A stretch of DNA of 64,000 bases, taken from positions 124,001-188,000 of the forward strand of contig JAHJKP010000013.1 in NCBI GenBank assembly GCA_018821985.1, read 5' to 3'. The notes under the pieces were generated by a model. The model was not told the origin of the DNA and ran no database searches. It saw nothing but the letters and a program-made list of their open reading frames with translations. The position numbers were made by a program, and so were the translations under genes. Origin of the DNA: Pseudomonadota bacterium (lineage in GTDB: Bacteria; Desulfobacterota; Desulfobulbia; Desulfobulbales; Desulfocapsaceae). Below, piece by piece: positions 1 to 64,000 of this stretch. Position 1 is the first letter of the stretch, and each line of letters starts with the position of its first letter.

Positions 1-2
1 TT

Positions 3-806
3 ACTGCTGAGTTGCAGGCGGCCGATGGCACCTCTTTTGTCCTGACTCCTCCCGGGAAGGTGCCGGAAGTGCCGCTCCATGGTCTTGTTCGTGATGAAGC
101 GGGCTTTCTGGCACCCCCTGAGGAAAGAACAACTGTTATGGTGCAGGTGGCACCGGATTCTGAACGTCTGGCTCTGCTCTTCCCTTTTGCTCCCTGGGAG
201 GGGTCTGATTGGAAAGGGTTACGTTTGTTGATGAAGGCTAAGGGTAAGTGTACCACCGATCATATCTCCCCTGCGGGGCCCTGGCTGCGTTTTCGCGGGC
301 ATCTGGATAACATCTCCGGCAACATGTTCAGTGGGGCCACGAATGCCTTTACCGGTGAGACCGGTATCGGCCTGAATCAGCTGACGGGTGAGCGACTGCC
401 CTATAATGAGATCGCCCGGGCCTATACTGCTGCCCATGAAAACTGGCTGGTGGTTGGTGATACCAATTATGGAGAGGGCTCTTCGAGGGAACATGCGGCC
501 ATGAGTCCTCGGCATATGGGGGGGCGCGTGGTGATTACCCGCTCTTTTGCCCGCATTCATGAGACCAATCTAAAAAAACAGGGGATGCTGCCGTTGACCT
601 TTGTCGATGGTGCAGACTATGACTTGATTCAGGAGGCTGACCGGGTTGATATTCTGGGCCTGACAGAACTAGCACCCGGATCCACAGTGACAGCCGTGTG
701 TCATCATGCGGATGGCTCAGAATCTGTTATATCTTTGAACCATTCCCTTAATGACGAGCAGATTTCCTGGTTTAAGGCGGGTTCTGCCCTGAATTTTTTA
801 CGTTAG
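3..806 (+). CDS. Aconitate hydratase, C-terminal part (cut by window edge)
   Basis: Aconitase interconverts citrate and isocitrate in the cytoplasm with a 4Fe-4S cluster. Only the C-terminal swivel domain is present; the frame is open to the first base, so the TTG at 12 is not the start. Recognisable blocks are TTDHISPAGPW, NMFSGATNAFTGE, NYGEGSSREHAA (substrate-binding Ser-Arg loop) and RSFARIHETNLKKQGMLPL, which resemble the mitochondrial-type aconitase more than bacterial AcnB. The cluster cysteines lie upstream, outside the window. A regulator gene follows 20 bases later on the same strand. A citrate synthase sits at 37.9 kb, so the citrate branch of the TCA cycle is represented twice in this window. 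Family assignment is secure; which acn paralogue it is cannot be told. Confidence 0.93.
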   Translation, partial: TAELQAADGTSFVLTPPGKVPEVPLHGLVRDEAGFLAPPEERTTVMVQVAPDSERLALLFPFAPWEGSDWKGLRLLMKAKGKCTTDHISPAGPWLRFRGHLDNISGNMFSGATNAFTGETGIGLNQLTGERLPYNEIARAYTAAHENWLVVGDTNYGEGSSREHAAMSPRHMGGRVVITRSFARIHETNLKKQGMLPLTFVDGADYDLIQEADRVDILGLTELAPGSTVTAVCHHADGSESVISLNHSLNDEQISWFKAGSALNFLR

Positions 807-826
807 CAGGAGTCCCTGAATAGGGC

Positions 827-2344
827 ATGCCTGGAGTAATGATGCATACATTGACCCTGGAAAATATCCAACTGCCGTCTCCGCCCGTTATTGCCTTGCG
901 TATTCTTGAGGCGGTTAAAAAAGGTGACGCCTCTTTTGGTGAGTTGGCCCAGATTATTCTGGCCGATCCCGCGTTGACTGCCAAGATATTGAAGGTTGCC
1001 AATTCTTCATTCTACAGTATGCCGAATACGGTTAATACCATAGAAAAGGCCCTGTCGGTGCTCGGCATGAATGTTACCAAGAATATAGCCCTCTCTTTTG
1101 TGATTGCCAAGGAAATGACGGGCAGCGAGAGTGAAGGGTTTAACTTTGGCTATTTCTGGAAACGGGCGGTGACCACTGCGGTGGCTGCTGAACTGTTGGC
1201 CTCCTTGCTCCGGTACAAGAATGAGGATCTTTTTGTCTCGGCCTTGCTTCAGGATATTGGGATGTTGGTTGTTTACCTATGTCGACCCAATGAGTATCGG
1301 CAGGTATTGGATGAAAAAAGGGTGACCGAAGCCTCGGTTCTTGGGAGTGAGCGGAAGATCTTTGGCTTTGACCACCAGGAGGTGGGAGCTAAGTTATTAA
1401 CTGTATGGGATTTACCTAAAAGTATCTCGACCATAATTCGCTATCATCATGCAAGTGACTGTCCTAAAGGAGTCAGGATGCAGGTTGATATTATGCGCTG
1501 GTCAAACATGCTTTCCTCAATATATTATGGTTCACGGAGTGTGGAGAAGGTGCAGAGGCTTAAGGCTGAAATTTGTCCCAGCTTCAGGGTCAATGCTGAT
1601 GATATAGATACCCTGATTGATAGTGTGGCGAAAAAAAGTATCGAGATTCTCTCTTTCTTCGAGATCGACCCTGGTGAGATGAAACCTTTCTCCCATATGC
1701 TTCAGGAGGCGAACGAGGAGCTGCGTCGGATCAATTTGTCCTATGAGCAGGTGGTCATGCAGGCGAAACAGGCACGGAAGAAGGCAGAAGACTTGGCGGC
1801 CGAGCTGCTGGAGGCTAATAGCAAGCTGAGGGTTCTGGCCTTTCGTGACGGTCTGACAGACCTTTATAATTATCGTTATTTTCAGGAGTTGATGGAGAGG
1901 GAGACGAACCGGGCCGCGCGCTACCATCTCCCTCTGTCTCTTATGCTTTTTGATATTGATCGCTTTAAAGAGGTCAATGACACCTACGGACATTCTGCCG
2001 GTGATCAGGTCCTGCGCTGCCTGGCAAAGTTAGTGACCGCAACCCTGCGTACCTCGGATATTATTGCTCGTTATGGCGGGGAGGAGTTTGCAGTGATCCT
2101 TCCCATGACTGATCTGGCCGGCTGCAGGGTTTTTGCCGAGCGATTACGGCGGCAGGTTGAAGAGATGGAAGCGGTTGTTGCCGGTAATTCGATCAGGGTT
2201 ACAATCAGTCTCGGTCTGACGAGCTGTGGAGCGGAAATGACATCGGTTGATAAACTACAAATGATCAATGCTGCCGACGCTGCCATGTATCAGGCGAAAC
2301 AGAATGGGCGAAATCGGGTAGAGGTGAAGGAAGTACAGTCTTGA
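827..2344 (+). CDS. HDOD-GGDEF diguanylate cyclase regulator
   Basis: A cytoplasmic signalling protein of about 505 residues. Residues about 15-215 form an HDOD domain (LPSPPVIALRILEAVKKGD; ADPALTAKILKVANSSFYS), a non-catalytic relative of HD phosphohydrolases. A charged helical, probably coiled-coil segment (about 290-335) leads to a GGDEF domain (about 340-500) that should make c-di-GMP from two GTP. The active-site signature is intact as YGGEEF, and RTSD just before it matches the RxxD product-inhibition site, so an active, feedback-regulated cyclase is expected. ATGs at 827, 839 and 842 are in frame; GGAG at 833-836 would best serve 842, while CAGGAG at 809-814 would serve 827. No membrane segment or receiver domain is visible, so the input signal is unknown. 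Confidence 0.92.
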   Translation: MPGVMMHTLTLENIQLPSPPVIALRILEAVKKGDASFGELAQIILADPALTAKILKVANSSFYSMPNTVNTIEKALSVLGMNVTKNIALSFVIAKEMTGSESEGFNFGYFWKRAVTTAVAAELLASLLRYKNEDLFVSALLQDIGMLVVYLCRPNEYRQVLDEKRVTEASVLGSERKIFGFDHQEVGAKLLTVWDLPKSISTIIRYHHASDCPKGVRMQVDIMRWSNMLSSIYYGSRSVEKVQRLKAEICPSFRVNADDIDTLIDSVAKKSIEILSFFEIDPGEMKPFSHMLQEANEELRRINLSYEQVVMQAKQARKKAEDLAAELLEANSKLRVLAFRDGLTDLYNYRYFQELMERETNRAARYHLPLSLMLFDIDRFKEVNDTYGHSAGDQVLRCLAKLVTATLRTSDIIARYGGEEFAVILPMTDLAGCRVFAERLRRQVEEMEAVVAGNSIRVTISLGLTSCGAEMTSVDKLQMINAADAAMYQAKQNGRNRVEVKEVQS

Positions 2345-2511
2345 GCCTTGCCATGTCACAAAAGCAGTTACGAGCTATCAGCTATCCCCCTTGTAATGTT
2401 GTCGTTTTTCCGTATGTGTGCCGGAGAAAAGCACTCTTCGTTCCTTTCTGTTATCCTTTGCGCGTAATCAGTCTTTCATTCCGGAAAATCACATTCTGAA
2501 CCATGTAATGG

Positions 2512-3270
2512 CTATTTGTGGGTGGCGGTCAAGGAAATAATGGTACAATTACGGCCTGTTATTCCATTTCCTTGGCGAATGGCGCGACGGTAGGAAAAAA
2601 AATCAGGGCTGCAGGAGGTGCAGATTCCTGCCACGCTGATCTTTTCTGGGTGCAGGCCGACCTCCATGAGTTGAAACCTGGATATCTGCCAGAAATCAAA
2701 ATAATTGCTGCGCGTCTGAAAGGCCTGGAAGGAGGTAGGAAGCTCCTGGCGATGATTGATAAACTCAGAGCAGCAAGGCCCCAGGGAGGGACTGATGCTG
2801 GCCGCTATGTCTTCAGGACGGGACTGGTAGCAGGAATTCATCATCTCCACTGTTTTCTCAATGATACGGATGACACTGCCTCGCCAGCCGCAATGCACCG
2901 CAGCTATTGCCGATTGCACAGGGTCGTGAAGCAGGATGGCCTGACAGTCGGCATGCTGGATCATCAAGCCGACGCCTCTTCTGTCGGTCATCAAGGCATC
3001 AATGCCATCTAGCTCCTGATCGCTGTCAGGCGTTTCCCCAAGCCTGAAAATCTGATCCCCGTGCACCTGTCTGGCTGAAATCAGACGGTTGATACCCAAG
3101 GCTTGCTTCATCCTGTTGCGATTGGCTTGTACCTTGTCCGCACAATCCCCAACGCCGAAACTACCATTGAGAGAAGCAAAAGGGGCGGCGCTCACTCCGT
3201 GATAGCTGTTAAAGGTTGCCTGGATGAGATCTGGAACAGAGGATGTTATGTGGGTACAGGGCGTAAGCAT
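2512..3270 (-). CDS. pgeF: PgeF/YfiH-family multicopper-oxidase-like (laccase domain) protein
   Basis: A 252-residue single-domain protein of the YfiH/YlmD/PgeF family. Members have been described as polyphenol oxidases, purine nucleosidases and peptidoglycan-editing factors, so the physiological role here is uncertain. Family signatures are visible: ARQVHGD near residue 66, IQHADCQAILLHDP near 104 and AVHCGWRG near 125; the His and Cys residues in these are the expected metal or active-site ligands. There is no signal peptide. The gene stands alone, convergent with the HDOD-GGDEF gene and downstream of the porin terminator. The ribosome-binding site is weak (AGGTTT). Family call is secure, substrate is not. 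Confidence 0.9.
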   Translation of the reverse strand: MLTPCTHITSSVPDLIQATFNSYHGVSAAPFASLNGSFGVGDCADKVQANRNRMKQALGINRLISARQVHGDQIFRLGETPDSDQELDGIDALMTDRRGVGLMIQHADCQAILLHDPVQSAIAAVHCGWRGSVIRIIEKTVEMMNSCYQSRPEDIAASISPSLGPCCSEFINHRQELPTSFQAFQTRSNYFDFWQISRFQLMEVGLHPEKISVAGICTSCSPDFFSYRRAIRQGNGITGRNCTIISLTATHK

Positions 3271-3310
3271 GGATAAACCTGGCGACTAAGGGCGGATGAC
3301 GTAAGGCAAT

Positions 3311-3348
3311 AAAAAAAAGGGTAAGGTTCCTTTACAGGAACCTTACCC
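3311..3348 (-). terminator. Rho-independent terminator of the porin gene
   Basis: A perfect 12-bp stem (GGGTAAGGTTCC at 3319-3330 against 3337-3348) with a six-base loop is followed, reading the minus strand, by eight U residues (A-run at 3311-3318). It lies 75 bases after the porin stop codon and isolates that gene from pgeF. Confidence 0.9.
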
Positions 3349-3423
3349 AGATACTCAACAACCAACGGATTATTCAGGTGTGATTCACACCATTATAATA
3401 ATACCGTTCCTTTTGAACAACAA

Positions 3424-4938
3424 TTAGAATGTTGCCTCAAGGGTCAGGTAAACCTGGTCAGCGCTCTCAACGGTATCCTGCAGATAGCCCAGTTTCATCA
3501 GGTCAGTTGCATCATTCAGGTCGTATGCATACATGTTCCAATCGTTGGAACCGGCATAATCATACTCGTAACGCTGATAGCCGAGACGCATGAAGGTTTT
3601 GGCATATTTAGAGATGGCCTCGCCCATGGGCAGGTCATAGATACCATAAACCTCATAGACATTACCGCGAGCGGCAATCTTGGACTGATAGAGATCGTCA
3701 TGTCCAGGGGTCATGCCGATCCAGTATTGAGAACCGTAGTTCCATTCAGCACCGAGCTTGAGACCGGCTTGATCGATATCATAACGAAGACCAACATGGG
3801 CGTGGTAACCATCTTGACTCTCCTGGTTTGGACCAACTTGGCCCATCATCATGCCAACATAGTCATTGAACATACCGTTCTCGTTAGGATCGGTACGGCT
3901 CCAACCGCCAGCTACGAAGTAGTTCAGGCCAGCCATCTTGTCCATGTACATGGCAGAGGTATGCTGGATGTTGCCAACACTTACTCTGTTGCCCATTCCG
4001 CTCATACCACCAAACATCGAGTCGATAATTGGATCCTGGAAGTTGGGGTAATTAACAACATTGGCAGCAAGGAAAGACTGGGCATAAAGGAAGCGGTCTT
4101 CTTTCTTCAGGATATCCCAGCTCACACCGACGAAATCCATATCTTCCATGGGCTCGCCTTCATACTGCAGGCCATCCTCAAAACCACGGCCGTAGCAGAC
4201 GCGAACTCGACCTGATCCCAGGTCTCCGCCCCATTTATAGGCATAACCCATGGAGATTCCGTCAAAGGGATAGTCCATGATCAGCGGGGTGCCACTGCGC
4301 TCGGTGGAGCCCATGCGGATGTTTGAGGGATTACCATCGGTGGTTGGACGACGACCGATGGAGAACCATACGGGAGCGCCGAAGAGGTTGTTAAAGTTAA
4401 CAAAAGCACGGTCAACGCGCAGGGCATTGTCGGAAGGGGTGCGGGTGGAGTTACCATCAAACTGTGGCCACATGGTGCCGCCATCATCCTGAAATGCAGA
4501 CTGCATGCCCCAAGCTTTGTACATGGCCAGACGGCCCTTGAAGTCAACGTTCTCGGTAACGCCTACGCGCATGTTCAGACGGAAGCGATTGGTGAATGAG
4601 GTGTCGTTGTCAAGTTCATTTCCAAAAACAGTGTCGGCATTGTACATATCCATACGGGCACGGAAATCGCCGTCAAGTTTAAAACGGGCGGCCAGGTCCC
4701 AATCCTCAGCACGTTCACCTAAGCTGGTAACGCTATTGTTCAGATCGCCTACCTTGGCGCTTGTTGCGGCGTTGGCCTCTGACTGAGCCGCCATCTGTGC
4801 CTTCAACTGGTCAAGCTGTGAGCTCAGATCCTGAATCTTGCGATCCAGATCACTGGCTTGAGGGCCAACACCTGCAGAAGCAACAACAGGCAGGGCGATC
4901 AGGCCGGCAAGTGCCAGCATGGAAAATTTTTTAATCAT
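3424..4938 (-). CDS. Outer-membrane porin-like beta-barrel protein (DUF3373-like)
   Basis: A 504-residue exported protein. Residues 1-22 are a Sec signal peptide (KKFSMLALAGLIALPVVASA). Residues about 27-75 form a predicted coiled coil (LDRKIQDLSSQLDQLKAQMAAQSEA), as in trimeric porins. The remainder is rich in alternating aromatic/polar stretches typical of beta strands and ends in Phe (LEATF), the usual outer-membrane barrel signature. It resembles the DUF3373 proteins common in sulfate and metal reducers, some of which are abundant outer-membrane proteins; the solute is not known. It has a good ribosome-binding site (AGGAAAGAAG), a long AT-rich leader with an inverted repeat, and its own terminator, all consistent with a strongly expressed single gene. 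It has no methionine or cysteine bias of note. Confidence 0.8.
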   Translation of the reverse strand: MIKKFSMLALAGLIALPVVASAGVGPQASDLDRKIQDLSSQLDQLKAQMAAQSEANAATSAKVGDLNNSVTSLGERAEDWDLAARFKLDGDFRARMDMYNADTVFGNELDNDTSFTNRFRLNMRVGVTENVDFKGRLAMYKAWGMQSAFQDDGGTMWPQFDGNSTRTPSDNALRVDRAFVNFNNLFGAPVWFSIGRRPTTDGNPSNIRMGSTERSGTPLIMDYPFDGISMGYAYKWGGDLGSGRVRVCYGRGFEDGLQYEGEPMEDMDFVGVSWDILKKEDRFLYAQSFLAANVVNYPNFQDPIIDSMFGGMSGMGNRVSVGNIQHTSAMYMDKMAGLNYFVAGGWSRTDPNENGMFNDYVGMMMGQVGPNQESQDGYHAHVGLRYDIDQAGLKLGAEWNYGSQYWIGMTPGHDDLYQSKIAARGNVYEVYGIYDLPMGEAISKYAKTFMRLGYQRYEYDYAGSNDWNMYAYDLNDATDLMKLGYLQDTVESADQVYLTLEATF

Positions 4939-5265
4939 CTTCTTTCCTCCAAATTTTATTAATTATTACGATTCCTGGATCCTCCTGAGATTCAAGAACG
5001 CATCCATGATCCCTGTCCACATAAATGGACAGGAGAATCAAACAGTTCTACCTTTTTCCTTAAATATGAGTAAGGTTTTTGTCAAATTCAATTTAAAAAA
5101 AATTAACTACAATAATTTGTACTACCGCATTTTTATTTCTATGTCAATAAATTATCTTCATTTTTTTATTGTCTTGTCCTTGTTGTGCTGCTCCGAAGTA
5201 TAAATTTTTATCCTCTGATTTTCCATGGTTAAATGGGACCTTGCGAGGGCCACAATATATGGTAG
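4939..5265. promoter_or_regulatory. AT-rich intergenic control region between porin and tgt
   Basis: This divergent region holds no gene. On the minus strand two TTGACA-type -35 boxes are visible (complement of TGTCAA at 5142-5147 and 5080-5085), each with only a poor -10 about 17 bases on. Closer to the porin start is an inverted repeat CTGTCCA (5013-5019) and TGGACAG (5026-5032) with a six-base spacer, which could be an operator or a leader-RNA hairpin. These assignments are by inspection only. Confidence 0.4.
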
Positions 5266-5294
5266 TTGAAAAAAATATTTAGCGTGAATATAGT
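5266..5294 (+). promoter_or_regulatory. Sigma-70-type promoter for tgt-yajC
   Basis: TTGAAA (5266-5271), a 17-base spacer and TATAGT (5289-5294) match the housekeeping consensus at ten of twelve positions. Transcription would begin near 5301, about 100 bases before the tgt start. Confidence 0.6.
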
Positions 5295-5369
5295 GCAGTT
5301 GTCCGGCAAATTGCACTTGATCGCAGGGGCGAGCTCTGTTTTACCGCCTTTACAACCGATTGATTTTAA

Positions 5370-6521
<1,152 letters not shown>

Positions 6522-6711
6522 TTAACATAATTTTTTTTGTCGAGAGGGTAATGTCTCTGGTAGATGTTGTTTAAATAAACCGTAACATGGGAATTTCGTG
6601 ATTGGCATAAAGAGCTGGTTATGAAATGATCAGATAAATGTAACGAGGATTTTGCTACGGCTTCTTGCAGATACTTTTACCGTATATATCACATTTTTTG
6701 GAGGAACCATT

Positions 6712-7020
6712 ATGCCATCAGCAGGAGCAGGCGGAGGGATTGCCCAATTTCTCCCTCTTATTCTTATCTTTGTCGTTTTTTATTTTTTATTGATCAGGCC
6801 GCAGCAGAAGCAGGCTAAACAGCAGCAGCAATTTTTAAATGATCTGAAGAACGGCAACAAGGTTATCACCAAAGGTGGTATTCATGGTACGATTACGGGG
6901 TTGACGGATACCGTTGTTACCTTGGAGATTGCTCAGGATATCCGTGTCAAGGTTTCCCGTTCTGCCATTGCCAGTCCAGAAAGCGCTAATACAGCGGCTC
7001 CAGTTAAGGCTGGAGGCTGA
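6712..7020 (+). CDS. yajC: Preprotein translocase subunit YajC
   Basis: A 102-residue inner-membrane accessory of the SecDF-YajC complex. After a short glycine-rich N-terminus there is one membrane helix (FLPLILIFVVFYFLLI) followed by the family hallmark RPQQKQAKQQQQFL and a small beta domain (GNKVITKGGIHGTITGL). The ATG at 6712 is chosen because GGAGG lies seven bases before it; an upstream in-frame start at 6652 lacks such a site. A strong terminator follows within 55 bases, so the expected secD/secF genes are not in this transcription unit. Confidence 0.95.
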   Translation: MPSAGAGGGIAQFLPLILIFVVFYFLLIRPQQKQAKQQQQFLNDLKNGNKVITKGGIHGTITGLTDTVVTLEIAQDIRVKVSRSAIASPESANTAAPVKAGG

Positions 7021-7071
7021 GGTATAGGCGGCTGTTGATACGCTCTGCAGGTTGTAGAGAATGGTAGCGGA

Positions 7072-7113
7072 CAAGGGTTGAATCTGACAGATTCAACCCT
7101 TGAGTTGTTTTGT
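7072..7113 (+). terminator. Rho-independent terminator after yajC
   Basis: A perfect 13-bp stem pairs CAAGGGTTGAATC (7072-7084) with its complement at 7090-7102 around a five-base loop, followed by the U-rich stretch TTGTTTTGTTG. Confidence 0.85.
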
Positions 7114-7268
7114 TGCATGTCTCATGACTCTCTTCAAGAGATAACTTTATAAAATCTTTACAGGTCTTTCTTTTTTTGCTAAATAAAAAGTATGGATGGG
7201 TCGATATAATTAATAACAAAGATCATTACTTCTCTTTTATTCTTAAAAAATGAAAGGAGGATCAGGGC

Positions 7269-7421
7269 ATGACCAGTCAGCAAGCTATTGGAGTTCTTAT
7301 GCTCAGTCCGTTTTATTTTAAAATGTCCCCTGTTGACAGGAAGAAACTGGTGCAGGAATATTGTGACTCGTTTAATAAAAGCGTAATGCAACAGAAAAAT
7401 TCCGCTGATAGTAAAAAATAA
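7269..7421 (+). CDS. Small protein of 50 residues, unknown function
   Basis: This ORF has a near-perfect ribosome-binding site (AAAGGAGG at 7253-7260, eight bases before ATG), and a TATAAT -10-like box at 7205-7210 lies in the intergenic stretch between the yajC terminator and this ORF. The product begins MTSQQAIGVLMLSPFYFKM, continues with a basic/amphipathic segment (DRKKLVQEY) and ends in a lysine/serine-rich tail. The first part is hydrophobic but too short and broken for a clear membrane helix. I do not recognise the family. The translation signals are good enough to treat it as a real gene, but no function can be given. A second small protein follows 63 bases later on the same strand. 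Confidence 0.6.
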   Translation: MTSQQAIGVLMLSPFYFKMSPVDRKKLVQEYCDSFNKSVMQQKNSADSKK

Positions 7422-7484
7422 CAGAAATTCCCTTCTCTCCCATTGTTTTCCTTCATGGGTCTTTTGATCCACAATCCTGTCCTG

Positions 7485-7703
7485 ATGTCAATCAAATTAC
7501 TGGCCATAGAATTGTATCGCACCCAGCAAAATGTAGCTCGCCTTGAAGCACAACTTGAGGCGTTGCCATTGCTCGGAAGCGCTGACTTACGTGAGGAATT
7601 ACGTCAGTCCCAGGCGGAATTGCAGCAGTTACGCAAGATGCTTGATGACAAAAAAACATCGTCCTCTTTCTGTGCCCATTCCGTTCGTATGCGTGGCCGT
7701 TAA
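7485..7703 (+). CDS. Small coiled-coil protein, unknown function
   Basis: About 72 residues from the ATG at 7485; an in-frame ATG at 7455 would add ten. The sequence IKLLAIELYRTQQNVARLEAQLEAL and RQSQAELQQLRKMLDD has leucine/glutamine heptads typical of a short helical hairpin or coiled coil, with a Leu-Pro-rich turn between the two helices. No signal peptide, membrane helix or metal motif is visible. It lacks a clear ribosome-binding site, so translation may depend on the upstream 50-residue gene. It is convergent with the MATE gene. Function is unknown. Confidence 0.55.
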   Translation: MSIKLLAIELYRTQQNVARLEAQLEALPLLGSADLREELRQSQAELQQLRKMLDDKKTSSSFCAHSVRMRGR

Positions 7704-7760
7704 ATTTAATTCGCCTGCACGTTGGAACCTTCCTCCCCCTCTTTTTGGACTCTGTCCTGC

Positions 7761-9152
7761 TCAGCTTTCTCGTTCAACAACCAGTATGTGCTGCCATTTT
7801 CCCTGTCGATATCTGAACGATGCCAAGACAAAGAGGACTGCCACAAACAATAGGACACAGAACCAGGCGTAGTAGATCCCTCTGTCAAAAAATTCTATGC
7901 CGATATAGAGGGGGAGGAGCATGCAGAATACAGACGATGTGCCAATGCACCACATGATAAAGCGGGTATCTCCTGCACCTCGGAGTACTCCTGAGAAGAT
8001 CATGTAAAAGACATCCATGCATATATAGACGGCAACGATACGGAGCAAATGGGTACAGAGGTCAACAACTGAGGCATACCCGACCGCATCCTGCCCTTGG
8101 GGAATGAAGAGGGCAATGATGACCTCCGGGGTACCGATCAGGAATAAATCAAGGAAAAAAGTGTAGGCCAGCAGGAGATGGATTCCGCTCCAGGTTGCGT
8201 ATTTGGCCTGTTGCGGTCTGCCACGGCCCAGAGCCTGTCCCACCAGACTGCTGATACCCTGCGAAAATCCGAGGGCAGGCATAAAGGCCAGAGAACTGAT
8301 GGCGATCACGATATTGCTGGCGGCAAGCTCTTCCCTCCCCAATCGCCCAACCATGAGAATAAAAAAGGTGAAGGCAAAGATGTCGAGGCTGAATTGCAGG
8401 CTGCCGGGAATCCCAAATCGCATGAGACGCAGAAAGATACCCAGATTAAACGGACTTCCCTTGTAGATATTATAAAGTCTGTCATTCTCACGGGTGAAGA
8501 TCAAGGGGATGAGCAGCAGGACAATGACGGCCCAGGAAATAACGGTCGCCAGTCCGGCGCCGGCGATTCCCATTTCCGGCAGCCCCCAGGCTCCGTTGAT
8601 CAAGGCATAATCCAGGGGGATGTTGACCATCATTCCGATAATATTGCAAAGCATAATCGGGCGGGTCATGCCACGGCCGGTGAAGAACCCGGAGATGGTC
8701 TGGGCCGTTACGTGGAGTATGGCACCACGACATAAGATGTTAAAATAGATTTCCTCCAGGGCTCGAACCTCTGGGGGGTGTCCTGCCAGTAGAAACAGGG
8801 GGCCGGTCGCGATAAGGGAGAGGGTAAAGAGGACAATTCCGGCAAACAGGCAAAAGTAAAGCCCCTGCCACAGGGCAATTCCAATCTGCTGATTTTTACC
8901 GGCGCCATAGTATTGAGCGATAAAGACAGTGACATAGCCACCGATCCCGCCCAGAAACGTCATGCACAGAAAGGCGGTGACTCCTGCCGGGAGTGCTGCG
9001 GAGATGGCATTTACACTGTAGTTGGAAAGAAAAACCCGATCGGTGAATTCCATGACCATTGTTGCGGCCATACTCATTACCAGAGGGATGCACACCTTTG
9101 ACACCTCACGATACCGGCTGTTTTCTCTCCACTTGTTCCAAATTTTTTTCAT
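7761..9152 (-). CDS. MATE-family multidrug/cation antiporter
   Basis: A 463-residue polytopic inner-membrane protein with about twelve hydrophobic helices and the two-fold MATE architecture. Characteristic stretches include the N-terminal VCIPLVMSMAATMVMEFTDRVFLS, with the acidic residues of helix 1, and GRGMTRPIMLCNIIGMMVNIPLDYALI before the second half. Family members export cationic drugs or metabolites in exchange for Na+ or H+; the substrate here is unknown. The gene is single and divergent from the SUI1 gene at 9263, with about 110 bases between starts. Confidence 0.92.
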   Translation of the reverse strand: MKKIWNKWRENSRYREVSKVCIPLVMSMAATMVMEFTDRVFLSNYSVNAISAALPAGVTAFLCMTFLGGIGGYVTVFIAQYYGAGKNQQIGIALWQGLYFCLFAGIVLFTLSLIATGPLFLLAGHPPEVRALEEIYFNILCRGAILHVTAQTISGFFTGRGMTRPIMLCNIIGMMVNIPLDYALINGAWGLPEMGIAGAGLATVISWAVIVLLLIPLIFTRENDRLYNIYKGSPFNLGIFLRLMRFGIPGSLQFSLDIFAFTFFILMVGRLGREELAASNIVIAISSLAFMPALGFSQGISSLVGQALGRGRPQQAKYATWSGIHLLLAYTFFLDLFLIGTPEVIIALFIPQGQDAVGYASVVDLCTHLLRIVAVYICMDVFYMIFSGVLRGAGDTRFIMWCIGTSSVFCMLLPLYIGIEFFDRGIYYAWFCVLLFVAVLFVLASFRYRQGKWQHILVVERES

Positions 9153-9262
9153 CTCTTTCCACTTTTTTCTCTATCCTATCTGTTTGGTAATGATGTACTG
9201 CTGGTGCTACAATACCATTTCATCAACGGGGAAGATACTGGAACTCTTGATCGGAGAAAGTT

Positions 9263-9628
9263 ATGTCAAAGAAAAATAGCAGAGATGGCGGTCTGGTCTT
9301 TTCCACGGAACCGGGCAGGATCTGTCTTGCCTGTAAAAAACTATCATCACAGTGCGGCTGTCGTAAAGAATCCACTATTCCTCTTTCTGATGGCATTGTC
9401 AGGATCAGCATGGAGACAAAAGGGCGTAAGGGAAAAGGGGTGACCCTGGTGACAGGTCTGGCCCTTGACCCGGAGGAACTGAGAAAAATAGTTCGAGAGC
9501 TGAAGAAAAAATGTGGCTGCGGGGGTGCAATAAAAGACGGGGTGCTTGAGATCCAAGGTGACCATCGGGATCTGTTGATGGCAGAGTTCGCAGCTCAAGG
9601 ATACAAGGTTAAACGCGTCGGGGGGTAG
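9263..9628 (+). CDS. SUI1/YciH-family translation initiation factor
   Basis: A 121-residue cytoplasmic protein with the eIF1/SUI1 fold (KGRKGKGVTLVTGL ... LKKKCGCGGAIKDGVLEIQGDHRDLLMAEF). In bacteria these YciH-type proteins influence start-site fidelity under stress, but the role is not essential. The N-terminus holds two CxxC-like pairs (CLAC and CGC) that may bind zinc, a feature of many bacterial members. GGAG lies eight bases before the ATG. The gene stands alone between MATE and the NfeD-SPFH pair. Confidence 0.92.
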   Translation: MSKKNSRDGGLVFSTEPGRICLACKKLSSQCGCRKESTIPLSDGIVRISMETKGRKGKGVTLVTGLALDPEELRKIVRELKKKCGCGGAIKDGVLEIQGDHRDLLMAEFAAQGYKVKRVGG

Positions 9629-9815
9629 TCATGCGCTGAGGAGTTGTAATTGATTTAATGAAAAAATTAACATATGATTCTCTTCAGTTGTTGTTATTTT
9701 TCAGGGGTCCTCCCCGACAAGCCGATAGCTGTATGGGGAGTGGGTTGCAGGCTGGCATAAAGGTTTCTGTTTAAATGGATGTGATTTCGGCTCTAATCTC
9801 GGACAAGGAAGGGTG

Positions 9816-10283
9816 ATGGAAAATATTCTCTGGTGGCATTGGATTGTTTTGGGAGTCATTCTGGTTCTTATGGAAATGGTGGTGCCATCATTTACAATCT
9901 TCTGGTTTGGGCTTGGGGCTTTGGTGACGGGCCTGGTGATGGCCCTCCTTCCCGATATCTCATTGAAGTGGCAACTGCTGGTGTTTTCAGTATCCAGTGT
10001 TGCCTTTACCTTCTTCTGGTTTCGTCTTTTTGTGCCACGGAAAAAAATGAAGTCCCTGTTGGTGGATGAGCAGGCAGCCATAGGTCAGACCGGGATTGCT
10101 GCTACTCGGGCTCTGATTCCCGGAGAGATGGGCCGGGTGGTTTTTTCTGTCCCGGTGCTGGATGATGAATCCTGGATGTATCTGGCTGATGAACCGATAG
10201 AAACAGGGAACCGGGTTCGGGTGATAGCGGTTCTCTCCCCAGATCAAAAAGAGCGAATTCTTAAAGTGGAAAGAGTGCGGTAA
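9816..10283 (+). CDS. NfeD-family membrane protein
   Basis: About 155 residues: two or three membrane helices in the first 75 residues (WIVLGVILVLMEMVVPSFTIFW; LLVFSVSSVAFTFFWF) and a C-terminal OB-fold domain (IGQTGIAATRALIPGEMGRVVF). NfeD proteins partner with SPFH proteins in lipid microdomains. The ATG at 9816 is preferred over the GTG at 9813; AAGGAAGGG lies just upstream. The SPFH gene starts 33 bases downstream, the classic NfeD-SPFH operon, supporting a joint membrane-organising role. Confidence 0.9.
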   Translation: MENILWWHWIVLGVILVLMEMVVPSFTIFWFGLGALVTGLVMALLPDISLKWQLLVFSVSSVAFTFFWFRLFVPRKKMKSLLVDEQAAIGQTGIAATRALIPGEMGRVVFSVPVLDDESWMYLADEPIETGNRVRVIAVLSPDQKERILKVERVR

Positions 10284-10315
10284 GGTTGTTGAATCTTTGA
10301 CAGGAGGAAGAAAAT

Positions 10316-11209
10316 ATGAATGTAGGTCTTATTCTGATAGGAGCTATCCTGGTTTTGGTCATTGTGACTATTGCCAACGGGGTCAAGATTGTTCCCCAGG
10401 GCTTTGAATATGTTATTATGCGCTTGGGTAAATATCATGCCACGCTTACGCCGGGTCTGAATCTGATTATTCCTTATATCGATACCATCGCCGCCAAGGT
10501 CACCAGAAAGGATATATCTCTCGATATCCCCAGCCAGGAGGTTATTACCCGCGATAATGCGGTAATCATCACCAATGCCATTGCCTTTATCAACATCCAT
10601 ACCCCGCACAAGGCTATTTTCGGCATCGATTTCTATGAACATGCCACCAGAAACCTGATTATGACAAATCTGCGGGCCATTATCGGGCAGATGGATCTGG
10701 ATGATGCCCTTAGTTCCCGGGAGCAGATCAAGCTTAAATTGATTCAGGCCATTGCCAATGATCTTGAGGATTGGGGCTTGACGGTCAAGAGTGTCGAAAT
10801 TCAGGATATTAAACCATCAACCACCATGCAGGATTCCATGGAACGTCAGGCCGCGGCTGAGCGGATTCGAAGGGCGGCTATCACCGAGGCTGAAGGTGAA
10901 AAACAGGCTGCTATCCTGACGGCGGAAGGCCAGAAACAGAAGGCCATCCTGGAGGCGGAAGGGCATCTTGAGGCCTCAAGGCGTGATGCCGAGGCCAGGA
11001 TTGTCCTTGCCAATGCCACCAAAGATGCCTTGGCGCTGGTGCAACAAGGGCTCGGGAACGAGCAGCTGCCGGCTCTTTATCTGCTGGGCGAGAAATATAT
11101 AGCTACTTTGCAGGAACTGAGCACCTCCGGTAATGCCAAGACCGTGGTGCTGCCTGCGGACCTGCCTGCCGCACTCCAGGGGATGTTTGGTCTCAAGGTT
11201 GTGAAGTGA
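10316..11209 (+). CDS. SPFH/Band-7 (stomatin-QmcA-type) membrane protein
   Basis: A 297-residue protein with one N-terminal membrane helix (LILIGAILVLVIVTIANGV), the SPFH domain (VPQGFEYVIMRLGKYHATLTPGLNLIIPYID) and an alanine/glutamate-rich coiled coil (AAERIRRAAITEAEGEKQAAILTAEGQKQ written here only in part) that drives ring oligomers. It is the expected partner of the NfeD protein immediately upstream. AGGAGG precedes the start. Such proteins scaffold inner-membrane microdomains and modulate FtsH-type proteolysis in E. coli; the specific role here is inferred. Confidence 0.93.
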   Translation: MNVGLILIGAILVLVIVTIANGVKIVPQGFEYVIMRLGKYHATLTPGLNLIIPYIDTIAAKVTRKDISLDIPSQEVITRDNAVIITNAIAFINIHTPHKAIFGIDFYEHATRNLIMTNLRAIIGQMDLDDALSSREQIKLKLIQAIANDLEDWGLTVKSVEIQDIKPSTTMQDSMERQAAAERIRRAAITEAEGEKQAAILTAEGQKQKAILEAEGHLEASRRDAEARIVLANATKDALALVQQGLGNEQLPALYLLGEKYIATLQELSTSGNAKTVVLPADLPAALQGMFGLKVVK

Positions 11210-11212
11210 CAT

Positions 11213-11255
11213 GATATTATTTGTAGCTTCAGCCAAGAAGGCTACAAATAATATC
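11213..11255. terminator. Long hairpin between convergent SPFH and ABC-export operons
   Basis: A perfect 15-bp stem (GATATTATTTGTAGC at 11213-11227 against 11241-11255) extends inward by TTC/GAA with one bulged G. It begins three bases after the SPFH stop and ends two bases before the permease stop on the other strand, so it probably ends both transcripts. The stem is unusually AT-rich and lacks a long U-run. Confidence 0.65.
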
Positions 11256-11257
11256 GT

Positions 11258-12457
11258 TTATTCCGTCCTTAGCGCCTCAACCGGATGCATCCTGGCGGCA
11301 CGACGGGCGGGCAGGACTCCTGCCAAAAGGCCCACAAGGGCCGCCAACAGCTCAGCTGAGACCACATAGCCCCAGGATGTGTGGCTGGGCAGGGCCGGTA
11401 CCAGAAGAGTGACAAACCACGACCCTCCTATCCCCAGTCCCAGTCCGGCCAGTCCGCCGATGGCTGCGAGCACCACCGCCTCACCAAGAAAGAGAACAAG
11501 GATCTGATTCCGGCCTACCCCCAGGGCCCTGAGCAGACCAATTTCTCCGGTGCGTTCATTGACCGCAATCGACATGATGGTCAGGATGCCGACACCGCCC
11601 ACCAGCAAGGATATTCCTCCCAATGCACCCACCGCTATGGTCAGGGTGCCCAGCACCCCGCCCAGCACATCCAGCATCTTTTCCTGGGTAGTGATGGTGA
11701 AATCCTCACTGCCGTGCCGGCCTACCAAAACCTTCCTGACCTTTTCGGCCACAACGGTGGAGCTGCTGTTGGTGCTATGGAGCAGGTCTATCTCCATAAG
11801 ACTTTCCCGATTAAACAGGGCCAAGGCCTTGCTGGCAGGGATGTAGACGGCATCGTCAAGGTCAAAACCGAGTAGTTGCCCCTTTGATTCCATGGAGCCG
11901 ATGACGCGGAAAAGCTCGCCGCCAATGCGGACTCGGATGCCTAAGGCCTGAGTGGAGCCGAACAACTCCTGCCGTACCTTGCTGCCCAGCACTGCAAAGG
12001 AGCGTGCCGCCCGGGGGGGATCATCAGGGAGAAAACGACCGGCCGCCACCCCAAACCTCCAAACCCTGGAGGCAGAGGCATCAACCCCATAGATGGTGGT
12101 GCGTCTCTGGTGGCTACCGGCCTCAATTGCAGCATTGCCTTGAACGACGGAAACTGCATCCAGGATCTGGGGCAGTTTTTTGAGGCTTTCGGTGTCCTCG
12201 ATGGTCAAGGGACGGACATTGCTGACCAGAGCCCCGGAGATGCCATGGGTGGTAACTTTGCCGGGATTGATGGCGATGAGGTTGGTGCCGAATTGGGTGA
12301 ATTCGGCAAGGACAAAATGATGCAAGCCCTCTCCGAGCGAGGTGAGCAGGACCACCGCGCCAATGCCTACTCCAATACCCAGGGCTGTCAGAAAGCTACG
12401 CAGTCGCTGGGCGCGAACGCCATAGATAGTATACCGTAAAAAGTCGTTTACTTGCAT
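11258..12457 (-). CDS. MacB-like ABC transporter permease (second of pair)
   Basis: About 399 residues from ATG 12457, the start that lines up with its paralogue (MQVNDFLRYTIYGVRAQRLRSFLTALGIG). It has one N-terminal membrane helix, a large periplasmic MacB-PCD domain and three C-terminal helices (ISLLVGGVGILTIMSIAVNERTGEIGLLRALG is the FtsX-domain coupling region). AGGAA lies upstream and the gap to the preceding permease is only 14 bases. With the upstream permease it probably forms a heterodimeric membrane domain. The operon is adaptor, ATPase, permease, permease; the cargo is unknown. Confidence 0.93.
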   Translation of the reverse strand: MQVNDFLRYTIYGVRAQRLRSFLTALGIGVGIGAVVLLTSLGEGLHHFVLAEFTQFGTNLIAINPGKVTTHGISGALVSNVRPLTIEDTESLKKLPQILDAVSVVQGNAAIEAGSHQRRTTIYGVDASASRVWRFGVAAGRFLPDDPPRAARSFAVLGSKVRQELFGSTQALGIRVRIGGELFRVIGSMESKGQLLGFDLDDAVYIPASKALALFNRESLMEIDLLHSTNSSSTVVAEKVRKVLVGRHGSEDFTITTQEKMLDVLGGVLGTLTIAVGALGGISLLVGGVGILTIMSIAVNERTGEIGLLRALGVGRNQILVLFLGEAVVLAAIGGLAGLGLGIGGSWFVTLLVPALPSHTSWGYVVSAELLAALVGLLAGVLPARRAARMHPVEALRTE

Positions 12458-12471
12458 AGTCGTAGGGGTTC

Positions 12472-13677
12472 CTAGCGTCGGGCCAGTGATAATGCCGGTT
12501 CCAGGCTGGCTGCCCGCCGTGCCGGCAATACGCCAAAGATGATGCCGGTAATCAGTGCCACTGCCAGTGCTATGGCCGGTGACCAAGGGGCAATGTGTAG
12601 AGGAAATTGAGGAAAGAGAAAAGCTGCCAGCTGTATGCCGAGCAAGGCCAACAGCAGTCCAATGGCGGCCCCGATTGATGACAGGATGGTGGACTCGGTC
12701 AGGAATAGCTTCATGATCTGTTCCTTTGACGCTCCCAAGGCCTTGAGCAGACCGATCTCTGTCCTCCTGTTGGATATTGCTACCAGCATGACATTCATGA
12801 TCATGATCCCGGCCACTACCAGACTGATGGCGGCAATACCGGCTACAGACAGGGTCAGTGCCTTAAATATTCGATCAAAGGTGGTCAGGATTGCGTCCTG
12901 GGTAATGACCGTGATGTCATCCTCTCCCTCGTGGCGGCTCCGGATAGTCTCGAGGATAGATTGCCGGGTTTGTTCCATCCCTTCAGGGGTTGTGGACTCT
13001 ACCAGAATACGAAACAGCGAGGAAGCGTTGAAAAGTGACTGTGCTGCTGCCACCGGAATGATGACCATGTCGCCCAGATCCTCTCCAAGGGAGACTCCGG
13101 GTGAAGCAAGAACCCCGATAACCCGGAAACGGCGGTCGCCAATGCGCAGCCACCTGCCAATGGCGGGCTGGTTGCCAAAGAGCTCTTTTTTCCCTGTCAG
13201 GCCGATGACACAGATGGCCTCGGCTCGAGTGGGGTCGCCGGGCGGCAGAAAGGCGCCCTGGCTCAAGTCCAGGTGGCGGATTTCAAAGATTTCGGAGGTG
13301 CTGCCCAGTACCAGCATCTCTCGTTCCAGATTGTGTACGGAAACCGGCGCGGAGCCGGCGATGATCGGTGCGATCCGCCGCACGGTGCGGGACCGGGTCA
13401 GGGCGATGGCATCTTCCAGAGTAAGATCGCGGGGAGTCTCTCCCAACAGGGGGGGAGGGCCGCCGGTTGTTTCCGAACGCCCGGGCAGGACGATGAGGAG
13501 GTTGGTGCCGAGTGAGGAAAACTGGTCGATCACATAGATCCTGGCACTGTCGCCAAGGGAGATGAGGACAACCACGGAACTGACCCCTATGGCCATGGCC
13601 AGCAGCATGAGCAAGGTGCGGCCACGATTGGCAGTAGCCGCATGCATACTGAAGGAAAGGATATCACGGATCTGCAT
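12472..13677 (-). CDS. MacB-like ABC transporter permease (first of pair)
   Basis: About 401 residues from ATG 13677, which has AGGA eight bases upstream and gives MQIRDILSFSMHAATANRGRTLLML, parallel to the second permease. An ATG at 13710 overlapping the ATPase gene is possible. Same topology: one helix, periplasmic MacB-PCD domain, FtsX domain with the EIGLLKALGASKEQIMKLFL coupling helix. Sequence divergence from its neighbour along the whole length indicates an old duplication with specialisation rather than a recent copy. It belongs to the four-gene export operon read from 15525. Confidence 0.93.
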   Translation of the reverse strand: MQIRDILSFSMHAATANRGRTLLMLLAMAIGVSSVVVLISLGDSARIYVIDQFSSLGTNLLIVLPGRSETTGGPPPLLGETPRDLTLEDAIALTRSRTVRRIAPIIAGSAPVSVHNLEREMLVLGSTSEIFEIRHLDLSQGAFLPPGDPTRAEAICVIGLTGKKELFGNQPAIGRWLRIGDRRFRVIGVLASPGVSLGEDLGDMVIIPVAAAQSLFNASSLFRILVESTTPEGMEQTRQSILETIRSRHEGEDDITVITQDAILTTFDRIFKALTLSVAGIAAISLVVAGIMIMNVMLVAISNRRTEIGLLKALGASKEQIMKLFLTESTILSSIGAAIGLLLALLGIQLAAFLFPQFPLHIAPWSPAIALAVALITGIIFGVLPARRAASLEPALSLARR

Positions 13678-13699
13678 GCCTTGTTTCCTCAGGACGCTA

Positions 13700-14368
13700 T
13701 CATTTGTCATTCTCAATACGCCCATCCACCATCAGAATCTGGCGACGTGCCCGTCGGCCCAGATCCGGGTCGTGAGTGACCATGATCAGGGTGATCCCCT
13801 GGTGGTTCAGTTCTTCGAGAATTTCCGCCACTTCGACTCCGGAACTGCGGTCAAGGTTGCCGGTGGGCTCATCGGCCAGGATCACCGAGGGCTGCATGAT
13901 GGTGGCCCGGGCAATGGCCACTCGCTGCCGTTGTCCCCCTGACAGTTGATCCGGACGGTGGCCGGCCCGGTTGCCAAGACCAAAGGCGGTCAAGGCCGCA
14001 GTGACCCGAACCTGTCGTTCCTCCTGCTTCATGCCGGAGAGCATCAGGGGCAGAGCGATATTGTCAAAGGCGGTCAGGCGCGGCACCAGATGAAAAAACT
14101 GGAAGACAAAGCCGATCTTGTGCCGGCGGATTTCCGCCTGCTGTTCTTCTTCCAGTTCCGAGACCTTGATCCCGTCCAGCTCATAGGATCCACTGTCAGG
14201 ACGATCGAGGAGGCCTATGATATTGAGGAGAGAAGACTTGCCTGAACCGGATGGCCCCATGATGGCGATATATTCACCGTCTGAAGCGGTCATGGATACA
14301 TCAGAAAGGGCATGAACCTCTTCGTCACCTACCAGGAAGATCCGTTCAATGTGCTGGAGGTGAATCAT
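13700..14368 (-). CDS. MacB/LolD-type ABC transporter ATPase
   Basis: A 222-residue nucleotide-binding subunit. Walker A is GPSGSGKSS, the Q-loop lies in [20 protein letters not shown], the signature is [14 protein letters not shown], Walker B is [12 protein letters not shown] and the switch histidine is in [11 protein letters not shown]. This is the MacB/LolD/FtsE class that drives mechanotransmission across the inner membrane rather than classic transport. Its start overlaps the adaptor stop by four bases (ATGA), so the subunits are translationally coupled. Confidence 0.96.
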
Positions 14369-15525
14369 TTTTTGGTTGGTTCCTCTTGGGAAAGCCTGGC
14401 TGGGATCCCGTCTTTGAGGCCCGGTTGATCGATAGAGAGGACTATCAGCTCGCCTGGCTGCAAGCCTTCAATGACCTCGGTCCGATCCCAGTTACTCAGT
14501 CCCGGCCGGATGATTCGTTCTTCCAGACGACCCTTCTGGGGCTGATAGACATAGACCCTGTTCCCTGGCAGCAGGGCCTGAGTGGGAATGCGCAAGGTGT
14601 TGCTGTGTTCTTCAAGGATGATTTCTGCATCAACGCTGTATCCGGCCAGAAGATTTTTTGTGTCTTGCGGGTCGGTGAACTCCAGTTCCACCTCCACGGT
14701 ACGGGCCTGTTTTTCAAGATCCAGAACATAGGGGGCAATTCGGCGAACCCGGGCTGCGAAATGTTTGTCACCAAAGGCATCCATGGTGATTCTGGCCTTG
14801 GCGCCCACCTGAACCTTTGCCGCATCTACTTCGTCAATGGGGGCGGTAATGTAAAAGCTGGAGGTGTCAAGCAGTTCGATAGCGGGCAGGGTGGCGATGC
14901 CTGGCGGTGAGGGGGTGATATACTCGTTCAGCTCGCCATGGATCTCGGCGATAATCCCGGGAAAAGGTGCCAGCAACCGGGTTCGTTCCAGTTGGGTGGT
15001 GATGACATTCAGCCGGGCCAAGCTTGTTTCGGCGGCAGCAAGGGCTGCCTGATAGGTATAGCGCTGGGCCTCGGCCAGACTTTTTGCCTTGTCCATTGTC
15101 TCTTCTGCAATGGCGTCAATCTGGAACAGGTGTTGGAGGCGCTTTGCCTCGCGGCTGGAGTTTTCCGCCTGTACCCGGGCCGATTCCGCTTGGGCCTGGG
15201 CCGTTCTGGCTTCACTTGCCGCCAGCTCTTTTTCAGCAAGAAGGTCTTTGTTCCACAGTTCCAGCAGGAGTTGGCCTTGTTGGACCTGATCCCCTTTTTG
15301 CACCGCCAGGACACTGAGCTGGCCGCCGATGGCGGGAGAGAGATGGGCTTGACGGCAGGCCTTCAGGGTGCCGGCCCTGGTATTGGCCACAACTTTTTCT
15401 ACCGTACCTTGTTCAACAGGCGCGACAATGACTTCCATTTTTTCCGGAGAAAGCCGATACCAGAGAAGGGTACCAAGACCTAAGAGAACGAAGAGGATGA
15501 TCCAGAAGATGCGATGTCGAAACAT
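14365..15525 (-). CDS. HlyD/MacA-type periplasmic adaptor
   Basis: A 386-residue membrane-fusion protein: N-terminal anchor helix (IFWIILFVLLGLGTLLWY), barrel-sandwich/lipoyl halves (QAHLSPAIGGQLSVLAVQKGDQVQQG and TRLLAPFPGIIAEI), an alanine/glutamine-rich coiled-coil hairpin about residues 95-185, and beta-barrel and membrane-proximal domains. It bridges the permeases to an outer-membrane TolC-like channel, which is not encoded here. First gene of the export operon; the rsmB gene ends 63 bases upstream. Confidence 0.93.
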   Translation of the reverse strand: MFRHRIFWIILFVLLGLGTLLWYRLSPEKMEVIVAPVEQGTVEKVVANTRAGTLKACRQAHLSPAIGGQLSVLAVQKGDQVQQGQLLLELWNKDLLAEKELAASEARTAQAQAESARVQAENSSREAKRLQHLFQIDAIAEETMDKAKSLAEAQRYTYQAALAAAETSLARLNVITTQLERTRLLAPFPGIIAEIHGELNEYITPSPPGIATLPAIELLDTSSFYITAPIDEVDAAKVQVGAKARITMDAFGDKHFAARVRRIAPYVLDLEKQARTVEVELEFTDPQDTKNLLAGYSVDAEIILEEHSNTLRIPTQALLPGNRVYVYQPQKGRLEERIIRPGLSNWDRTEVIEGLQPGELIVLSIDQPGLKDGIPARLSQEEPTKK

Positions 15526-15588
15526 TGTTGCTCCGTTGTGCAGGTGACAGGTGACGGAGGACAGATTGGTCAGGCGTGGTAGGCCAAA

Positions 15589-16977
15589 TCAAACAGGCCT
15601 TTTTTTTCTGACCAGTCTGGCTCCGAAAAAACCATCAATGGAAGGTCCGGGAAGTGGTGCGAAAAATCCATCCCTGACCAGTTGTCTTGCTGCCTGTGGA
15701 AGGTAAGGGGTGCAGTCTTCCACCATGAAGTCGGGATTCCGGTCAAGAAAGAGGGCGATCACCGCCTCATTTTCCTCAGGTTCCAGAGAGCAGGTTGCAT
15801 AGACCAGGATGCCATCCGGGGCGAGAATCTCTGCCGCTTGTTCCAGCAGTACCAGTTGGTTCTGTTGGTAGCGGACAAGGTCATCCTCCTGCCGGTTCCA
15901 GCGGATGTCAGGATGTCTGCCGGTGACCCCGGTGCCGGAGCAGGGGGAGTCAACCAGGATGCCGTCGAAGCGGAGGTCGCAGTCTTGGGAAAAGTGGAGT
16001 AGATCCATGGAATAGAGGGTGACAGGTGCATCAGGATGGAGACGTTGCATGTTCTCGCGGAATTTCTGCCGACGTTGCCCTTCAGGTTCAACGGCCGCGA
16101 TGGTGGCATTGCTGTCGGCGCAGAGCTGGACCAGATTGCCTGTTTTGCCGCCAAGTCCGGCGCAGGCATCCAGATAGTGGCCGTTTTTGACGATGGGGGT
16201 CAGCAGCAGTGCCAGCAGCCCAGCCCCCTCATCCTGGACCTGGAAATGGCCCTGGGCAAATCCAGGCAGCCTGCTTACGGCCCCGTGAAAATCCGGCAGG
16301 ACCACGGTGTCCTGGCTGTATGTCCCTGGCAGCACAGCTATTCCTTCCTGTTCAATGTCGGCCATCAACTGCACTCTACTGGTCACACAGGTATTGACCA
16401 GCAGGATCAGAGGGGATTGCTGATTGTTGATTGCACAGATTCGCCGCATCTCCTCTTGTCCGTATCTCTCCTGCCAGCGTCTGGTCAGCCAATCCGGGTG
16501 ATTAAGGAAAGGGGATCCTGTGCTGTCCATGCGGCTTTGGGTGGTAAGTTTCTCTTTCTGGCGCAGGCTTTCCCGGAGGACACCGTTGACAAAACCCTGC
16601 AGATTTTTTGGCAGGTGGGCGGTCTGCAGGGCCTTGACTGATTCATTGACGGCTGCGGATTCGGGGATGCGGTCAAGGAAAAAGATCTGGTACAATCCTA
16701 TAAGCAGTGCCTGACGGACAAAGGGTTTTATCCTGGAAAGCGGTTTCTTGCAGAGAGATTGCAGCAGTGATTCGAGGGCGTGCCGTTGTCGCAAGACCCC
16801 ATAGATAAGGTTCATGGCCAGATGGCGGTCGGGGCCGTCAAGCGCGCATTCCGCGGCCACCTTGTCAAAAAGCACACCGGCCGGCACATGAGTCCGTTCG
16901 AGCCGGCAGAGGGTCTCGATTGCCGTAAAACGTGCAGTCCGAGCTGTTTTTTGTTGGGATCTAGGCAAGGCTGCCAC
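15589..16977 (-). CDS. rsmB: 16S rRNA (cytosine-967-C5)-methyltransferase
   Basis: A 462-residue RsmB/Sun protein. Residues about 15-145 are the NusB-like RNA-binding domain; residues about 165-460 form the SAM-dependent catalytic domain with motif I DACAGLGGKTGNL, the PCSGTG loop (VDSPCSGTGVTGRHPDIRW) and the catalytic cysteine motif YATCSLEPEENE. The start is the GTG at 16977, three bases after the stop of the receiver gene, so the two are co-transcribed and perhaps coupled. No ribosome-binding site of its own is clear. Pairing with a receiver protein is unusual and may be incidental. Confidence 0.95.
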   Translation of the reverse strand: MAALPRSQQKTARTARFTAIETLCRLERTHVPAGVLFDKVAAECALDGPDRHLAMNLIYGVLRQRHALESLLQSLCKKPLSRIKPFVRQALLIGLYQIFFLDRIPESAAVNESVKALQTAHLPKNLQGFVNGVLRESLRQKEKLTTQSRMDSTGSPFLNHPDWLTRRWQERYGQEEMRRICAINNQQSPLILLVNTCVTSRVQLMADIEQEGIAVLPGTYSQDTVVLPDFHGAVSRLPGFAQGHFQVQDEGAGLLALLLTPIVKNGHYLDACAGLGGKTGNLVQLCADSNATIAAVEPEGQRRQKFRENMQRLHPDAPVTLYSMDLLHFSQDCDLRFDGILVDSPCSGTGVTGRHPDIRWNRQEDDLVRYQQNQLVLLEQAAEILAPDGILVYATCSLEPEENEAVIALFLDRNPDFMVEDCTPYLPQAARQLVRDGFFAPLPGPSIDGFFGARLVRKKRPV

Positions 16978-16980
16978 TGG

Positions 16981-17361
16981 TCAGGAACGTATCAGGCTGT
17001 CAATGGCGGCGATAAGTTCAGTTATTGGTGATTGTTTGGAAATCAGGGTCCGAAGGGTGTGGCCGCCTCCGATCTGGTCCACTTCTTCCGGGCTGACCAT
17101 GCCGGTGAGATAGAGGACGGGGATTGCTGCGGTCTGAGGATCTTGTGCCAGGCTGCTGGCCACTGCGACCCCGTGTGTCTCCGGCATATTGATGTCGAGA
17201 ATGGCAAGATCGGGCAATTCCGTCTTGATCAGTGCCAAGGCGCTTTCACTTTGTGTACTGGTGGTGACCTGGAATCGTCCGGTTGCCTCCATCTGCATTT
17301 TCAGGAGATCGCAGAGGTCCTCGTCGTCATCAATCAGGACAATTTTTATGATTTTTGGCAT
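16981..17361 (-). CDS. Single-domain response regulator
   Basis: A 126-residue stand-alone receiver domain: acidic pair DDDE near residue 12, phosphorylation aspartate in LAILDINMPETHG, the conserved Thr in LYLTGMV and the Lys in LISKQS. There is no output domain, so it must act by protein contact, as CheY-like or phosphorelay intermediates do. It lies directly upstream of rsmB on the minus strand. Candidate partners in the window are the kinases at 19030-20970 and 50254-52608, but nothing in the sequence ties it to either. Confidence 0.92.
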   Translation of the reverse strand: MPKIIKIVLIDDDEDLCDLLKMQMEATGRFQVTTSTQSESALALIKTELPDLAILDINMPETHGVAVASSLAQDPQTAAIPVLYLTGMVSPEEVDQIGGGHTLRTLISKQSPITELIAAIDSLIRS

Positions 17362-17668
17362 GGTTCTTCTTGTTCCTTTGGTGGAGAAAATCTCAGCTGT
17401 GTTATTTGTTTATCTCCGGTCATGATATAATTTATGTGGCGTGAGATCAAGCAAACTTCCAATTTTCGTATAACTATAACATTTGGTCGTGAGCAAAGTG
17501 CTCAGACAGGTTGGAATTATTTTCGTTTATTCCCGTCAGGTCCCATGCCGAATGGCGAATATCTCTCATGTTACTGGTATTGGCCACGAAGTCCGGCTGA
17601 TCATTTTCCGTGTCAGCGCATAGATCAGGGTTTCAACGGCAGCGCTACGTACATACGTATAAGCCTTT
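17362..17668. other. Intergenic region without a recognisable gene
   Basis: About 300 bases between the receiver gene and the short ORF after the flippase. I see no convincing ORF, tRNA or terminator. The only structured spot is two copies of the palindrome TACGTA two bases apart at 17646-17651 and 17654-17659. The receiver-rsmB promoter should lie in the first 100 bases but no consensus stands out. Confidence 0.4.
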
Positions 17669-17773
17669 TTATTTATCACGAACCAGCTCTTTGATGGTAG
17701 AAAGTTGGCTGTCGCAGATCTGAATGAGCAGGATCGGCAGGGAACCGTTGATCGCAGGACTTTTAGAAATCAT
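17669..17773 (-). CDS. Possible 34-residue ORF coupled to the flippase gene
   Basis: The ATG at 17773 overlaps the flippase stop as ATGA, the same coupling found twice upstream in this gene string. The product starts MISKSPAINGSLPILLIQI and ends in a charged tail (KELVRDK). It is short, has no family I recognise and could be chance read-through of a downstream frame; the evidence is only its position and overlap. Confidence 0.25.
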   Translation of the reverse strand: MISKSPAINGSLPILLIQICDSQLSTIKELVRDK

Positions 17774-18753
17774 CGTAACTCTCGTCGTGTAAGCCAGAGA
17801 CCGGGTAGCATGGGGAGCCAGAGCGTGAATCCCCGCAGCAATATTGTTGCGGTGAGGGCTGGTTCAAGTTGTATACCGAGCAGTCGAAGCATCGTTACGC
17901 AGGCAGCTTCAAAAGTTCCAATGCCAAGGGGAATAGGACCGATCGTGGTAACAATGGAGGCCAGCACAAAACTGGGGAATGCCACAAAAAAAGATACGTG
18001 TTGTCCAATCGCCAGCAGCATAACCCACAAAGTGATCGAATCGAGAATAAAAATTGCCCCTTGAAGTAAAATTGTTGTGATAATCAGCATGGGGTTACGT
18101 AACAGATCAAGTGGTGCCTCAGCAAAGGGCTGCAATAAATTAAGTGCGCCAGGGACTCTTTTTATCCATTTGGGAATTTCTCTTTTGGTGAGGTGTTTAA
18201 CCATTAAAGTCCCGACCGGGATAATGACTGCAACCAGACAGAAGCAGAAGTAGATGGATATAATCCAGGGATTTATGGCATGATAAAACCATAACAGCAC
18301 GATGCTTGCCATGGCGACTATGAGATAAGCCGCATAATAAGAGATTAAGCTTACAAGCATCATCCCCATGCAAAGGTCCGGCGGTACCCCGCGCCGCTTT
18401 AAGGCCGCAAAGAAAAAAACGGTTCCAGTCATGCCGCCGCTCGGCATTGCCTGGTCAGAAAACAGTTTGGCCACACCCAGTGGTGCCAATGATAACATTG
18501 AAGAATACATTCCTCCCTGGCCTAATGCCATCTGCCATATCCGAGCCACGCAGAAATAGGTGGCAATCTGCAACAGGAGGGCAGCAATCAACCATGCTGA
18601 ATGGGCCTTGCTCGCCAGTTGTACAAATTGTTCAATTTCTCCAACGTGCGCTACAGAAATGATTAAACCTGACAACAGTAAGATTCCTGCGAACCAGGCC
18701 CTGAAACGCCAGGTGTGCTTTTTGGAGATTTGTTGTTTATCCCATTGTTGCAT
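17770..18753 (-). CDS. UPF0104/AglD-type flippase-like integral membrane protein
   Basis: A 327-residue protein with about eight membrane helices resembling the lysylphosphatidylglycerol synthase/flippase membrane domain (AglD, MprF N-terminus). Family blocks include SAHSAWLIAALLLQIATYFCVARIWQMAL, the SDQAMPSGGMTGTVFFF loop and GPIPLGIGTFEAACVTMLRLLG. No synthase domain is attached, so lysine transfer to lipids is not implied. AAGGAA lies upstream of the ATG. It follows the ATPase remnant by 13 bases and the kinase gene, all on the minus strand. In other genomes such proteins can neighbour P-type ATPases, which fits the remnant beside it. Confidence 0.85.
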   Translation of the reverse strand: MQQWDKQQISKKHTWRFRAWFAGILLLSGLIISVAHVGEIEQFVQLASKAHSAWLIAALLLQIATYFCVARIWQMALGQGGMYSSMLSLAPLGVAKLFSDQAMPSGGMTGTVFFFAALKRRGVPPDLCMGMMLVSLISYYAAYLIVAMASIVLLWFYHAINPWIISIYFCFCLVAVIIPVGTLMVKHLTKREIPKWIKRVPGALNLLQPFAEAPLDLLRNPMLIITTILLQGAIFILDSITLWVMLLAIGQHVSFFVAFPSFVLASIVTTIGPIPLGIGTFEAACVTMLRLLGIQLEPALTATILLRGFTLWLPMLPGLWLTRRELR

Positions 18754-18766
18754 TTCGACGTTCCTT

Positions 18767-19033
18767 TCAAGCCGTCCGTTTATAAAATCTTCGTTTGATT
18801 ATCTCGGACAGGGCGACATAGATTACGGTAATAATTACCATAATAGTTAATACTACAGGGGGCAACGGTAGAAATCCGAATATCTTTCCGAGAGGTATGT
18901 AAGGCAGGAAAACCGTCAACACTGCAATGACCAACACGCTCCAGGCAAGAAAACGATCCGGTCGGCTCTGATAAAAGGGTTTTTTATGTCCTGATAATGA
19001 ATCAAAAGATCCACTGCAAGGCGTCAGGTTCAT
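18767..19033 (-). pseudogene. C-terminal remnant of a P-type cation-transporting ATPase
   Basis: An 88-residue ORF whose residues about 17-85 (KKPFYQSRPDRFLAWSVL; IPLGKIFGFLPLPPVVLTI; ALSEIIKRRFY) match the last two membrane helices of MgtA-type Mg2+ or Ca2+ P-type ATPases. The catalytic parts (DKTGT, nucleotide-binding domain, first eight helices) are absent here and upstream. The remnant begins with an ATG that overlaps the kinase stop by four bases and is followed by the flippase, so it is still in an open, coupled reading frame. I infer an internal deletion that fused this tail to the kinase operon. It could alternatively be a small membrane protein in its own right. Confidence 0.65.
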
Positions 19034-20970
19034 TTATCCGTCTCTTCTGTCTCCTGGTAGCGGATCTGGACGGTGTTAAGATAGGTGGTTATCTCTTGGA
19101 GTAGGTGTCTTGTCTGGATTTGATCACCTGACTCCGTGGATTTTTCCAGGGCCTGACAGAGGTTGCCAAGATGGGTAAATCCATACATCCAGGAGGTACC
19201 CTTGACGGTGTGTGCCTGTTTCTTGAGATCCACCATTGCCCCTGTCTCCAAGGTCTCCAGCATTTGTTTCACGTCCTGTTTTTTGTTGATCATGAAGCGG
19301 GGGATGAGTTTGGCAATCTTCTGGTCCAGGATCAGTAGATTGGGGGTATCTTCACTGTTCGTGATGAAGTCTGCTCCCAGTGGAACAGGTATTGCCTGAA
19401 TCTGTCCGCTGAGTTGTAGATGGGTGGCTATGGTCTCAATCAGTTTTGCTTTTTTCACTGGTTTGGTTAGAAAATCATTGCATCCCGCATCCAGACATTT
19501 CTTTTTGAAACGAATAAAGGCGTGAGCGGTCAGGGCGATGATAGGGACAGGAGTCCGTTGCTGCCGTTGTTCCCATTGTCTGATTTTCTGCGTGGCCTCA
19601 TAGCCGTCCATGATCGGCATCTCAATGTCCATAAGGACCAGGTCATAGGGCTTGGCGCAGAAAGTTGTAACTGCCTCCTGGCCATTTCCTGCTGTTTTCA
19701 GGGTAAAAGGGGTGTTGTAAAGGTAGAGACGAATGAGGTTGCAGTTGTCCTTGTTGTCATCGACCAGAAGAATACGGGCAGCCTGTAACAGCTCGCAGCG
19801 GGCCGGTTGGATTCCAATGTTGGTATCGATCTCAGGACGGGGTGATGTCGCTTGTGAAAAAGGAATAGTGAAAAAGAAGGTGGATCCTTTTTCCGGCTGG
19901 CTGGTCAGCCAGATACGACCTTGCATGATGTTCAGGAGTTTCTGGCAGATAGTGAGACCAAGACCGGTTCCGCCATATTTTCGTGTGGTTAATGAATCCG
20001 CCTGGGTGAAACTGTCAAAGATCAGTTGTTGTTTGTCGGCCGCGATGCCAATGCCGTTGTCGGTGATTGAAAAAAGGAGCTTCTGCTCAGAACCGGGTTG
20101 AGACTCTGTTGAGACCTTGATCTCCACCTTGCCTTTTTGGGTGAATTTTACCGCGTTCCCCACCAGGTTGAGGAGGATCTGCCGGAGACGGGTCGGGTCG
20201 CCCTTGAGGTAAAAAGGGACATCGCTGTCAATATGAGTATGAATACTTGTTTCCTGTTCATCGGCCCGCAGGGAGACAAGGGAGGTGACGGAGTCGAGCA
20301 GGGTAGGAAGGTCAAAGTCGATGGATTCAAGTTCAGTCTGACCGGCCTCAATTTTTGAAAGGTCAAGAATGTCATTGATGATCTCCAACAGGTTTTCGCC
20401 GGCAGAGCGGAAGATGCGGACATATTCGTGCTGTTCTGCAGAAAGAGCGGTCTCAGCCAGAACCTCTGCCATGCCAATAATGGAATTGAGGGGGGTTCTG
20501 ATCTCATGACTCATGGATGCCAGAAATTCACTCTTGGAGCGGTTGGCATCAAGGGCCAGGCGGCTTAAGCGCTTGTTTTCCAGGAGGGTGTCGTGCAGGT
20601 GGATGTGGGTCCGGACCCTGGCCAGCAGTTCCTGCTGATTGAAGGGCTTGATGATATAGTCCTGGCCACCGGCGTCAAAACCTTTGACGATATCTGTCTG
20701 CTGGGAAAGAGAGGTGAGAAAGATGACCGGGATATCCTGATATTTTGGATCTTTTTTCAGCTTGCGGCAGAAAGAGAAACCATTCATGCCGGGCATCATC
20801 ACATCCAGGAGAATAATGTCAGGCGTCAGGGTACGCAGCCGTTTCATCGCCTCTTCCGCGCAGCATCCAAGTACTACTTCATAGTCAGCCTCTTCCAGGA
20901 CGGTGACCAGTGGTGTCCGGCTGACCAGATTGTCGTCAATGAGAAGAACGGTGTGTACAGGATTTGGCAT
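19030..20970 (-). CDS. Hybrid histidine kinase REC-HisKA-HATPase-REC-HPt
   Basis: A soluble multi-domain phosphorelay protein of about 646 residues. In order: receiver ([18 protein letters not shown]), short coiled coil, HisKA with H-box [11 protein letters not shown], HATPase with [10 protein letters not shown] and [13 protein letters not shown], second receiver ([23 protein letters not shown]) and a C-terminal HPt domain ([12 protein letters not shown]). This layout resembles BarA/EvgS cytosolic parts without a membrane sensor; the N-terminal receiver is probably the input. The ATG at 20970 is chosen because it directly precedes the first receiver, though it lacks a ribosome-binding site; the frame is open to a TTG at 21150, so a longer form is possible. 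No partner regulator is adjacent. Confidence 0.9.
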
Positions 20971-21208
20971 GGCAGGAACAAGGAGTGAATGTAGTTTTGA
21001 TAGATATTCTTGATTGTTATTGGTAACATATTCATAAAATGAGGAAGATGGCTCATTCTTTGAACGATGTTGGATAAGCGTACCATAAGAAAAGAGATAA
21101 TGAAATCTCTCAATGAGAGAAATTGGAAGAGCAATTCCTGTATGGGACAAGTAGCTGGAAAAAATAACGTGATTATCTGGCTAGCCAACTACTCACAAGG
21201 AGAGAAAT

Positions 21209-21922
21209 ATGAGAATTCACTGGTTGCAGCATGTTGATTTTGAAGGGCTTGGCACTATAGAGAAATGGGTAGGGGAGAAGGGGCACACGCTGAGCTGCAC
21301 CCGACTTTTTGCAGGCGATATTCTGCCGGAGTTGGACGCCTTTAACATGCTCATTGTTATGGGCGGGCCAATGGGTGTCCATGACCAGAGGGAATATCCC
21401 TGGCTCCAGGAAGAGAAGGCCTTTTTACTGCGGGTTATTGCGGCGGGAAAGCCGATACTCGGTGTCTGCCTGGGTGCGCAGTTGCTGGCAGATGTCCTTG
21501 GGGCCCGGGTCTTTCCCAATAAGGAAAAAGAGATTGGCTGGTTTCAGGTTGTGCGGGCTTGTGTTGTTCCTGAACGATTGGCGAGTGTATTGCCTGTGCA
21601 GCAGACGGTGTTCCACTGGCACGGAGATACCTTTGCTCTTCCTGAAAAGGCAATCCGCCTTTATTCCAGCGCTGCCTGTGTCAACCAGGCCTTTGTCTAT
21701 GAAGAACGGGTTATCGGTCTGCAGTTTCATCTGGAGACCACCCCTGACAGTGTTATTACTATGATTGAAAAATGCCGAGCAGAACTGGTGCCGGCACCCT
21801 GGATTCAAAAAGAGAAAGAGATGCTTGCCGTTGAGGGAGAAGTTTTTGTGGAGATCAATACCTGGATGAGTGCGTTGTTGGATTATCTTGCCCAGCAGCA
21901 CATTTCGTTTACTTTGTCCTGA
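21209..21922 (+). CDS. Class-I glutamine amidotransferase (GuaA-like domain protein)
   Basis: A 237-residue stand-alone amidotransferase of the GMP-synthase-like type. The nucleophile cysteine is in GVCLGAQLLADVLGA, and the His and Glu of the triad are in GLQFHLETTPD. GGPMGVHDQREYPWL is typical of this subfamily, often annotated type 1 glutamine amidotransferase and related to gamma-glutamyl hydrolases acting on gamma-glutamyl compounds. No synthase partner is adjacent, so the substrate is unknown. AAGGAGAG precedes the ATG. Confidence 0.9.
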   Translation: MRIHWLQHVDFEGLGTIEKWVGEKGHTLSCTRLFAGDILPELDAFNMLIVMGGPMGVHDQREYPWLQEEKAFLLRVIAAGKPILGVCLGAQLLADVLGARVFPNKEKEIGWFQVVRACVVPERLASVLPVQQTVFHWHGDTFALPEKAIRLYSSAACVNQAFVYEERVIGLQFHLETTPDSVITMIEKCRAELVPAPWIQKEKEMLAVEGEVFVEINTWMSALLDYLAQQHISFTLS

Positions 21923-22013
21923 CCTGGAACCACGAGCTGGGTCCGCGTGTTGCTAACCGCAAGATGGCGACCGGCTCACTGACTATAATATTCCCATAAA
22001 TAAGTAAAATACC

Positions 22014-23279
22014 ATGGACCTCTTTGCCCAGACCCAACAACAGCATCAGGCTGGAAATTTCGAGCAGGCCCTGGCCGGCTATCAGGCCTTGCTCGCTGAC
22101 GATCAGGACAACCCGCAGCTCAACTACCTTTTAGCCCTGCTCTTTTTCGAAAAAGGAAAACTTGAGGAGGCTGCCCACTGGTTTAGTCGCGTTGTAATCT
22201 TGGCCCCGGATGCGGCCCCGGCCCATTATAATCTGGGAGTCATCTTCTTTGAACAGGGCGACTATTCCAAAGCGGCTCAGGCTTATGAGGAGGCTGCCAA
22301 GCTCTGCCCTGAGGATGGCGACATTTTTTTCAATCTGGCCCTGACCAGGAAAAAACTGGGACAATTCGACAAGGCCTTCAGCTGCTACCAAAAAGTTCTG
22401 GCCATTACTCCAGACGCTGAGGATGTCCTCTACAACTTAGGAGTCCTGTGCAAGGATCTGCATCACCACGCCGACGCTATCTGGTTCCTTGAAAAAGTGG
22501 TCAAAAATAATCCGGAGCATGCCCAGGCCCTCAACAACCTCGGCTATCTCTATCATATGGAAAGAGAAGTCGATAAGGCCATCGTCACCTTCCAGAAACT
22601 CATCGCCCTTGACCACAACGCCATCATGGCCAGCCATATGCTGGCGGCGCTTACCGGTCAGACCACGGCTATGGCCCCTGATACCTATATCCGCACGGTG
22701 TTTGACAGTTTTTCGGAACATTATGACGAAAGTATGGTGGACAAGCTGGGCTACAGCACCCCTGCCCAGCTCAGGGAGATGCTTACCGGCAAGGACATCC
22801 ATCGTTTCCCTTTTACCCTTGATATGGGCTGCGGCACCGGGTTGTCCGGTGAGTCCTTTCAGGACCTGACCGAAAAACTCATAGGCCTTGACCTCTCTCC
22901 AAAAATGCTTGAGGCGGCAGGGAAAAAAGGGTTTTACGACAGTCTTCATGAAACCGATATCTGCTCCTTTTTAAGGGAGAACAAGACATCTTTTGATCTC
23001 TTTCTGGCCGCCGATGTTTTTATCTATACTGGTGATCTGCGAGAGATTTTCACCCTGGTAAATGAAAGGGCCGCCGCGGGAGGGCTCTTCCTTTTTTCAA
23101 CGGAGCTTGCTGACCAGGGTTTCTGTCTGAAACCCATGGGCCGCTATGGCCACGCCGAATCCTATATCAGGGATCTGGCCCAGGAAACAGGATTTTCCGT
23201 GATCAAGGTTGTTACGACCAATATTCGTAAGGAAAAAGAGGAATGGATTGCCGGTAAGCTTTATCTGCTGCGTGCCTGA
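22014..23279 (+). CDS. TPR-repeat SAM-dependent methyltransferase
   Basis: A 421-residue fusion. Residues about 3-220 form six tetratricopeptide repeats (for example APAHYNLGVIFFEQGDYSKA and QALNNLGYLYHMEREVDKA), a protein-binding superhelix. Residues about 225-421 are a class-I methyltransferase with motif I LDMGCGTGLSGE and LDLSPKMLEAA. The TPR part probably presents a protein or lipid-linked substrate; the target is unknown. No membrane segment is seen. The gene stands about 90 bases after the amidotransferase and 92 before the kinase, all on the plus strand. Confidence 0.9.
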   Translation: MDLFAQTQQQHQAGNFEQALAGYQALLADDQDNPQLNYLLALLFFEKGKLEEAAHWFSRVVILAPDAAPAHYNLGVIFFEQGDYSKAAQAYEEAAKLCPEDGDIFFNLALTRKKLGQFDKAFSCYQKVLAITPDAEDVLYNLGVLCKDLHHHADAIWFLEKVVKNNPEHAQALNNLGYLYHMEREVDKAIVTFQKLIALDHNAIMASHMLAALTGQTTAMAPDTYIRTVFDSFSEHYDESMVDKLGYSTPAQLREMLTGKDIHRFPFTLDMGCGTGLSGESFQDLTEKLIGLDLSPKMLEAAGKKGFYDSLHETDICSFLRENKTSFDLFLAADVFIYTGDLREIFTLVNERAAAGGLFLFSTELADQGFCLKPMGRYGHAESYIRDLAQETGFSVIKVVTTNIRKEKEEWIAGKLYLLRA

Positions 23280-23371
23280 GGAAATATCGAGATCTCTTCT
23301 CGTCTTCTCTGATATCGGAGGAGAAAAAGAAATGTTTTATCAGTTTATCTGATTCGAGGTTCTCATAAATA

Positions 23372-25753
23372 ATGAATGAAACGTCCCCTCTCCAGCCAGC
23401 AGCGAACCGCCCTTCCCTCACCGGTGACATCCTTGAAGTCGTCGCCAAGCATATCGGGGCCGGAATCGCCATCATCTCCCGCGACTTTACAACCCTCTGG
23501 GCCAATGAGATCATGGGTAATATCTACGGCGACAGTATGGGCAAGATCTGCTATCGCACCTATCAACACCAGGAATGCGTCTGCCCCGGGTGCGGGGTTC
23601 AAGAGATCTTTGAACAGAATCTGGATCGCGTGGTCAGGGAGGTTGAGAGTCCTGATAAAGAGGGTAATATTGTCCATTTAGAGATCATCGCCACACCGAT
23701 CCGCGATGCGCAGGGGACAGTCATTGCCGCCTTGGAGTTGTGCCTACCGATAACCGAGCGGAAACAGAATGAAAAGGCACTGGCCGAGCTTCTCACCTTC
23801 TCGCAAAGCCTGGTCAGCACGATTGATTTAAACAGTCTCTATCGAAAAGTTACCAGCCTTTCCAAGGAACTCCTGGGGCTTGATTTTTCCACCCTGATGC
23901 TGATGAGTGATGACCAGAGCGGTCTGGTTATCAGAGACACCTTGGGCTTCCCTGAGCAGACCATCGGCCATTTTGCCCTGCTCCAGGGGCAGGGCCTCTC
24001 TACCTATGTGGTGCTTGCAAAGAAACCTGCCGTGGTGGAGGATTTTGAGACAGAAACCCGCTTTGAGGTTCCATCCCTTGTTGTTGAAAGAAATATCCGC
24101 TCCGCCCTCTGCGTGCCCATGATGCTTGGCGAGGTGGTCTTTGGGGTACTGATCGGACACACCCTGCAGCCTCGGATGTTCAGCGAAGATGTAATCAGCA
24201 TCTATCAAAGCTTTGCCAACCAGGCGGCGGTGGCCATCAAAAACGCCATGCACATGCACTCCCTGTACGCCTCGGAAAAAAAATTCCGTGCCATTTTTGA
24301 CCACACTAACGATGCGATCCTGATCTATAGTCTGGACTCTAAGATCCTCGAGGTGAACCGAGCGACCTGTGAGCGTCTGGGCTACTCGCGGGAAGAAATT
24401 CTTGCGCTGCCGCTCACGCAGCTCGTTGCCCCCCGTATAGCTCTCAGGTCAAAGAACGGATTGAAAAGTTGAAGCAGTCGGGATCAGCCATCTTTGAGTC
24501 CGCCCATCTCAAAAAAGATGGTTCCATTATCCTCATTGAGCAGAGCTGCCGCCTTATCGACTTTGATACGCAAACGGCAATCCTCTGCGTGGCCCGTGAT
24601 ATTTCCGATCGAAAAAAACGTGAAGAGGAACTCCTCCGGACCCAGAAACTGGAATCCCTCGGGGTCTTGGCCGGCGGCATTGCCCACGACTTCAATAATC
24701 TCCTTACCGGCATCCTTGGTAATCTTACCCTGGCCAGGGCATCCCTGCCGGAAAGGGGGGTGGTGGCGGAACGGTTGGCCGAGACGGAAAAAGCCACTCT
24801 TCGGGCCAGGGATCTGACCCAGCAGTTGCTCACCTTTGCCAAGGGTGGAGCACCCGTTAAGAAAGAGACTACTTTGACCGGGCTCATCCAGGATGCGGCA
24901 GGTTTTTCCCTACGCGGTACCAAGGCGAAGTGCATGTACGATTTTGCTGAGGATCTCTGGCTGGTTGAGGTGGACACGGGCCAGCTGGGGCAGGTTCTGC
25001 AGAATCTGGTGATCAACGCGGTCCATGCCATGCCCGATGGTGGCGTCATTCACCTTGCTGCCCATAACATCACCGTCAAGGCCGGCGAGTTGCCGCTGGC
25101 TCCGGGCAGATGTGCTGATCACCGTTAAGGACAAAGGGGTCGGCATGCCGCCCGAGAATCTGGTAAAAATCTTTGATCCCTATTTCAGCACCAAACAGAG
25201 CGGTAGCGGCCTAGGGCTTGCGGTAGTCTATTCCGTCATCGCTAATCACGCAGGTCACATCACGGTACAGTCGGAAATAGGGAAGGGAACCCTCTTTTCC
25301 ATTTATCTCCCCTCGGCCGGGAAAAGTTCCCTTGCTGAAAAAACCACCCCAGCAACAGCCCCGTTGAGCAAAGGCCATGGTAAGATCCTGGTGATGGATG
25401 ACGAAGAACTCATCCGTAATGTCTGTGCCGCCATGCTCCAACAGCTGGGGTATGAGGCCCACACTGCTATTGATGGTGAAGAGGCCATTACCCGCTATCT
25501 GCAGGCCCAGAAAGAGGGGCTTCCCTTTGATCTGGTGATTGTGGATCTGACCGTGCCTGGCGGCATGGGAGGTAAGGAGACCATTGCCCAGCTCTGCCGG
25601 ATCGACCCCCAGGTAAAAGCTGCTGTCTCCAGCGGATACGCCAATGACCCGATCATGGCCAACTTCAGCGAATACGGATTTTGCGGGATTGTGCCAAAAC
25701 CTTTTAGCTTTCAGGATCTCTCTGAACTGTTACAAATGATTTTAGGGGATTAG
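23372..25753 (+). pseudogene. PAS-GAF-PAS-histidine kinase-REC gene split by two frameshifts
   Basis: Three overlapping frames together encode one hybrid kinase. Frame one (23372-24472) gives PAS with a CxxC-containing loop (QECVCPGCGVQ), GAF and the start of a second PAS. It breaks at a run of six C at 24429-24434; the next frame continues the same PAS (YSSQVKERIEKLKQSG) and then HisKA with H-box AHDFNNLLTGI and the N-box LVINAVHAMPDGG, until about 25103. There the reading returns to the first frame (ADVLITVKDKGVGMPP; GSGLGLAVVYSVI) and ends with a receiver (VIVDLTVPGGMGG; PKPFSF). The first break equals a one-base loss, the second a one-base gain, so the net phase is restored. Either two sequencing errors or a genuinely inactivated kinase would explain it; conserved protein sequence between the breaks favours error or a very recent event. 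Confidence 0.8.
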
Positions 25754-25772
25754 TGCTCATTTTTCACTGACT

Positions 25773-26996
25773 TTATTTGCTGTTAGCAATAATTGCCGGA
25801 ATAAAAAGCAGAATACCAGAACATTTTTCATAGGCGCCGATATCATAGCCAGCACCGCAGGGACGTTTTTTGCCCCGCTGATCGTTGGGAAACATAAAGA
25901 TCGAAGTGCCGGCGTCGATGGCAGGGCTACCATTCTGCAAGGCATGGGTAAAGGTAGGTCCGCCGTTGTTTTGCAGGGAGGCCAGCTTAGGATCACTGTT
26001 TATCAAGTCGCTTCCATTGGTGAATCCGCAGGTGTTTGTGTCTTCAAGATTATAGCCGTTTGAAGTCACGCTTGCAGGATTGCAGCAATTGTGATCTCCA
26101 TTATGGGCGATGATGCTGTTTTTCACCGACAGGGTTCCGCTCACATTGTTACAGTATCCATCGCTTCCGCTTGTCGACGAGTTATTGGTAATCGTGGTGG
26201 AGATTATGGTGCTTGCACCGAAACCGTAGATACCACCTGCTCCCGAAGTCGAACTATTTCCACTGATTGTGGAGTTCACAACAAGAGTGTTGCTTATGCT
26301 TAACATCCCGCCTGCAGCTACGATATCTGTGTTGCCGCTTATGGTACTCATGAAAACAGCTATGCTAGTTCCATTGTTGGAGACACCACCGCCTTTATAC
26401 GCTTGATTATTGGCGATGGTGCTGTTGATGATGGTACAGACTCCATTGTTTCCCACGCCGCCGCCGTAGTCAGTGGCGCCGGTTCCTTCAACACTGTTGT
26501 TGCGGACAATGACCTTATCTAAAGTCAAGGTCCCGTTAGAAGTACGAATCCCTCCTCCGCCCATGTCTCCAGTGGGTGCCTTGCCGTTTCTGATGGTCAT
26601 CCCGCTCATCGACATGGTATCATTGTAAATATCAAACACTCGATCCAAACTATTACCGTCCACAATTGTCTGCTCTGCACCGGCTCCGATGATGATCAGA
26701 TCATCCAGTATGTCCAGATCCCCTTGCGCATTATTGTCTTCTTTAGTAGTCGAGATTGCGGCAGACAGGACATAGGTTCCGGCCGGTAATATAATGGTGT
26801 CCTTGCCGGGATTACTGTTCGCATACGTGATGGCAGTGCGCAAACATATGCGACCGGGCGCTGGGAAACAATTATCGGCAGTATCGTTGACCGTATAGGT
26901 ATTCGCCAGCGCCCAAGGAGCGAAGGGGAGAAAAAAAAGACAAACAACAAATGTCACGACAGAGAGAAACTCGAGATGGGATACTTTGCGACACAT
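25773..26996 (-). CDS. Secreted right-handed beta-helix protein (choice-of-anchor Q type)
   Basis: A 407-residue exported protein. A signal peptide of about 31 residues (FLSVVTFVVCLFFLPFAPWALA) is followed by a CSLREX-like start (NTYTVNDTADNCFPAPGRICLRTAITYAN), then repeated polymorphic-membrane-protein-style units rich in Asn-Ser-Thr-Ile (NSTIANNQAYKGGG, MSTISGNTDIVAAGG, NSTISGNSSTSGAGGI) forming a parallel beta-helix. The C-terminus carries the choice-of-anchor Q signature (NNGGPTFTHALQNGSPAIDAG ... DIGAYE, given in part). The function is likely surface adhesion or polysaccharide interaction; no catalytic residues are evident. AGGAGG precedes the ATG. Convergent with the split kinase gene. 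Confidence 0.85.
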   Translation of the reverse strand: MCRKVSHLEFLSVVTFVVCLFFLPFAPWALANTYTVNDTADNCFPAPGRICLRTAITYANSNPGKDTIILPAGTYVLSAAISTTKEDNNAQGDLDILDDLIIIGAGAEQTIVDGNSLDRVFDIYNDTMSMSGMTIRNGKAPTGDMGGGGIRTSNGTLTLDKVIVRNNSVEGTGATDYGGGVGNNGVCTIINSTIANNQAYKGGGVSNNGTSIAVFMSTISGNTDIVAAGGMLSISNTLVVNSTISGNSSTSGAGGIYGFGASTIISTTITNNSSTSGSDGYCNNVSGTLSVKNSIIAHNGDHNCCNPASVTSNGYNLEDTNTCGFTNGSDLINSDPKLASLQNNGGPTFTHALQNGSPAIDAGTSIFMFPNDQRGKKRPCGAGYDIGAYEKCSGILLFIPAIIANSK

Positions 26997-27260
26997 GACT
27001 CCTCCTGCTTAGCTAGTCATTCTCTAGTGTGCTGGTATTTTTCACAATCCAGAAAAGCTGCCAGCGAATCTTCTCCTGCCCATTTCGTTGTTCACCAGAT
27101 ACCATTTATCTATGGTTGACAAACAGGAAGCAGAAGATCATGCTACAACTTAAAATCCATAGTAGCACTCTCAATCAAGTGCAGCGCCCGGTGATTCTAC
27201 TTTGGCATTCTTGCCCTTCTTTCTTCCCACCACCCATCACTAAACGACCATCGACTTGAA

Positions 27261-27299
27261 GTTGCTGGGTTTGATTTTGCGGACTGAAAATCCAGCAAC
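27261..27299. repeat. Inverted repeat, possible RNA hairpin
   Basis: GTTGCTGG (27261-27268) pairs with CCAGCAAC (27292-27299), and inside it ATTTT (27274-27278) pairs with AAAAT (27287-27291). No U-run follows, so it is not a simple terminator. Confidence 0.5.
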
Positions 27300-27335
27300 C
27301 TCAGCATTAGCCGGTTTCTGAACCTGAACTCGACT

Positions 27336-27377
27336 AAAACCGCAATGTCGGCGACAACGACTCATCGCGGCGGTTTT
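27336..27377. repeat. Inverted repeat AAAACCGC/GCGGTTTT
   Basis: AAAACCGC at 27336-27343 is complementary to GCGGTTTT at 27370-27377 across 26 bases that contain further CG-rich short repeats. It lies 36 bases after the preceding hairpin in a gene-free region. Confidence 0.45.
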
Positions 27378-27760
27378 GTGCGAGACCCATTTTACTCTGT
27401 GAACAAAATGACTAGGTATGACACAGGTTGTTCGTCCGATTATTGTGAGTGAAAGAAAACGTGTCCCCTTAATAATAAAAGAACGATTAGTCGGGGAGTA
27501 GGGAGTTTATTCGTTTTTTTTATCAACAACTTAAAATGAGTATCCAGTAAGACTGGTAGAAGCAAAACTTTTTGAAATGAATAATTGTGGATACAGGGCG
27601 CTGACACCTTTCTTGTTTTTGGTGCCGGCCCATTTTGGCAGAGCTCTTTGCCCGCTCAGTGAAGACGGCCCGGAAAAAAAATGAGAGGAAGAGAGGGTAT
27701 TATTTGGAGCAGCTTTTCCACTTAATGGCTTGTTCAAATTGCCTGGGCCGCCTTCTGTTA

Positions 27761-28609
27761 TTATCGCAGTCTGTTCTTCAAACCTTTGCCGATAATAACT
27801 GTCAGATAAAAAAATCCGGCCAGCATGACGATGGTAGGCCCGCTTGGCAGATCGAGGCCATAGCTCAGGGACAGGCCGCCGGCAACCGAGATCATGCCGA
27901 GCAGGGTGGCAAAAAGCATCATCTGCCATATCCGGGTGCTGAAATGGGAGGCGGTGGCGGCGGGCAGGGTAAAGAGGGCGATCACCATCACGATCCCCAC
28001 CACCCTGACCATCAGGACAATGGTGAGTGCGGTGAGGCAGAGCAGCAGCAGGGTGTAGAGCTCGGTTCTGATCCCGCGCAGACGGGCAAATTCCTCATCA
28101 AAACAGACGGCGATCATCCGGTTGTAGCTGAGGAGTCCCAGGCCGATAACGATCACATCAAGGACGGCAATGGTCAGCAGGTCGCCACCGGTGATCATCA
28201 GGATATTGCCGAAGAGATAACTCATGGGGTCAATGTAGCCCGGGGTTTTGGCAATAAAGATGATGCCTGTGGCCATGCCGAGCACCCAGATGGCGCCAAT
28301 CACCGAATCAACCCGTTCACGGGAGCGCAGGCTGATCAGGCCGATAAGCAGGGCCGCCCCGATGGCGGCGACAATGGCGCCCAGCATCGGGGTCAGCCAA
28401 GTCAGTTCATATCGGGCCTGGCAGTAGAGGGCGGCACCAATCCCTCCCAGGACGCAGTGGGCAATGGCCCCTGCCAGATAGGTCATTCGTCTGGCCACCA
28501 CATAGGTGCCGATGATGCCAAAGGCCGGGGCGGCCAGAAGTCCCGCGAAAAGGGCGTAGCGGAGAAAGACCATATTGGGGTCGGTGAGGGCGCTAAAGTA
28601 TGTCAGCAT
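27761..28609 (-). CDS. ZnuB-like metal ABC transporter permease
   Basis: About 282 residues from ATG 28609, chosen because it starts just before the first helix (MLTYFSALTDPNMVFLRYALFAG); the longer frame to 28690 lies inside the ATPase gene. It has seven to eight membrane helices and family blocks ARRMTYLAGAIAHCVLGG and VGIVMVIALFTLPAATA. It forms the channel for zinc or manganese import. The gene overlaps the ATPase end by 17 bases. No terminator is obvious downstream. Confidence 0.9.
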   Translation of the reverse strand: MLTYFSALTDPNMVFLRYALFAGLLAAPAFGIIGTYVVARRMTYLAGAIAHCVLGGIGAALYCQARYELTWLTPMLGAIVAAIGAALLIGLISLRSRERVDSVIGAIWVLGMATGIIFIAKTPGYIDPMSYLFGNILMITGGDLLTIAVLDVIVIGLGLLSYNRMIAVCFDEEFARLRGIRTELYTLLLLCLTALTIVLMVRVVGIVMVIALFTLPAATASHFSTRIWQMMLFATLLGMISVAGGLSLSYGLDLPSGPTIVMLAGFFYLTVIIGKGLKNRLR

Positions 28610-29375
28610 GGGAGTGCCCCTGTTCAGAACAACAGTGATCGTGCCGGACCATCCGCACATCCCCACCGTACATCTCATGAATAATCTCACCGGTCAACTC
28701 AGAGGTGGGATGGATCTTGACCTGTCGATTGACGCAGAAGACCCGGCTCACCATTTGAGAGACAAAGCCGAGATCATGGGAGACGGTGAGGACCGTCACC
28801 CGGTTGGCCAGCTCCTTGAGGATCTCGAAGAACTGGAGCTCAACGCCGGGATCGACGTTGGCGGTGGGTTCATCGAGGAGCAGGATCTCCGGTTCACAGG
28901 CCAGGGCGCGGGCAATGAGAATACGCTGCCGCTGTCCGCCCGACAGGCTGTTGAATGGTCGGGATGCCAGTCCATCAACGGCCAGTTCGGCCATGGCCTG
29001 CATGGCAATTCGCCGATCTTCGGCGCTATAACGTCCCAAGCCGATGGAACCGGCCCGGCCCATGAGGACCACATCCATGACCGAGACTGGAAAAGAAGGG
29101 TCATACTGCAGATGTTGGGGCATGTAGCCGATCTTTTTCCGGGCCTGTTGCGGGCTGACGCCTAGGACTTTAATGGTGCCTGTCTGCGGGGTGAGCAGTC
29201 CAAGGATCAGCTTGAGCAGCGTAGACTTACCGCCGCCATTAGGGCCAACCAGGGCTACGGCATCCAGTTTTTGAATGGAAAAGGAGACATCGGTGAGGAT
29301 AGGGATCTCTCCATAGGAAAAAGAGACCTGCTCGCACTGGACAGCTGGAATTTGAAGAGGCACAGGGGATTGCAT
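28593..29375 (-). CDS. ZnuC-like metal ABC transporter ATPase
   Basis: About 260 residues from ATG 29375 (a TTG three codons earlier is possible). Walker A is GPNGGGKSTLLKLILGL, signature SGGQRQRILIARAL, Walker B EILLLDEPTANVD and switch His in LTVSHDLGFVSQMVSR. The C-terminus is His/Cys-rich (RHDHCCSEQGHSHADIL), a plausible metal-sensing or buffering tail seen in some zinc importers. The usual periplasmic binding protein (ZnuA) is not encoded next to it, so it must lie elsewhere. Zur-type operators could not be identified by eye. Confidence 0.92.
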   Translation of the reverse strand: MQSPVPLQIPAVQCEQVSFSYGEIPILTDVSFSIQKLDAVALVGPNGGGKSTLLKLILGLLTPQTGTIKVLGVSPQQARKKIGYMPQHLQYDPSFPVSVMDVVLMGRAGSIGLGRYSAEDRRIAMQAMAELAVDGLASRPFNSLSGGQRQRILIARALACEPEILLLDEPTANVDPGVELQFFEILKELANRVTVLTVSHDLGFVSQMVSRVFCVNRQVKIHPTSELTGEIIHEMYGGDVRMVRHDHCCSEQGHSHADIL

Positions 29376-29730
29376 TGTTTTCAAGGGGTGTGATCCGGGA
29401 ATGGTTGTCAGCGATTATGTAAGAAAAGATTGAATTGAGGGAGCCTTGAGTGTCAATGAAAATCCTGATTTTCAAATTTTGTTAAGTTTATACCCTTTGA
29501 CTATCCTTTGCAATCATTGATCCGAGCTCGGTGTGCATTTCCCTCGCTCTTCCATGAAACCTCCGGTGAATGTTACGGCCGCTTGTCTCGATGTGGGCAA
29601 GGATGTCCCCGAGAGAATTTCTTGACTTGTTTCTTCCATGGCTTATAACTCTAATAAGGAGGCGACCTTCTCGATTGTTCGGCTTTTGCCCCAACTGATT
29701 TTAAATCAAGAAACAAAAGGAGAAACCAGC
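29376..29730. other. Divergent intergenic region, metal transporter / small protein
   Basis: No gene is seen. It contains the promoters of the minus-strand ZnuCB pair and the plus-strand small protein. An AT-rich stretch around 29403-29490 is the likely control region, but I found no convincing Fur/Zur palindrome and no -35/-10 pair worth naming. Confidence 0.35.
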
Positions 29731-29994
29731 ATGGAACAGAAAGACATAGATGCCATTATGCAGAAAGTAGCGCAGCAGCGGGATGAAATTGTATTGAAGA
29801 TGCATCTTGCCAAGGCTGAAGCTAAAGATGAATGGGCAGTGGCCGAGAAAAAGTGGGAGCATCTGAAGACCAAAACCCCGGCAGTGGCCCGTGAGGGTGG
29901 AGAAAGTTTGAAAGATGTGGGGGCCGCGGTTAAACTTGTCGGTGAAGAGCTCCTCAACAGTTATGCGCGCATCAAGAAAATCATAGAAAGATAA
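29731..29994 (+). CDS. Small charged helical protein, unknown function
   Basis: An 87-residue cytoplasmic protein with AAAAGGAGAAA upstream of the ATG. Composition is Lys/Glu/Ala-rich with predicted long helices (QKDIDAIMQKVAQQRDEIV; AEAKDEWAVAEKKWEHL; LVGEELLNSYARIKKI). No cysteine, signal or membrane segment. It resembles short stress-related coiled-coil proteins of proteobacteria in composition only; I do not recognise a family. An FAD oxidoreductase gene follows 84 bases later on the same strand. Confidence 0.65.
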   Translation: MEQKDIDAIMQKVAQQRDEIVLKMHLAKAEAKDEWAVAEKKWEHLKTKTPAVAREGGESLKDVGAAVKLVGEELLNSYARIKKIIER

Positions 29995-30078
29995 AAAAAG
30001 TTGTAGCGGAAAGGGTGGCATGGCTGGTGTTCTCCTTGTGTGAGCTTGCGGTGTTCTATCCAGAAAGGATACAGGGGA

Positions 30079-31617
30079 ATGGGATATAAAGAGATCACGG
30101 TCAAGCTGCCTCCTGATTATTCGCAGGAGCTGTTGCAGGCTCAGGTGGCAAAGGCAGAGGGCCTGCAAGATTTTTCCGTGCAGATAGTCCATAAAAGTCT
30201 GGATGCCCGAAAAAAAACAAACATCCATTGGCTGGTGCAGCTTGCTATTGTTTCTCCGGAGATCCCGGGGGAGGCTCCGCCCGCTCCTCCGCTATTGCAT
30301 ATCCCTTTTCGGAAGAGAAAAGAAAAGGCTCTGGTTGTCGGAAGCGGACCGGCCGGTTTCTTTGCTGCCTTTGTCCTGCAGAAGGCCGGTTTTGAGACGA
30401 CTCTGATTGAACGGGGGGCGGAGGTCCGGAAGAGGGAGGAAGGGATCAGGGTCTTTGAAGAGAGCGGGGTCTTTGACGCCAAAGGTAATTACGCCTTTGG
30501 CGAGGGAGGGGCAGGGACTTTTTCCGATGGCAAGCTGACGTCACGCACGAAAAACATATCTCGTGAAAAGGCTTTTATCCTCGAGAGTTATATTCAGGCC
30601 GGCGCCCCGCCGGAAATACGCTATCTGGCCCATCCGCACCTTGGCAGTGATAACCTGAAAAATATTGTCAGGGGGCTGCGTGAGGAGTTCATCAGGATTG
30701 GCGGCTCCATGCGTTTTGAGACCCTGCTTACCGATCTTGAGGTGCAAAAGGGCAGGGTTGTCAGCGCCTTGACGGACCAGGGGACCATTGAGGCGGATTA
30801 TTATGTCATCGCCCCTGGCCATTCCGCCCATGAAACCTATCGCATGCTGATCGGCAAGGGGGTGGGCTTCAGGCCCAAGAATTTTGCCATTGGCTGCCGG
30901 GTGGAACATCCGCAGGCCCTGATCAATCGGGCCCAATGGGGTCGGGAAGAGCTACCGGGGGTAAAGGCGGCTGAGTATCGCTTGACCTCCAAGGGCAATG
31001 GTAAGCTGCCGGTCTACACCTTTTGCATGTGTCCCGGGGGAGTAGTGGTTCCGGCCACCGCCTATGCCGATACCAATATCGTCAATGGCATGAGCCTCTA
31101 CAAACGGGATGGACAATTTGCCAATGCCGCCTGTGTGGCAGGGGTTAATCTGCATCAGCTCCTGGGCCGGGAACTGAGCGCCCTGGAGATCCTTGACTGG
31201 CTGGGCGCTCTCGAACGGGATTTTTTTCACTATGGCCATGGCTATCAGGCGCCCTACTGCCGGATCGATGACTTTATCCACTGCAAGGAGCCAAGAGGGG
31301 ATGTTCAGTCCAGTTATCCCTTGGGGCTTACGCCTGCGCCCCTGTGGAATCTCTTACCGCAGGAGATAATCGCCTCCATCCGGGAAGGGCTGAAGGAGTT
31401 CTGCCGCAAGATAAAGGGCTTTGAGAGCGGAATTATCATGGGCCTTGAGAGCAAAACCTCCTCGCCCATCCAGGTCCTGCGGGAGGCAGACGGACGTTGC
31501 TGCGGTTTTGAAAATCTCTTTCTGGTCGGTGAAGGCAGCGGCTATGCCGGCGGCATCATCTCCAGCGGCACCAATGGCATCAAGGCGGCGCTGCATATCG
31601 CCCAAGTTTGTTCATGA
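30079..31617 (+). CDS. FAD-dependent oxidoreductase (COG2509-type dehydrogenase)
   Basis: A 512-residue protein. Residues 1-75 are a small N-terminal domain typical of this family (YKEITVKLPPDYSQELL); the dinucleotide-binding fold follows (ALVVGSGPAGFFAAFVLQKAG) with FGEGGAGTFSDGKLTSR, a hallmark of the uncharacterised COG2509 dehydrogenases, and a C-terminal FAD signature (LFLVGEGSGYAGGIISSGTNG). The electron partner and substrate are unknown. The ATG at 30079 has AGGGGA upstream; the frame extends to 30040 without a better start. It is convergent with the giant envelope protein gene. Confidence 0.9.
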   Translation: MGYKEITVKLPPDYSQELLQAQVAKAEGLQDFSVQIVHKSLDARKKTNIHWLVQLAIVSPEIPGEAPPAPPLLHIPFRKRKEKALVVGSGPAGFFAAFVLQKAGFETTLIERGAEVRKREEGIRVFEESGVFDAKGNYAFGEGGAGTFSDGKLTSRTKNISREKAFILESYIQAGAPPEIRYLAHPHLGSDNLKNIVRGLREEFIRIGGSMRFETLLTDLEVQKGRVVSALTDQGTIEADYYVIAPGHSAHETYRMLIGKGVGFRPKNFAIGCRVEHPQALINRAQWGREELPGVKAAEYRLTSKGNGKLPVYTFCMCPGGVVVPATAYADTNIVNGMSLYKRDGQFANAACVAGVNLHQLLGRELSALEILDWLGALERDFFHYGHGYQAPYCRIDDFIHCKEPRGDVQSSYPLGLTPAPLWNLLPQEIIASIREGLKEFCRKIKGFESGIIMGLESKTSSPIQVLREADGRCCGFENLFLVGEGSGYAGGIISSGTNGIKAALHIAQVCS

Positions 31618-31662
31618 TCTCTCTTCTTTTGAATAAATGATCGATCTCCACGCGAGAAAAAA

Positions 31663-34600
31663 TCAGATTTCTCCTTTCTCTTTTGTCTTCTCAGCCTTCT
31701 GTCTCGGGCTACTATCCCAGAGCATCGGCTCATTTACGATTTTCCAACCCCATTTCAGTAGTCCGAGCAGGGTAAATGAGATCCACAGGGCCCAGGCCAG
31801 CATCGCCACTCGGTAGGCGAGCATGGGAATGGAGAACAGCCAGGCCTGTGGCAGATGGTTTCCGCTGAGGTCTTGATACCAGCGCAGCATCCTGCTGGTG
31901 GATCCATTACCGATAATATTCATGTCAGGGTGTCCCAGCAGTCCCTGGCTGATCGCCCAGACCAAGGCCATCATGGCCAGCACGGTCAGGAAACCGAGGC
32001 CGGTCTGGATCAGATCGAAGGAGTTCTTGTCTAGCTCTGCTCTGATTGACTTCCGGAAATGGAGGGCGACAAGCCAGCCCACCACCAGCAGGCAACTGAA
32101 GAGATTGCTCATGCTCATGCCGACGCCTAAGAGGAAAAGCTGGTGAAATCTCAGGGGTGTCAGGCCGCTTTTACTGATCGCGAAGGCCACCAGCGCCACC
32201 ACCAGCAAAGTTGACCAGTACAAAATAGCAGGGCCCATCAAGGGTCCGCCCAGGAAAAGTGGCCATCTGTCCTGCGGCAGGGTCACATCAATGGCGGTGT
32301 TGACGCTTGTCATGCCGAGATCAATCTGCGGTGTTCTGTAGAAAACGCTCAAGCCGGAAGGCTCACGCCATTCAAGGGAGATATCCTGTTTTCCGGGGAT
32401 GATCGGCAACGAGATTTTGGAGCCATCATGACGAACCTGCTGAATGGTACCGTTAATGGTGACCTTCTGCAGTTGCGCGGCGGCAGGCAGGGTGATGGCG
32501 TGCTGTCCCCCTTGACTGCTGCGGATTGACAGGTCCAGTTTGCCCTCGCTGGCCCGTTTTCCGGGACGCAGCTGGAGAGAACTCCTGTCAATGGTGAGGG
32601 TCTGGCCGTCGATGCCCTCAGGGCGTGAGATCTGCAATGTTACCTCTTCGCCGGGCCAGGGATGCCAGGTCGGATACCAGCGCGCTCCCTGTTGATGGAG
32701 GATAACCGGAATCCCCGCTGTTTCCATGTGGTAGATCGGACTGACATCAACCCGCCAGATCTCAGTCCATTGATCGGTCACGGCATGTTTCAGGATGAGC
32801 TGGTCGCTTTTCTCAAGGATTGACTCCCAGCGCAGTTCACTGTCCTCGGCATCAAGCGTAATCTTTGCCAGCCCTTCCTCCACCCGGACGCCTTCGGTGA
32901 GTACGGATTCTCCAGGAAGCAAGGGGATAGCCAGGACAATGGCCGAACCGCTTGGGCTCGTGCGGATGATCCTGGTTTCAACCTTCCAAGTCAGACCGAG
33001 CAGCAGGGTGCGCTCAATGAGGACAAAGGGCGGCAGGATTCCACTCTCCAGGATCTGGGTGGAGCTCTCCTCTTTGTTGACCACCCGTTTGAACTGGAGC
33101 TGATTGTCGGCGATCCCCTCATGGATTCCTTCCACAATCCAGCCCTGGATATCGGTGGTGATATGATGAGGACGCAGGGGCAGCGGAAGCTGGATGGTAT
33201 TCTGACCTGGAATCTTGCCTTGCAGCCGGATCTGATGCTTGCCTTCAGGCACCAGAATCCAGATTTGCTGCTCTGTCCTGAACAGAGCGGCTGCGGGCGT
33301 ATCATCGATAAAGACGTGTTGCGGCAGCCAGTGATTGGCATGGCCGGGAAGGGGAATGGCCCCATCAATCTGGCTGTCCACTAGCATGGTCAGGCTGAGG
33401 GTCTCCGGGCTCAAGGTAACGGCCATAGTGCTGATATCGGCACAGTCGGGAAAACAGTCCGCCTTTTCCAGGAGACGGGTGCGCAGTTGTTCAAACAGTT
33501 CCGGGCTGGGAATCTCACCGGCCTGGGCAGGCGATGGGCTATAGAGGAACCCTAAGAGAAACGGAAGAATAAAATAGCTTTTCCAATCCGGCAGTCCCCA
33601 GCCTCTGCCCGGTCGCCAGCTGATGTTCAACAGGCCCACGGCCAGCAGGGACATCAAGAGAACACGGGCAAAGGCAAGGAACAGATTGGTCTTCGGCCCG
33701 ATAAGGGTGAAGGTTATGTGCTGATCACGCTGTACCGGTCCCGACCAGTTCATGGGAATCGCCTTCCACTGCCACGCCGGCAGACCCGGCCCGGTCTGCT
33801 GGATCATCTTCGGGTCATATTGCGGGACTTGATTCTGATAGGGAGAAAGAGGGGCAACAGATTTGCTCATGAGCCGGTTCGCCTTTGCCATGGTGCCTCT
33901 GGCCATTTCTGCCGGTTGTGACACCGTATCCATGGCTGACTCCATGAGTACTGCATTCGGAACCAACCCTTTTACCGCTTGAGTTGGGCTTTCCTGTGGT
34001 GCTGCTTTTCGTTCCGTGAAAGTGGTCATGGACTGCCAGGGCTTTTCCAGTTGCGGATAAATCCCTACCCGTAACTGGTTGATGGCAAAGGGGACGGCAA
34101 TGACAATCAGGATGAGAAGGGTAATGGCTTGATATCCCTTGATGATCTGTCTGAATTTTCCTGCCGGCAGGTGGCGGAGCAGGGCCACACCCACCAGGAT
34201 GGCCAGCCACACCCATCGAGGCGCCCCTGATTCATGATAGCTGAGCACATAGGAAAGGAAGGCGATGACGGTCAATGTTGGTCGTGCATAGAGTCTGGAT
34301 ACGGTCAGGGTAAAGATGATGACCAGAAAAAAATCGAGCAGGCTCCAGCGCTCAATCCAGGTGTCGGCAATGGAGTCGATACCTGTGGCATTAAGGAGCT
34401 TCCAGCCAGGTGGCAGGTGGAGAGTAGCCTGGACCTTCAGGAAATCATGATCCCAGCCGGTTGCCGGCAGGGTGGAGATTCGGCCGGAGTAGGTGCTGTC
34501 AGCCGTGAGTTGCAACTGTCCTTCCCGTACTTCAACCCCTGCTTTTTCACTCCCTGCGCGTTTGGTGATGAACTGCTCCCGATTATTGACCATCACCCGG

Positions 34601-35772
34601 CCAAGTTCCATGGGAGGTGCCATCTCCAGCCGCCAGCCATTGTTTTTCTGACCGCTGATCGTGTCTTGGAAGGTGTAGCCGGAACCGTCAAAGCGCAGCC
34701 AGAGATTACGTTGCAGGCTTAATTGATCGGGAGGAGGCAGGGGAGAGCCGCGCCGTGTCTCCTTGAACTGCAGGGTATCCCCGGCAAGCAGCCGGTATGC
34801 AGGGAAGGTGCGCCATTCTTCAGGCATGGAGGTCAGCAGGGGATCAACGGGTAAAGCCCCTTCAATTTCCACGGTGCGCAGATCGGGATGGGCCAGGAAG
34901 GAAATGAACTCTTCAGAGGGCCAGAAGCGGTCGTCAGGCCGGACCCTTTGATATGTTGCTATCGGGCCGACCTGCCGGGTGGTGAGCTTTATTGTCCATT
35001 GTCCGGGCCGGACTTGAACCCGTATCCTGCCGTCAGGCTCAAGTCGTGCCGGAAGATCACCTGTCAGGGAGAGGGGGATGGTCTGTCCTGGGACAAAGGC
35101 CGGCCCGAGTTGAACTTCTCTGGCGGCTCCAGCGATATCCAGTTTGAGCAGGGTTACCATCTGTGCAGGGATAGTGTCATCAATAAGCCGGAAGGTTTGC
35201 AGGGTCAGGCTGTTTTCAATTTTTTCCGTCTTTTCTCTTGAGGTCTGTAGCCAGAGTCGGTTGTTGCTGTCAAAATTGGGAAAATCAATGGACAGCTCTT
35301 TCAGAACCAGGGAGATGAGGCCGGTATGGGCCGGGATAGTTAGACATTCAGGAAGCCTTGACCACTGAAAGTGTCCGCTGATTTCATAGCTGCCGCTCTT
35401 TACCCTTATCTTGGGGACGCCTTCCCTGTTCATGACCATGGCTGGCTGGTCGTTCACCTTGACATCAACCGGCCAATGCTCTGCATCTCCTGGAAGCTGC
35501 AACCAGCGTTCATGCTGGACCAGCCAATGCTGCCGGAAAGAACCCCCCAGTTCCGTCACCCTGATATCAAGTTGTGACGGCCATTCGCACACAAGAACGG
35601 AGGAATCATTGTAGGAAGGAGGGCAAAGCAGTTCTTCCTCATGTCCCTGAAGAACCCAGTACACCCAGGGGGCTAATGGGGAAGGAATCTTGGTCGGGTC
35701 TGTCGCATGAGAAATATCAGGGGAGAGCCAGGTGAGAATAAAGAAGAAGATGATTCCGGCGCAGAAATTCAT
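31663..35772 (-). CDS. Very large envelope protein with internal duplication, unknown function
   Basis: 1,369 residues from ATG 35772, chosen for its ribosome-binding site (AGGAG nine bases upstream) and because it opens with a signal peptide (MNFCAGIIFFFILTWLSPD). Layout: beta-rich periplasmic region about 25-470; about four membrane helices about 474-580 (LLDFFLVIIFTLTVSRL first); a polar linker; one or two helices about 700-770; a second beta-rich region about 770-1185; a last helical membrane bundle about 1190-1355. The two periplasmic halves are related: LPGDAEHWPVDVKVNDQPA near 93 and LPGHANHWLPQHVFIDDTP near 808 are each followed by an aliphatic beta stretch. Both halves begin with a Cys-Pro-type segment. 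I know similar large hypothetical proteins in other proteobacteria but no function. Its neighbours are dsrC and the FAD oxidoreductase. Confidence 0.75.
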   Translation of the reverse strand: MNFCAGIIFFFILTWLSPDISHATDPTKIPSPLAPWVYWVLQGHEEELLCPPSYNDSSVLVCEWPSQLDIRVTELGGSFRQHWLVQHERWLQLPGDAEHWPVDVKVNDQPAMVMNREGVPKIRVKSGSYEISGHFQWSRLPECLTIPAHTGLISLVLKELSIDFPNFDSNNRLWLQTSREKTEKIENSLTLQTFRLIDDTIPAQMVTLLKLDIAGAAREVQLGPAFVPGQTIPLSLTGDLPARLEPDGRIRVQVRPGQWTIKLTTRQVGPIATYQRVRPDDRFWPSEEFISFLAHPDLRTVEIEGALPVDPLLTSMPEEWRTFPAYRLLAGDTLQFKETRRGSPLPPPDQLSLQRNLWLRFDGSGYTFQDTISGQKNNGWRLEMAPPMELGRVMVNNREQFITKRAGSEKAGVEVREGQLQLTADSTYSGRISTLPATGWDHDFLKVQATLHLPPGWKLLNATGIDSIADTWIERWSLLDFFLVIIFTLTVSRLYARPTLTVIAFLSYVLSYHESGAPRWVWLAILVGVALLRHLPAGKFRQIIKGYQAITLLILIVIAVPFAINQLRVGIYPQLEKPWQSMTTFTERKAAPQESPTQAVKGLVPNAVLMESAMDTVSQPAEMARGTMAKANRLMSKSVAPLSPYQNQVPQYDPKMIQQTGPGLPAWQWKAIPMNWSGPVQRDQHITFTLIGPKTNLFLAFARVLLMSLLAVGLLNISWRPGRGWGLPDWKSYFILPFLLGFLYSPSPAQAGEIPSPELFEQLRTRLLEKADCFPDCADISTMAVTLSPETLSLTMLVDSQIDGAIPLPGHANHWLPQHVFIDDTPAAALFRTEQQIWILVPEGKHQIRLQGKIPGQNTIQLPLPLRPHHITTDIQGWIVEGIHEGIADNQLQFKRVVNKEESSTQILESGILPPFVLIERTLLLGLTWKVETRIIRTSPSGSAIVLAIPLLPGESVLTEGVRVEEGLAKITLDAEDSELRWESILEKSDQLILKHAVTDQWTEIWRVDVSPIYHMETAGIPVILHQQGARWYPTWHPWPGEEVTLQISRPEGIDGQTLTIDRSSLQLRPGKRASEGKLDLSIRSSQGGQHAITLPAAAQLQKVTINGTIQQVRHDGSKISLPIIPGKQDISLEWREPSGLSVFYRTPQIDLGMTSVNTAIDVTLPQDRWPLFLGGPLMGPAILYWSTLLVVALVAFAISKSGLTPLRFHQLFLLGVGMSMSNLFSCLLVVGWLVALHFRKSIRAELDKNSFDLIQTGLGFLTVLAMMALVWAISQGLLGHPDMNIIGNGSTSRMLRWYQDLSGNHLPQAWLFSIPMLAYRVAMLAWALWISFTLLGLLKWGWKIVNEPMLWDSSPRQKAEKTKEKGEI

Positions 35773-35916
35773 GAATTGTTTCTCCTGAAGATGATGACAA
35801 ACGAGGCAATGCTTCTCAAGTTTTTCATTATCTACACAAACGAACTTCTTTTGCAAGGCACAATCATGGCTGCCTGAGTGGTGTCAGGTCGTATTGCGGG
35901 GAAAAAGGGGGGGGGC

Positions 35917-35956
35917 AAAAAAAAAGGGGAGACGCCTAGAATGGCATCTCCCCTTT
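35917..35956 (-). terminator. Rho-independent terminator of dsrC
   Basis: On the minus strand an 11-bp stem with one mismatch (GGGGAGACGCC at 35926-35936 against 35943-35953) around a six-base loop is followed by a nine-base U-run (A-run 35917-35925). It sits 27 bases after the dsrC stop. Confidence 0.88.
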
Positions 35957-35983
35957 AAACGGCTAAAAGCTCAACTGGTCAGA

Positions 35984-36301
35984 TTATACACAACCGGTTG
36001 GTTTTGGCAGGCCAGCCATCTTACAAGCACCTTTACCAGGGCCGGAAGGGAACAACTCATAAATTCTTTTCAATGGAAAGCCAGTGGTCTTGGAAAGAAT
36101 ACGTACCATTGGGGCAATACCGTTCTTCTTGTAGTATTCTTGAAGAGCATCAATTACTTTTCTGTGCTCGTCAGTCATCTCGCTAATACCCTCAACACTT
36201 TTTACGTATTCAACCCAATTCTCATTGAATTCTTTGGCGTTGAGCAGGAATCCGTCTTCATCTACTTCAAAGCTAGATCCACCGTGTTCTAATGTAGGCA
36301 T
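35984..36301 (-). CDS. dsrC: DsrC sulfur-carrier protein of dissimilatory sulfite reduction
   Basis: DsrC is the co-substrate of dissimilatory sulfite reductase: its two C-terminal cysteines carry the reduced sulfur as a trisulfide that is passed to the DsrMKJOP membrane complex. The 105-residue protein ends GACKMAGLPKPTGCV; the two cysteines are eleven residues apart, as required for a true DsrC rather than the single-cysteine TusE type. The N-terminus (YDEDG-like FEVDEDGFLLNAKEFNENW) and RILSKTTGFPLKRIYELFPSGP are family-typical. AAGGAGGG precedes the ATG, a strong promoter and its own terminator flank it, so it is expressed as a single, probably abundant transcript. dsrAB are not nearby, which is usual. 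Confidence 0.97.
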   Translation of the reverse strand: MPTLEHGGSSFEVDEDGFLLNAKEFNENWVEYVKSVEGISEMTDEHRKVIDALQEYYKKNGIAPMVRILSKTTGFPLKRIYELFPSGPGKGACKMAGLPKPTGCV

Positions 36302-36347
36302 GTTACCCTCCTTACGAAAAATATTGTTTTTTGGTTTTCACCGTTTA

Positions 36348-36372
36348 TAAAGCAAAAAATGATTTTGCTTTA
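36348..36372. repeat. Ten-bp palindrome in the dsrC leader/promoter
   Basis: TAAAGCAAAA (36348-36357) and its exact complement (36363-36372) are separated by AATGA. The right arm overlaps the dsrC -10 box, so the palindrome covers the expected transcription start. It could be an operator or a 5-prime stabilising RNA stem. Confidence 0.7.
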
Positions 36373-36398
36373 TTACTATAAGCAATTTTGTTTGTCAA
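36370..36398 (-). promoter_or_regulatory. Sigma-70-type promoter of dsrC
   Basis: On the minus strand a perfect TTGACA (complement of 36393-36398), a 17-base spacer and TAATAA (complement of 36370-36375) precede dsrC by about 70 bases. The region is strongly AT-rich. Confidence 0.6.
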
Positions 36399-36561
36399 GT
36401 GAATGACGAATCATTTTATGCGCTATTCACTTTTCAAAAAACATCAGGCAGCAGCTTACAGAGGATCAGAAAATAGTACAAGTCAATTAACCGGAGATAC
36501 ACGGGTAAGTTATTGATCTATCGTAGCGGATTGGCCGCGGAAGGTGGTGTTCGAGATAAGC

Positions 36562-37359
36562 TTATTTCTCTTTTTGTCTGTTCCCTTCAGGGATGATCGT
36601 CAGGGCGTCATCTATATGCCGGCAGAACATATCACCGATGGCCGGCAAGGTGCCAATCCCCTGTTCTATGATTTCCACCTTGATATCCGCCTGGGCCAGG
36701 AGGTTCATCCATGAATCTTTGTTTTTTCCAGTCAGATCCCGGTAGAAATGCATCCCTGCCACCAGCAGCAGAGGGATGATGCAGACCTCTTTGTAGCCGG
36801 CAGCAGTGAGATCGGCAATGACCTCTTTACTTGAGGGGATACATTCTTCAATCACCCCGACAAAGAGCCTGGGGCCAAAGTGCCTGCGCATGAAATATTG
36901 AAGGGCCGGGTAGGCACACCAGGCAGGATGATCGGTACCATGTCCCACCAGAAGGATGGCCTGGTCGGGATGAGCGTTGATCAGGGGGGCGAGACTGACG
37001 CAGAGATCCTGGTAATCTGACGGAGAACTGAGCAGGGGCAGGCCGATTGAGGTGCGGAGGGGACTTTTTTTCGTCTCGTCCACCAGACGGATGAACTCAT
37101 GTCCACCGAGCAGGTGGAGTGATTGAACGACTGCCCACGAATAGTGTTGGCGCGATAATAGTTCCAGTACCTCGTGGGGACTGGAAATCATATCTTGCTG
37201 CTGGTCTGTGGCCTTCTCTTTGATCATCCGTGATGACCAGGCCCAGAAAATCTCATGGTCACGGAAGCGCTCTCTGATCCTGGCGTCCAGAAGATCATAA
37301 CTGGCTCGAGCCTTTGCGGTGGTACCAAAAGCAGCAATGACAATGGGGATGGGGCGCAT
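36562..37359 (-). CDS. cbiK: CbiK-type sirohydrochlorin chelatase
   Basis: A 265-residue class-II chelatase that inserts Co2+ or Fe2+ into sirohydrochlorin, for cobalamin or sirohaem. Both expected metal-binding histidine motifs are present: LLVGHGTDHPAW (His near 145) and LLLVAGMHFYRDLTG (His near 205). No signal peptide is seen, so this is the cytoplasmic form; some sulfate reducers also have a periplasmic one. AGGAAG precedes the ATG at 37359. Location next to dsrC is suggestive because sirohaem is the cofactor of dissimilatory sulfite reductase, but the two genes have separate transcripts. Confidence 0.93.
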   Translation of the reverse strand: MRPIPIVIAAFGTTAKARASYDLLDARIRERFRDHEIFWAWSSRMIKEKATDQQQDMISSPHEVLELLSRQHYSWAVVQSLHLLGGHEFIRLVDETKKSPLRTSIGLPLLSSPSDYQDLCVSLAPLINAHPDQAILLVGHGTDHPAWCAYPALQYFMRRHFGPRLFVGVIEECIPSSKEVIADLTAAGYKEVCIIPLLLVAGMHFYRDLTGKNKDSWMNLLAQADIKVEIIEQGIGTLPAIGDMFCRHIDDALTIIPEGNRQKEK

Positions 37360-37886
37360 GTCTCTTCCTGAAAGAAGGTGTCTGTTATTCACAAGGGCTT
37401 GCTTGATTATCGGTCAGTTATTTCAGAGAGCCGGGGGAACGGATGGAGGCACGTCCAGAGCAGTTCTTTCCTCTCTTCCTATCGTAATTTATCTCGAAAA
37501 ACGATAAAAAAATGTAATCATCGAGTGATTCGCTGTCGGCATCTGTTGATAGGTGGAGCTCTGTTAGACGTGCCTTGGTCGGTTTTTTTCTGCCCCTGCC
37601 CGCTATTGACCCGGATCGTCAATGTCAGGAGTTCCGGCAGCTGGTGGAGATGAAATTTCTCTAAGCCCTTGTCGCACAGGATAACACTGCTTGGATATGA
37701 TAAGATAGTCCATAAAGAGACGTAATAGAATGGTTAGAAACCTAATGGGTATTCTGTAACAAGTCTTAAACTTTTTATTCCGTTCCCCCCATTTTCCTGC
37801 TACATTACTTATGGTCTTCTTGAGATCAGAGCTCATTTGCTCTTCACACTAATAATACTATTATGCCTTTGATCAGGAGTAACTCC
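37360..37886. other. Divergent intergenic region, cbiK / citrate synthase
   Basis: About 530 bases with no credible gene. It must hold the cbiK promoter on the minus strand and the citrate synthase promoter on the plus strand. A weak inverted repeat, TATCGT at 37479-37484 and ACGATA at 37500-37505, is the only structure noted. I found no tRNA or recognised riboswitch. Confidence 0.35.
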
Positions 37887-39044
37887 ATGACAACACCTTC
37901 TTGCCAGAAAGCAGCCACTAAAGAGAAAGAACAAGGTCTGGCCGATGTCGTCGCCTGTAATTCGGCGATCTGTTTTATTGACGGCCAGGAAGGGCGCCTG
38001 ATCTATCGTGGCTACGATGCCCTTGATCTGGCCCGCAACTCCACCTTTGAAGAAGTGGCCTATCTCCTCTGGTACGGCAGGCTGCCTGGGCTTACGGAGT
38101 TTCAGGCCTTTCTTGATGGCTTCACCGGCGGTATGATGCTGCCGGTTGAGACCACCATGATTCTGCGCATGTTTCCCAATGCTGCGACCTCCATGGAGGT
38201 CCTGCGTACGGCGGTCTCCTCTCTTGGTCATTGGGACCCAGATAGTGGCAATACCCGCCTGGATGCCTCGTTGCGCAAGGCCCAGCGCTTGACGGAACGC
38301 ATTCCGCTGATCATAGCCGCTCATCAGCGTTTAAAGAATGGTCAGGAACCCATTACCCCTCTTCCCAATCACGGCATTGCCTATAATTTTCTTTATACCC
38401 TGAAGGGGACTGAGCCTGATCCCGAGATTGTCCACGCCCTTGATGTGGCCCTGATTCTCCATGCTGATCATGAGTTGAATGCCTCGACCTTTGCCGCTCG
38501 GGTCACAGCCGCCACTATGTCTGATATCTATTCGGCGATGACCAGTGCCATCGGGGCCTTGAAAGGACCGCTGCACGGAGGGGCCAATGCCGATGTGATG
38601 GATATGTTTGAGGCCATCGGTGCACCGGAAAAGGCGGAATCGTGGATTCTGGATCGTCTGGCTGCCAAGGGTAAAATTCCTGGCTTTGGACATAGGGTCT
38701 ATAAATGTGAAGATCCCCGGGTCGGTATCATGAGAGAATTTGCCGAGCAGATTACTCGCAAGGAAGGAGATACCCGCTTCTATGAGATTGCCCAGGTGGT
38801 CGAAAAGACCATGCTGGCCAATTCCAAGGTCTTTCCCAATGTGGATTTCTATACCGGTACCCTCTATCGGGCCATGGGGATTCCAACGGAGCTCTTTACC
38901 CCTATCTTTGCCATGAGTCGGGCGGTGGGCTGGACCGCGCATATTCTGGAACAATGGCGTAATAACCGTCTGATTCGGCCCAGCGCCAAGTATGTTGGAC
39001 CTTCTTTGCAGCATTATACTCCCATTGAAACCAGGACTCCGTAA
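37887..39044 (+). CDS. gltA: Citrate synthase
   Basis: About 385 residues, the short Gram-positive/archaeal-like citrate synthase size that also covers 2-methylcitrate synthases. Active-site residues are visible: His in KGPLHGGANADV, His in PGFGHRVYKCEDPR and Asp in NVDFYTGTLYRAMG. ATG 37887 has AGGAG eight bases upstream and is preferred over ATG 37863. It condenses oxaloacetate with acetyl-CoA; whether oxidative TCA use or biosynthesis is intended cannot be seen. It stands alone, 140 bases before speB. Confidence 0.94.
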   Translation: MTTPSCQKAATKEKEQGLADVVACNSAICFIDGQEGRLIYRGYDALDLARNSTFEEVAYLLWYGRLPGLTEFQAFLDGFTGGMMLPVETTMILRMFPNAATSMEVLRTAVSSLGHWDPDSGNTRLDASLRKAQRLTERIPLIIAAHQRLKNGQEPITPLPNHGIAYNFLYTLKGTEPDPEIVHALDVALILHADHELNASTFAARVTAATMSDIYSAMTSAIGALKGPLHGGANADVMDMFEAIGAPEKAESWILDRLAAKGKIPGFGHRVYKCEDPRVGIMREFAEQITRKEGDTRFYEIAQVVEKTMLANSKVFPNVDFYTGTLYRAMGIPTELFTPIFAMSRAVGWTAHILEQWRNNRLIRPSAKYVGPSLQHYTPIETRTP

Positions 39045-39184
39045 GCTGGGGTGGGTGAGCGAGGCTGGCCGGTTGGGAAAAGGATCATGAGAGTTGTGAC
39101 GAGATACTGGCATTGGAACGGATGGGGGAATCATATACTTAATTTCTGTCCCGTTTCTTTCAATAAACCAATACGAGGTGTTCA

Positions 39185-40099
39185 ATGACTGAAACTTTAT
39201 TGCATCCACCCAAGTGTCTCTATCGAACAGCCAGGCCTGCTAGCAAGCCGCAACCACACAGTCTGAACATGATCGGATTCGGTTTTGACGGCACCGCTTG
39301 TTTTCGCAAGGGAACGGCCATTGCCCCGGATGCCATCCGCTTGGTGGCTTCGGATATCGAGAGTTATTCACCCTATCTGGATCTTGATCTGGAAGAGACA
39401 GCTCCTTTTTACGACCTGGGAAATCTCATCGTCCAGCAGAGCGGTGATGCCCATAAGGATTACCTGGCGGCCCATGAACGGTTTCTGGAGCTGGCTGGGG
39501 ACCTTGATTTTGCTGAGGCGGGAATTAAATTTCTGACCCTGGGCGGAGAACATTCCATTTCTTACTCCTTTGTTGCTCGCTATCTGCAGTCCTTTCCCGA
39601 TCTGGTGCTGCTGCATCTCGACGCCCATGCCGATCTGCGGGATGAATATCAGGGCTATCATTATTCCCATGCCTCGATCATCAGGAGGTGTCTGGATCAT
39701 TTCGGTCCCGGCCATCAGCTGTTGCAGTTCGGCATTCGTTCCGGCACCAAGGACGAATATGTGTGGATGCGTGAAAATCATACCCTGGCACCGAGCCTTG
39801 ACGCCTTTGTCGCCTTCATCGAAGGGCTGCCAGCCAGCCGTCCCATTTATCTCACTCTCGATCTTGATTACTTTGATCCTGCCTTTCTCCCGGGAACCGG
39901 AACTCCGGAGCCCGGCGGTCAGGATTTCTTCTCCTTTGTCAGGATCATCCAGGCCCTGCGCCATAAAAACATGGTGGCGGCCGATGTGGTGGAGCTGTCG
40001 CCGCCGGTGGATGCCAGCGGCAACAGTGATGTCTTTGCCACCAAGGTGGTCAGGGAGCTGATTCTTGCTTTTCATCGGGAGGGTGACAATGAGCGATGA
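39185..40099 (+). CDS. speB: Agmatinase
   Basis: A 304-residue ureohydrolase that splits agmatine to putrescine and urea. Binuclear manganese ligands are visible in GGEHSISYSF, LHLDAHADLRDEY and LTLDLDYFDPAFLPGTGTPEPGG. It precedes speA with a 11-base overlap of the coding ends, so the arginine-to-putrescine route is encoded as one unit with the second-step enzyme first. Guanidinobutyrase or arginase activity cannot be excluded by motif alone, but the pairing with SpeA makes agmatine the natural substrate. Confidence 0.93.
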   Translation: MTETLLHPPKCLYRTARPASKPQPHSLNMIGFGFDGTACFRKGTAIAPDAIRLVASDIESYSPYLDLDLEETAPFYDLGNLIVQQSGDAHKDYLAAHERFLELAGDLDFAEAGIKFLTLGGEHSISYSFVARYLQSFPDLVLLHLDAHADLRDEYQGYHYSHASIIRRCLDHFGPGHQLLQFGIRSGTKDEYVWMRENHTLAPSLDAFVAFIEGLPASRPIYLTLDLDYFDPAFLPGTGTPEPGGQDFFSFVRIIQALRHKNMVAADVVELSPPVDASGNSDVFATKVVRELILAFHREGDNER

Positions 40100-42005
40100 T
40101 CCTGTCAGGATAGCCGAAGAGAACAGTGATCGCTATCATGTCAGGCATTGGGGGAATGGCTATTTTTCTGTGAACAGCAAAGGGCATCTCTGCGTCTTGC
40201 CGGAAAAGCGGGAAGATGGTCCTACCATTGACTTTCTTGAGGTCATTGAAGAGATCAAGAACCTGAACATCTCTTTTCCCACAGTTATCCGTTTCCATGA
40301 TATCCTCCGTTCCCAGGTGCGCCTTCTCAACACTACCTTCAGAGCGGTTATCGAAGAATGTGAATATCAGGGGCAATTCTTAGGGGTCTACCCGGTGAAG
40401 GTCAATCAGATGCGGGAGGTGGTCGAAGAGATCATTGATGCCGGTCAGCCCTTTGATTACGGCCTGGAAGCCGGTTCAAAACCGGAACTGCTGGCAGTCC
40501 TTGCCCTGAATGATAACAACAAGGCACTGACCATCCTCAACGGCTATAAGGATGAGGATTATATCCGTCTGGCCCTGCTGGGTCGTAAACTGGAACGTAA
40601 GATTATTATTGTCGTTGAACGATTCTCGGAAATCGCCCTGATTATCCGGATGGCGCAAGAACTGGGTGTTGAGCCGTTGATCGGATTTCGTGCCAAGCTG
40701 GCGGCCCATGGCAGTGGCCGCTGGGCCGGGGCCAGCGGAGAAAAAGGTAAATTCGGTCTCAGTTGCAGCGAGATTCTGAACGGGGTGGCGCTGCTCAGGC
40801 AGCATGGTATGGACCATTGCCTGAAGCTCCTGCATTTCCACGTGGGCAGCCAGATCCCGGATATCCGTTTTATCAAGGAGGCTATCACCGAGGCCGGCCG
40901 TATTTTTGTTGATCTGGTTGCCTTGGGTCTTCCTCTTGAATATTTCGATGTGGGTGGCGGTCTTGGTATCGATTATGACGGTTCCCGTTCTGCCAGTGAG
41001 TCGTCACGGAACTACAGTCTGGAGGAGTATGCCTTCGACATCATTGATGGCCTCCAGTATGCCTGTGACCAGGCAGGCATCGCCCATCCCCATATAGTCA
41101 GCGAGAGCGGCCGCTATGTGACCGCCCATCACTCTTGCGTGATCACCAATGTCATTGACAATATTCACCAGACCAGAAGTGGACTCAATACCGAGCGGGA
41201 GCCGGGAGAACACAATCTGGTATCCATCATGCGTGCCACTGCCTATGACCTGAATGAAAATAATTTCCAGGGGACATTCAATGATATCCAGCAGTGTAAG
41301 GATGACGCCATCAGCGCCTTCCGCTTCGGGGTTATCTCCATTGGCGAGCGGGCCAAGATTGAGACCCTGTACTGGAACACCTTGGCCCGCATCCAGAAAA
41401 TTGTCGAAGTTCAATCGTTTGTCCCCGAAGAACTGCAGCGTTTGGGAGAGCTGCAGGCCAGTCAATATCTCTGTAACTTTTCGATCTTTCAGTCGGCAGC
41501 CGACAGTTGGGCCATTAACCAGCTCCTGCCCATCATGCCGGTGATGCGCCTCGATGAGCAACCGGATGTGAGTTGCTCCCTGGTGGATATTACCTGTGAC
41601 TCCGACGGCAAGATTGACCATTTCATCGCCAAGACCGGTGTCGAAAAGACCCTGCTCCTGCACACACTCAAGCCGGATGAAGAGTATTATATCGGCCTTT
41701 TTCTCACCGGGGCCTATCAGGATGTGATGGGCGACATGCATAATCTCTTTGGCCGACTCAATGAGGTGCATATCTACTGCGATGATGATGATCCCAATGA
41801 CTTTTATATTGAAGAGATGATCAAAGGGACCTCTGCCCAGCAGGTATTGACCACCATGCAGTACAATCCGGAGCTTATGGCCAGGACTCTCAAAAAAGAG
41901 ATTGATCAGCAGGTTCATCAGGGCAGGATTCAGCCCCGTGAAGGGGTACGGCTTGTCGATTTCTATGAAAACTGTCTGGCTGATTATACCTATTTGAAAT
42001 TTTAG
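40089..42005 (+). CDS. speA: Biosynthetic arginine decarboxylase
   Basis: A 638-residue PLP-dependent fold-III decarboxylase that makes agmatine from arginine. The PLP lysine is in LGVYPVKVNQMREVV; other family blocks are HFHVGSQIPDI, DVGGGLGIDYDG and SESGRYVTAHHSC. GGGAGGG lies upstream of ATG 40089, inside the speB end. Length matches the E. coli SpeA class, not the short archaeal or degradative forms. No terminator is obvious after the stop. Confidence 0.96.
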   Translation: MSDDPVRIAEENSDRYHVRHWGNGYFSVNSKGHLCVLPEKREDGPTIDFLEVIEEIKNLNISFPTVIRFHDILRSQVRLLNTTFRAVIEECEYQGQFLGVYPVKVNQMREVVEEIIDAGQPFDYGLEAGSKPELLAVLALNDNNKALTILNGYKDEDYIRLALLGRKLERKIIIVVERFSEIALIIRMAQELGVEPLIGFRAKLAAHGSGRWAGASGEKGKFGLSCSEILNGVALLRQHGMDHCLKLLHFHVGSQIPDIRFIKEAITEAGRIFVDLVALGLPLEYFDVGGGLGIDYDGSRSASESSRNYSLEEYAFDIIDGLQYACDQAGIAHPHIVSESGRYVTAHHSCVITNVIDNIHQTRSGLNTEREPGEHNLVSIMRATAYDLNENNFQGTFNDIQQCKDDAISAFRFGVISIGERAKIETLYWNTLARIQKIVEVQSFVPEELQRLGELQASQYLCNFSIFQSAADSWAINQLLPIMPVMRLDEQPDVSCSLVDITCDSDGKIDHFIAKTGVEKTLLLHTLKPDEEYYIGLFLTGAYQDVMGDMHNLFGRLNEVHIYCDDDDPNDFYIEEMIKGTSAQQVLTTMQYNPELMARTLKKEIDQQVHQGRIQPREGVRLVDFYENCLADYTYLKF

Positions 42006-42172
42006 ACGCCAGTATTATGGTTGATGGTTACGATTCGTGTCACCTTGAAAATCGTTGAAATAATCCCTTTAACCAGTTATAAGAATTATTTCTATTTGTA
42101 TTCCCTCGGTCCGCTGATCAAGCAGAATTGGAGGGATAAGAAAGTTCATTTTTTTTAAAAGGAACGGAATAT

Positions 42173-43888
42173 ATGTTTAGTAATCTCAGTATAAAATGGA
42201 AAATGCTTCTTCTTGCCCTGCTTGGTCCTCTGTTGATTGCCTCCATTCTGGCCTGGCAAAGGGTGAGTGATATCCGCCAGGGGGCTGAGGCTGCCATGAT
42301 CTCTAAGAGTGCCAGCATTGTCCTGATGGCTGAGGCGACCCGTGACCGGATGGCCAAAAAGCTGCAGCTTGGGGTTATCAGGCCTTTTACGGAGATAGAT
42401 CCCTCCCTGATAGTCGAAGCCGTTCCCATTGTCACCGCCCTTCAGGTTGCCGGCGATAAGGCCCAGGAGGCAGGATATGTTTTTCGCTCGCCCAAAGTGG
42501 ATCCGCGCAATCCGCTCAATGCCCCAACCGAGCTTGAACGTCAGGTGCTGGCAGAGATGGAGAGCCAGGGGCTGAAAGAGAAGATCATTGTCGAAAAGGA
42601 TCAGATTCGATACTTCAAACCTATTTTTTTGACTGAGGAATGTTTGTATTGTCATGGTGACCCCAAGGGGGAAAAAGATGTTGCCGGTGGAGTCAAGGAA
42701 GGGTGGAAAGTTGGCGAGATGCATGGTGCTTTTGAGATTATAAGTTCGCTTGCTGAGACCAATAAGGCTGTTGCTCAGGCACGGTTGAGTGTTCTGGCCT
42801 GGGTGGCCGGGACTCTTCTCCTGATTTTTCTTGTCTCCTGGCTTTTTCTGCAGAAAAACGTGATCAAGCCTCTTTCTGAAGCTAATGTATTTATGGATAA
42901 GGTTGCCAAGGGCGATCTTACCGGAACCATTGTTGCCCATTCGCGTGATGAAATCGGGCAGATGGTCGAGAACCTGAATCGGATGAGCAGGCAATTGAAC
43001 TCCATTGTTAAAGAGATTGCTCAATCGGGATCGACCCTGCTTGATTCCTCCTCACAGCTTGGTTCTGTGGCCGATGATTTTTCGTCCAAGACAGAAGATA
43101 CAGCCGGCAGGACGCAGTCAGTTGCTGCTGCGGCAGAGGAGATGAGTGCCAATATGGCGACGGTTGCCGCTGCCACTGAAGAGGCTGCGACGAATATTTC
43201 TCTGGTGTCAGCCGCTACAGATGAGATGACGTCGAATATCAAGGGTATTGTTATATCCACTGAAAAGGCAAAGATCATTACCAGCAATGCGGTGGCTGAG
43301 GCCAAATCGGCCTCTGAAAAGGTGGATGAGCTTGGATCCGCAGCTTTGGAAATTGGCAAGGTGACGGAGGCCATTACGGAAATTTCCGAGCAGACGAATC
43401 TGCTGGCCTTGAACGCGACCATTGAGGCAGCCCGGGCCGGAGAGGCCGGTAAGGGTTTTGCAGTGGTGGCCAATGAGATCAAGGAACTGGCCAAGCAGAC
43501 TGCGGCGGCAACCGGTGAGATCACGACCAGGGTTCATTCGATTCAAGGTTCTACCAATACGACGGTCAAGCAGATCCAGCAGATCACTCAGGTCATTGGA
43601 GAGGTTAATGCCATTGTCGCCTCCATTGTTACAGCAGTTGAGGAGCAATCGGCAACCACTACCGATATTGCGGAAAGTATCAGTCAGGCCTCTATCGGCA
43701 TCCAGGAGGTGACGGAGAATGTTGCCCAGGTCTCGATTATTGCCGGTGATGTGGCCCAGGATATTGCCGAGGTCAATCAGGCATCGGAGGCCATCTCTCA
43801 GGGGAGTGGCAATGTAAGATCGAAGGCGGGTGAGTTAAGCCATCTGGCCGAACAGTTGCAGGAACTGGTTGGCCGCTTTCGGGTATAG
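42173..43888 (+). CDS. Haem-binding (DUF3365-type) methyl-accepting chemotaxis protein
   Basis: A 571-residue receptor. First membrane helix about 10-30 ([18 protein letters not shown]), a periplasmic sensor domain about 31-200 with one c-type haem motif CLYCH (about residue 160), second helix about 205-227 ([19 protein letters not shown]), HAMP, and a signalling domain with the hairpin tip [21 protein letters not shown]. Haem-containing sensors of this DUF3365/Tll0287-like class detect redox state or gases such as O2, NO or CO. No CheR pentapeptide ends the protein. A bacteriohemerythrin follows on the same strand, which fits an oxygen or redox response. AGGAACGG lies ahead of the ATG. Confidence 0.9.
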
Positions 43889-44102
43889 GTGTGATGTGCT
43901 TGAGGCTCTTCAACGTGACCACCGTCGTATGACATATGGGGATGGTCACGGATGAATTTCTTTGTGTTGTTTTCTGGTTCATCATCAGGATGAGAAAATA
44001 GTATTGGGCCTTTTTTTCTCAAAAGATAAACGAGTATTTGAAGATTGGTATCTCCAGTGACGTCAGATTAAAAAGGTCATGGTAAAGAGGGGAGGGCTGC
44101 AG

Positions 44103-44513
44103 GTGACGAATCAGATTACGTGGGATGATTCCTACAGTGTTAACAATGCTGAGATTGATGCCCAGCATCAGAAGTGGATTGAAATTCATAATAAGCTGGA
44201 TTATATCCTGCTCAAGGGAAATAACGCTGAAGTATCCAAGGCCGCAGCAGATACCCTCCAGGCCATGCAGGAATATGTCAATTCTCATTTCCGGGCCGAA
44301 GAGCAGTATATGAAAGAGATCAACTACCCCGATCTGGTGGTGCACAAGAGGTTGCATACAGATTTTGATGATTATCTTTACAGCTATCAGAGAAAGGTTA
44401 GGAGCGGAGAGCTTGTTCTCAACTCCGAGTTGATGTCCATTCTCAAGGAGTGGCTGCTGAATCATATCCTGCATGAAGATCAGAAATATCGTGCATTTTT
44501 GATGCAGAACTAA
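44103..44513 (+). CDS. Bacteriohemerythrin
   Basis: A non-haem diiron O2-binding protein of about 136 residues from GTG 44103, which has GGAGG seven bases upstream; an ATG at 44079 would add eight residues. The iron ligands are in place: DAQHQKWIEIHNKL, HFRAEEQYM, HKRLHTDF and HILHEDQKY. The fold is a four-helix bundle and such proteins store or deliver oxygen. It follows the haem chemoreceptor by 214 bases; I infer a shared oxygen-related role. Confidence 0.9.
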   Translation: MTNQITWDDSYSVNNAEIDAQHQKWIEIHNKLDYILLKGNNAEVSKAAADTLQAMQEYVNSHFRAEEQYMKEINYPDLVVHKRLHTDFDDYLYSYQRKVRSGELVLNSELMSILKEWLLNHILHEDQKYRAFLMQN

Positions 44514-44699
44514 GCCGTTGTCCAAAAATTAGCGTACCATTGAAATTCCGTGAACGGCAGTCGTTCTTTACACAGCAAAGGTGCTTCTCTCGGGGTTTTC
44601 ATGCCCTGTGTCCGGTGCTATAACGAAAAGTCCAGGATGTAATGGTTATTTCGTAACGGCCCTAATCCTTTCCTAATCCTTGCCATATTATCTTATCTC

Positions 44700-47600
44700 A
44701 TGCCATCTCCATCATCCTCAACAAAGATCGGCAATATCTCCTTGAGTGGAGAGGAGCTGCTCCGCACCCTGCTTGATGCCATGCCGGATATTGTTTGTTT
44801 CAAGGATGGGACAGGCAAATGGTTGGAGGCCAACAGGGCTGATCTGGAACTCTTTCAGCTGCTGGGTGTTGATTATGTCGGAAAAAAAGATTCGGAGCTG
44901 GCAGCGTTCAGCCCTTTTTACCGGGAGGCATTTCTGGGCTGTGAGGCCAGCGATGAAGATACCTGGCAGGGGAGTTTTCCGACCCAGAGCGAAAAATGTA
45001 TCCTTTTGCCTGGTGGTGGGCATAAAGTTCTTGAGGTGCACAAGATCCCTCTTTTTCATGAAGATGGCAGCCGAAAAGGCCTGGTGGTGCTGGGGCGGGA
45101 TATCACTCTCTATAAAAAAGCAGAGGAGGAACTGCAACAGCATCGCCAGCAGGAGAGTGTCATAGCGCAACTCCTGCGCATCGGCTTTCAGGACTCGTCC
45201 CTGGAAGAACAACTCGCTCATGCCCTTGATGTTATTGTCAGTCTTTCCTGGCTTCAAGTCGTGCCGAGGGGAGGGGTCTTTCTGGTCAGTAAGACAGAAG
45301 CGGAGACCCTTATCCTCTCTGCCCAGAAAAACATGGATGCCTCTGTGCTGGCACACTGCCGGACGATCCGTTTTGGTGAATGTCTCTGCGGGATGGCGGC
45401 CAGAGACAAGGAGATTATCTGTGCTCCAAGCCTGCCCCGGGAATATCAATATCGGCATGGGGTGAGAGAAGAGCAGAGTCATTGTATCGTCCCTATTGTC
45501 CACCTCGACAAAGTTCTTGGGGTGTTGATGCTCTATGGCGAATCCGCACGCCCCTGTGATGACCGGCAGCGCAGTTTTCTGAAAACGGTGGCCGGCACCC
45601 TGGCCCTGCTTATTGACCGGCAGGAGGCAGAGGATCGTTTGCTGTCCAGTGAGGCAAACCTGATCAAGGCGCAAGAGATTGCCAGACTGGGCTATTGGGA
45701 GTGGCTGCTGGTTGAAAATCTCCTCTCCTGGTCGGATGGCGTCTATAAGATCTTTGAGATGGATCGCGAACAGACCCCAGCCTCCTATGAGACCTTTATA
45801 GAGCATATTCATCCTGAGGATCGGCAGAGAGTCCAGGATGCCGTGCAGCATTCATTGACAAGCAGGGAACCGTATAAGGTTTATCACCGCATTATCAATA
45901 ACCACGGTATCCAGCGCGAAGTGTGTGAAGAAGGTGAGGTGGAATACAATGCCGGTGGTGTCCCGGTTCGGATGTTCGGCACGGTACAGGATGTCACCCT
46001 GCACAGGCAAAGTGAAAAGCAGCTGACCCTGGCCGCCAGGGTCTTCGAGAGCAGCATTGAGGGCATTACCATTACCGATGCGGATGGCCTCATCCAGTCC
46101 GTCAATAAGGCCTTTACCCATATTACCGGATACAGCCCGGAAGAGGCCATCGGTAACAGGCCGAGCATCCTGAAATCAGATCGCCATGACCAGGCATTTT
46201 ATCAGGCAATGTGGTCTACGCTGCGTGCAACGGGAAGATGGGAAGGAGAGATATGGAACCGCCGAAAAAATGGCGAGGTTTATCCGGAACATCTGACCAT
46301 TACTGCCATTCTTGATGAGTATGGCCAGCCCAGCCATCATGTGGCGGTCTTCCATGACCTGTCCGAAATTCGCAGCTATGAGGATCAGATTCACTTCCAG
46401 GCCTATCATGATGTCCTGACCTCACTGCCCAACCGGTCGTTGCTGCTTGATCGTCTTAAGGTGGCGATAGGACATGCCCAGCATTTTACACATCGTGTTG
46501 CAGTATTGTGTCTTGATCTTGATAATTTTAAACATATCAATGACTCGCTGGGCCATATGGCTGGCGATCTCTTATTGCAGCAGGTTGCTGAACGCCTAAA
46601 GGCATGTGTGGCCGCTGACAGTACGGTGGCGCGCCTGGGTGGCGATGATTTTGCCATTCTTCTTGAACAGTGTGATGATGTTCAAGATGCCGTGGTGATG
46701 GCGGAAAAGATCCTCCAGCAATTTATCGCGCCCTTTAATCTGACCAGCTATGAGACCTTTGTCACTGCCAGTGTGGGGATTACTTATTTCCCGGATGATG
46801 GCCTCGATGCAGAGACCCTGCTGAAAAATGGAGAACTGGCCATGTACCGGGCCAAGAACGAGGGCAAAAATAAATATCAGTTGTTCACCAAGAGCATGAA
46901 TGCCGGGGTGATCCACCGTCTTTCCCTGGAAAACAGCCTGCGCAGGGCCTTGGACCGGGATGAATTTCGGGTCTATTACCAGCCCAAGGTCTCTGTGGCC
47001 TCCGGAGACATTGTGGGTATGGAGGCCCTGGTTCGTTGGCAGAAAAAAGATGGCCAGCTGATCTCGCCTCTGGACTTTATCCCGCTGGCCGAAGAGACAG
47101 GTCTGATTGTCCCCATTGGTGCCTATGTCCTGCGTACGGCCTGCCTTGATACCCGGAGATGGCTCAGGCAGAAAAAAGATCTGTCGGTCTCGGTGAATCT
47201 TTCTGCCCGTCAGTTCATGCAGGAAGGACTGGTTGCGGAGATTGTTGCTATCCTGGATGAAACCGGATTCTCTGCTGCAAACCTCGAGCTTGAGGTCACG
47301 GAAAGCGTGGTCATGGGCAACGAGCATGCGGCAATTCAGCAATTGCTTGAATTGAAAGAAATAGGGGTCCGTTTGGCTCTGGACGATTTTGGCACCGGCT
47401 ATTCATCCCTCCAGTATCTGCGGAAGATGCCCATTGATACCTTGAAAATAGATCGCTCCTTTATCAAGGATCTGCCCGATAATGAGGAAAGTATGGCCAT
47501 TGCCATGGCCATAATATCTCTGGCTGGCGCTCTGAATCTTGAACTGGTGGCGGAAGGGGTTGAGAGTCATGCCCAGCTCGATTTTCTTCGTCGTCAGCAG

Positions 47601-47705
47601 AATTGTCAGGAAATGCAGATTCAGGGCTTTCTCTTCAGTCCGCCTGTACCCGCTGCTGCCTTTTCTGAATTGTTGAATCGAGGGCCGTATGATATTCTGC
47701 TGTGA
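44700..47705 (+). CDS. PAS-GAF-PAS-PAS-GGDEF-EAL c-di-GMP protein
   Basis: A 1,001-residue cytoplasmic signalling protein. Layout: PAS about 11-140, GAF about 150-310, PAS about 315-435, PAS about 440-560, GGDEF about 570-735 and EAL about 745-995. The GGDEF signature is altered to LGGDDF and the upstream inhibition motif lacks its Arg (AADSTVAR), so cyclase activity is doubtful. The EAL domain looks complete (MEALVRW, SVNLSARQF, DDFGTGYSSLQYL, TLKIDRSF, EGVES, QGFLF), so it should cleave c-di-GMP. No membrane segment is present; the PAS and GAF domains presumably sense a cytoplasmic ligand. No ribosome-binding site is clear at ATG 44700. Confidence 0.93.
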   Translation: MPSPSSSTKIGNISLSGEELLRTLLDAMPDIVCFKDGTGKWLEANRADLELFQLLGVDYVGKKDSELAAFSPFYREAFLGCEASDEDTWQGSFPTQSEKCILLPGGGHKVLEVHKIPLFHEDGSRKGLVVLGRDITLYKKAEEELQQHRQQESVIAQLLRIGFQDSSLEEQLAHALDVIVSLSWLQVVPRGGVFLVSKTEAETLILSAQKNMDASVLAHCRTIRFGECLCGMAARDKEIICAPSLPREYQYRHGVREEQSHCIVPIVHLDKVLGVLMLYGESARPCDDRQRSFLKTVAGTLALLIDRQEAEDRLLSSEANLIKAQEIARLGYWEWLLVENLLSWSDGVYKIFEMDREQTPASYETFIEHIHPEDRQRVQDAVQHSLTSREPYKVYHRIINNHGIQREVCEEGEVEYNAGGVPVRMFGTVQDVTLHRQSEKQLTLAARVFESSIEGITITDADGLIQSVNKAFTHITGYSPEEAIGNRPSILKSDRHDQAFYQAMWSTLRATGRWEGEIWNRRKNGEVYPEHLTITAILDEYGQPSHHVAVFHDLSEIRSYEDQIHFQAYHDVLTSLPNRSLLLDRLKVAIGHAQHFTHRVAVLCLDLDNFKHINDSLGHMAGDLLLQQVAERLKACVAADSTVARLGGDDFAILLEQCDDVQDAVVMAEKILQQFIAPFNLTSYETFVTASVGITYFPDDGLDAETLLKNGELAMYRAKNEGKNKYQLFTKSMNAGVIHRLSLENSLRRALDRDEFRVYYQPKVSVASGDIVGMEALVRWQKKDGQLISPLDFIPLAEETGLIVPIGAYVLRTACLDTRRWLRQKKDLSVSVNLSARQFMQEGLVAEIVAILDETGFSAANLELEVTESVVMGNEHAAIQQLLELKEIGVRLALDDFGTGYSSLQYLRKMPIDTLKIDRSFIKDLPDNEESMAIAMAIISLAGALNLELVAEGVESHAQLDFLRRQQNCQEMQIQGFLFSPPVPAAAFSELLNRGPYDILL

Positions 47706-47945
47706 TCTTCAGTGACATTGACCATCAGGGATGTGACGCCTGCGTGTATGTTCTAATAGTATGTTCATTAGGCAAGAACCATTACATCTTGCAGGCCATG
47801 GCCGGAGAGTCTCGGACTTATCTCGCTTATCTGGCCAGTGTAGCTTGCTCCAGTGATGACATCTCGAAGACAACACCCTTGGGGTGTGAAGAGCGACTGC
47901 CGATCATGGCTTTGTATCGTTAAGGTTATTTTTGAAAGACGACTT

Positions 47946-49343
47946 ATGGTGAATCGAGTGGATTATAAAATTCTTATTATAAAATCAGGCGGATGGATTT
48001 TTCTTTTGTTGACAGTGATGGCTGTCTTTGCCCAGGCCGGCGATAAGATTGTTATAGCCCATCGGGCCGCCTCGGGGTATCTGATGGAGCATAATCTGCC
48101 GTCTGTTACTCTGGCCGTGGCCATGGGCAGTGATTACATCGAGCAGGATCTGGTCATGACCAAAGATGATCAGGTCATCGTCCTTCATGAGCCCACCCTG
48201 GATCGGGTTACCAATGTGGCGGAGTTATTTCCCGGTAGAGAGCGGAAGGACGATAAGTTTTATGCCATTGATTTTACCCTGGCAGAGATCAAACAGTTAC
48301 ATCTGAAAGAGCCTTATCCAAACAGTGGACGATTTCCCGATACCAACAAAAACCTGCAACTGACCGTTCCCACCTTCCAAGAAGAGCTGGAGCTGATCAG
48401 AGGGCTGGAAAAGACTCTGCGCAAGGATATCGGTATCTATCCCGAGATCAAACAGCCCTGGTTTCATCGGAAAGAAGGCAAGGATATCTCCATGGCTGTT
48501 GTAAAAATCCTGCGTGAGTATGGGTACAAAAGCCAGGAAGACAAGATCTTTCTCCAGTGTTTCGACCCCGATGAACTCCGACGCATTCATGATGAGCTGT
48601 TCCCGGTTCTGCAGATGAACCTGAAACTGATTCAGCTCATTGATGATAATAACGGCAATGAGACCAAGTCCCTGCAATGGGGGGAGTGGATCAATTATAA
48701 CTATGACTGGATTACCAGCAAATCGGGATTGCGCACCTTGTCGGCCTATGTCGCCGGGATTGGCATGGACAAGTCCATGCTTGTTGATAAAGCTGGAAAT
48801 CTTCTTCTCCCTGAGCTGGTTAGTGACGCACACAGTCTGGGGATGGTGGTCCACCCCTACACCTTCCGTCGGGAGAAAGAATCAGTGCCGCCCTATGTTG
48901 CCACTTTTGAGGAGTTATTAGAATTCTTCTATTTCAAGGTGGGGGTCGATGGTGTTTTCACCGATTACTGCGGTGATGCCGTGACCTTTCTGCAAAAAAG
49001 GGCTCCTGGTTCTGTTAATGAACCTGCCGTTGAAGGTGAAGGCCGCGAGATGTTGCCTGCACAGCCAACAGTTGCTCCCGAACTGCCCCAGTCTCCAGAG
49101 ATGTCTCAGACCGTTCCTGTTGATGGCCCAGGTGTGACTCCAGTCGCTGCGCCGTTAGTGCAAGCTGCGCCTGTTCCTGAACCGCCAGTGCCGGCGTCTA
49201 CTCCTGAGTCGTCCCAAGTGCCAAGTCCCAGCTCTGTTTCCCCACCAGGGCCGGGAATGGTACCGATACCCGCGCCGGTTTTTGTACCTGAACCGCTGAT
49301 TCCCGCTACGTCTTTGCCCATTGAGGTCAAGTCACAAAAATAG
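47946..49343 (+). CDS. Glycerophosphodiester phosphodiesterase with Pro-rich tail
   Basis: A 465-residue exported GlpQ-type enzyme. Residues 1-31 are a membrane/signal segment (SGGWIFLLLTVMAVFAQAG). The catalytic barrel follows, with HRAASGYLMEHNLPS and YIEQDLVMTKDDQVIVLHEP; these hold the catalytic His pair and metal ligands, and PEIKQPWF is typical of periplasmic GlpQ. After about residue 355 there is a 110-residue low-complexity tail of Pro, Val, Ala and Ser that is not part of the family and may span or bind the cell wall. ATG 47946 was chosen over upstream frames because it starts the signal peptide. The last tail residues end in SLPIEVKSQK. Confidence 0.88.
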   Translation: MVNRVDYKILIIKSGGWIFLLLTVMAVFAQAGDKIVIAHRAASGYLMEHNLPSVTLAVAMGSDYIEQDLVMTKDDQVIVLHEPTLDRVTNVAELFPGRERKDDKFYAIDFTLAEIKQLHLKEPYPNSGRFPDTNKNLQLTVPTFQEELELIRGLEKTLRKDIGIYPEIKQPWFHRKEGKDISMAVVKILREYGYKSQEDKIFLQCFDPDELRRIHDELFPVLQMNLKLIQLIDDNNGNETKSLQWGEWINYNYDWITSKSGLRTLSAYVAGIGMDKSMLVDKAGNLLLPELVSDAHSLGMVVHPYTFRREKESVPPYVATFEELLEFFYFKVGVDGVFTDYCGDAVTFLQKRAPGSVNEPAVEGEGREMLPAQPTVAPELPQSPEMSQTVPVDGPGVTPVAAPLVQAAPVPEPPVPASTPESSQVPSPSSVSPPGPGMVPIPAPVFVPEPLIPATSLPIEVKSQK

Positions 49344-49363
49344 AATTTGTCTGGAGTCCAAGG

Positions 49364-50212
49364 ATGGCTGAAATTCCCCTGTGTATTGGCGACTGCGAGA
49401 TCCACTGGCTCAGCGGCGGTGATTTTCGTCTGGATGGAGGAGCGATGTTTGGTCCTGTGCCCAAAACCATCTGGCAGAATAAATTCCCGGTCGCAGTGGA
49501 CAATACTCTTTCCCTGTGCAATGATCCGCTTCTCATCAGAACGCCCTCACTGAATATCCTTGTTGACAGCGGTCTTGGCAACAAACTTACCCCAAAACAA
49601 CAGTCTGTTTTTGCAACGACGGAGTGGATTTTGCTCTCCCAGCTTGCGCACCTGGGGATCAGCCGCCAGGACATAGATCTGGTGATTCTGACCCATTGCG
49701 ATTTTGACCATGCCGGCGGGGTGGTTATGTTGGGTGAAGATGGAAGGGAAGAGGTTACCTTTCCGGACGCCATCCATATGGTCCAGGAGAGGGAATGGCA
49801 GGATGTGGCCTCGCCATGCCGTAGAGCTCAGGAAAGTTATTGGCCCATTAATTTCAATGAACTGAAGAGCAACGGCCGGATTCAGCTTGTCCATGGCGGC
49901 CGTGAGCTCTGTCCGGAGGTCAGGGTTCGTCATACGGGCGGCCACACCCGGGGCCATCAACTGGTGGAGATCAGTTCTCAGGGTGAGACCGCAGTGCACC
50001 TCGGCGATCTCTTTCCCACCCATGCCCATGCCAATCCCCTCTGGGTGATGGCTTATGATAATTTCCCTCTGGAGGTAATTGCCTGCAAGCAGCGATACTT
50101 TGCCGAATACCGGCAGCGTGATGCCTGGTTTACCTTCTACCATGATCCCCTGGTCAGGGCCTGTAAGCTTGGCGACAAAGAAATGATCACTGATCGGTGG
50201 CCACGGCTATAG
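49364..50212 (+). CDS. Metallo-beta-lactamase-fold hydrolase
   Basis: A 282-residue cytoplasmic MBL-fold protein with the dinuclear metal motif LTHCDFDHAGG, a second His in HTGGHTRGHQ and the bridging Asp in HLGDLFPTHAHAN. The subfamily is the broad MBL-fold hydrolase group; lactonase- or phosphodiesterase-like activities are possible and cannot be chosen from motifs. It follows the glycerophosphodiesterase by 20 bases and may be co-transcribed. Confidence 0.9.
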   Translation: MAEIPLCIGDCEIHWLSGGDFRLDGGAMFGPVPKTIWQNKFPVAVDNTLSLCNDPLLIRTPSLNILVDSGLGNKLTPKQQSVFATTEWILLSQLAHLGISRQDIDLVILTHCDFDHAGGVVMLGEDGREEVTFPDAIHMVQEREWQDVASPCRRAQESYWPINFNELKSNGRIQLVHGGRELCPEVRVRHTGGHTRGHQLVEISSQGETAVHLGDLFPTHAHANPLWVMAYDNFPLEVIACKQRYFAEYRQRDAWFTFYHDPLVRACKLGDKEMITDRWPRL

Positions 50213-50230
50213 TAAAGGGCCGTCGGCCAC
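50197..50230. terminator. Hairpin at the convergent MBL / kinase ends
   Basis: GTGGCC (50197-50202) pairs with GGCCAC (50225-50230), with an inner CGGC/GCCG pairing. It overlaps the MBL stop codon and lies 24 bases from the kinase stop, so it could end both transcripts, though no U-run is present. Confidence 0.4.
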
Positions 50231-50253
50231 TGATCCGTCATATGACAAACGTC

Positions 50254-52608
50254 TTATTCCGAGCTGATGGGCAGGTGGATGATAAATGTGGCTCCCTTTC
50301 CTGGCACAGATGTAACCTCCAGGGTGCCGCCATGCTTGTTGACGATCACATCCCGGGCAATGGCCAATCCCTGCCCGGTCCCCTTGCCGACTTCCTTGGT
50401 GGTGAAGAAGGGATCAAAGACCTTGTTGAGGATATCCCCTGGGATGCCGCAGCCTGTGTCCTGGACCCGGATCTCTGCCTGATCACCGGCCTGCCGGGTG
50501 GAGATGGTGATGCGTCCTTTGTGTCCGCTGGGGTTTTCACCCAGCTGGGTGGCAATGGCATGGGCAGAGTTGACCAGCAGATTGAGAATGACCTGTCCCA
50601 TTTCATCGGAGAGGCAGGGAACCGGGGGCAGGTCGTCTGCAAAATCAGTTTCCAGATCAGCGACATACTTCCATTCATTGCGGGAGACGATCAGGGTGGT
50701 ATTGATCAGATCGTTCAGGGATAGTAAAATCTTTTCCTTGCTGCCGGGATGGGAGAATTCTTTCATGGCCCGGACAATGGTGGAAATCCGGCGTACCCCA
50801 TCCTTAGACTGGGCAATGGCCAGAGGAATTTCCTGGGTCAGATACTTCCAGTCTGCGGCTGCAAGGGTCTCTTCAATCTCCTGAATCAATGCCGGGCTCA
50901 CCTTGTTATTCTTTTCTGCAGTTAGCAGCCGATGATATGCGGCAATCAGGCTGACCACATCGTTAAAGCCATCCTCGAGAAAATCGATATTGGTACCGAT
51001 GTACTGGGTGGGAGTATTGATTTCATGGGCAATCCCTGCCGCCAGTTGTCCCACAGATTCCAGCTTTTGTGCATGCAGGAGTTGCGATTGGAGTTTCTGC
51101 TGCTCTTTTTCAGAGACTTTTTTGGGTGTAATATCTCGGAAATCCTCAATAATCCCTTTGAGCTCACCGCTACCATTGTAAAAAGGAGTGGCCACCACCA
51201 GGCAGGTTACTACGGTTCCATCTGATCTGGATTTTTCAGTTTCATACTCTATGCGTTCAGCTCCATTGCGGATCAGGTGCAGGGGACATTTGTCCGTATG
51301 GCAATCAGCACCGGGAAAAACCTCATGGCATTTTTTGCCAATAATTTGATCCTTGGGAAGATAGACAAGACTGGCAAAAGTGGTGTTGGCATTCATGATC
51401 TCTGCATCTAAATTAATCAATTGCATGCCGTCAGCTGCACTATTAAAAATTTGATCAAGATCGGCATGGGAGTCTTTGAGGCTCTTCTCAATAAGTTTGC
51501 GCTGGCTAAGCTCATGATCGAGAATAGTCATGGTCAGTCGCAGGCGTTTATTCAGTCTGAGAAAATAGAGGATGGCTCCACAGGCCAGAACAAGAAAGAG
51601 AGAAATACCCACAAGCCAGGGCCAGTATTGATGGAACAATTGTTGCGGAGTGATCTCGTCAACCACATCATAGGGGTCAAATTTGATTTTTTTCAGGCAG
51701 TCATGCACAGACTGATAATCAAGGGGAATGGTCCAGCTTATCATCTTGGCGGCCTTTGCGGCTTCATCATCAGGCTGCATCTGGAGCAGGGCGATGACCA
51801 CCTCCCGGGCCAGCTCTTCATCGGTATGACTGACCTTGGCAAAGGGCCATTCAGGATAGAGAGCCGTGGTATGGAGATGCTTGAAATCAGAAGATGTTTG
51901 TGATTTCTCATCAAGAACCCGGAACTGATCCAGCCTGATTCTTCCTTCCTTTGCCATCTGCTCCAGGGTGCTGGTGCGCACCGTCCCCGCATCCACACTC
52001 TTGTTCAGCACCGCCAGCACCACGGCATCATGGGTGCCGCCGAACATAAGTTCTTTAAAATTCTTTTCGGGATCAATATTGTGATCGAGTAGATAACTCC
52101 AGGCCATCTGCCAGCCGCCAAAAGATTTTCTGTCGACTGCCATGAACCGTTTCTTCCTCAGGTCCTTGATATATTGGAGGTCGCTGCGATCACTGCGGCA
52201 GAAAATAACTCCGCCAAATTTGGTCAGTCCCAGATCAAGTATCTTGTTTTTCATGGTAGCGATGCGGGTATTGCCATAATGGGACTCAAGGCTGACGTAC
52301 ATGGAAGAATTGGTAATGGTAAAATCGACCTGTTGTTCGTCCACGGCCTTTGGCATTTCATCAAAATCCAGGGGTACAATGGTAAACGTGCGTCCTGGGA
52401 TTTTCTGGGTCAGATATTCGGCGGTGGCGTTCCATTGTTGCAGACATTTTTCTTTGCCACGCAGAGCCAGAATACCAATTTTGATCTCAGTTGTTGTTGG
52501 TTGAGTCGGTTTTTCAGCGAAAGAGGAGATGGGAAAGAAAAAATAAAGACAGAGGGCCAGAAGAAAAAAGCCGGGGGGTTGGAGAACGAAAAAATGTTGA
52601 TTCTTCAT
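50254..52608 (-). CDS. PhnD-domain sensor histidine kinase (TtrS-like)
   Basis: A 784-residue inner-membrane sensor. Signal segment (FFLLALCLYFFFPISSFA), a PhnD-like periplasmic binding domain about 35-310 (EIKIGILALRGKEKCLQQW; DFTITNSSMYVSLE), a membrane helix (WLVGISLFLVLACGAILYFLRL), a PAS domain about 385-505 with a CHTDKC loop, and HisKA/HATPase with H-box AGIAHEINTPTQYIG and N-box LLVNSAHAIA. The sensor half is of the type found in the tetrathionate sensor TtrS and related thiosulfate/sulfur-oxyanion sensors, an attractive link in a sulfur organism, but the ligand is inferred. No cognate regulator lies next to it. AGGGA precedes the ATG. Confidence 0.9.
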   Translation of the reverse strand: MKNQHFFVLQPPGFFLLALCLYFFFPISSFAEKPTQPTTTEIKIGILALRGKEKCLQQWNATAEYLTQKIPGRTFTIVPLDFDEMPKAVDEQQVDFTITNSSMYVSLESHYGNTRIATMKNKILDLGLTKFGGVIFCRSDRSDLQYIKDLRKKRFMAVDRKSFGGWQMAWSYLLDHNIDPEKNFKELMFGGTHDAVVLAVLNKSVDAGTVRTSTLEQMAKEGRIRLDQFRVLDEKSQTSSDFKHLHTTALYPEWPFAKVSHTDEELAREVVIALLQMQPDDEAAKAAKMISWTIPLDYQSVHDCLKKIKFDPYDVVDEITPQQLFHQYWPWLVGISLFLVLACGAILYFLRLNKRLRLTMTILDHELSQRKLIEKSLKDSHADLDQIFNSAADGMQLINLDAEIMNANTTFASLVYLPKDQIIGKKCHEVFPGADCHTDKCPLHLIRNGAERIEYETEKSRSDGTVVTCLVVATPFYNGSGELKGIIEDFRDITPKKVSEKEQQKLQSQLLHAQKLESVGQLAAGIAHEINTPTQYIGTNIDFLEDGFNDVVSLIAAYHRLLTAEKNNKVSPALIQEIEETLAAADWKYLTQEIPLAIAQSKDGVRRISTIVRAMKEFSHPGSKEKILLSLNDLINTTLIVSRNEWKYVADLETDFADDLPPVPCLSDEMGQVILNLLVNSAHAIATQLGENPSGHKGRITISTRQAGDQAEIRVQDTGCGIPGDILNKVFDPFFTTKEVGKGTGQGLAIARDVIVNKHGGTLEVTSVPGKGATFIIHLPISSE

Positions 52609-52777
52609 ATTGTCCCTGATTTTATATTATGAATAAACTTCTCTGAGGGTCGTGGAAAAATCCTAAAAAATGTATTTCCCGTCCTACCGGGCAGAAGGGA
52701 ATATATCTAGTTCTAATGAATCCACGCAATTCATTTTCCTATCTACACGGATATAAAGACCTTAGCAAAAATCTGTT

Positions 52778-54031
52778 TCATGCTGATTGTATCTTCTTTG
52801 GTAAAAAAGCAGAAAGGAATACAGCGCTTCCCGCCAAAAAAGCAGCCAGAAGAAAGCTGCTGGAAAAACTGCCACTCATTTCGGCCAGGATACCTGCCAG
52901 AAAAGGGCCGATAATCTGTCCCAGGCCAAAGATAAAGGTGACAAAGCCAAAGAGAGATGCCACTCGTTCGGCCCCGGCGTAGTCTCCCACCAGGGCCGCC
53001 ATGATGGAGGGAACGCTCCATACCACAATCCCGAAACAGCCAATGGAGAGATAAAGAAAGATCTGGGGCAGATCCAGGGCAATAAAAAGGTAGGCCACGG
53101 CTTGAATGGTAAAGACCAGCATTAACGCGGGCCTGCGGCCAAATCGGTCAGAAATGATTCCGAAGACCGGTCCGGAAAAAAGACTGAGCAGGCCCACCCA
53201 GGACCAGAAATTGCCAGCTACGGTCTCGCTGAAGCCCTTTTCCTGGACCAGAGTCGTGACGATAAAGGTGGCGTAGATCACATAGGTGAAGCCGAAAAGA
53301 AAATAAATAGCGGCGCAGTGCAGGATAATGGCCGAGCGGAGCCTTGGGGCCTCGGCAAAGGAGTTGCGGTGTTTGTCAAAATGTGGCTCTGTTGTCATGC
53401 CCACAGGCAGCAGCCCGCATTCCTGGGGGCTGTTTCTGAGAATGAGAGAACATATCACCGCGACACAGAGGACAATCGTGCCGAGGACAAACCAGCTTAC
53501 CCGCCAGCCCTGGTCATAGACGGTGTTAAGGTAGGGAATTAATTTCCCCGAGAGGATAATGGCAAAACCACTGCCAATGGCCACAAATCCGGTGGCCCTG
53601 CCTCGTTTGTTGCTGGCGAACCAGCATGAGATCAGCGACACCATCGGTACATTGGAGAGACCGCTGCCGATCCCGGTGAACAAATAGAGGGCAAGAATCA
53701 GATTGAAGTTTTTGGCCCAGCTAATGAGAAGCATGGACAGGCCGATGAGTGTCAGGGCTGTCCCGATCAATGTGCGGGCGCCAAAGCGTCTGGTCAGTCT
53801 GCCGCAGAACAGCACCGCGACCAGATAACCAACAAAGTTCAAGGTCCCGATCAGGCCCATCTGCGAATAAGAGAGGTGCAGGGACTTGCCCATGGACGGC
53901 AGCAGCACCCCTAAAGAGAACCTGCCCAGACCCAGGCTGGCAAAGAGACAGAGGGTGCCGGTCACCATGATATACCAGCCGTAATGGATGACGGAAAAGT
54001 TGTTTTTAGTAGAGTTGGTATCAGAGCCCAT
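52778..54031 (-). CDS. MFS transporter
   Basis: A 417-residue protein with about twelve membrane helices and the MFS A-type loop after helix 2 (GRLTRRFGARTLIG). It resembles the YbfB/YjiJ group of small-molecule exporters. GAGGAAAA precedes the ATG. The substrate is unknown. It is a single gene, divergent from dtd with about 190 bases between starts. Confidence 0.88.
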   Translation of the reverse strand: MGSDTNSTKNNFSVIHYGWYIMVTGTLCLFASLGLGRFSLGVLLPSMGKSLHLSYSQMGLIGTLNFVGYLVAVLFCGRLTRRFGARTLIGTALTLIGLSMLLISWAKNFNLILALYLFTGIGSGLSNVPMVSLISCWFASNKRGRATGFVAIGSGFAIILSGKLIPYLNTVYDQGWRVSWFVLGTIVLCVAVICSLILRNSPQECGLLPVGMTTEPHFDKHRNSFAEAPRLRSAIILHCAAIYFLFGFTYVIYATFIVTTLVQEKGFSETVAGNFWSWVGLLSLFSGPVFGIISDRFGRRPALMLVFTIQAVAYLFIALDLPQIFLYLSIGCFGIVVWSVPSIMAALVGDYAGAERVASLFGFVTFIFGLGQIIGPFLAGILAEMSGSFSSSFLLAAFLAGSAVFLSAFLPKKIQSA

Positions 54032-54220
54032 TTTTCCTCAACTTCGTTTGAGGCAACGCCTTTCCAGCAGCGTCAGATAATAATGACATGATAGCAGGTT
54101 CCTGCCTGTTCTCCACCTGTTTTTATTCTCCCACCATACAGATGGTTCCCTTTTAAGTCAGTTGACACTCTCTTCCTTTTGTGGGTATTGTGCCGTGACA
54201 ATTTTAGAGGAGAGAAGAGA

Positions 54221-54670
54221 ATGCGGGCAGTTATTCAACGGGTCAGCCGGGCAGCAGTTTCGGTCGATCAGGAGTATATCGGGGCCATTGGCCACGGTCT
54301 GGTCGTTCTTCTTGGTATCCATCGCGATGATCAAGAGCCAGACCTCCACTGGCTGGTCGATAAAATAGTTCATTTACGAATTTTTGAAGATGCGGCAGGG
54401 AAAATGAATCGTTCCCTGCTCGACAGCGGCGGGGGCATGCTTATTGTCTCACAATTCACTCTTTATGGTGATTGCCGTAAAGGACGCCGGCCCGGCTATT
54501 CCTCGGCAGCCAGGCCTGAACAGGCCGAGTCCCTGTATGAAAGTTTTATCAAGGCCGTACAAAAATATGGCATTCAGACAGCAACAGGTCGTTTTCAGGC
54601 AACAATGGCGGTGGAACTGGTGAATGACGGACCGGTCACCCTGCTTCTGGATTCAACCAAGATGTTCTAA
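54221..54670 (+). CDS. dtd: D-aminoacyl-tRNA deacylase
   Basis: A 149-residue Dtd, which removes D-amino acids (and glycine mischarged on tRNA-Ala) from tRNAs. Diagnostic residues are SQFTLYGD and the cross-subunit motif NDGPVTLLLDS (the Gly-cisPro pair). ATG 54221 has AGAGGAGAG upstream. The PreP-like protease gene starts 26 bases after its stop, so the two are probably co-transcribed. Confidence 0.96.
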   Translation: MRAVIQRVSRAAVSVDQEYIGAIGHGLVVLLGIHRDDQEPDLHWLVDKIVHLRIFEDAAGKMNRSLLDSGGGMLIVSQFTLYGDCRKGRRPGYSSAARPEQAESLYESFIKAVQKYGIQTATGRFQATMAVELVNDGPVTLLLDSTKMF

Positions 54671-54696
54671 TACTAAATTTAACTCCTCAAACTCCT

Positions 54697-57618
54697 ATGC
54701 CCTTTATTCCCGGACAATCGTATTCTTCTTTTACCCTGAAACGACACGCAAAGATTGCTGAAATTGGGTCCGATGTCTATCTCTTCGAGCATGATGTCCT
54801 GGGCTGTCCTTTGCTGGCCATCAAAAACAGCGATCCCAACAAGACTTTTGCCGCTGCCTTTAACACCACCCCCACAGATTCCACCGGCGTGGCCCATATC
54901 CTCGAGCATTCGGTGTTGATGGGATCGAAGAAATATCCGGTTAATGATGTCTTTGGTGAGATCAACAAGGGCGGACTCATGACTTTTTTGAATGCCATGA
55001 CCGGCTCGGATATCACCTATTATCCCTTTGCCACCCGGAATCTTAAGGAATATTTCAACATCATGGATGTATACTGCGATGTGGTCTTCAATCCGCTTCT
55101 CACTCGCACCACCTTTGAGCAGGAAGGCTGGCATTACCATCAGGAAGAAGAGAACGGGGAACTGGAGTTTCAGGGAGTGGTCTACAACGAGATGAAGGGT
55201 GCCTTCTCCGATCCTATCCGTCTGCTCTTTCATCATATCTTCGGGGGGCTTATGCCCGGTTCGACTTACGCCCATGAGTCCGGCGGTGATCCGAAGAATA
55301 TTCCGGATCTTTCCTATGAGGCCTTCTGTACTTTCCACAAGCAGCATTATCACCCCTCCAACAGTACCTTTTTTGTCTATGGGGATGCGCCGCTTGAGGA
55401 CGAACTTCGCTATCTTCAGGATCATTTTCTTAAGGCTTTTCCGGTAAAAGGAAATACCTCCAGGATTGAAGCGGGGCGGGATGTTGAGCAGATAACTTTT
55501 ATTGAAGACAGGTACGGTGTGGAATCGGAAGAGACTGCTGCCAAGACCTTTTTGGCCGTGGGGCAGGCGGTTAGCACTGTGCTCAATCGTGAGGATAACG
55601 CTGCCTTTCAGGTTATTGCCGGGATACTTTACAATTCAGATGCCTCTCCCCTGAAAAATAAGATCGTCTCCAGTGGGCTGGGTAAAGATTTTGGTGGGCT
55701 CTATCTCTGTACCTCAAGCTTCAAGACCTTTATGGTCACTTATCTGGTGGGCAGTGATCCTGATAAACGGGATCCTTTTTTGGCCCTGTATAATGAGACC
55801 TTGCAGGAGATGGTCAGAGCGGGACTGGATCGCGATCTGTTGCTTTCGGAACTGAATAAATATGAATTTGCGGTGCGGGAAGAAGCCAGCAAGGCCCAGC
55901 GCGGTCTGGATCTTTTTGGCAAGGTTATGCCTGCTTTTAAATATGGCACGGATCCCTTTGAGACTCTTGAGATTGACGAGCTGTTTCGTGTCATCCGTCA
56001 CAAGGCCCTTGAAGAGAGATATTTTGAGGACTTGATTGAACGCTATCTTCTGGAAAACAAGGCCACCGTTGTGGTGACTCTGATCCCTGATCCTGAGAAA
56101 CTGGCCCAGACCCAGGATGAAGAGAGAGGAAGGTTGGAAAACCATGCGGCAACCTTGACCGGAGCCCAGCGGCAGGAATTGCTGGCCAGGACCTCTGAAC
56201 TGCAGCGGCATCAACAAACGCCTAACAGTCCTGAATCTCTTGCCGTCTTGCCGCATCTGAGTCACAGCGATCTCGAATCTCATCTTTCCTTTCATGTGGT
56301 CCAGCCTCATGAAATGTTTGGAGGCGTGCAGGTTTTGGTCAGTGAACTTGCCACGGAGCATATTTCCTATGTGGACATGGGTTTTGATATCTCGGTGCTT
56401 CCCACCCGGCTTCTGCCATGGCTGGACCTCTTTGCCACCATTGTCACCGAAATCGGTACCCGAAAGATGGACTTCATGCATCTGGCCCGGGAGCTGGGCA
56501 CGTCTACCGGTGATTTCTCACACTCCTTCAATATCTACAGCAAGTTGGGTAATGCGGAACAGGTAGAGCCTGTTCTCTGGTTTCAGATGAAGTGTCTGCC
56601 CGAATATCAGGAACGGGCCATGCAACTGATGGCCGAGATCTTCAGTGAGCTATCTTTCGAGGATAGAGCGCATATCAAGGAGATCGTGCATCGGGAATTT
56701 GCCTGGTCGGAGCACAGTGCCCAGAGTGAAGGCTACAGTCTAGCGGCCTCACGTGCCTTTGCTCATCTCGGTCTTGCCGGGGCCTACAATGAGATGATTT
56801 CCGGCGTGAGTTCGTATCGGGCGGAAAAAGAGCTGGATCAGAATTACCTGCGGCTGGAAGAGGAGTTTCTAGCTGCCCTGCAGGAAATGGCCAACCTTCT
56901 TTTTAATCGCAACAATCTGATCCTGGCCATTACTGGTGACCCTGAAGAAATCGCCACCTTTTCTCGTCATGGGGCTGCCCTGGTGGCTGCCCTCCCAGCG
57001 AATCCTGTCACCAGGCAGATCCTGACTCTGCCGGAGCTGCCGGCCCATGAGGCGTTGATTACCTCGGCTGAGATCGTCTTTGCTGTGCAGGCAGGTTCTC
57101 TTTTACCTAACGGAGCTGGCTATAACGGCCATTTTGAGGTCCTGAAAAATTATCTCTCCCGTGATTATCTATGGAACACGGTGCGGCAGATGGGCGGGGC
57201 CTATGGTTGTTTTATCCAGTTCAGTCATATCACCGGCAATATCGGTTTTGTCAGTTATCGGGATCCGCAGGTGCGTAAGACCTATGACAGTTATGCTGCC
57301 ATTCCTGGAATTATCTCCGGCATGCAACTCTCAGATGAGGCACTGGAGCAACTGGTTATCGGCACCTATGGTAATTTTGATCCCCTGCAGAGTTCTGCCG
57401 CTAAAGGGGCAACCGCCAGAAATGAATATCTGAGCGGGATAACACCAGCCCATAAACAACAGCGTATTGAAGAGATAATCTCCACCCGGGTCCGGGATAT
57501 GCAGGACTTTGCTCCGGCTTTCACCCGGATGCTGTCCAGCTCACATCGTGCTGTTATCGGCAACCGTATCAAGATCGAAAAAGACCGGGATCTGTTTGAG
57601 AAGATCAGTGAATTGTAA
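54697..57618 (+). CDS. PreP-like zinc metallopeptidase (M16C)
   Basis: A 973-residue two-lobed peptidase that degrades unfolded or free peptides. The inverted zinc motif is HILEH (AHILEHSVLMGSKKYPV, in part) with the distal Glu region VVYNEMKGAFSD; the second half lacks the motif, as usual. Family blocks such as HQQTPNSPES, SGVSSYRAEKELDQ and IGTYGNFDP are present. No signal peptide is seen, so it acts in the cytoplasm unlike the organellar PreP. It follows dtd by 26 bases and precedes a methyltransferase. Confidence 0.94.
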   Translation: MPFIPGQSYSSFTLKRHAKIAEIGSDVYLFEHDVLGCPLLAIKNSDPNKTFAAAFNTTPTDSTGVAHILEHSVLMGSKKYPVNDVFGEINKGGLMTFLNAMTGSDITYYPFATRNLKEYFNIMDVYCDVVFNPLLTRTTFEQEGWHYHQEEENGELEFQGVVYNEMKGAFSDPIRLLFHHIFGGLMPGSTYAHESGGDPKNIPDLSYEAFCTFHKQHYHPSNSTFFVYGDAPLEDELRYLQDHFLKAFPVKGNTSRIEAGRDVEQITFIEDRYGVESEETAAKTFLAVGQAVSTVLNREDNAAFQVIAGILYNSDASPLKNKIVSSGLGKDFGGLYLCTSSFKTFMVTYLVGSDPDKRDPFLALYNETLQEMVRAGLDRDLLLSELNKYEFAVREEASKAQRGLDLFGKVMPAFKYGTDPFETLEIDELFRVIRHKALEERYFEDLIERYLLENKATVVVTLIPDPEKLAQTQDEERGRLENHAATLTGAQRQELLARTSELQRHQQTPNSPESLAVLPHLSHSDLESHLSFHVVQPHEMFGGVQVLVSELATEHISYVDMGFDISVLPTRLLPWLDLFATIVTEIGTRKMDFMHLARELGTSTGDFSHSFNIYSKLGNAEQVEPVLWFQMKCLPEYQERAMQLMAEIFSELSFEDRAHIKEIVHREFAWSEHSAQSEGYSLAASRAFAHLGLAGAYNEMISGVSSYRAEKELDQNYLRLEEEFLAALQEMANLLFNRNNLILAITGDPEEIATFSRHGAALVAALPANPVTRQILTLPELPAHEALITSAEIVFAVQAGSLLPNGAGYNGHFEVLKNYLSRDYLWNTVRQMGGAYGCFIQFSHITGNIGFVSYRDPQVRKTYDSYAAIPGIISGMQLSDEALEQLVIGTYGNFDPLQSSAAKGATARNEYLSGITPAHKQQRIEEIISTRVRDMQDFAPAFTRMLSSSHRAVIGNRIKIEKDRDLFEKISEL

Positions 57619-57672
57619 GTTCTCTGTCGAGAACCCCGAGATAATTCATCAACCATAGCAACAGGATAGAAT

Positions 57673-58299
57673 ATGAGTGGAAAACATTTTGACAAGGCCG
57701 CGGCCGGTTGGGATCAGAAGCAGCGCCGGGTTGAACTGGCAGCAAAGATTGCGGCCGCGATCAGCAGTACCCTGCCGCTGAATAAAAAAATGAGCGCATT
57801 GGAATACGGATGCGGCACTGGCCTGGTGGGGCTGGCGTTGGCGCCGCAGCTGGCAACGCTCACTGCCGTGGATACCTCAAGTGGCATGCTTGCAGAGCTG
57901 GCCCGGAAGATCGAGAGTGAAAAGATTAGCAATGTGACTCCGTTGCGTCTGGACCTGTCGCAAGAATCACTGGAGGACACGTTTGACCTGATCTTCTGTG
58001 CCATGACCTTGCATCACATCAAAGAAGCTGATCAGCTCTTGGCCCGCTTTTGTGACCTGCTGAAGGATGGCGCTTATCTGGCGGTGGCTGATCTGAAGGA
58101 GGAAGATGGCTCTTTTCATGACGCTGAAGCCGATGGGGTCATGCATCACGGGTTCAATCCGGAATATCTGGTGACAACCCTGACCGGCCTTGGCCTGACT
58201 CAGGTATCGGTCAAAGAGGTCCATTCCATTGTCAAGACGAATGAGGCCGGGCTTGAGCGGGCGTATCCCATCATTCTGGTTACCGGAAAAAAAGGATAG
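57673..58299 (+). CDS. Class-I SAM-dependent methyltransferase
   Basis: A 208-residue soluble methyltransferase with motif I LEYGCGTGLVGLAL, an acidic motif II (VDTSSGMLAELA) and ICAMTLHHIKEAD. It belongs to the broad UbiE/Methyltransf group, so the acceptor (small molecule, quinone or other) is unknown. AGGATAG precedes the ATG. The gene follows the M16C protease by 54 bases. Confidence 0.88.
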   Translation: MSGKHFDKAAAGWDQKQRRVELAAKIAAAISSTLPLNKKMSALEYGCGTGLVGLALAPQLATLTAVDTSSGMLAELARKIESEKISNVTPLRLDLSQESLEDTFDLIFCAMTLHHIKEADQLLARFCDLLKDGAYLAVADLKEEDGSFHDAEADGVMHHGFNPEYLVTTLTGLGLTQVSVKEVHSIVKTNEAGLERAYPIILVTGKKG

Positions 58300-58437
58300 A
58301 ACGAGAGTGGTCACGAACAAAAAGATAATATTTGCCAGCCAGCCACTGATTTTTCCTTTTTAAATTTCTATTTTGAGCTTTATCCTGTATCTTTTGCCCT
58401 CTCATTTTTTTCAATAAATCCCTCATAGGAGAATAGT

Positions 58438-59130
58438 ATGCAATACTCTTCTGAAGTACAAGAGATGTGCCCTGTGGCCCAGGGTGCCTGTCACGGGCCG
58501 TCGCCCATCCCGCAGGAAGGCGGGTGGACCAAGGCCCGCGAGATCAAAGACATCAAAGGGCTCACCCACGGGATCGGCTGGTGCGCCCCGCATCAGGGTG
58601 CCTGCAAGCTGACCCTCAATATCAAGGACGGGATCATTGAAGAGGCCTTGATCGAGACCATCGGCTGCACCGGTATGACCCATTCGGCAGCTATGGCCTC
58701 CGAGATCATGCCCGGCAAGACCATCCTCGAGGCCCTCAATACGGATCTTGTCTGTGATGCCATCAATACCGCCATGCGGGAGCTTTTTCTGCAGATCGTC
58801 TATGGCCGCAGCCAGTCCGCTTTTTCAGAAGGCGGACTGCCTATTGGCGCCGGTCTGGAAGATCTGGGCAAGGGACTGCGTTCGGTGTGCGGCACCACTT
58901 ATGGCACCCGGCTCAAAGGCCCCCGTTACCTTGAGGTGACCGAAGGCTATGTACTGGAGCTGGCACTTGATGGTGACGATGAGATTATCGGCTACAAGTT
59001 TGTTCATCTGGGCCGGATGATGGAGGCGATCAAAAAGGGCGTGGAGCCTGGTCAGGCGCTGGCGGATGCCACAGGCACCTATGGCCGCTTCGACCATGCG
59101 GTCAAAACAATTGACCCCCGAAAGGAATAA
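58438..59130 (+). CDS. IscU-like Fe-S scaffold-type protein (partner of GGGtGRT protein)
   Basis: A 230-residue protein resembling the NifU/IscU scaffold fold over residues about 40-140: a Cys at GIGWCAPHQGACKLTLNIKDG, then IETIGCTGMTHSAAMASEIMPGKTILEAL, where the GCTGMTHSA block is the IscU-type Cys site. The C-terminal half (TYGTRLKGPRYLEVTEGYV; YKFVHLGRMMEAIKKGVEPG) is specific to this family and has no known fold. It is commonly annotated as an iron-sulfur cluster assembly scaffold, but no cluster transfer has been shown. AGGAG precedes the ATG. It is immediately upstream of the GGGtGRT gene and ends with the same terminator. Confidence 0.85.
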   Translation: MQYSSEVQEMCPVAQGACHGPSPIPQEGGWTKAREIKDIKGLTHGIGWCAPHQGACKLTLNIKDGIIEEALIETIGCTGMTHSAAMASEIMPGKTILEALNTDLVCDAINTAMRELFLQIVYGRSQSAFSEGGLPIGAGLEDLGKGLRSVCGTTYGTRLKGPRYLEVTEGYVLELALDGDDEIIGYKFVHLGRMMEAIKKGVEPGQALADATGTYGRFDHAVKTIDPRKE

Positions 59131-59141
59131 GGAGGAGTATC

Positions 59142-60137
59142 ATGGCACTGTTTGAAAGTTATGACCGGCGGATAGATCAGATCACTCCTGTCCTTGCAAA
59201 ATATGGAATGAAGAGCCTGGAAGAGGCCAAAGAGGTGTGTGACGCCTATGGCGTGGATGTGGCGGCGCTGGTGAGAAAGATCCAGCCTATCTGCTTTGAG
59301 AATGCCTGCTGGGCCTATACCTTGGGTGCGGCCATTGCCATCAAGAAAGGCGAGAAGAGGGCGGTGGATATTGCCGCGACTCTTGGTGAGGGCCTGCAGG
59401 CCTTTTGTATCCCCGGATCAGTGGCGGATCATCGTCAGGTGGGGATTGGTCATGGCAATCTGGCCTCCATGCTTTTGCGGGAAGAGACCAGATGCTTTGC
59501 CTTTATTGCCGGCCATGAGTCCTTTGCTGCGGCAGAAGGGGCCATTGGGCTTGCCAGATCAGCCAACCGGGTGCGCAAGGAGCCGCTGCGGGTTATCCTC
59601 AACGGTCTTGGTAAGGATGCGGCCCAGATCATCTCGCGGATCAACGGCTTTACCCATGTGGAGACCGTGTATGATTACGCCACCAGTAAACTGAGCGTGG
59701 TTAAAGAGAAGGCGTATTCTCTGGGAGAAAGGGCGGCGGTGCGCTGCTATGGCGCCGACGATGTGCGTGAGGGGGTGGCCATCAACCATCTGGAGGGAGT
59801 CGATGTCTCCATCACCGGTAATTCCACCAATCCCACTCGTTTTCAGCATCCGGTGGCAGGCACCTACAAAAAAGAGTGTGTCCAGCAGGGTAAGAAATAC
59901 TTCTCGGTGGCCTCCGGCGGCGGCACCGGACGCACCCTGCATCCGGATAATATGGGCGCTGGTCCTGCCTCCTATGGCATGACCGATACCATGGGCCGGA
60001 TGCATTCGGACGCCCAGTTTGCCGGTTCATCCTCGGTTCCCGCCCATGTGGAGATGATGGGGCTCATCGGCATGGGCAACAACCCCATGGTCGGCGCCTC
60101 GGTCTCGGTGGCGGTGGCGCTGGAGCAGGCCTCCTGA
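59142..60137 (+). CDS. GGGtGRT protein, unknown function
   Basis: A 331-residue protein named for its signature, here SVASGGGTGRTLHPDNMG. Other blocks are QPICFENACWAYTLGAAIAI near residue 50, FCIPGSVADHRQVGIGHGNLA, and GMGNNPMVGASVSVAVALEQ at the end. There is no transmembrane segment or known enzyme motif; the glycine-rich signature suggests nucleotide or phosphate binding, but this is inference. AAGGAGG precedes the ATG, 11 bases after the IscU-like gene, so the two are a unit. The pair is known, mostly from anaerobes, and functionally undescribed. Confidence 0.9.
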   Translation: MALFESYDRRIDQITPVLAKYGMKSLEEAKEVCDAYGVDVAALVRKIQPICFENACWAYTLGAAIAIKKGEKRAVDIAATLGEGLQAFCIPGSVADHRQVGIGHGNLASMLLREETRCFAFIAGHESFAAAEGAIGLARSANRVRKEPLRVILNGLGKDAAQIISRINGFTHVETVYDYATSKLSVVKEKAYSLGERAAVRCYGADDVREGVAINHLEGVDVSITGNSTNPTRFQHPVAGTYKKECVQQGKKYFSVASGGGTGRTLHPDNMGAGPASYGMTDTMGRMHSDAQFAGSSSVPAHVEMMGLIGMGNNPMVGASVSVAVALEQAS

Positions 60138-60144
60138 AACAACA

Positions 60145-60175
60145 AAGCCAGAGTGCGCCCAGCGCACTCTGGCTT
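60145..60175 (+). terminator. Strong hairpin ending the GGGtGRT operon
   Basis: A perfect 14-bp GC-rich stem (60145-60158 against 60162-60175) with a CCA loop begins eight bases after the GGGtGRT stop. It lacks a U-run, so termination may be partial, and on the minus strand it could also end transcription coming from the EAL-HDOD side. Confidence 0.75.
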
Positions 60176-60326
60176 ATCATGTCCCAAGTTGCTGTCCGGA
60201 TCTCTTGCTGAGTAGCTTGTCGAGATATCCCATCATTTTTTCTCTGGAGGTGGCCACATCCAGAGATACCCATTGCTGATATCTTATTTTTTTCCCAACC
60301 TGGGCATCATCTCCAGGAAATGATGC

Positions 60327-60371
60327 CTAGGCCTTGCCATTGGGCTCATTCAGAAAAAAGCGTATCAACAT
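60327..60371 (-). CDS. Possible 14-residue peptide ORF
   Basis: The minus strand carries AAAGGAGGAAGG with AGGAGG seven bases before ATG 60371, then a 14-codon frame MLIRFFLNEPNGKA ending in TAG. A hairpin (60303-60327) follows at the stop. The translation start looks deliberate but nothing else supports function; it could be a leader peptide or chance. Confidence 0.3.
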   Translation of the reverse strand: MLIRFFLNEPNGKA

Positions 60372-60533
60372 GAGCCTTCCTCCTTTAATCAAATCTTTTC
60401 TTCTCGTCGCAAGTTGTGAGTAGGAATGTGGTGCCATTGTCTGAGAATCCCAAGGGGTTATTGGAAAAATCTCCTTGAGCACAATTCTCAACTTTCCAGG
60501 ATAATTTATATGGGGATGGTACCTTGAATCTTC

Positions 60534-61733
60534 TTAGGCAAACCTGTCGGTCCAGCTCACAGCTTCAATATAAAAAATGGCCATCCGTCCCTCGGCAATT
60601 CCTGCGTTCTGAACCAGCAGATCCAGTTTCTCCCATTGACCTGTTTCGTAGGATTCGACCATCTGCAGATAGGTGAAGAGTTCCCCCTCTCTTTTTACCA
60701 AAGCCTCCTGCAGCCTTTCATTGAGGTGCAGGCGAGGAATGAGTTCATCCATCGAGATGTTGAGTATGGCATCAATCAGGGAAAAAAGGCCCAGGATGAA
60801 TAACTCTTCTTTATCTCTGCGTACTTCAGCGGCGATATGCTCCAGAAAACGGGCGCGGATAACCGAGGTGCGCAAGAGCTCATTGGGTTTGTCCTGGCAC
60901 AGTTGACTGGTGGCAATGATCGTCACAAAGGCCCTGATCTCGTTTAAGCCGAGAAAGGCAATGCCCTGTCTTACCGATGAAAGAGGGGTGACGCGGGAGA
61001 AGTGGGCGGAGTTGATATACTTCAGCAGTTTGTAACTCATGGAGACATCGCGGGAAATAATCTGTTCAAGATCGGTTACGGTGCAATCTTCCTGAAAAAT
61101 TCTGATCAGGAGTTGCAGAACATGCTGTTTTACAGGAGAGATATCCTTTTTCTTCATCATCTCCGGCCGGGAGAAAAAATAGCCCTGGAAATAACGGAAT
61201 CCTAATTCATTGGCCAGATCAAACTCTTCGTGAGTCTCAATTTTCTCGGCGAGAAACGCACAGGGGTGAAGACTGAAGCGACTGAGGATATCCTTGATCT
61301 CGAGGATGGAGGTCGTTCTGAAATCAATCTTGACAATGGTGGCAACCGCCATAAATATTTCTGTTTGACATGTGCAGGTAAAATCATCCAGGGCAATGTC
61401 ATAGCCTTTGCTGCGAAGTTCCTTGCAGGCCTCCAGCACCTCGGCACCGGGGCAGACGTCTTCCAAAATCTCGACCACAAAGGTACCTGGATGAAACATA
61501 TGGGCAGCCCCTTGCAGCAATAGCTCACGGGTGAAATTGACAAATGCCTTACGACCTCCGGTTATTTCTTCAATGCCAACGGTGAAAAAGGTGGAAGAGA
61601 GCAATTTCGAGGTGGCAACATCGCCATCAATTTGTGGAAAGATATTGGCTTCACCGGCCCGAAAGAGGAGTTCATATCCATAAATGTGACGATTGCGGTC
61701 AAATATGGGTTGTCTTGCCAGAAATGTATCCAT
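60534..61733 (-). CDS. EAL-HDOD signalling protein
   Basis: A 399-residue YuxH-type protein. The N-terminal EAL-like domain (about 1-195) has ELL in place of EAL (YGYELLFR) and DDFTCT in place of DDFGTG, while FVNFTREL, VEILEDV and YFQGYFFSRPE remain; phosphodiesterase activity is therefore doubtful and it may act as a c-di-GMP sensor. Residues about 200-395 form an HDOD domain (LEQIISRDVSMSYKLLKYIN; FILGLFSLIDAIL). No membrane segment or receiver. It is preceded by a 220-base gap and stands alone. Confidence 0.9.
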   Translation of the reverse strand: MDTFLARQPIFDRNRHIYGYELLFRAGEANIFPQIDGDVATSKLLSSTFFTVGIEEITGGRKAFVNFTRELLLQGAAHMFHPGTFVVEILEDVCPGAEVLEACKELRSKGYDIALDDFTCTCQTEIFMAVATIVKIDFRTTSILEIKDILSRFSLHPCAFLAEKIETHEEFDLANELGFRYFQGYFFSRPEMMKKKDISPVKQHVLQLLIRIFQEDCTVTDLEQIISRDVSMSYKLLKYINSAHFSRVTPLSSVRQGIAFLGLNEIRAFVTIIATSQLCQDKPNELLRTSVIRARFLEHIAAEVRRDKEELFILGLFSLIDAILNISMDELIPRLHLNERLQEALVKREGELFTYLQMVESYETGQWEKLDLLVQNAGIAEGRMAIFYIEAVSWTDRFA

Positions 61734-61954
61734 TGTCGACTTTTGAGAGAATTGTCTGAGATTTTATAAGTTCAAGATTTGAGGCTTATTATGGCCTGAA
61801 CTGAGTTAGCTTTCTTTCTAATCATCAAATTATTGTGCCAATCCTTGTCAAAAAGAGTTGTGTTGTTGCTGCGTCGTTCTCTTGACCTTGCTTGGATTTC
61901 TCCTTTCTGCTTGCCTTGCTCTGTTATTTTTTTGTTACAAGGGCACAGAGCCTT

Positions 61955-62869
61955 TCAGGTGCACGACTCTTTTTCCTGACAGAGCTCTGTCAGGGCTTGT
62001 TGATCAAAGCGGTACAGTTCGTTACAGAAATGACAACTTACCTGCACTGGGAAGGGTCCATTGTCACGCATCTCTTCGAGGTCAGCCAAGGGTAGGTGCA
62101 GTAGGAGGAGACGTATGCGCAGAGCATCGCAGCGACAGTAAAAATGAACAGGGTGTTCTTCCAGAATATCAAGATGGAAAGGAGCAAACTGTTCGTGTAA
62201 CCATGGACTGATCTTCTGACCTTTCGCAAGCGCCTTGCCGAGGGATGGCAAGGTTTTCGTTTTCTGTTCCAGGATCGTAAATATTTCGTCGCTGGCCCCT
62301 GGCATGCTCTGTAATAATAGCCCACCGGCACCGGCAAGCTTGCCTTGGAGATCAAAAAAAATAGTGAGATGAATCGCTGTGGGGAGTTGCTCGGAGATTT
62401 GATAATAGTGGGCCACCTCGGAGGAAATATTGCCGGATTGCAAAGCGACGTTACCGCTGAAGGGTTGTCTGCCTCCTTCGAGATAGTGGCTGATGGTAAC
62501 AAAACCCTCTCCCCAGCAGGTGTTGAGGTTGTTTATGGAATCGAAGGATTCAAGGGGGCAGACGAGAGGAATTGGATTCCGCTTGAGATAGCCGCGAACC
62601 TCTCCTCTGGCAGTGGCCTCGGTGACAAGGCCTTTGACCGGCCCTGAACAGTCTATTTTCAAGCCTATCTCGTCGTGACCCTTCAGCGATGAAGCCATGA
62701 GTGCCGTCACTTGCAAGGCCTGGCCAAGGATCAGTGTTTCCAGCGTCCCAAGTTCATGGCGTCCTTGCATCTCCTGCACCAAAAGGGTACCATCAAGGAT
62801 CACTCCCCGTATCGACTTGTCAGCCAGGAGGAAGGTCAGCATGTGGCTGCTTTCAGAGCTTAGGCCCAT
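61955..62869 (-). CDS. hslO: Hsp33 redox-regulated chaperone
   Basis: A 304-residue holdase that activates when its zinc is lost under oxidative stress. The C-terminal zinc cysteines are present as CRC (YCRCDALRI) and CHFC (VSCHFCNELYRF), about 32 residues apart, the required CxC...CxxC spacing. N-terminal blocks LILGQALQVTALMASSLKG and GPVKGLVTEATARGEVRGY are typical. The start is not certain: ATG 62869 lacks a ribosome-binding site and ATG 62842 is in frame. An oxidative-stress chaperone fits the hemerythrin and haem sensor found elsewhere in the window. Confidence 0.92.
   Translation of the reverse strand: MGLSSESSHMLTFLLADKSIRGVILDGTLLVQEMQGRHELGTLETLILGQALQVTALMASSLKGHDEIGLKIDCSGPVKGLVTEATARGEVRGYLKRNPIPLVCPLESFDSINNLNTCWGEGFVTISHYLEGGRQPFSGNVALQSGNISSEVAHYYQISEQLPTAIHLTIFFDLQGKLAGAGGLLLQSMPGASDEIFTILEQKTKTLPSLGKALAKGQKISPWLHEQFAPFHLDILEEHPVHFYCRCDALRIRLLLLHLPLADLEEMRDNGPFPVQVSCHFCNELYRFDQQALTELCQEKESCT
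61975..61994. repeat. Perfect 20-bp palindrome at the end of hslO
   Basis: CCTGACAGAG is followed directly by its complement CTCTGTCAGG with no spacer, inside the last codons of hslO. As DNA it could form a cruciform; as RNA it would make a hairpin with no loop bases, so an operator-like site is more plausible than a terminator. Confidence 0.55.
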
Positions 62870-62960
62870 GGGCAGTCAGCCATAAATCCCGCTGCTTTTG
62901 CCGCGCTATGCTGCGCGTTACTTTGTCCTGATCCCGGCATTGTTTACCACTGCCTCTTTA

Positions 62961-63449
62961 TTATTCTTGGGCCTGGCAACAGGTGTAGGGATTAACCGTC
63001 ATTATTGGACAGGGAGCGGCCTTGACTACTTTGTCGGCGATGCTGCCGAACATGATTTTTTCCAGACCTTTATACCCATGGGTTCCCATGACGATCAGAT
63101 TTCCCTGCTTGTTAATGGCATAGTCTATGATCTGTTCGGCCACATCACCCATCAGGACTTTGGAGCTTAGGGCCGTTACTCCCAGGGCCTTAAAAGATTC
63201 TTCGTTGTCCTGACAAAATTTATCCATCCTTTCCTGGGCGCTGGTAAATAATTCCTGAACCAGGTCTGGCGCATTCATTTGAGGGACAAAAAATCCGGAG
63301 TAATCGGTGAAATCCTGGACCACAAAGATCAGATTCAGCTCGGCCTTGAAGGTTCCGGCCACATAGGCTGCTGATTCGGCTATCAATGGGGCATTCTCAG
63401 AGAAATCAATGGGTGTAATCACTCGTTTAATATCAGTAATTCTTTTCAT
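62961..63449 (-). CDS. Universal stress protein
   Basis: A 162-residue UspA-family protein. The nucleotide-binding motif is MGTHGYKGLEKIMFGSIADKVV (GxxG(9x)G pattern, in part), and the N-terminus is RVITPIDFSENAPLIAESAA. It binds ATP and is induced by stress; a more specific role is unknown. AAGGAGAG precedes the ATG. About 90 bases separate it from hslO on the same strand. Confidence 0.93.
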   Translation of the reverse strand: MKRITDIKRVITPIDFSENAPLIAESAAYVAGTFKAELNLIFVVQDFTDYSGFFVPQMNAPDLVQELFTSAQERMDKFCQDNEESFKALGVTALSSKVLMGDVAEQIIDYAINKQGNLIVMGTHGYKGLEKIMFGSIADKVVKAAPCPIMTVNPYTCCQAQE

Positions 63450-63637
63450 GGCTCTCCTTTCAATGGTAAGTGATTAGTTCGTAGAATATATCCATCCCTG
63501 TTAAAATCTTCTCACAGCTTGTCGCTTGAGGCAAGGACTAAATAGAGTTCTATGGTATCGGCACTGCTCAAGAAGGAAAGTTGTGAGTTGTGAAAAACCT
63601 TAGCTGCCAGAGAACGACTTGATTGGTCTCTAACGGC

Positions 63638-64000
63638 TCAGTCTCCTTTTGTCTCTTTTTTCGTCTGCTCAGGAGAAGTGGCTGAGTCGTTCTTTTCTTG
63701 AAGCGACGATTTCTGGTCGATCTGTTCCGGTAATTCCTGCAGCGGCTGTTTCCCTGCCTCCGTTCTCAAAACGGTGATCACATCCGCTTCCTGGCTCAAA
63801 TCGCTAATCGGGCCGAATATTTTATAAGGAATTATTCTGCCGCTAAATCCGGTTAATTCGATATCTTCATCCAGATATGAGGGGAGGAGAGAGATATCGA
63901 GTTTGAGATCGATCTGCCGGCGTGCAAGATCGATCTCGCCTGCACCCGTCATTTGCATGATCTCTGATGCTGCCATGAAATCCTCATTGTAGAGGATCCC
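63638..64000 (-). CDS. AsmA-like protein, C-terminal part (cut by window edge)
   Basis: The frame is open to the right edge, so the internal ATG at 63976 is not the true start. The visible part, about 120 residues, contains ILYNEDFMAASEIMQMTGAG and IDLARRQIDLKLDISLLPSYL, the terminal block of AsmA-type proteins, then a charged Gln/Glu/Lys tail. AsmA proteins span the periplasm and affect lipid transport to the outer membrane. The assignment rests on a short C-terminal stretch. Confidence 0.7.
   Translation of the reverse strand, partial: GILYNEDFMAASEIMQMTGAGEIDLARRQIDLKLDISLLPSYLDEDIELTGFSGRIIPYKIFGPISDLSQEADVITVLRTEAGKQPLQELPEQIDQKSSLQEKNDSATSPEQTKKETKGD

Follow-up and report, generated by a model that had tools for sequence, protein, structure and literature searches.

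A constrained gene of an unnamed family

The window (the whole 64,000-nucleotide stretch of DNA that was analyzed) carries on its minus strand a large open reading frame (31663..35772) whose product had been described as an envelope protein belonging to no characterized family, and what such a protein might do is the question that this locus raises. The frame starts with an ATG at 35772, preceded by AGGAG, stops at 31663 and encodes a precursor of 1,369 aa, for which family alignments of 27 and 52 rows were made. It occurs in one copy in the genome and is under purifying selection (NG86 dN/dS of 0.15 to 0.19 against four close relatives): this is a real, constrained gene. Searches of Pfam and NCBIfam with the protein returned zero matches of any family at E values up to 1, and PADLOC returned none, upon which a defense-system identity was dropped. 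Weak Pfam rows among the 27 aligned members were read as chance (the best being CSG2, E = 9e-4, in one member), as was Hepar_II_III_C (E = 0.015; four of the 27). Sequence searches for relatives with a solved structure gave nothing credible, none of the titles and abstract openings listed by the literature searches named the family, and nothing in the window reached gathering score in Rfam. The original prediction was borne out on this point: none of the libraries searched (Pfam, NCBIfam and PADLOC) offers a name, a model or a function for the family.

The family is widespread and diverse, with identities to the window protein of 24 to 91% among the 51 aligned relatives of the 52-row alignment. 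Alignment A1 was built from 29 relatives minus two fragments (L018 and L026) and one sequence with a stop (L028); the 52-row alignment adds to A1 the Azoarcus protein and only ORFs longer than 1,250 aa, is hence blind to single-half members, and retains L031 and L033, whose genomes appear to be those of L006 and L005. Within the order, the gene was matched in 63 of 242 genomes and had no match in the other 179. Beyond Desulfobacterota, the survey for relatives covered plasmid records, phage records, IMG/VR and one pattern scan. IMG/VR (searched with A1) and the phage records held no relative, and the plasmid records held one, on Azoarcus pAZKH, whose protein recovered itself alone when used for a new search; a viral or plasmid origin of the gene was rejected on these results.

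Topology and duplication of the two halves

A location in the envelope is supported, and the topology is drawn from hydropathy and charge (six of the loops predicted to be cytoplasmic carry a net positive charge). The chain opens with a signal peptide or TM1 at a hydropathy peak (residues 1-23, ending DISHA; 35704..35772, minus strand, as are all parts of the gene), with a predicted cleavage. It is followed by a first periplasmic beta-module of tandem beta-sandwiches (residues 24-475; 34348..35703), supported by the AlphaFold model, the HHalign repeat, fold matches and conservation, in which C50 and C62 are kept in 52/52 rows. The first membrane bundle, TM2-TM5 (residues 476-571; 34060..34347; hydropathy and AlphaFold), contains the intramembrane residue D480 (TM2; 51/52 rows) and an H513-E514 loop, and leads into a variable, mostly disordered periplasmic linker with low pLDDT and poor conservation (residues 572-660; 33793..34059). 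A beta-hairpin, which in the model seems to complete the preceding sandwich, then runs into TM6 with R703, kept in 46/52 rows (33625..33792; AlphaFold, fold match, hydropathy and conservation). Beyond a signal-peptide-like helix, TM7 (residues 724-751; 33520..33603), lies the second periplasmic beta-module (residues 752-1170; 32263..33519; HHalign, AlphaFold, fold matches and conservation), where C773 and C777 are kept in 45/52 rows. The chain closes with the second membrane bundle (TM8-TM11), a periplasmic loop, TM12 and a basic tail (31666..32262; alignment, AlphaFold and hydropathy); the loop is conserved as GLLGHPDMN..GNGS..WYQD (residues 1277-1301), and R1321 of TM12 is kept in 44/52 rows. 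Conservation at 85% or more extends to just two histidines, H513 and H1091, which leaves no clear site for a metal or a tetrapyrrole.

Both halves follow one plan, in which an export signal leads into the beta-module, four helices come next, and a periplasmic segment separates these from a last helix. It had been proposed that a whole module is repeated, on the strength of an LPG-A-HW motif recurring about 710 residues apart. Such a pair of motifs does exist: LPGDAEHWP (L93, W100) and LPGHANHWLP (L808, W815) lie 715 residues apart, each preceded by a Cys pair (C50/C62 and C773/C777). The suggested HHalign comparison of the halves, made with the 52-row alignment, came out far above noise for the beta-modules (residues 24-475 against 755-1165; probability 98%, E = 1.2e-13, 381 columns), with strong matches also for residues 45-130 against 765-850 (E = 6e-14) and 24-190 against 755-900 (E = 4.9e-12; in controls for this last pair, E was 0.16 when a profile was reversed and 0.28 to 0.5 in six column shuffles). 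In profile comparison, the sub-domains pair in the same order (D1-D3, E = 3.5e-13; D2a-D4a, E = 1.4e-6). By profile similarity, a duplication of the periplasmic beta-module within the protein is confirmed. The membrane bundles had no detectable sequence similarity between halves (E = 0.12 to 0.29) and repeat in topology only, which leaves the original prediction standing for the beta-modules and not for the bundles. Homology of TM6 and TM12 through their shared Arg was also rejected, the ungapped profile score being negative and other offsets scoring better.

An internal export signal

The earlier duplication reading lacked one element, a signal-peptide-like start to the second module. TM7 is the C-half helix most like TM1 (profile E = 3e-4, the best of its row) and ends in AQA; an AxA-type site stands near its end in 42 of the 52 aligned rows, a count that includes sites a few residues off the aligned position, against 4 to 27 of 52 when seven other helix ends were tested in this way. 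Because the second copy begins with such a helix, with an AxA-type site close by in most relatives, signal peptidase may divide the precursor into two paralogous subunits.

Read as an uncut chain, the protein would have 12 helices in two sets, each with one helix ahead of a large periplasmic domain and five behind it, and it could then be an RND-like transporter in which the intramembrane charges D480, R703 and R1321 couple ion flow to transport. The hydropathy and charge pattern and the conservation of these three residues favor this explanation, and the helices of the AlphaFold models agree with the count of 12. We nevertheless consider the explanation unlikely, given that TM1 and TM7 resemble cleavable signals, that TM6 and TM12 gave no profile alignment (E = 0.14) and that the protein has no match in Pfam or NCBIfam. 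There was also no RND chain among the best 50 Foldseek rows for each half, a weak test of the poorly modeled membrane part.

Predicted structure and fold likenesses

AlphaFold models contain tandem beta-sandwiches in both beta-modules, while the membrane parts are poorly modeled (pTM of 0.44 and 0.31). Single sandwiches resemble the N-terminal domain of M1 peptidases (N half: Z = 12.0, 3.0 Å over 141 residues; C half: Z = 9.7, 2.8 Å over 113 residues), and range 324..667 of the N-half model matches M1 chain residues 1..169; on this basis the last strands of the sandwich seem to come after an insertion made up of the membrane bundle and linker.

In Foldseek searches of the N half, chains of oligosaccharyltransferase, which we take to be Ost1/ribophorin I, filled the top four rows (best E = 4.8e-7), and for the C half, where integrins lead, such a chain ranked third (E = 5.7e-6); GPI transamidase chains were also among the matches. 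Accessory subunits of both enzymes hold substrate in the ER. The protein could by analogy be a generic periplasmic capture or assembly factor whose beta-arrays hold the substrate, protein or glycan, of another envelope enzyme, the corrinoid genes described below being incidental. That no catalytic family was found and that many neighborhoods of the gene have no theme fit such a role, which we regard as possible but doubtful. TM-scores of the N half with oligosaccharyltransferase chains stay low, at 0.21-0.24 by query and 0.32-0.37 by target, Ost1-type chains superpose on the N-half model with a Z of about 11 over 300-324 residues at an rmsd of 6-14 Å, and single sandwiches also match M1 peptidases. 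The genome gave no hit to PF04597 (Ost1/ribophorin I) with a limit of E = 10, nor to STT3 (PF02516) with a limit of E = 0.001, and STT3 was found in 4/29 gene carriers against 86/395 genomes overall, a distribution on which identity as an oligosaccharyltransferase subunit was rejected. An accessory role in exosortase/PEP-CTERM sorting was considered since exosortases are common in the phylum (157/395 genomes); it was rejected as extremely improbable, with none matched in this genome and 11/29 carriers having one, a share much like that among all genomes.

dsrC and the FAD oxidoreductase

The original prediction also gave weight to the neighboring dsrC and FAD oxidoreductase genes, and this did not hold. 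dsrC (35984..36301, minus strand; the sole PF04358 match in the genome) was found by phmmer in the examined flanks of 7/81 loci, all close relatives (the window and L002, L004, L005, L006, L007 and L009), and was not found in those of the other 74; a strong terminator-like hairpin of 14 pairs with a T tail (35923..35956, minus strand) separates it from the gene. The FAD oxidoreductase gene is convergent with the ORF. Neither is a conserved partner, and a general link to dsrC was rejected. A role in dissimilatory sulfur metabolism, to which dsrC upstream in those seven loci would point, is accordingly very improbable in view of the hairpin, the 74 loci, the relative in Azoarcus and the 179 genomes of the order in which the gene was not matched. 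PPIase genes near six loci were dropped as a lead, four standing at similar distances in one group and the other two elsewhere.

Corrinoid gene context

The neighbors that do recur in divergent lineages are corrinoid genes. The context set comprised 75 hand-picked loci, of which L027 and L102 are one, giving 74 distinct loci. Corrinoid genes lay near the gene in 16/74 of these, in three lineages only and with the sought genes chosen after neighbors had been seen, against 0/40 control regions, whose positions on long contigs from nine genomes were round coordinates rather than random ones. The examined flanks of the other 58 held no sought corrinoid gene, although six of the 75 loci, with less than 700 nt upstream, were hardly testable.

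In L080 the ORF comes 2 nt after a cbiD-cbiE/T-cbiF-cbiG-cbiH run (NCBIfam, with cbiG below cut-off), and in L078, where the same run is named by seed similarity, it comes 16 nt after the run; three of the five f83 loci with upstream DNA (L084, L085 and L086) had no cbi gene. The lead-up to the gene in L112 consists of a cobalamin riboswitch, cbiK with a signal-like N-terminus, btuC-like and btuD-like genes and cbiL, and this set recurs in L127 together with a btuF-like protein; among the names at these two loci, NCBIfam exceeds its cut-off only for cbiL of L112, and Pfam confirms cbiK of L112. In the window, a gene of the cbiK family (sirohydrochlorin cobaltochelatase; 36562..37392, minus strand; PF06180, E = 2.3e-50) lies upstream of dsrC, as it does in six close relatives. 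In L107, L109 and L110 an opposite-strand gene stands between the corrinoid genes and this gene. A cobalamin riboswitch was absent at gathering score from the window and from 8 other loci. The idea that the gene depends on de novo corrinoid synthesis was rejected, as the gene did not co-occur with cbiD in the order (43/63 carriers against 115/179 others; Fisher P = 0.65), 20 carriers being without cbiD.

A proposed role and its parallels among known systems

We propose, with low to moderate confidence, that the 1,369-aa protein is an envelope protein binding or moving a corrinoid, tetrapyrrole or cobalt compound. The fuller reading that we tentatively prefer is of an inner-membrane precursor of two halves, probably cut, that holds or passes such a ligand. 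Each half would carry its own export signal and a periplasmic array of beta-sandwiches like the M1 N-terminal domain, anchored by five helices (four, a periplasmic segment, then one). A signal peptidase cut before residue 752 would yield a membrane heterodimer, as in cytochrome b/c1 fusion precursors, and the beta-arrays with the conserved membrane-surface loops (QTGPGLP; GLLGHPDMN..GNGS) would form a putative site for ligand binding above a passage through the membrane. Most likely that ligand would be a corrinoid, a tetrapyrrole precursor or cobalt, held for the inner membrane or passed across it. A further reading is of an undescribed family of two-subunit envelope machines encoded as single precursors: the second export signal would have survived gene duplication and fusion, and the paralogous halves, once parted by signal peptidase, would pair as a new type of corrinoid, tetrapyrrole or cobalt carrier. 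This reading appears decidedly unlikely.

The closest parallel to the gene context is the Desulfovibrio unit of a cobalamin riboswitch, cbiK-cbiL and btuCDF (PMC545781), a similar set to which precedes the gene in L112 and L127; the excerpted description of that unit makes no mention of a large downstream envelope gene (PMC545781). The same excerpt of this survey, which dates from 2004, states that species with cbiK have none of the cobalt transporters then known, and the only transporter put forward for them is another protein, the candidate cbtX (COG3366) (PMC545781). If meaningful, the B12 context would point to corrinoid or cobalt handling in a group with cbiK-bearing species.

For the protein itself, four known systems offer partial likenesses. 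The N-terminal domain of M1 zinc aminopeptidases (LTA4H, ERAP, APN) shares the single-sandwich fold, but HExxH is absent from the 1,369-aa protein, which also has no M1 family match in Pfam. Going by the fold matches, Ost1/ribophorin I shares tandem beta-sandwiches on the exoplasmic side; Ost1 is far shorter than 1,369 aa and has a single TM helix. The RND/SecDF superfamily shares the pre-cleavage helix count of 2 x (1 + periplasmic domain + 5), from which the protein differs by having no family match, by its beta-sandwich modules and by its signal-like TM1 and TM7. In the cytochrome b/c1 fusion precursor FbcH, which is cut at an internal signal sequence, an export signal lies between two membrane proteins, as it appears to here; the halves of FbcH are unrelated proteins, whereas those of the 1,369-aa protein are paralogues.

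Family and distribution

The gene at window positions 31663-35772 (reverse strand) starts at an ATG preceded by AGGAG, encodes 1,369 amino acids (aa) and is present as one copy in the 3.3-Mb genome; its NG86 dN/dS against four close relatives is 0.15 to 0.19. The product is a genuine envelope protein that has no name, contains a duplication and carries a conserved pattern resembling an internal export signal. No Pfam, NCBIfam or PADLOC family matched it at E values up to 1, and a search of solved structures by sequence returned none that was credible. A pattern scan of genome contigs yielded 29 relatives, of which 26 entered a first alignment with the window protein (27 rows); the rows of a larger 52-row alignment, confined to long members, share 24 to 91% identity with the window protein, and no single-half member was identified among them. 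Matches, including partial ones and copies with stops, were found in 29 of 395 sampled genomes of the phylum and, at order level, in 63 of 242, so the distribution is patchy. One relative (35% identity over 91%) is borne by an Azoarcus megaplasmid. At one locus (L083; G276:C22), in-frame stops interrupt the copy, which is either a pseudogene or an assembly error.

Duplication, topology and an internal signal-like helix

The original prediction was of a whole-module repeat, comprising periplasmic domain and membrane bundle. This was upheld for the periplasmic beta-modules: in the 52-row alignment, profiles of residues 24-475 and 755-1165 matched over 381 columns (E = 1.2e-13), as did those of 45-130 and 765-850 (E = 6e-14) and of 24-190 and 755-900 (E = 4.9e-12; controls for this last pair: E = 0.16 with a reversed profile, 0.28 to 0.5 in six column shuffles). 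However, the membrane bundles did not match between halves by sequence (E = 0.12 to 0.29); the predicted helix pairs TM1-TM7 (E = 3e-4) and TM2-TM8 (E = 4e-3) were each best in their own rows, with weak values. In the 27-row alignment the N-terminal parts of the halves matched (E = 2.2e-10), and the parts after them were unmatched (E = 0.045 to 0.096). Among the beta sub-domains (D1 to D4), D1 matched D3 (E = 3.5e-13) and D2a matched D4a (E = 1.4e-6); their order agrees between the halves. Since D4 also resembles D1 (E = 3e-5) and D3 (E = 8e-6), each module looks like a series of related sandwiches. The two LPG..HW motifs, placed about 710 residues apart by the original prediction, are indeed separated by 715.

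Averaged hydropathy and AlphaFold helices placed membrane helices at residues 1-23 (TM1), 478-571 (TM2-5), 693-714 (TM6), about 732-750 (TM7), 1179-1275 (TM8-11) and about 1315-1340 (TM12). Six predicted cytoplasmic stretches were basic (mean K+R of 1.9 to 6.9 versus D+E of 0 to 2.5) and two predicted periplasmic turns were not; with the helix layout, this charge pattern suggests that each half consists of an export signal, a beta-module, four helices, a periplasmic segment and one helix. TM7 ends in SPSPAQA, just ahead of the second module. In 42 of 52 rows the 16-residue stretch leading up to the invariant P755 contains an [AVST]xA site, compared with 4 to 27 of 52 in the same test at seven other helix ends (the rows are related and the counts not independent). 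Of the 10 rows that lack the site, 7 carry CxA, GxA or AHS in the corresponding alignment position. From this pattern we infer that the precursor may be cleaved at an internal AxA-type site.

Conserved positions include C50 and C62 (52/52 rows), C773 and C777 (45/52), D480 in TM2 and D1301 (51/52 each), H513 (50/52), R703 in TM6 (46/52) and R1321 in TM12 (44/52). Residues conserved at 85% or more include 29 tryptophans and just two histidines, and HExxH was sought in the protein and not found.

Genomic neighborhood

The gene dsrC, named in the original prediction among the neighbors that made the protein striking, is a local neighbor only: it lies upstream in the window and at six other loci (L002, L004, L005, L006, L007 and L009), a phmmer search of flanks found none at the other 74 of 81, and in the window a 14-pair terminator-like hairpin separates the two genes. 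The convergent gene at 30040-31617, whose FAD-dependent product has PF21688 as its C-terminal domain, is 46 nt away in the window and at L119, and 0.9 to 4.1 kb away at five other loci. Window positions 42173-43888 encode a chemotaxis receptor whose sensor domain is Tll0287-like (PF11845, E = 1e-28).

Most neighborhoods have no theme; corrinoid genes recur in three lineages. In lineage f83, a codirectional run of cbiD, cbiE/T, cbiF, cbiG and cbiH at L080 stops 2 nt ahead of the subject ORF (longest-ORF starts; NCBIfam placed cbiD, cbiE, cbiT, cbiF and cbiH over cut-off and cbiG under it), and at L078 seed similarity indicates this gene order too, here with a gap of 16 nt. The run is absent upstream at L084, L085 and L086, and the upstream DNA of L081 is too short to tell. 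In the second lineage, g249 and g2, the order at L112 is cobalamin riboswitch, cbiK (PF06180, E = 3e-64; signal-like N-terminus), btuC-like, btuD-like, cbiL (about 120 nt before the subject gene), subject gene and Usp gene, with cbiL over the NCBIfam cut-off and the best rows of the btuC-like and btuD-like genes under it. L127 repeats this series with an added btuF-like binding protein. At L073, L106, L107, L109 and L110, btuC, btuF and/or cbiL lie upstream, with an opposite-strand gene intervening at L107, L109 and L110 and riboswitches also at L109 and L110. In the third, the window's group, seven loci (the window and six close relatives) carry cbiK upstream of dsrC. A 2004 survey (PMC545781) describes a Desulfovibrio B12-element unit of cbiK-cbiL and btuCDF, reports known cobalt transporters as missing from cbiK-bearing delta-proteobacteria, and proposes cbtX.

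Overall, corrinoid genes were near the subject gene at 16 of 75 selected loci (74 distinct) versus 0 of 40 control regions, a contrast that is indicative only, because the genes were chosen after the neighbors had been seen, seeds came from the same loci and flanks were unequal (median about 5.9 kb per side). Against a corrinoid role, 58 of the 74 distinct loci had no such genes, matches being confined to the three lineages, and no riboswitch reached gathering score in the window or eight other loci. Co-occurrence with cbiD was not seen in the order sample (43/63 carriers versus 115/179 non-carriers, P = 0.65). As 20 carriers lack cbiD, among them the nearly complete genomes G483 and G487, the gene does not depend on de novo B12 synthesis; it may instead act in uptake, in salvage or in handling cobalt, or its grouping with corrinoid genes may be incidental. 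Inner-membrane handling of corrinoid, tetrapyrrole or cobalt is a tentative lead, well short of an even chance, and not a result.

Several further features were observed at these loci. By eye, the window cbiK (36562-37392) lacks any clear signal peptide, and the riboswitch-linked cbiK genes of L112 (2040-3026) and L127 have signal-like starts; judged by these N-termini, the two types are possibly cytoplasmic and periplasmic versions. At five of six f83 loci a same-strand gene for a 137-157 aa protein follows within 34 nt (L078:899-1354, L080:1362-1814, L081:4934-5407, L085:6413-6874 and L086:11537-11950); the four scanned (L078, L080, L085 and L086) had no Pfam match, and the protein may be a partner of the subject protein. 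A peptidase of the M16 (insulinase) type, about 940-1,030 aa long, is encoded on the other strand, downstream past the Usp gene, at 7/7 g2/g249 loci (L107:1647-4583 and L112:11147-14230, both scanned with Pfam, and equivalents in L073, L106, L109, L110 and L127).

Two other systems were considered and rejected, neither having a match in the window genome: an STT3 partner (4/29 carriers versus 86/395 genomes overall) and an exosortase link (11/29 versus 157/395).

Fold resemblance

AlphaFold2 models of two overlapping halves had mean pLDDT of 73.8 (N half) and 64.7 (C half) and pTM of 0.44 and 0.31; the beta-modules were mostly confident with a few low loops, the membrane parts middling to poor, and the linker (572-660) mostly disordered. 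The top Foldseek match of the N half was a yeast oligosaccharyltransferase chain (6ezn_A, presumably Ost1; E = 4.8e-7, TM-score by query 0.23); the next three rows were also oligosaccharyltransferase chains, with M1 peptidases after them. Integrins took the first two places for the C half, and a human oligosaccharyltransferase chain came third (E = 5.7e-6). VIA-align paired the N half with F3 aminopeptidase (Z = 12.0, 3.0 Å, 141 residues) and the C half with aminopeptidase N (Z = 9.7, 2.8 Å, 113 residues). Model range 324..667 of the N half pairs with chain residues 1..169 (VIA-align), which we read as a four-helix bundle and linker that would be inserted before the last strands of the sandwich. 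The protein uses a type of sandwich that is already known, in an unusual architecture. These matches are domain-level resemblances from which function does not follow.
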